From: Cephalotus follicularis
Lineage: Eukaryota; Streptophyta; Magnoliopsida; Oxalidales; Cephalotaceae
NCBI GenBank assembly: GCA_001972305.1
Contig: BDDD01001599.1
Location: 124,001 to 188,000, forward strand
Direction of reading: 5' to 3'
Length of the DNA stretch: 64,000 bases
Under the pieces are notes generated by a model, which saw nothing but the letters and a program-made list of their open reading frames with translations, was not told the origin of the DNA and did no database searches. Positions 1-64,000 of this stretch are shown one piece after another; within the stretch, counting starts at the first letter, position 1, and the number at the start of each line of letters is the position of its first letter. A program made the position numbers and the translations under genes.

Positions 1-84
1 CAAGTGTGCACACAATAATTGGCCCATTACAAGACATAATAAAGTTCTCCATATGTATCTAACTGTCTCTTCCAATCAATCAAG

Positions 85-91
85 TATAAAA
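85..91 (+). promoter_or_regulatory. putative TATA box of the GH1 gene
   Basis: TATAAAA lies 83 bp upstream of the chosen ATG at 174, a normal distance for a plant TATA box with a 5' UTR of about 50 nt. Only 173 bp of upstream sequence are in the window, so more distal elements cannot be judged. Confidence 0.5.
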
Positions 92-173
92 TCGTCAACG
101 ACCTAAGCTTAAGATTTTGATAATTTTTTTTTCAAGTTTTGGTCCTTAGCTACCGTGAAGTTTGGTGATACTG

Positions 174-38646
<38,473 letters not shown>

Positions 38647-38889
38647 TTATGTGTAATTCGAGGCTCGAATTGTTTATTGTTCCTTGATGTTAGCTCCGCA
38701 AGGGAAGCGGACAAGCAACCATTGGCCGACAGGAGCTTAATTTGTTTGTTGCACAAGATAAATTGGTAGGGTACATCCGTACAGGCACAAAAATTACTAC
38801 AGGTTTAAATATGGACATTTCTATTGATTACTTGTATTGTCAGTTCCACAAAAAGGATGGGTTTTTATTGTAAACCACTCAACGGTACC

Positions 38890-38895
38890 AATAAA
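38890..38895 (+). terminator. candidate poly(A) signal of the GH1 gene
   Basis: AATAAA, 244 bp after the stop, in AT-rich sequence and before the first downstream retroelement remnant. Plant poly(A) signals are weakly defined, so this is only a candidate. Confidence 0.35.
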
Positions 38896-38942
38896 TTTAA
38901 ACTAATCAATTATCATGAAAAATATATTTGAGGGGAGGAAGG

Positions 38943-39600
38943 TGTTCAATTTTTATTTCATATTTCTTAGAATATGCAAAGTGAAGCAATTTCGATAGTT
39001 TCGGCAATTTCAGGCAACCCTGAAGTCTGATTGTCCTGAAATTTGTCGGGTGCTTGGAAACAGGCCGCTGATCAATAGTCATCGCTCTGCCATGAGGTCT
39101 GGCCTTCTTTTGCGTTTCGGAGTTGTTTAATGGGTGTTTGCGGTATTTTATGTTTTTCATGGGAATTTTTGTAAATTTTAATTATCTCTTTATTCTATTT
39201 AGCGTTTGTTAAACGTTATATATACATTGTTATAAGAGTGAGGTGGCAATTTTTGGACCAGTTAATAGCAACATGTGCTATCAGTTTTGATAGTAACAAT
39301 TCAAGTATCCGAATCTTGGTACAATTCAGTGGTGGTTTATCATATCAGTTGATTTGTATTCTTGTTTTGGTTTATTCTGACATCATTTGGTATCAGAGAC
39401 TTGGTTGAACAGATTCGTAGTTGTGGTAGGCATGGTCATGGTCATGGAGTCAAACCCGAAGGTGACAATTAGCAATACCAGCGGGATCTACGAGATATGG
39501 AGAGCGAGCACAGTAGGAAAATCTGACAGAGGAAGACTCGAGATCTGAAAGCAGTAACAACTATGAGGAAAGTAACGTCAAACCTTTTGTGAAACGAAAG
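38943..39600 (+). mobile_element. chromovirus-like LTR, primer site and gag start remnant
   Basis: TGTTCAATTT...CTGACATCA (about 38943-39389) reads as an LTR of about 450 bp with a TATATATA string near 39218. It is followed by TTTGGTATCAGAGAC, an initiator-Met-type primer site, then a gag-leader-like reading (DLRDMESEHSRK pattern) until the Athila element cuts in at 39601. The purine run GAGGGGAGGAAGG just before the LTR looks like a PPT but may be chance. Confidence 0.5.
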
Positions 39601-41379
39601 TGTTTAGCATAAAAATATGTTGTTTTTAAGGATTTAATTATTATCTTTTTATGCTTGGAATAGACTACTTTGGATTGTTTTTATTGATTTGACGGTAAAT
39701 GAGCAAAATACTCAAAGTGTATAAAGATTAGTCCAATTGGCAAAAATTGAAGACAAAAGATTCAGTTCTGCAGAATTTGCATCAAAGCGTTGACGGATTC
39801 ATTGTAAGCGTCGACGCTTATCTATAAAGCGTCAATGGATTCATTGTAAGCGTCAACGCTTAAAGTTTCTCTGCACCAGACTACATTCTCTATGTGCTAA
39901 ACGTTACCTCTGTCTGTTCGGCACCTCAAGTCTGCCCCATTACCAACACCTCAAGTTTGCACCTCAAGTATGCCCCAGTCTGCCTGTCTTCCAGTTCGTG
40001 CTCTGCAAGTTAGTGTTTTCCTCTAGTCTGGTAGTTTGGCATTGCGCTAGTCTGTATTGATCCTAGTAGGCTAGTATGCTCTGATATTCTTCATGGCCCA
40101 CTAGGCAAGTCGGCATTGCAGGTCTGCATTTCAAGTCGTCTATGCTAGTCGGGTATTCTACTAGTCTGCTAGTTTGACCTTCAAGCATAACGTGGTTTGT
40201 CTTCCTCATACAAGCTATGCCTTAGCGTCAATGCTTAGTTCGAGTCTGCAATATTCAAGTTGGCATGTATCGCATAATGAAGTCTGCTTTGACATTTTAA
40301 GCGTCGACGCTTAACACTTCAGCACATATTCAAGTTTGACGCCTAACGCACTACACATCAACGCTTACCACGGCTTGGGCGAAAAAATATGGAAAGTTTT
40401 AGAGATTTATTTGGATTGTAATTATTACACTAAGTAGCATAATTAGTTTAAACTTTCTTTCATGTTTTTACTCATGTTTGTAAGTATAAAAGGAAAAGAG
40501 AGAGGCCACAAAAACAGAGTTAACTTTTACATAGTCGTTCATCTCTTTCTCCTTCCTCCAGTTTTTATAGTTTTTATTTCGATGTTTTCTAGCTAAATTA
40601 AGGTTTTTAGGGTTAGAACAAAGTCATTAGATGTATTCATGAAACTCCATTAATAAAAATCCTTGAACGTTTGATTTGTTCTTCAAATTGTTGACATCAA
40701 ACACACTTTGTATGTCCGATTAAAATCCACTTACACTGTCTGTGAAGAAGAATTTTATTGAATGAATGATGCTTGCACGAAATCAATGGATGTCTACTTA
40801 TACGATTTGTTACGTCGAACACACTTTGTATAGACATAGCATGACTACTCATACGGTTTGTCAATCAACTCACACTCCATATAGACATAGCATGACTACT
40901 CATACGATTTGTCATCACACTCACACTCCGTATCGACCTAGCAGCTGCTGATTATCAAGGTTTGATCATACAAAGTAAGTGAGTTCTCAATATAATCTAT
41001 GGTGAGTTTCTATACGCTAAAATCGATTTATTTTGCATATTTTATTCAGTTTTATTCCCTGTTTTGTTAATCTAGTATTTGCATGCTTTAATTTTTGTTA
41101 GTTTCGATTCAGTATGCATAACCGTCGACGCCTTTCATCAATGTGTTGACGCTTTTAGTAGTTTTTAGTTATAAACGTCGACGCTTACGACGCCTGTTTC
41201 AACATTTAGTTTATTTTTGCATGTTTATGAGTAGTTTTTTATAATAACCCTCAATTTTGTAGACTTCGCCTAGGTTGAATAGATTAGAACTGATTTAACT
41301 TGTTTCCTAGTGTTCGACTCCTTACTGCACGACCGTGCACTTGCGGTATAAATTTAATTCTTTTCAAAAATCATGAACA
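39601..41379 (+). repeat. Athila 5' LTR, 1.78 kb, with internal palindrome array
   Basis: TGTTTAGC...CATGAACA. A TATA box (TATAAAAG) is at 40485-40492. The central part (about 39780-41190) has many GCGTCGACGCTTA-like motifs and two to three 60-bp repeats with TAGACATAGCATGACTACTC (40790-40950). The related solo LTR in unit D lacks this central block. Confidence 0.8.
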
Positions 41380-41385
41380 AGTTTT

Positions 41386-41403
41386 TGGCGCCGTTGCCAG
41401 GGA
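41386..41403 (+). other. Athila primer-binding site (tRNA-Asp type)
   Basis: TGGCGCCGTTGCCAGGGA follows the LTR by six bases and matches the 3' end of plant tRNA-Asp except for one base (CAGG instead of CGGG). Confidence 0.8.
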
Positions 41404-41793
41404 AACAACGTTTTAAATTAGTTTTAATTTGTTCAATTGATTAGTAGTATTTATTCGTAGTTTTAATTCTCAAGTCGTGTTTTTCTAACAATCTATAACT
41501 TAGTTTAATTAGGGTTTGTGCATAAGCTTTAACAACTTTAATGATCATTGCATAAGCTTTAACAAGCTCTAACTTCTTTGCATAAATTCAAAAAAAAAAA
41601 AAAACATGGTCTACTCTGAAAATTAGGTTCTCTGCATAGGCGTTAACGAGTGGTCTTATATGAGTAGTGGCCTGCGTTAGTACCTTCTTAGCGTTAGCTA
41701 TATGCTTTCACGCGTGGTCTGACTTTGTTTATGACTGACTAGGTACGTGGCCCAAATAATTATTTAGAGAGAATTAACCAACAACTAGCAGCA

Positions 41794-42315
41794 ATGGCAG
41801 ACGAACGACCCATCCAAACACTGCGCGATAAGTTCTATCCTGCAAGGACATCGCAAAAATCCTATATCCACTTGCTGCACCTCAGGGTAACAATTTCGAG
41901 TTGAAATCCCAGTTTATTAGCATGCTCCCTCACTTTCATGGGTTACCAAATGATGATGCATAAATATTCCTTCGTGAGTTCGGAGAGATTTGCGCCCTCA
42001 TGAAACTTCAGCAATTGTCTGATGATGCTATCAAGTAACGATTTGGCAATTTTTCTCTGAAAGATGGAGCTAAGAAGTGGCTCTATTGTCTGCCCACTGA
42101 TTCCATCTCTACATGAGATCAGTTCACAGTGTCGTTCTTGAAGAAATTCTTTCCTCTCCATAAAACCAATAAGCTTAGGAACGATATTCTCCAGTTTCAC
42201 CAGAGACCAATGAACCATTCTCTAGGTGTATGGAACGATTCAAGGACCTCCTCTTAGAGTGTCCTCATCATGGTTTAAACACTTGAAATTTATGCCAAAT
42301 CATCTATGAAGGATC
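41794..42315 (+). pseudogene. Athila gag, N-terminal part
   Basis: Starts MADERPIQTLRDKFYPARTS as Athila Gag proteins do, then after a frameshift near 41850-41890 reads NFELKSQFISMLPHFHGLPNDDA and LREFGEICALMK, and later LKDGAKKWLYCLPTDSIST. Stops occur where CAA/CAG or TGG codons are expected (for example ST*DQF). The frame is lost before the copia insertion at 42316. Confidence 0.8.
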
Positions 42316-45300
42316 TATTAGAGATGAAGTGCTGCGAGCTAGTGTCGAGCTTGTATTTACTTTATCTTGTATAAACGATTTATAAGTTCAATAAAGATGT
42401 TTATGTTTTATCAATGGCTACGAGTTTGTTTCATTAATACATGTTTAATTAATTGTAAATGAATGTCCTGGAATAAAGTTAGAGAACCAAGCTCATGATG
42501 AGATCATAATGTGAGAGTTGGAATCTCGGTATACTTTATTTCGAATCTTCCTGGTCATAGGATTGATACTCAGAGCATGATCAATCCGGATAGACCAGCA
42601 CGTACTGTCAGATCGGTAAGCAGAGGGTGACTGATCTCACACTCACTCGCATGGATGATGCTATGACAACCACGTGGGTGCTCGTTTGACGAGTTCACTG
42701 AAGGTGACTGTTGATAGAATATCTGTATGGAGTTTTACTTACATGTCAGACAGAATTCTTGTCACACCCCGTTTTCCACTTTAACAACATATATGGTTAT
42801 CAGTTATAATAATCCAGCATTCACAAAATACTCATAAATTTAAAACTTTGCGGAAGCATTCGATACACAGGATTAATTTATAAATATTTGCACGCAGCCC
42901 ATACTACGTGCTTACAAGTACAAACTCAAGTTATACATTATATATCTGAAATGTAAATATAACAAACGGAGTACGATTATTATTACATTATTCACTCACT
43001 TTAACAATCTCACAACACAACGAAGCTTCCAAGTATAGCTTCAGCGGCACTTGTCCAAATACCTTCGTCAATCTGAAATTGTAGGTATTAGCCGTTGTCC
43101 TCACTTGGCTAAGTAGGAGTTATGCATGAATGTGAATATAAATATGTAAACATGCATAATAGTTTATTATTTGAAAACAATAATATATGTGTCAATATAT
43201 ATGAAACAATGCCAAGTGGCTACAATCAATCACTTATCACGAATACCGCACAAGGGTACAATCAATCACTACACTGGATGGGTGTCATCTCGTGCTACCT
43301 CCTAGCCCAACCGATGCACCACCTAACTACCACCATGCACTTCGATGAAGATATAAAAGGTAAAAATGACTACCGGCATTAAGCGGGCAGACCACACACA
43401 CACACAATCTGCATAGCAGAACCATTAGGGTGAATAAGATAGAGCCAACTCCTGGCCCATCCGCTCACCCGCCGTAGTCTAATGATACACTCCAATCACT
43501 AAACCATTGGCTTCACTTCAATCACAATCAATCACTCAAAATTACATATATAATGTAATGTAACAATTTGATCTTTAGTAGAGAAAACAATAAAACACTT
43601 TTAGCTCAATGGCATAAAAACACTTTCACTTATCACTTGTTCTCATTATCAGAGAACCACTGTAACACTTTAACACTTTCACTTGCCCTTTCGGGAAACA
43701 CTTGAACACTTTTGATAAAACACTTGAACAATAGTATTTATGTATAAAATACTTTGTAACACTAACAATAAAGGGTGCTTATAGCACTCAGTTGTAGAAA
43801 TCCTTGAAAACACTTTAAACACTAGTATTTGAGAATACTAGATAGATATAAACATCTACAACGATAACAATATGCAATTCAAGGATCAACAATCAATAAA
43901 AAATCATTAACAATCACTACACAATCACTAAACATTCACTTATGCATAAACAACACATAAAGGTGTCGACGTCTATTAAAGGCGTAAACGTGCATCCATT
44001 GCGTCAACGTATAAAACAATCCTTATGGCGTTGACGTATAACTTAGACGTCAACGTGTAGACAGTATCCTTAAGCGTTAATGCGCATACCATGCTTATCA
44101 ATCACAACAGTCTTTTAGGCGTCAACGTATATCAATGGCGTCGACGTGTAGCATGGAAGCCTTACGCGTTAACACTTCACTTAGCGTCAATGCGTTAGGT
44201 AGGAACCTTACGCGTCAATGTGAACATGTGACATCAACCTCTGTTCAGACAGTGACTCTAGGCATCAATACAATAGTTCTAAGGCGTCGACACTTAAGCC
44301 TAAAGCGTCGACTGTCACATTCAAAGCGTCAGCGCTTTATAGCTTGCAGGCAATTTCCAGAAGAACAATCCAGAATAGAACATGCATAATCATAGTCAAT
44401 TTACTTCCAATCAACATGCAATCATATAGCACTATCTAGACATGATATACATACTATATGTTCAAAATCATGTCATAAACCCTACCAGTTAAAGCAGTAG
44501 CAAGCACAGTTGAGCTGCAGGCTCAATTGCAAAACATTTCCAATTTGCTGCCAATTGTCGATTATTACTCCCTTCGCTGCCGAACCAACTACCAGCCCGC
44601 TCACTGCACATACAACACATTTCCATTACGCTCGATACACAGAAACCAACAATGCCGTCACGGGAGCGCCAGCCAGATTCCGGCCAACTCACCCGGCTTG
44701 TGCAACACCCATAAACAGGTTCTACATTGAACGGCCTACACAGAACCGCTCAAGATCCACTGTGACTCGGCGTCAAACGCCGTGTCACGGCCGGCAGTGA
44801 GTTCGACTCACTGAGTCAACTCGTCGGACTTCAACATGTCCGATCACCACCCAAAAATGCCACACAATCATCAGCTCAACACATCACAACCCTAGACTCG
44901 GTGCTAAACGCACGGTCTCAGGCGGCAGTGAGTCGACTCACCGGGTCACCTCAGTCAACTGATTCAGGCCGAAATACACCTTAACAGTGGTCAAAAAAGA
45001 TAGAGTTGGCCTTCAAGACCAAAACCCCCTCCATCCGCGACGCTAACGGCGTCGGAAAACGCACGGTCAACGTGCACAGTGGCCGGGAAGAAAGAGAAGA
45101 AAAAGAGAGAAGAGAAGAAATTACCGTCGGGAGAAGGGTTCAGGCCGCTCACCGTCTCCTCCTGGTCCGGTCGACGCTTCGCCCGACGCCGTTCTTCTCC
45201 GGCGCGCCCTCTCTCCCTCTGTTATGCGCTCTCTCTCCCGATCTCTCACGCTCTCTTTCCCTATGTCTCTTTATTTTTCATTTTGCACGGGCGCATGAGC

Positions 45301-46449
45301 CCGTGTCTCTAACTCTTCTTTCTTTATTTGTTTTCTTGCTTCTCTTCTTGGTATTTTACCAACAAAACATTAAGGACTATATCCCATTTATTCCGCAATT
45401 TGGATATTAATTAATTCAGCCGCCACGAAAACAATCTTAATAATAATGCGGAGACTAGGCTATACTGTCGCGCATTAAAAATAGGCTTTATTAACCGTTT
45501 TTGGCAATGTAATTACGGCTTCAATGCGAAATGCCCTGAACATTTCCTTATCGTTCCACTTTCAAAACTTGACATTATAAAGGGAAGACATCATCAAATT
45601 TGAGAATTTCTCTATTCTAATTAATTCCATAATAAGATTACATTTAGCGAAAAACTCGGGCATTACAATTCTAGTTTTACAGCAGTGCATGTGGTCCTTG
45701 GACATGAGCCGTCACTAGATGTCTTGTGCATAGGGTATTGTGTTTTGATGATGCTTAAATACATATGCTATGAAGTGTATATAGGTATTAGTTGGACATG
45801 GTACGCTTATGTATGGAGGCATGTGAACGAGCAACAATGAATCCATTGCTTCTAGTAAAAGAAGATCATGCTCAAGATGATTTTATTTAGTAATTAAACG
45901 TCTGGCCAGGCTAGCCGCGATATCAAGAGTGTAATATCATTGGTTGAATATTAGAGGGCACTTCTAATATTATTAAGGCTAATGAAAGATAGTCACGAGG
46001 TTAAAAATTAAATTATTGGGGTTTGACATAATCCGTACCCTAGATTTAATTAGAGCATTGTCAATGGAAGGACTATACGTGCATGGACCTGTAAATAGTG
46101 GTTCACAAATTATTAATATTACTTGGGGGTCGTTAGGCATTGCTAGATGTCGATGTCGACCAGTATGAAGCCTGAGATTAAATTGATAAATTAATCTTGG
46201 AAGAAAGAATTAAAAGAGTTTTAATTCAAAGTATTCGAGATAATATTTTTTATGTGATAATAAATATTTAATCGAATATTTGTGAGCGTCACAATATTAA
46301 TCCTACGGCCAGCGTAATAGTGAATCCATAGGGTCACACACAATACGGGCAGATATTTCCAACACGTGATGAGAGAAAAATAATTGGGATGTTATTTCCT
46401 AAATTATATTTAATGAGATTAAATATAAATATAAATATATTTAATGAGA

Positions 46450-46485
<36 letters not shown>

Positions 46486-47094
46486 ATATATATATATATA
46501 ATGAGATTAAATATATATAAATATAATTAATGAGATTAATTATATTAAATAAAGAAAGAGATTTAAAAGGAAATGGATTACTTTTAAGTAAGAGGGATGG
46601 TTGAATTAGGAGACTGTGTTTAAACAGGATTAGTCTAGCAGTTAATATATAAACACATCTCCCTATTCACAATTAGAACTTTTTGAAATAGAACTTTTGC
46701 TCTATTTTGCAAAACCCTAGACACCTCTCTCTTTCTCTCTCTCATACAATCAAGTGTTTATAGTTTGCGAAGCAATTGTGTTGGAGATTGAAGTTTGGTG
46801 TCGATACCTTGGAGGCTTTCTATACTTGGAAGATAGAACCGTTTCAGACGTTAAATAAGTAGATGTGCTTTTGGAAGCAATAAGACTCATTGGAAGAAGG
46901 AAGGAGCCGCTCCATTCATGTGAGTAATTCCGCATGCTCCTCCCTATTGTTTTATATCTAACTATATATGTATGCTCAAAAGATCCTGAAAACGAACCAT
47001 ATGGCTTGATATTCATGAGATGACCACACAATATATATATTAAGATTTTATGCATCTAGATATTTTATTGCTAAATCGCCATAAAGTTTCAACA
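42316..47094 (+). repeat. copia 5' LTR, split by unit F
   Basis: Parts 42316-42759 and 45673-47094 match 62044-63835. After removing unit F and one ATTCT it is about 1.87 kb. It has a TATATAAAC string near 46645 and a TAAA/TA microsatellite (46440-46500) that is shorter in the 3' LTR. It ends TTTCAACA. Confidence 0.88.
42760..45667 (-). mobile_element. unit F: solo-LTR-like element in the copia 5' LTR
   Basis: 2,908 bp, TGTCACACCCCG...GGGCATTACA, flanked by exact ATTCT (42755-42759 and 45668-45672). No retroelement genes. It contains the TTAGCCG...TGGCTAA hairpin (43088-43112), a cluster of about a dozen GCGTCGACGT/GCGTCAACGT motifs (43960-44340), and CT-rich sequence near its right end. Terminal style and hairpin link it to the Tekay-like LTRs and to unit C. 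Confidence 0.83.
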
Positions 47095-47097
47095 AAT

Positions 47098-47107
47098 TGG
47101 TATCAGA
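47098..47107 (+). other. copia primer-binding site
   Basis: TGGTATCAGA begins three bases after the 5' LTR end and matches the initiator tRNA-Met primer site usual in plant copia elements. Confidence 0.75.
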
Positions 47108-47209
47108 GACGGATTTGATGCATTGTATAGTTAGAAACATGTTTGTTGATGATATGCTTGAATTGTTTGGGTTTAATCCGTGAGATGGAAGCATGGGATG
47201 CAAATTTGT

Positions 47210-47530
47210 GATTCCCTGTAGAGCGTCGATGCTTTCGAGAAAAGCGTCGACATCTACGTGCGATACCACTGTAGGAATCACATGACAACGCGTAAAGCGT
47301 CGATGCCTTTGAGAAAAGCGTCGACGCTTAGGCACTAAAGGGCAGACACTTTTGAGAAAAGCGTCGATTATGCGTTAAAACTGGGCCTTCACTCGAGCAA
47401 AACGATCGATGCCTACGCGTAAAACGATAGACTCTTTTGAGAAAAGCGTCGACGCTTACGTGCATTAAGGAACGCAAGCGTCGACGCCTAACACATAAAT
47501 GTTGACGCTTTGTCTTAAAGCGTCGACACT
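47210..47530 (+). repeat. GCGTCGACGC palindrome cluster in the copia leader
   Basis: About ten copies of AAAGCGTCGACGCTTA or close variants (GCGTCGATGC, GCGTCGACAT, GTTGACGCTT) spaced 20-50 bp, many preceded by TTTGAGA. They are dispersed, not head-to-tail. Frames across them are low-complexity artefacts. Confidence 0.8.
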
Positions 47531-48259
47531 CTGGCGTTAAAATTCGGAAAAGAGTTTTCTTCATTTACCCAATCAATTGTCTATATTTTTAGAAATATAT
47601 CTATCAGGTTTATTTGTTGATTCAATGAGATTGAATATGCATGATGGTATGGCTATGGACTCAACCTAGTTTGTCTTACTTTATTCAAGTGTTGAATGTA
47701 TGTTTTTTTTTTTCATATTTTTGGGTTGTAATAAATTTTGAGACTTGCATGTCTCCCTTCTCTCTCTTAATTTGTATCTACAATTCTTCTTCACCTCCTT
47801 GTAACTCCCCTTGATTTATTTCAAGGTTTATGTAGTTTATAGTTGGTTTATGTAATTGAAGATCAGAGCGTCGTAGAGGAAGGAATTTAGAAGAGGATGA
47901 AGATATTACAAGACCTATGCATGTATGGGAACGAATGTATGATTGTAATAACATACCTATGAATGAGACCAGCAGCTTGTTTGAGAGTCAAACAAGTTGC
48001 AATAGTAAAACTCCATAGCCTACCATTAGTTTTATAATATGTATGTGATGCATGTCTAAATTTTGCTCTTGAGGTTCCAACGACCTCCCCCTTAGAGGTT
48101 CCAATGGCCTCTCAATATTATGCCATGTACCTGTAATGAGATTAATAAAGGCTTGGCTAAAATAATAATAATTTGATTATTAATCCTCAATTATACCATG
48201 ATATCAAGTTAAAGCGAAACGGGCACAAGAGAGTGTTCGGTCGTTGCCTTCTGCCATTA

Positions 48260-48612
48260 CAACTTATATAGATGCTTTTGGAAATTGTAAGTGTTTTGGC
48301 CCCCGTCAAGGCTTGCCTTTTCTAGGGACATCTATATGAGTTGAACATGAGATGTCCATACAGATGAATTGTGAAAGTGAATGTTTTGGCCCCCGTCAAG
48401 AGTCACATTCATTGATTCATTGTATGTTGGATGGTAGGTTAAACTTGACTGGAATACATATGGTGTTTTGGCCCCCGTCAAGGTCATATGTACACTAGAG
48501 GCAAAAGCGATGATCGAGAATCATTCTATTGTATGGTTGGCAAGAGTTTGCCTAACTACAACATTCAGTATAGCGTTTTGGCCCCCGCCAAGTTACACTG
48601 AATATGTTGTAG
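48260..48612 (+). other. four stem-loops with a shared apical motif in the copia leader
   Basis: The 18-nt string GTTTTGGCCCCCGTCAAG occurs at 48293-48310, 48383-48400 and 48465-48482, and with one change (GCCAAG) at 48575-48592. Each copy lies between inverted repeats that differ from copy to copy: 15-bp arms 48260-48274/48329-48343; CATACA-ATGAAT 48357-48426 plus an inner 7-bp stem; TACATATG 48455-48462/48485-48492; and CTACAACAT...TCAGTA 48556-48572/48594-48612. The apical motif itself can pair UUGG with UCAA (CCAA in copy 4). It lies between primer site and gag ATG, where retroelement packaging signals usually lie; that role is inference. Confidence 0.8.
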
Positions 48613-48824
48613 GACACTGATCCCCACTCGAAAATGATATCCATGAGACTTGGATTGTTCTTTTTCGTCTCCCATAATATTTGAGGGTTATGGGATTCTC
48701 GTAAAACTGTGGGAGCCTAAGAGGAAAAACACCTAAAAGATTAAAGACCAAATATTTATGGTAATAAACATTTAAATTGAATTTATCTGAATATTGTCTT
48801 TATTTTATATCTGCAGAAATCGCA

Positions 48825-49447
48825 ATGACAAACCCCCTCACTGTAATTCTTGAGAAGAATCAGTTAACAGGTCCAAATTATGTGGATTGGCTACAGAATG
48901 TCAAAATAGTTTTAAATTTTGAGGACATAAATTATGTCCTAGAGGCCCCTATGCCAGCACTGCCTGCTGAAGATGTCTCAACCGAAGATCATGCCATTTA
49001 TAAGAAATGGGTGGCTGATGAAAAGAAAGTCAGAAGCTACCTAATGACATCAATGAGCAATTCCCTACAAGTCCAGCATGAATCGATGCGAGACTCTAGG
49101 AAATTCTTCTACATCTCTGCGAGTTATACGGAGAGACTAGTAGGAATGCTTGGTTCCAGCTCACTGCTGAGCTATATGGCACTAAAATGGATGAAAGATC
49201 TTCTGTTAATGATTATGTGCTTAAGATGATCGATGCGATTGAACGTCTTGCTGCTCTTGGCATCATTCAGGATGCTGAATTAAGCACAGATCTGATCCTT
49301 CATTCGCTTCCACCTTCCTTCTCTGGTTTCATCACCAATTTTAACATGAATAGAATATCAGCTACTCTTCCTGATCTTCTAAACATGTTGAGGGAAGCCA
49401 AAGTGAACATGAATAAGGGCAAGTCGCCAGTCATGAAGGTAGGGTAG
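48825..49447 (+). pseudogene. copia gag, frameshifted
   Basis: ATG at 48825 gives TNPLTVILEKNQLTGPNYVDWLQN, a standard copia Gag start (the open frame extends to an upstream ATG at 48777, less likely). The frame shifts near 49100-49190 and resumes as SSVNDYVLKMIDAIERLAALG and LSTDLILHSLPPSFSGFI up to a TAG at 49445-49447. Confidence 0.85.
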
Positions 49448-50058
49448 TCCCGTAGGCCCAAAAGGAAGGACAAGTCCAACCTTGAGAAGAGGAAGACTAA
49501 AAAGGGGATGATACCACCATGATCGGCATCTTTTAAACCAGCGAAAGCCAGACCACATAATCAGACAAACCAATAAGGTGTTGCTGTGCCAGACTCTGTC
49601 GTAAGAGTTGCACCTGCTGAGGAGTCTGCCTCAGTAGCTCCTGCTAAGGGACCGTACTTCCACTGTGGGAAGCCAGGACATTGGAAAAGGAACTGTGTGA
49701 CATTCCTTCGATTAATTGGCAAATGTATGCCCTATTTGCCTTATACAAAGGTGAATATGAATATTTATGATTCATCTTCTTGGATTTTAGACAACGGATG
49801 TGGTACTCACATATGTTCTAATTTACAGGCCCTCACGGATAGCAGAAACCTTGAGAAGGGTGAGCGAGATCTACAGCTTGCGGATGGTTCCGTTGTTGAA
49901 GCCTTAGCTATAGGATAAGTTTATATTTTGTTGCCTTCGGGCCAGAGTTTAGAACTCAAAAATTGTGTTTATTCGCCTCACATTTTACGAAATATTATTT
50001 CTATTCCAGCATTAGATGCTGAAGGTTTTCATTTCATTTTTAAAGACAAGTGTTGTTA
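49448..50058 (+). pseudogene. copia nucleocapsid and protease, decayed
   Basis: After a basic stretch with stops, the nucleocapsid reads YFHCGKPGHWKRNC at about 49649-49690; the first Cys of the CX2CX4HX4C knuckle is Tyr. Protease follows with SSWILDNGCGTHIC (about 49773) and LQLADGSVVEALAIG before a stop at 49916. The coding is cut at 50058 by the chromovirus insertion. Confidence 0.8.
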
Positions 50059-52389
50059 TGTCACACCCCGCTTCATTAACAACATATAAGTCATGACAAT
50101 CAACATAAATCCAGCTTATGCAAACTATGGTAAATTTAAAACTTTGATTCCATTAACATCTTGCGGAAGCATTTAATAATAAGCTGAACAAGTAAGCAAA
50201 GTCATGCGTCCCATACCACATGATTCCAACATTTAATATCATTAAGCCATTGTCAATTGCCCTCAAACGGAGCGTGATCAAAAGTCGATCAACATCATTA
50301 ATACATTAGTACAGTAATCCAAAATAAAACATGTCTCAATACATTGTTTTAACATTTATTCAAGCAAATAAAACTCCATCTCCCCTGATTCGGCCGCGCA
50401 CAGTCGAAATCCATATCACTACATCAATCTGTAATAGTAGGGGGTTAGCCTTTGTCCTCACTCGGCTAAATTATAAAAGTAATTTAGGGTTAGTGATAAA
50501 AATGCCATGTAATAAATGCATCGTGATGCAATACATACTATATCTCGATGTATATATATGCATATGCCAAAAGACTACAATCTCACAGTTCACAATCATA
50601 TCCAAAGGACCAATCAATTCACAATGGGTACGAAGAGCGTCCCCAACTCCCGGCCCCAACGTCTTACATTCTGACATCGGCCCCCCAACTCCTGGAAGCA
50701 CGAGCAGGTCACGGTACAGTGAGTTACCCAGCCATCTCCTGGCCCCTGGGTCAACCCTACCACTAGCCATCGCTGGCATCTCCGCCACGCAACTAGTACG
50801 GCAACAATCACAATCAACAATCAATTCGATTCACAATTTGTTTTCCAAGTAGTTTATAAGTTAAAAATTCTTGAAAACAACACATTTTCACGATGTACAA
50901 CTCTTTGAACAGTTCACGATCTTTTGGAAGCCATTTTCACAATCTTTCGAAAATATATATTTTGCTTAAAACACACATTTTCGAGTAAAGTAATGATTTA
51001 TAATAATCATGTATGCACTTCCAAAAATGATAAAACATTTCACAATCATTTCACAATTCAGTTCATAACAATACACAAGGCACACATATGCTCATAATGC
51101 AAGTCAGTCCCTCAACAGTCGGCTGTCCCTTCATGACAGTCGGTTGTTCCCTCTCAACAGTCAGCTGGCCTAGTTTGGCAGTCGGCTGTCTACCGATCAA
51201 CAGTTGGCTGTCCTCTATTGGCAGTCGGCTGCCCTCTTGGCAGTCGGCTGCTTCGTAAACAGTACGCGTCTTCTACATCGCTACTCACCCCAGCTTCCTC
51301 AGCGAATCTGGATAAAGTGACACGTGGACAGTCGACTGTCATCCCAAACAGTCGGCTGTGCCATCTACAGTCGGCTGCCCTCTCTTGGCAGTCGACTACA
51401 CAACAAGCAGGAGGTGACCTCCATTAAAATGCATGAACAGTTGACTGGCTCCTTAGCACAGTCGGCTGTTTCCCTCGAGTAGTCGGCTGTTCGCACTGAA
51501 CAGTCGGCTAGTACCCTTGAACAGTCGGTTGTCCTCCTAGGACAGTCACTACTCGTGCGAGCAGTGCACGAAAACAGCAGAAAATACATGCAATTCTCAT
51601 CCCAATCCAAACACAACAGAGCATTCATCAACAACAACACATTTTATGCTCATATCACAGTCTACTGCATGCATTTCATCTATGAAAATCCATTATAACG
51701 GAACTTAAATCACAATTATAAAATCCCCTACCTTTGAATTCCAAGTTAGGAATTGCAATCCACCTCTTTAAGTCCCGGATCCGGGGCGTTGAAAGCTCCA
51801 AGGTCTGTCCAATGGCTCCAACAGGTCTAGTTCTCCCACTGGTTCGAGCCTCCAAGCCCCCGGTTGAAGTATGGAGCATTTGGGTCTAACCTCTCTCTCT
51901 CTCTCTTTTCCTCTCATTCTTCCCCTCACAACTCACTATTTCTTCCTTCTCTATGCAATGCTGATGGAAAGAGGAGGAGAATGTGTGTTTTTATGGGAAA
52001 AACGCGTTTCCCCTTTTTCTCTATATTTCTTCTGACATTTCCCATCAATCACTCCCCCCACCTGCCATGACAGGCCTGGCACGCATGTTATGCTGTCTGA
52101 ACCAATGGCAGTCGACTGTCTCATCTTGGCAGTCGACTGTCTCTACCGACAGTTTTCCAGCCGGCTGTTTTCCCCAACAGTCGGCTGGTTCCACATAAGG
52201 GGTTCCAATCGATTGTCTCTCTCTGACAGTCGGCTGCCCGCCCTGTTTCCACACTTTCTTCAATTACTTTATCTTTTCATGCAAGCTTTAACATCACAAT
52301 ATGAGAAAATCCATAAGTCTCATTAATTTAATGCATAGATTACATCGGGAAATACAATATTACATTCAATGAAAATCCCAGGCGTGACA
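50059..52389 (-). repeat. Tekay-like 3' LTR
   Basis: 2,331 bp. It contains a GTTAGCC...CGGCTAA hairpin (50445-50469) missing from the other LTR by deletion, and about 20 CAGTCGGCTG/CAGTCGACTG motifs at 51110-51550 and 52100-52230. Confidence 0.88.
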
Positions 52390-52434
52390 TCCACCCCTCT
52401 TTCGAGGAATTTCGTCCTTGAAATTGAAACAGTA

Positions 52435-53769
52435 CTAAAACAAATGAAGGTAACGCTCTCTAATGTCCTCTTCGCGTTCCCAAGTCGCCTCATCAGGTCG
52501 ATGGAACTGCCACTGAACCTTCACCATAGGAATGGTTCGGTTCCTCAATACCTGCGTCTTCCAATCCATAATCTGTACCGGCAACTCCTCGTAAGAAAGT
52601 TCATCTCGCGCAGGAACTGAATCATAATCCAAGACATGTGATGGGTCTCGAATATATGTCCTCAACATAGACACATGGAAGACATCGTGCACATTTGACA
52701 GTGCAGGGGGTAAAGCAAGCTGATAAGCCACCTCCCCAACTCTCTCCAAAACCTCAAAAGGACCAATGTAGCCCAAAGCTAACTTGCCCTTCTTCCCAAA
52801 TCTTTGCACTCCATTCCATGGAGAAACCTTCAGAAACACATGATCACCAACGTCGAAGGTCATAGGCCTCCTCTTGACGCTATCCACATAGCTCTTCTAC
52901 CGGCTATGAGCTGCAAGCAACTACTCCCTGATAAACCTGACTTTCTCAGAAGTCTCCTCCACCAGATCAGACCCAAGCAACGGTCGCTCACCAACCTCAT
53001 CCCAACAAATGGGTGATCTACACTTTCTTCCATACATAGCCTCGTATGGTGCCATACCATTACTGGAATGATAGCTGTTATTATAAGAAAACTCTATCAG
53101 AGGAATGTGGTCCTCCCAAGTACCAGCAAAGTCGATAATACAAGCTCAGAGCATATCCTCCAAAGTCTTGATGGTACGCTCTGACTGGCCATCTGTCTGT
53201 GGGTGAAAGGCAGTGCTAAGGTTCAGCTTTGTCCCAAAAGCTGTCCGAAACCTCTTCCAAAAGTTAGAAGTAGAGATCGAATCTCTGTCACGAACTATAC
53301 TCACGGGAACACTGTGCAGTCTCACGATCTCCTTTACATATAAACGAGCCAACTTGCTCGCTGAATCCGTGACATGCATGGGCAAAAAGTGAGCCAATTT
53401 GGTAAGCCGATCCACAATGACCCACACCGTATTGTCACGGTTTTGAGTCAAAGGAAAACCCGAAACAAAATCCATCGTCACATGCTCCCATTTCCACTAT
53501 AGAATAGGTAAAGGCTGTAACAAACCCGCTGGCCTCTGGTGCTCAGTCTTGACAGTCTGACAAGTATAACACTTTGCGACATAGTCAGCAATCTCCCTCT
53601 TCATGCCAGGCCACCAGTAGTTCCTTATCATGTCTTGATACATTTTTATGCTACCAGGATGTATGCTATACTGCGACTTGTGCGCTGCATTTAATAACGC
53701 ACTTTTTATCTCAGGATCATCCAGAAGATAGACACGTCCCCGGAATCTCAGAATGTCGTCAGAATGCAT
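52435..53769 (-). pseudogene. Tekay-like integrase with chromodomain-like C-terminus
   Basis: The minus strand from 53769 has the zinc-binding HHCC region (HPGSIKMYQDMIRNYWWPGM, CYTC), then TMDFVSGFPLTQNRDNTVWV, DRLTKLAHFLPM and FHPQTDGQSERTIKTLEDML of the DDE core, with stops at about 53495, 53145 and 52900. The last frame (52887-52435) has DVGDHVFLKVSPWNGVQRFG, then the sequence ending KVQWQFHRPDEATWEREEDI, typical of the chromodomain-like tail of Tekay/Del elements. Stop codon at 52435. Confidence 0.86.
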
Positions 53770-55615
53770 CTAGAAATCTGACTCTGAACCCAGATTCTCG
53801 CGAATCTCCAGTAGTTCAGGATCACGCGATTGTGCATCCTTTATATGGTCCAGTAGCGCCGACTGCGCTCGCATGCTAGCCACAAAGACCCCCGGTGACT
53901 AATTAAATGGAGACCACCTTTGGAAGTCCTCTAACATCTTCCACTGAGATATCATCTTGCTAGCAGTCATAGCCTTTCGGCTTAAGGCATCCGCGACCAC
54001 ATTCGCTTTCCTGGGATGGTACTGAATACTACAGTCATAGTCGTTAAAGAATTCCACTCATCTCCATTGTCTCATGTTTAGTGTATCTTGACAGAAAAGA
54101 TACCTCAAACTTTTGTGGTCAGTGAAAATCTCAAACTGCGCCCCATATAAATAATGTCTCCATTTCTGAAGAGCAAAAATAATCGCGGCCAATTCAAGAT
54201 CATGCGTCGGGTAGTTCTCCTCATACAGCTTTAGCTTTTGTGAACCATAAGCAATCACCCTTCCTTGTTGCATCAACACGCAACCAAATCCCTTACCCGA
54301 AGCATCACTATAGACTGTAAAGCCCTCATTACCCTCAGGTAACAACAAAACAGGAGCGGAAAACCGATCTTTCAGATCGCAAAAACTGGCTTCACATTCA
54401 TCATCCCAGATAAACAAGGTCTTCTTCTGGATATGCTTCATCAACGGTATAGCTATCCTCGAGAAGTCCTGAATGAACCTCTGATAATAACCCGCCAAGC
54501 CAAGAAAACTGCGCACCTCAGTCACATTCCTTGGTTGCGGCCAATCTCGCACCACCTCAGTCTTCGACGGGTCCACAGCCAAACCCTCTCCAGATACAAT
54601 GTGACCAAGAAAAATCACATGATCGAGCCAGAACTCACACTTGCCAAACTTGGCATACAACTGATGCTCTCTGAGAATCTGCAAAACTAACCTCAGATGA
54701 TAAGTGTGTTCCTCCTCGCTCCTCGAGTACACCAGTATATCATCGATAAACACTACTGTAAACTGATCCAGGTAGGGTTGAAACACAACATTCATCAGTG
54801 ACATGAATGCTGCTGGTGTGTTGGTGACACCAAACGGCATTACCAAGAACTCATAGTGACCATACCTAGTCTGGAAGGCAATCTTCTCCACATCACCTTC
54901 CTTCACCCTCAACTGGTGATAACCCAACTTTGGAAAACACCCTTGACCCTTGTAACTGGTCAAACAAATCATCAACGTGTGGAATAGGATACTTATTCTT
55001 AATGGTGGCCTTATTCAACATCATGTAGTCGATGCAAAGCCTCATCGACCCATCCTTCTTTTTCACAAATAACACAGGCGCGCCCCACAGAGAAACACTG
55101 GGCCGCACAAAACCCTTATCAATTAGGTCTTGCGATTGTAACTTCAGTTCTCGCAACTCCGCAGGAGCCATTTGGTAGGGCGCCTTAGAGATAGGAGCCG
55201 TACCTGATACTAGGTCAATCACGAATTCCATGCTCCACTTCGGTGGTAAAGACACCAAGTCTGCAAGGAACACATCCAGAAATTCATTCACAACTGGAAC
55301 TTCCTCCATGCTCTCACCTTTCTCCTTTCTTCTGTCAATCACATGCACCGAAAATTGTTCACACCCTTTTTCCAGATATCTCGATGAACGAATAAATGAT
55401 ATAATCAATGTCGAGAACCCTTTGTTCCCCTTGAACTGTATAGTTGTTCCATCAGGTAAGCAAAAATCCAAAGTCTTGTTGTAACAGTCCATGCGTGCAC
55501 GGTAAGTTGACAACCAGTCCATACCCAAGATGACGTCAAAATCATGAATGGTCAGTACAATCAAATCTGCGTACACTGGAACACCTGCCATAGAAACCTC
55601 GCAACCCTTATACAC
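53770..55615 (-). pseudogene. Tekay-like protease end, reverse transcriptase, RNase H
   Basis: From 55615: [18 protein letters not shown], linker, RT with [19 protein letters not shown], a frameshift near 54900-54975, then [34 protein letters not shown] and FIDDILVYS. RNase H follows with [38 protein letters not shown] and [11 protein letters not shown] stop lies near 54058. The RT active site YIDD equivalent is FIDD, normal for this group. Confidence 0.88.
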
Positions 55616-57030
55616 CTAATCTGTACACATGGAACCCCCAGTAGGTGTACTCACATCGAGAACATATGGCATGCAATCAGGAGGCACATTCAAACATGAT
55701 GCAAATCGGGAAGCAATAAAAGAATGCGATGCTCCCGAATCCATCACCACTCTAGCGAAAAAACCTTAAACATATATAGTACCTCCCATAACAAAAGTAG
55801 ACTTCGGAACCTCTGCCTGGGTGAGAATGAAAACTCTACCTTTCACGATACCCTTGCCGATATCTCTCCGCTGTGATGGTCCAGGTGCAGAACCACTACC
55901 ACTTGCTGGCCCCGTAGGTGCTGTCGTCTGACCCCTCGGGCAATCCCACACTGAATGACCCACTGTCCCACACCTCAGGAACCACCCCTTCTACGCCCAA
56001 CAATCTTTTAACTGGTGACCTGTACGACCACAGTGAAAGAAAACCCCAGTCCTCGCATCACTCCCCTGGCTAGGAGCACCCTGTGAAGCTGTCTGTTGAG
56101 ATTTATATTTTGGCAACTTTGACGGGGAACAACTGGCCTGCCACTTCGATGACGCTGGCCTAGACTGAGTAGATGTCTGTTTACTCTGATGTGCTCAGGC
56201 TCTCTCGGCCTGGTCTTTATTCAATATGCTTTCCAACAACCTCGCCTTCTGGGTGACCTCCACAAAAGTACCCAACTCCATAGCTCTAATCCAAGACCGA
56301 AGATCCGGTCGAAAACCTCTCAGGAACCTCAAGATCTTCTTATCTTCATCTGCCACTAGATAGGCTGAATACCTGGCAAGCTCCACAAATCTGGCCTGAT
56401 ATTTGGCCACAGTCATGTCACCCTGATGCAGCTCCAGGAGCTCCGTCTCTCTCCTTTCCCGCTCTATCCGGGGTACATAAGTCACCAAGAACTCCTCCTG
56501 AAACCCCTCCCAAGTACTAGCAACTCCGGTGGCTTCCCATTTAGCTTTTACCATCTCCCACCAGTGAGTGGCCTCACCCCATAATCGGTACACAGAAAAT
56601 ATAAGTTTCTACCTGTCAGTGCACTCCATCACCTCGAAGATCTTCTTTAGATCCTGTAACCACCTCTCAGCAATAGTGGCATCAAGCTCCCCTTTAAAAC
56701 TGGGAGGATTCTGTCTCATGAACCTCTCAAGGTTCCTCCCAAACCGATTACCGTCATCTTGTATACCGTAAGCAGGAGCCATCTGCTGAGGCTGAGCTTG
56801 AGCATACAATCTCTGCATCTCCTACATGTTCGCTGCATTGGCAACCATCTGCTTTTGGAAGTAGTCAGAGATGCGGTCCATCGGATCTCTCACATTATGT
56901 GCGCCTCCAGAACATTCATGTTGGCAGCCTCCTGAGGAACGTTATTCAATGGATCTCCCCCAAGATTTGCCTCCTCGGGAACATCCTCTTCAACAACTCT
57001 CCACCTTCCGCATCTTCTCCAACCGTCCAT
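55616..57030 (-). pseudogene. Tekay-like gag and protease start
   Basis: The ATG at 57030 (minus) begins a Gag-like N-terminus interrupted by a stop near 56823; the capsid follows with NPPSFKGELDATIAERWLQD, a stop near 56610, then YRLWGEATHWWEMVKAKWEA and TVAKYQARFVELARYS. Two nucleocapsid knuckles (HCGRTGHQLKDC, RCGTVGHSVWDC) have each lost the first Cys. A protease VVMDSGASHSFIASRF lies near 55690-55740. Confidence 0.83.
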
Positions 57031-57169
57031 TTATTCATGTAATAAACTTACATTAACCATCAGGAACAATCTTAAATTATCAATGAACTTTCCGTGTAGG
57101 AACACTTATTTAATTTCCAAGTATAGTATCCTAGCTAAGCATAAATGGAATATGCTCTGATACCGCTAT

Positions 57170-59362
57170 TGTCACACCCCGCTTTATTAACAACATATAA
57201 GTCATGGTAATCAACATAAATCCGGCTTATGCAAAATAAGGTAAATTTAAAACTTTGATTCCATTAACATCTTGAGGAAACATTTAATAATAAGCTGAAC
57301 AAGTAAGCAAAATCATGCGTCCCATACCACATGATTCAAATATTTAATATCATTAAGCCATTGTCAATTGCCCTCAAACGGAACGTGATCAAAAGTCGAT
57401 CAACATCATTAATACATTAGTACAGTAATCCAAAATAAAACATGTCTCAATACATTGTTTTAACATTTCTTCAAGCAAATAAAACGCCATCTCCCCTGAT
57501 TCGGCTGCGCACGATTGAAATCCATATCACTGCATCAATCTGTAATAGTAGCTACAATCTCACCATTCACAATCATGTCCAAAGGACCAATCAATTCACA
57601 ATGGGTATGAAGAGCGTCGCCAACTCCTGGCCCCAACGTCTTACATCCTGACATCGGTCCCCAACTCCTGGAAGCACGAGCAGGTCACGGTACAGTGAGT
57701 TACCCAGCCCTCTCATGGCCCTTGGGTCAACCTTGCCACTAGCCATCGCTGGCATCTCCGCCACGCAACTAGTATGGCAACAATCACAATCAGCAATCAA
57801 TTCGGTTCACAATCTATTTTCCAAGTAGTTTATAAGTTAAAAATACTTGAAAACAACACATTTTTACAATGTACAACTCTTTGAATAGTTCACGATCTTT
57901 TGGAAGCCATTTTCATAATCTTCCAAAAATATATATTTTGCTTAAAACACACATTTTTGAGTAAAGTAATGATTTATAATAATCATGTATGCACTTCAAA
58001 AAATGATCAAACATTTCACAATCAATTCACAATTCAGTTCATAAAAATACGAAAGGCACACATATGCTCAGAATGCAAGTCAGTCCCTCCAGTCGGCTGT
58101 CCCTTCATGACAGTCGACTGTTCCCTCTCAATAGTTAGCTGGCCTAGTTTGGCAGTCGGCTGTCTACCTATCAACAGTCGGATATCCTTTATTGGCATCC
58201 AGCTTCCCTCAAACAACAGTCGGCTGCCCTCTTGGATGTCGGCTGCTTCGTAAACAGTACGCGTCTTCTACATCGCTACTCACCCCAGCTCCGCGACCTC
58301 AGCGAATCCAGATAAAGTGACACGTGGACAGTTGACTGTCATCCCAAACAGTCAGCTGCGCCATCTACTGTCGGCTACCCTCTCTTGGCAGTCGACTACA
58401 CAACAAGCAGGAGGTGACCTCCGTTAAAATGCATGAACAGTAGACTGGCTCCTTAGCACAGTCGGCTGTTTCCCTCGAGTAGTCGGCTGTTCACACCGAA
58501 CAGTCGGCTAGTATCCTTGAACAGTCGGGTGCTCCTGCGAGCAGTGCGTGAAAACAGTAGAAAATACATGCAATTCTTAGCCCAATCTAAACACAACAGA
58601 GCATTCATCAACAACAACACATTTCATGCTCATATCACAGTCTATTGCATGCATTTCATCTATGAACATCCATTATAACAGAACTTAAATCACAATTATA
58701 AAATCTCATACCTTTGAATTCCAAGTTAGGAGTTGCAATCCACCTCTTTAAGTCTCGGATATGAGGCATTCAAAGCTCCCAAGTCCGTGCAATGGCTCCA
58801 ACAGGTCCGGTTCTCCCACTGGTTCGAGCCTCCAAGCCCCCGGTTCAAGTATGGAGCATTTGGTTCTAACCTCTCTCTCTCTTTTCCTCTCCTTCTTCAC
58901 CTGACAACTTACTATTTCTTCCCTCTCTATCCAATGCTGATGGAAAGAGGAGGAGAATGCGTGTTTTTATGGGAAAAACGTGTTTCCCCTTTTTCTCTAT
59001 CTTTCTTCTGACATTTCCCATCAATCACTCCTCCCCCTGCCAAGACAGGCCTGGCACGCATGTTATGCTACTAACCCATGGCAGTCGACTGTCTCATCTT
59101 GGCAGTCGACTGTCTCTACCGACAGTTTACCAGCTGGCTGTTTTCCCCAGCAGTTGGCTGGTTCCACTTAAGGGGGTCCAGTCGACTGTCTCTCTCTGAC
59201 AGTAGGCTGTCCGCCCTGTTTCCACACTTTGTTCAATTTCTTTATCTTCTCATGCAAGCTTTAACATAACAATGTGGGAAAATCCATAATTCTCATTAAT
59301 TTAATGTATAGATTACATCGGGAAATACAATATTACATTCAATGAAAATCTCAAGCGTGACA
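57170..59362 (-). repeat. Tekay-like 5' LTR
   Basis: 2,193 bp, collinear with 50059-52389 but lacking a block of about 130 bp around the hairpin (junction near 57549) and with other small indels. Carries CAGTCGGCTG motif clusters at 58090-58530 and 59080-59210. Confidence 0.88.
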
Positions 59363-59379
59363 TGTTATATTTTGTTTAA

Positions 59380-62028
59380 TAATATGATTTATGCAAAATG
59401 TTTCCTTCATGATGGATTATATATATTGAGTAAACATGAGACTGTTTTCAATATGCAAAAAGAAAATAAAAGAAAAAGAGATGAAGTTAATCAATCCTAC
59501 CTATGGCATTGCAGACTTGGTCATATAAGTGAGAAAAGAGTCCGCAGGTTGATCTCCGATGGATATTTTGACTTTTCAACGTATCAACCACTTCCAACTT
59601 GTGAACCCTGTCTTAAAGGTAAAATGACCAAATCTCCCTTCACCGGGAAAGGGGAGAGGACCCAGAACTGCTAGGTCTAATACTAGCTGATGTATGTGGA
59701 CCAATGACAGTTGTGGTCCGAGGTGGATATTCCTACTTCATAACCTTTACGAATGATCATTCCCGTTTTGGTTATTTGTACCTGATGCGGCACAAATCTG
59801 AAGCCTTTGAAAAGTTCAAAGAATTCAGACTGGTAAAAGTCTGAAAACTCTTCGATCAGGTCGAGGTGGTGAGTATCTCTCCACTGAGTTTTTAACTTAT
59901 CTCAGAGATAATGGGATTATCTCTCAGTGGACCCCTCTGAGAACACCACAGCATAATGGTGTGTCTGAAAAGAGGAATCGCACTTTGCTAGACATGATGA
60001 GTAGCATGATGAGTGATGCTGGACTTCCACTGTCTTTTTGGGGTTATGCATTAGAGACTTCTATTCTCTTATTGAACAGGACTCCAACAAAATCTGCTCC
60101 CAAAACACCATATGAGATATGGAATGGGAAGAAACCCAATCTTAGTTACCTAAGGATATGGGGTTGCCCTGCATATGTCAAGCAGGCAACAACAGATAAA
60201 TTGGAATCTAGGTCCATTAAATGTAAACTTGTGCGATATCCTAAAGAAACACAAGGATATTACTTGTATTATCCACCTAACAACAAAGTGTTTGTAGCCA
60301 AGCATGCTACTTTTCTTGAGAAGGACTTCCTGTTGGAAGATAGTAGTGGGAGTATGATAGAGCTAGATGAATGATCTAAAGAACCACAAGTTGATGGCCT
60401 ATCCAATCATGTTCAAATTAATGTTCCTGAAATGTCAGCTACCACAGATACACAACCTCTGCGTAGAACTACCCGATTACCTAGGGAACTTGAGAGATAC
60501 TATGGTAGCTTTCTCATTGAAGGTACCCAAGAGGTAAATCTCATGAATGATGATCCGGTAAGCTACAAAGAAGCCATATGCGATATGGACTCAGAGAAAT
60601 GGCTTGATGCCATGAATTCTGAAATGGAATCTATGTACTCCAATAAAGTTTGGGATCTAGTGGATGCACCCGAAGGGGTTAAACCCTTAGGTTGCAAATG
60701 GATTTTCAAAAGGAAGATTGGAGATGAAGGAAAGGTGAAGACCTTTAAAGCTAGGCTAGTAGCCAAAGGCTACAACGAATGGGAAGGGATTGATTATGAG
60801 GAAACTTTCTCTCCTGTCGCCATGCTTAAATCCATTCAGATTTTACTTGCTATAGCTGCACATTTTGACAATGAGATATGGAAAATGGATGTGAAAACTA
60901 CTTTTCTCAATGGAAACATTGATGAAGACATTTATATGACTCAATTTGAGGGTTTCATATCCACTGGTGAGGACCCGAAAGTGTGCAAGCTTAAGAAGTC
61001 CATTTATGGACTAAAGCAAGCTTCGAGGAGTTGGAACATCTGATTTGATGAGACAATCAAAGAGTTTGATTTCATTAAGAATTGAGATGAACCATGTGTG
61101 TATTAAAAGGTTAGTGGGAGCTCAATGACTTTTTTGGTCTTGTACGTTGATGACATACTCCTTATAGGAAATGATGTGATCATGTTGTCAAACATGAAAG
61201 CCTAGTTATCCAAAGTTTTCTCCATGAAAGTCTTGGGAGATACTTCCTATATCCTAGGTATAAAGGTCTATAGAGATAGATCAAAAGGGATGATAGGGTT
61301 GTCCCAGTTTTTGTACATTGTCAGAGTGCTTAAGCGGTTTAGCATGGAAAATTCCAAGAAAGGTTATCTACCTCTATGAATTTCACTTTCTAAGCAGTTG
61401 TCTCCCAAGGTAGCTGAAGGAAAACAAAGGATGATGCACATTCCATATGCTTCAGCAATTGGAAGCATCATGTATGCTATGCTTTGCACTAGACCAGATA
61501 TCGCATATGCTGTAAGTGTTACAAGCAGATACTAGTCAGATCCAGGTGAGAGTCACTGGAAGGCTGTCAAAGATATCCTCAAGTACCTTAACAGGAGTAA
61601 GGATTTATTCTTAATGTATGGAGGAAAAGGTTTGAAGATTAAGGGTTTTACTGACTCTAATTTTCAGACAGATGTGGATGATTCAAAATCAACATCGAGG
61701 TTTGTGTTCACCTTAAATGGTGGAGCAGTGAGCTAGAAGAGTTCCAAACAACCTACCACTGTAGATTCAGTGATTGAAGCTGAATACATTACGACATCGA
61801 AAGCTGCCAAGGAAGGTGTATGGATGAACTAGATCGCACTCAAACTCTAAACACATTCTTAGGCGCTTTCACCTTATACGTGAGATCGTTGATCGTGGAG
61901 ATATAAAAGTGGAATGTGTTCCAAGTGAAGACAATATTGCAGACCCGCTTACTAAGGTACTATCAAAGGCGGTCTTTGACAGACACCTTAATGCAATGGG
62001 TATGAGACACTATGGCAACTGGCTTTAG
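59380..62028 (+). pseudogene. copia integrase, RT and RNase H, decayed
   Basis: Integrase: LWHCRLGHISEKRVRRL and CEPCLKGKMTKSPFTGKGER, then DVCGPMTVVVRGGYSYFITF and FGYLYLMRHKSEAFEKFKEF with frameshifts, TPQHNGVSEKRNRTLLDMM-type core end. RT: EKWLDAMNSEMESMYSNKVW, CKWIFKRKIGDEGKVKTFKA, KMDVKTTFLNGNIDEDIYM, SIYGLKQASRSWN, LYVDDILLIGND. RNase H: IPYASAIGSIMYAMLCTRPD, FTDSNFQTDVDDSKSTS and VPSEDNIADPLTK, stop at 62026-62028. At least eight in-frame TAG/TGA codons, mostly where CAG/CAA or TGG is expected. Confidence 0.88.
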
Positions 62029-62031
62029 CAC

Positions 62032-62043
62032 TTAGTGGGAGAT
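62032..62043 (+). other. copia polypurine tract
   Basis: TTAGTGGGAGAT directly before TGTTAG, the standard plant copia plus-strand primer position. Confidence 0.75.
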
Positions 62044-63835
62044 TGTTAGAGATGAAGTGCTGTGAGCTAGTGTCGAGCTTGTATTTAATTTATCTTTTAT
62101 AAACGATTTATAAATTCAATAAAGATGTTTATGTTTTATTAATGGCTATTCATTCATTTCATTAATACATGTTTAATTAATTATAAATGAATGTCCTGGA
62201 ATAAAGTTAGAGAACCAAGTTCATGATGCGATCATGATGTGAGAGTTGGAATCTCGGTATACTTTATTTTGAATCTTCCTGGTCATAGGATTGACACTCA
62301 AGGCATGATCAATCCGGATAGACCAGCACGTATTGTCAAATCGGTAAGCACTGATCTCACACTCACTCGCATGGAGACAACCATGTGTGTGCTTGGTTGA
62401 CGAGTTCACTGAAGGTGACTGTTGATAGAATATCTGTATGGAGTTTTAGTTACATGTCAGACATAATTCTAGTCTTAAAGCAGTGCATGTTTTCCTTGGA
62501 CATGAGCCGTCATTGGATGTCTTGTGCATAGGGTATTGTGTTTTGAAGATGCTTAAATATATATTCTATGAAGTGTATACATGCATTAGTTGGACATAGT
62601 ACGCTTATGTATGGAAGCATGTGAACTGGCAACAATGAATCCATTGCTTCTAGTAAAGGAAGATCATGTTCAGGATGATTTTCATTAGCGATTAAACCTT
62701 TGGCCAGGCTAGCCGCGATATCAAGAGTGTGATATCATTTGTTGAATATTAGAGGGGCACTTCTAATATTATTAAGGCTAATGAAAGATAGTCACGAGAT
62801 TAAAGATTAAATTATAGGGGTCTGACATAATCCGTACCCTAGATTTAATTAGAGTATTGTCAATGAAAGGACTATACGTGCATGTACCTGTAAATAGTGG
62901 CTCGCAAATTATTCATATTACCTGGGGGTCGTTATGCATTGCTAGATGTCGATGTCGACTAGTAGAATGCCTCAGATTAAATTGATAAATTAATCTTGGA
63001 AGAAAAGAATTAAAAGAGTTTTAATTTGAAATATTCAGGATAATATTTTTTATGTGATAATAAATATTTAATCGAATAATTGTGAGCATCACAATATTAA
63101 TTCTACGGCAAGCGTAATAGTGAACCCATAAGGTCACACACAACACGGGTAGATATTTTCAGCACGTGATGAGAGAAAAATAATTGGGATGTTATTTCCT
63201 AAATTATATTTAATGAGAATAAATATATATATATATATAATGAGATTAAATATATATAAATATAATTAATGAGATTAATTATATTAAAGAAAGAAAGAGA
63301 TTTAAAAGGAAAGGGATTCCTTTTAAGTAAGAGGGATGGTTGAATTAGGAGACTGTATTTAAACAGGATTAGTCTAGCAGCTAATATATAAACACATCTC
63401 CCTATTCACAATTATAACTTTTTGAAATAAAACTTTTGCTCTATTTTGCAAAACCCTAGCCACCTCTCTCTTTCTCTCTCTCATACAATCAAGTGTTGAT
63501 AGCTTGCAAAGCAATTGTGTTGGAGATTGAAGCTTGGTATGGATACCCTTGAGGCTTTCTATACTTGGAAGCTAGAACCGTTTCAAACGTTCAACAAGTA
63601 ACTGTGCTTTTGGAAGCAAGAAAACTCATTGGAAGAAGGAAGGAGCTGCTCTATTCATGTGAGTAATTCCGCCTACTCCTTCCTATTATTTTATATCTAA
63701 CTATATATGTATGCTCAAAAGATCCTGGAAACGAACCATATGGCTTGATATTCATGAGATGATCACACAATATATATATATTAGGGTTTTATGCATCTAG
63801 ATATTTTATTGCTAAATCGCCATAAGGTTCCAACA
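62044..63835 (+). repeat. copia 3' LTR
   Basis: 1,792 bp, TGTTAGAGATG...GGTTCCAACA, matching the split 5' LTR with scattered substitutions and a shorter TA/TAAA microsatellite (63223-63240). It lacks unit F, so F inserted after the copia element. Confidence 0.9.
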
Positions 63836-64000
63836 TGATCGACTGCCAGACTAAGCAATTTGTCGAGTATATGTGCCCTGATGGGTTCACCTCGTTTAGC
63901 GATGAAAACGAGGCTTGAAATTTCCTGCTAGATTTGGGTGAGCGTACTAGGGAGTGGGAGTCCACTCAAGTAATGGAGAGAGCTTTGCCAAGTAAGGGTT
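63836..64000 (+). pseudogene. Athila gag resumes after the copia insertion
   Basis: Reads IDCQTKQFVEYMCPDGFTSF, DENEA, a TGA where Trp is expected, then NFLLDLGERTREWESTQVME. This is the Gag segment expected right after QIIYEG at 42315, which confirms the copia element split a single Athila gag. Continues past the window end. Confidence 0.82.

Follow-up and report, generated by a model that had tools for sequence, protein, structure and literature searches.

What holds four copies of a short motif at the tips of stems that share few letters with one another, in a part of a plant retrotransposon that is not translated? The question was raised by a 64,000-nucleotide stretch of the Cephalotus follicularis genome (hereafter, the window), in which a preliminary description based on the letters alone had pointed to serial RNA hairpins with a constant apex in the leader of a copia element and had proposed that their structure is under selection. 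Here, we describe the element and its array, follow both through sibling copies and related families in the same genome, and weigh what the array may do.

The array sits in the leader of a copia element

The window harbors an old copia element with an RVT_2 reverse transcriptase and a gag start at position 48825. It is a Ty1/copia LTR retrotransposon, as established by its LTRs with a target-site duplication, its RVT_2 domain and its primer-binding site. The 5′ LTR (42316..47094, + strand) is split by an insertion of ~2.9 kb (~42764-45666), and its two pieces share 89.9% and 88.5% identity with the 3′ LTR (62044..63835, + strand), the ends of both LTRs having been placed by eye. The flanking target-site duplication is 5 bp long with one mismatch (GGATC before the 5′ LTR, TGATC after the 3′ LTR). 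The primer-binding site, TTGGTATCAGAGA, is read from the sequence 2 nt past the LTR end (47097..47109, + strand), is similar in sibling copies, and is what we take to be a match to the initiator tRNA. The start of gag is a 134-codon ORF from an ATG (48825..49229, + strand), recognized as an ORF and by protein matches, of which 26/26 were to Cephalotus follicularis and 18/26 carry PF14223. The gag start of the window itself gave no Pfam match at E 0.001, and no zinc knuckle was found in the window's gag in three frames up to the nested insertion. A nested gypsy-type element, recognized by its ORFs and with similar ends at ~50059-52390 and ~57170-59363, splits the copia element, whose reverse transcriptase part of pol lies at 60432..61043 (+ strand; PF07727 RVT_2, E 8e-47).

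Other repeats were seen in the window. CAGTCGGCTG-type repeats occur at 51100-52250 within the LTR-like end of the nested element. An exact 502-base tandem duplication (100% identity) in a gypsy-like coding stretch at 8640-9643 is either a recent event or an assembly artefact, and the stretch at 25552-25888, which aligns with itself (87-90% identity) when shifted by 81, 135 or 189 bases, is probably a tandem repeat with a unit of 54 or 27 bases.

Four hairpins present the same apex

As the preliminary description had reported, four copies of an 18-nt motif spaced 82-110 nt apart lie on the + strand, at 48293..48310, 48383..48400, 48465..48482 and 48575..48592, all four counted as exact; the last has a T-to-C change that no other row shows in slot 4. 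Their spacing is 90/82/110, and chance matches with up to 3 mismatches averaged 0.06 in dinucleotide shuffles of the window. Each copy is predicted to cap a + strand hairpin with the loop CCCC, the four hairpins having 36 bp (48259..48344), 29 bp (48356..48426), 20 bp (48444..48504) and 22 bp (48557..48612). The fold of 48250-48625 reached -126.9 kcal/mol (z -6.1), a value equalled by 0/100 shuffles, and mean pair probabilities of hairpins 1-4 in a 2.4-kb leader context were 0.94, 0.87, 0.95 and 0.95. The further claim that the arms pair with their own partners and not with those of other copies likewise stood, the own right arm being the best partner for 4/4 copies in a matrix of arm pairings.

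Individual energy tests differed between copies. Compared to shuffled arms, 0, 18, 114 and 0 per 1000 hairpins were equally good for copies 1-4, and compared to arms taken from random positions of the window, 12, 19, 210 and 54 per 1000; for arm-to-arm duplex energies, random positions did as well in 3, 114, 458 and 413 of 4000 cases. Copies 1 and 2 thus stand alone and copy 4 does so in part, whereas copy 3 depends on evidence from siblings. One argument of the preliminary description had to be abandoned, namely that the G-U to G-C change inside the apex of copy 4 speaks for pairing: in slot 4 this change is present in 1/53 rows, that of the window itself, and the same C letter recurs in two rows of slot 1 and two of slot 2. 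An Rfam search of 46800-49400 yielded no family at gathering score; its weak matches (47211-47336 and 47435-47529, - strand) fall outside the array. The leader also holds, close to the primer site (47220-47530), several GCGTCGACGC-type palindromic repeats with low-energy folds on both strands.

The array is common to a large family of elements

Exact matches to the 18-mer numbered 2,617 in the Cephalotus follicularis genome, compared to 2 for the reversed control. From these, about 100 were taken in contig order and grouped into 55 loci, 52 of which carry four motif copies (up to 5 mismatches) on one strand, with a spacing near 90/82/110 in nearly all; L062 (74/78/110) is the clearest outlier, and L041, L043 and L047 are the loci without a four-copy array. 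The array, whose presence in sibling elements had been named as a check on the original claim, belongs to a large family as a constant feature and is no peculiarity of the window. Over 55 rows, which include that of the window and exclude L041, divergence within the array averaged 11.8%, and two large subfamilies could be told apart. When slots are compared, identity is 0.91 across the 18-mer and drops to 0.29 and 0.26 in its flanks, both edges being sharp. In 53 rows, the 72 apex columns hold 40 private and 5 shared alleles; the latter are all C-to-T or G-to-A, of which four affect CpG and one a CCG site, a pattern that the decay of methylated DNA would be expected to produce. Searches for relatives among viral contigs, by motif pattern and by reverse transcriptase, found none.

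Variants that spread within the family tend to keep the stems paired

Most genomic copies are, we infer, dead, in which case variants private to one copy would reflect neutral decay, and shared variants would be those tolerated in replicating elements. When minor alleles were sorted by the number of copies carrying them (54 rows, L047 dropped), pairs were kept by 30/134 private alleles, 24/67 of those in 2-3 copies, 11/22 of those in 4-7 copies and 25/31 of those in at least 8 copies, the private pair-breaking variants amounting to 104/134. This contrast is largely a transition effect, shared alleles being mostly transitions, and is overstated unless corrected; it was therefore rerun on transitions only. 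With the structure of the window, 26/47 private alleles versus 24/29 of those in at least 8 copies were then pair-keeping (p 0.024), and with the structure of sibling L033, 25/47 versus 26/27 (p 6e-5); exclusion of CpG columns from the transitions gave p values of 0.004 and 2e-5, respectively.

Because a structure derived from the window is biased to the alleles of its own lineage, each row was also used as the reference, or the reference lineage was omitted. Counting non-reference alleles only, with each of the 54 rows as reference in turn, the pair-keeping fraction was 0.80 for shared and 0.21 for private alleles; slid partners, for which every third row served as the reference, gave 0.32-0.48. 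On a tree of 53 rows drawn from columns outside the array, with branches leading to the reference omitted and medians taken over references, the ratio of pair-keeping to pair-breaking changes was 53:13 on internal branches and 211:214 on terminal ones (median p 6e-6, largest 0.006). Since a G-U pair of the sense strand becomes an A-C mismatch in the complementary strand, an excess of new G-U over new A-C on internal branches points to the sense RNA. The ratios were 29:6 on internal and 132:80 on terminal branches (median p 0.017, largest 0.66), and the contrast is not significant with every reference row; we consider this bias good but not decisive evidence that the sense RNA is the strand selected.

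Overall, 93.3% of cells were paired, versus 34-43% in slid structures. Covariation in excess of a shuffled control, on which the preliminary description had staked its claim, was found for cells, 48 of which were two-sided compared to 26.1 +/- 6.1 after shuffling (0/500 shuffles with as many), but not for pairs, of which 17 had a two-sided change within the window family compared to 14.0 in shuffles (82/500; not significant).

The excess of pair-keeping is confined to the array. Among alleles seen at least 6 times in 53 rows, 28/39 kept pairs in the four hairpin windows, compared to 25/87 in ten other leader stretches folded alike (a sum that omits one overlapping stretch, 1/7) and 17/42 in three stretches of the start of gag. 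In gag, synonymous and other alleles stood at 41:61 when shared and 55:309 when private; shared alleles there are more often synonymous, and the method thus detects a selection already known. Taken together, it is very likely that the RNA structure of the array is selected.

Related families keep the hairpins and change the loop

A Gag pattern matched 1,686 genomic places (control, 3), 34 of which were retrieved, 20 picked for differing spelling and a further 14, array surroundings only. Repeats before gag revealed two further families, F2 and F3, with the array at nearly equal distances; L123 turned out to be a member of the window family. In F2 (seven loci: L114, L121, L122, L128, L130, L136 and L137), the apex reads TTGTTGAG-CACA-CTCAAG, with 880 exact matches in the genome and 0 in the control, and in F3 (14 loci, L113 with a single apex), it reads TTGTTGGG-TAAA-CCCAAG. 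Slot 3 of F3 (TTGATGAG-TAAA-CTCATG) and slot 2 of F2 (GTTTGGG-CCACA-CCCAAG or GTTTGGA-CCACA-TTCAAG) have the stem next to the loop altered on both sides and the loop unchanged. The loop position is occupied by CACA in 22/25 detected F2 apexes and by TAAA in 43/48 F3 apexes, an agreement that is partly built in since apexes were detected by motif likeness; the counts omit five matches that lie beyond the array, at -224 to -231, and one L133 apex detected by local folds only. Local folds placed the loop exactly less often (14/25 in F2) and, where they did, mostly with 20-37 enclosing pairs. The loop thus appears, with computational support, to be the same within the hairpins of one element and different between families.

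For a comparison between families, 9/55 window-family, 5/7 F2 and 8/14 F3 rows, selected for well-kept apexes, were aligned. Identity to the array of the window was 0.58-0.61 for F2 and 0.52-0.54 for F3. Imposed on F2, the structure of the window left 372/532 cells paired (0.70; slid structures, 0.35-0.51), and on F3, 619/834 (0.74; slid structures, 0.33-0.44). Majority pairs changed at both letters were kept or broken at 18:8 in F2 and 26:7 in F3, compared to 7:8, 7:11 and 8:8 (F2) and 10:10, 11:13 and 10:11 (F3) in slid structures; one-sided changes were about even (16:18 in F2, 16:14 in F3). Hairpin 2 of F2 fitted the structure of the window poorly (62/145 cells), its slot being either refolded or misaligned. 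Such compensated pairing across families indicates that the slots are homologous and that the loop was switched in them while the stems drifted with compensation. The layout of the hairpins would accordingly predate the window family, F2 and F3, a conclusion supported by computation.

Nine further loci (L104, L107-L110, L115-L117 and L119) have distant Gag proteins, whose starts share 30-39% identity with that of the window in the three compared by local alignment. These loci hold 13 hairpins of at least 16 bp with a NACA loop, and 13/13 lie within 15 nt of the slots of the window; shuffled stretches had a mean of 0.3 and at most 2 (30 shuffles). As the NACA class was picked post hoc, only the agreement in position is independent. 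L104 has GACA in 4/4 slots, the other NACA-bearing distant loci have one or two such hairpins, and in three of the nine (L110, L115 and L117) none was found. Nor was a clear array found in L111, L118 and L120, the last apparently broken by an insertion. On the simplest reading, an ancestral leader had four hairpins with a NACA-type loop, which would have turned into CCCC in the window family and into UAAA in F3.

Siblings and these other copia families of the same genome together sustain what had been proposed from the window: an array sited between primer site and gag on the coding strand, a constant loop on stems that change yet remain paired, and selection on the coding-strand RNA structure, as evidenced by shared variants that retain pairs. 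Inverted repeats are common in mobile elements, and the hairpins might instead be a neutral leftover of inverted duplications or a feature acting at the DNA level, such as a cruciform. The many private variants that break pairs (104/134) would suit this explanation, but shared variants are biased to pair-keeping and G-U is favored over A-C, the stems are compensated at ~39-48% divergence, the loop is identical between slots with unrelated arms, and none of the slid or shuffled structures tried had an equal bias. We regard it as highly improbable.

A putative leader intron surrounds the primer site and the array

A 5′ splice-site-like GTGAGTA lies near the LTR end (46920..46926, + strand), recognized as a sequence match, and a 3′ splice-site-like stretch, T-rich and then TATATCTGCAG, just upstream of gag (48794..48816, + strand); both assignments are putative. 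GTGAGT near the LTR end is found in 19/21 aligned LTR rows. Of the two F2 LTRs compared, that of L121 has GTAAGT 177 nt before the primer site, which is the distance in the window, and that of L122 has no GT at the matching place. A T-rich stretch ending in AG precedes gag in 14/15 rows from several copia Gag families, L114 having AA, and in L104, L109 and L119 it lies ~35-45 nt further upstream. Together, these signals suggest a leader intron of ~1.9 kb (46920-48816) containing the primer site and the array, both of which, if the intron is real, would be kept in unspliced RNA only. A TATA-like stretch was seen by eye at ~46646. Between the presumed transcription start and gag, there are 67 ATG triplets on unspliced RNA and 1 if the leader is spliced.

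These 67 triplets ahead of gag, along with long stable hairpins upstream of it, could be taken to mean that the array is an internal entry or shunt structure for the translation of gag from unspliced RNA. A spliced leader with its single ATG would however need no bypass, and a shunt needs no four copies of one loop; we find a role of this kind very unlikely.

The array being flanked by 5′ and 3′ splice-like signals, the hairpins might also serve in the control of splicing or export, by binding within the leader intron not Gag but a host factor that retains or exports the unspliced transcript. NACA-type loops are present in families whose Gag starts, in the three compared, are 30-39% identical to that of the window, as would suit a conserved host partner, and a host protein reading NACA loops is the main rival to packaging by Gag. 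Yet the loop has changed in the slots of the window family and of F3, which is odd if the host protein that reads it is unchanging, and this explanation seems to us unlikely on the whole.

A multivalent packaging signal as the preferred reading

Our preferred reading, to which we assign a probability of roughly 0.55, is that the array is a cis-acting RNA element of the copia retrotransposon that mediates multivalent packaging through Gag, the leader intron being spliced from messages. The stems would serve as holders of largely arbitrary sequence, displaying the same loop in four places for one and the same partner; a loop repeated fourfold on stems of variable letters suits one partner that is bound repeatedly. 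This partner would most likely be the element's own Gag, which would bind the genomic RNA multivalently and package it. Removal of a leader intron reaching from 46920 to just before gag would strip the primer site and the array from translated messages, and unspliced genomic RNA would be the RNA picked for packaging. Packaging by Gag is the best guess in view of a loop that is common to an element's hairpins but varies from family to family, and of an array located alongside the primer site; more broadly, a multivalent packaging or genome-selection signal is a moderately likely function.

More tentatively, and with the balance of our judgment against it, the loops may act as a lineage-specific tag, the NACA type of an ancient four-hairpin leader having been swapped in concert to CCCC or UAAA in some copia families, with stems that went on drifting under a constraint to pair. 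If so, families residing in the same genome could recognize their own genomic RNA among that of relatives. The N-terminus of Gag in L121 scored 65/85 against the window and 59/85 against L122, and L121 and L122 both have CACA loops and arrays that are 81% alike, compared to only 61% between the window and L121. L121 thus shares its loop with L122 despite a Gag start closer to that of the window; the loop type is not tied to this part of Gag, which counts against packaging by a simple correspondence of loop and Gag. An exchange of leader and gag between copia lineages may have taken place.

The loops were also considered as one half of a 5′-3′ circularisation signal, paired with a G-run in U3, TGGGGGTCG (46124 and 62923). 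This G-run is complementary to the CCCC apex loop, energetically good and kept in most window-family rows having the site. The candidate was rejected because the pairing does not follow the loop change: at the place of the G-run, in the two F2 LTRs compared, one element with CACA loops has GGGGGG and another GGGAG.

Relation to known systems and significance

Hairpins with a short conserved tetraloop also occur in retroviral leaders before gag. Those of alpha- and gammaretroviruses, with GACG tetraloops, have a part in packaging (PMC516450) and resemble the array in their short conserved loop; the array differs from them in having four long hairpins at fixed spacing and a family-specific loop shared between slots, and in belonging to a plant copia element.

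The copia-type Ty1 of yeast likewise has a 5′ leader RNA structure tied to dimerisation and packaging, in which two mutually complementary kissing loops, SL1a and SL3a, have been proposed (PMC5454406). The loops of one element's array, in contrast, are alike and non-complementary, and inspection revealed no kissing loops of the Ty1 type, with the caveat of a GGCC palindrome in the window-family apex. Dimerisation through the hairpins, by kissing of loops or by self-complementary stems that open into duplexes between RNAs, could draw on the length of these stems, on this 4-nt palindrome (apex-apex duplex, -8.6 kcal/mol) and on the location of the Ty1 dimer sites, in the leader as well (PMC5454406). 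Nevertheless, CCCC, CACA, UAAA and GACA are not self-complementary, making the kissing of like loops unlikely, the F2 and F3 apexes have no GGCC, and the complementary G-run of U3 does not track the loop change in the two F2 LTRs compared. Dimerisation as the function of the array thus strikes us as quite unlikely.

In single-stranded RNA viruses and HBV, packaging-signal-mediated assembly involves several stem-loops that have a loop motif in common and act jointly (PMC3593212, PMC6281560 and PMC7612645); those signals are dispersed over the genome, whereas the four of the copia array are clustered in an untranslated leader. Among plant copia elements, BARE of barley keeps the RNA that is translated apart from the RNA that is replicated, partly through splicing. 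What is spliced out there is 104 nt at the end of gag, unlike the presumed intron of the window, which lies in the leader and contains primer site and array; the accessible part of the source (PMC3735527) makes no mention of stem-loops for BARE. Sireviruses, like the window element, have repeated conserved motifs in non-coding parts; theirs are CGG-CCG palindromes in the LTRs and upstream of env and copies of the PPT, and for these, no hairpin or stem-loop is mentioned in the corresponding part of PMC2829016.

No report of a hairpin array in the leader of a plant copia element or retrotransposon was found in a literature search by titles and the beginnings of abstracts that left subscription literature mostly uncovered, and the letters of the motif had no match in the literature searched; this is weak evidence that no such array had been described in a plant copia leader. 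To our knowledge, little is known about how plant copia elements select their own RNA for packaging. The comparison of variants that have spread with variants that arose after insertion provides a cheap, within-genome test of RNA structure. Finally, a single genome with probably more than 1,000 copies of the array, in several families that differ in the loop their hairpins share, offers natural variants for the study of loop recognition.
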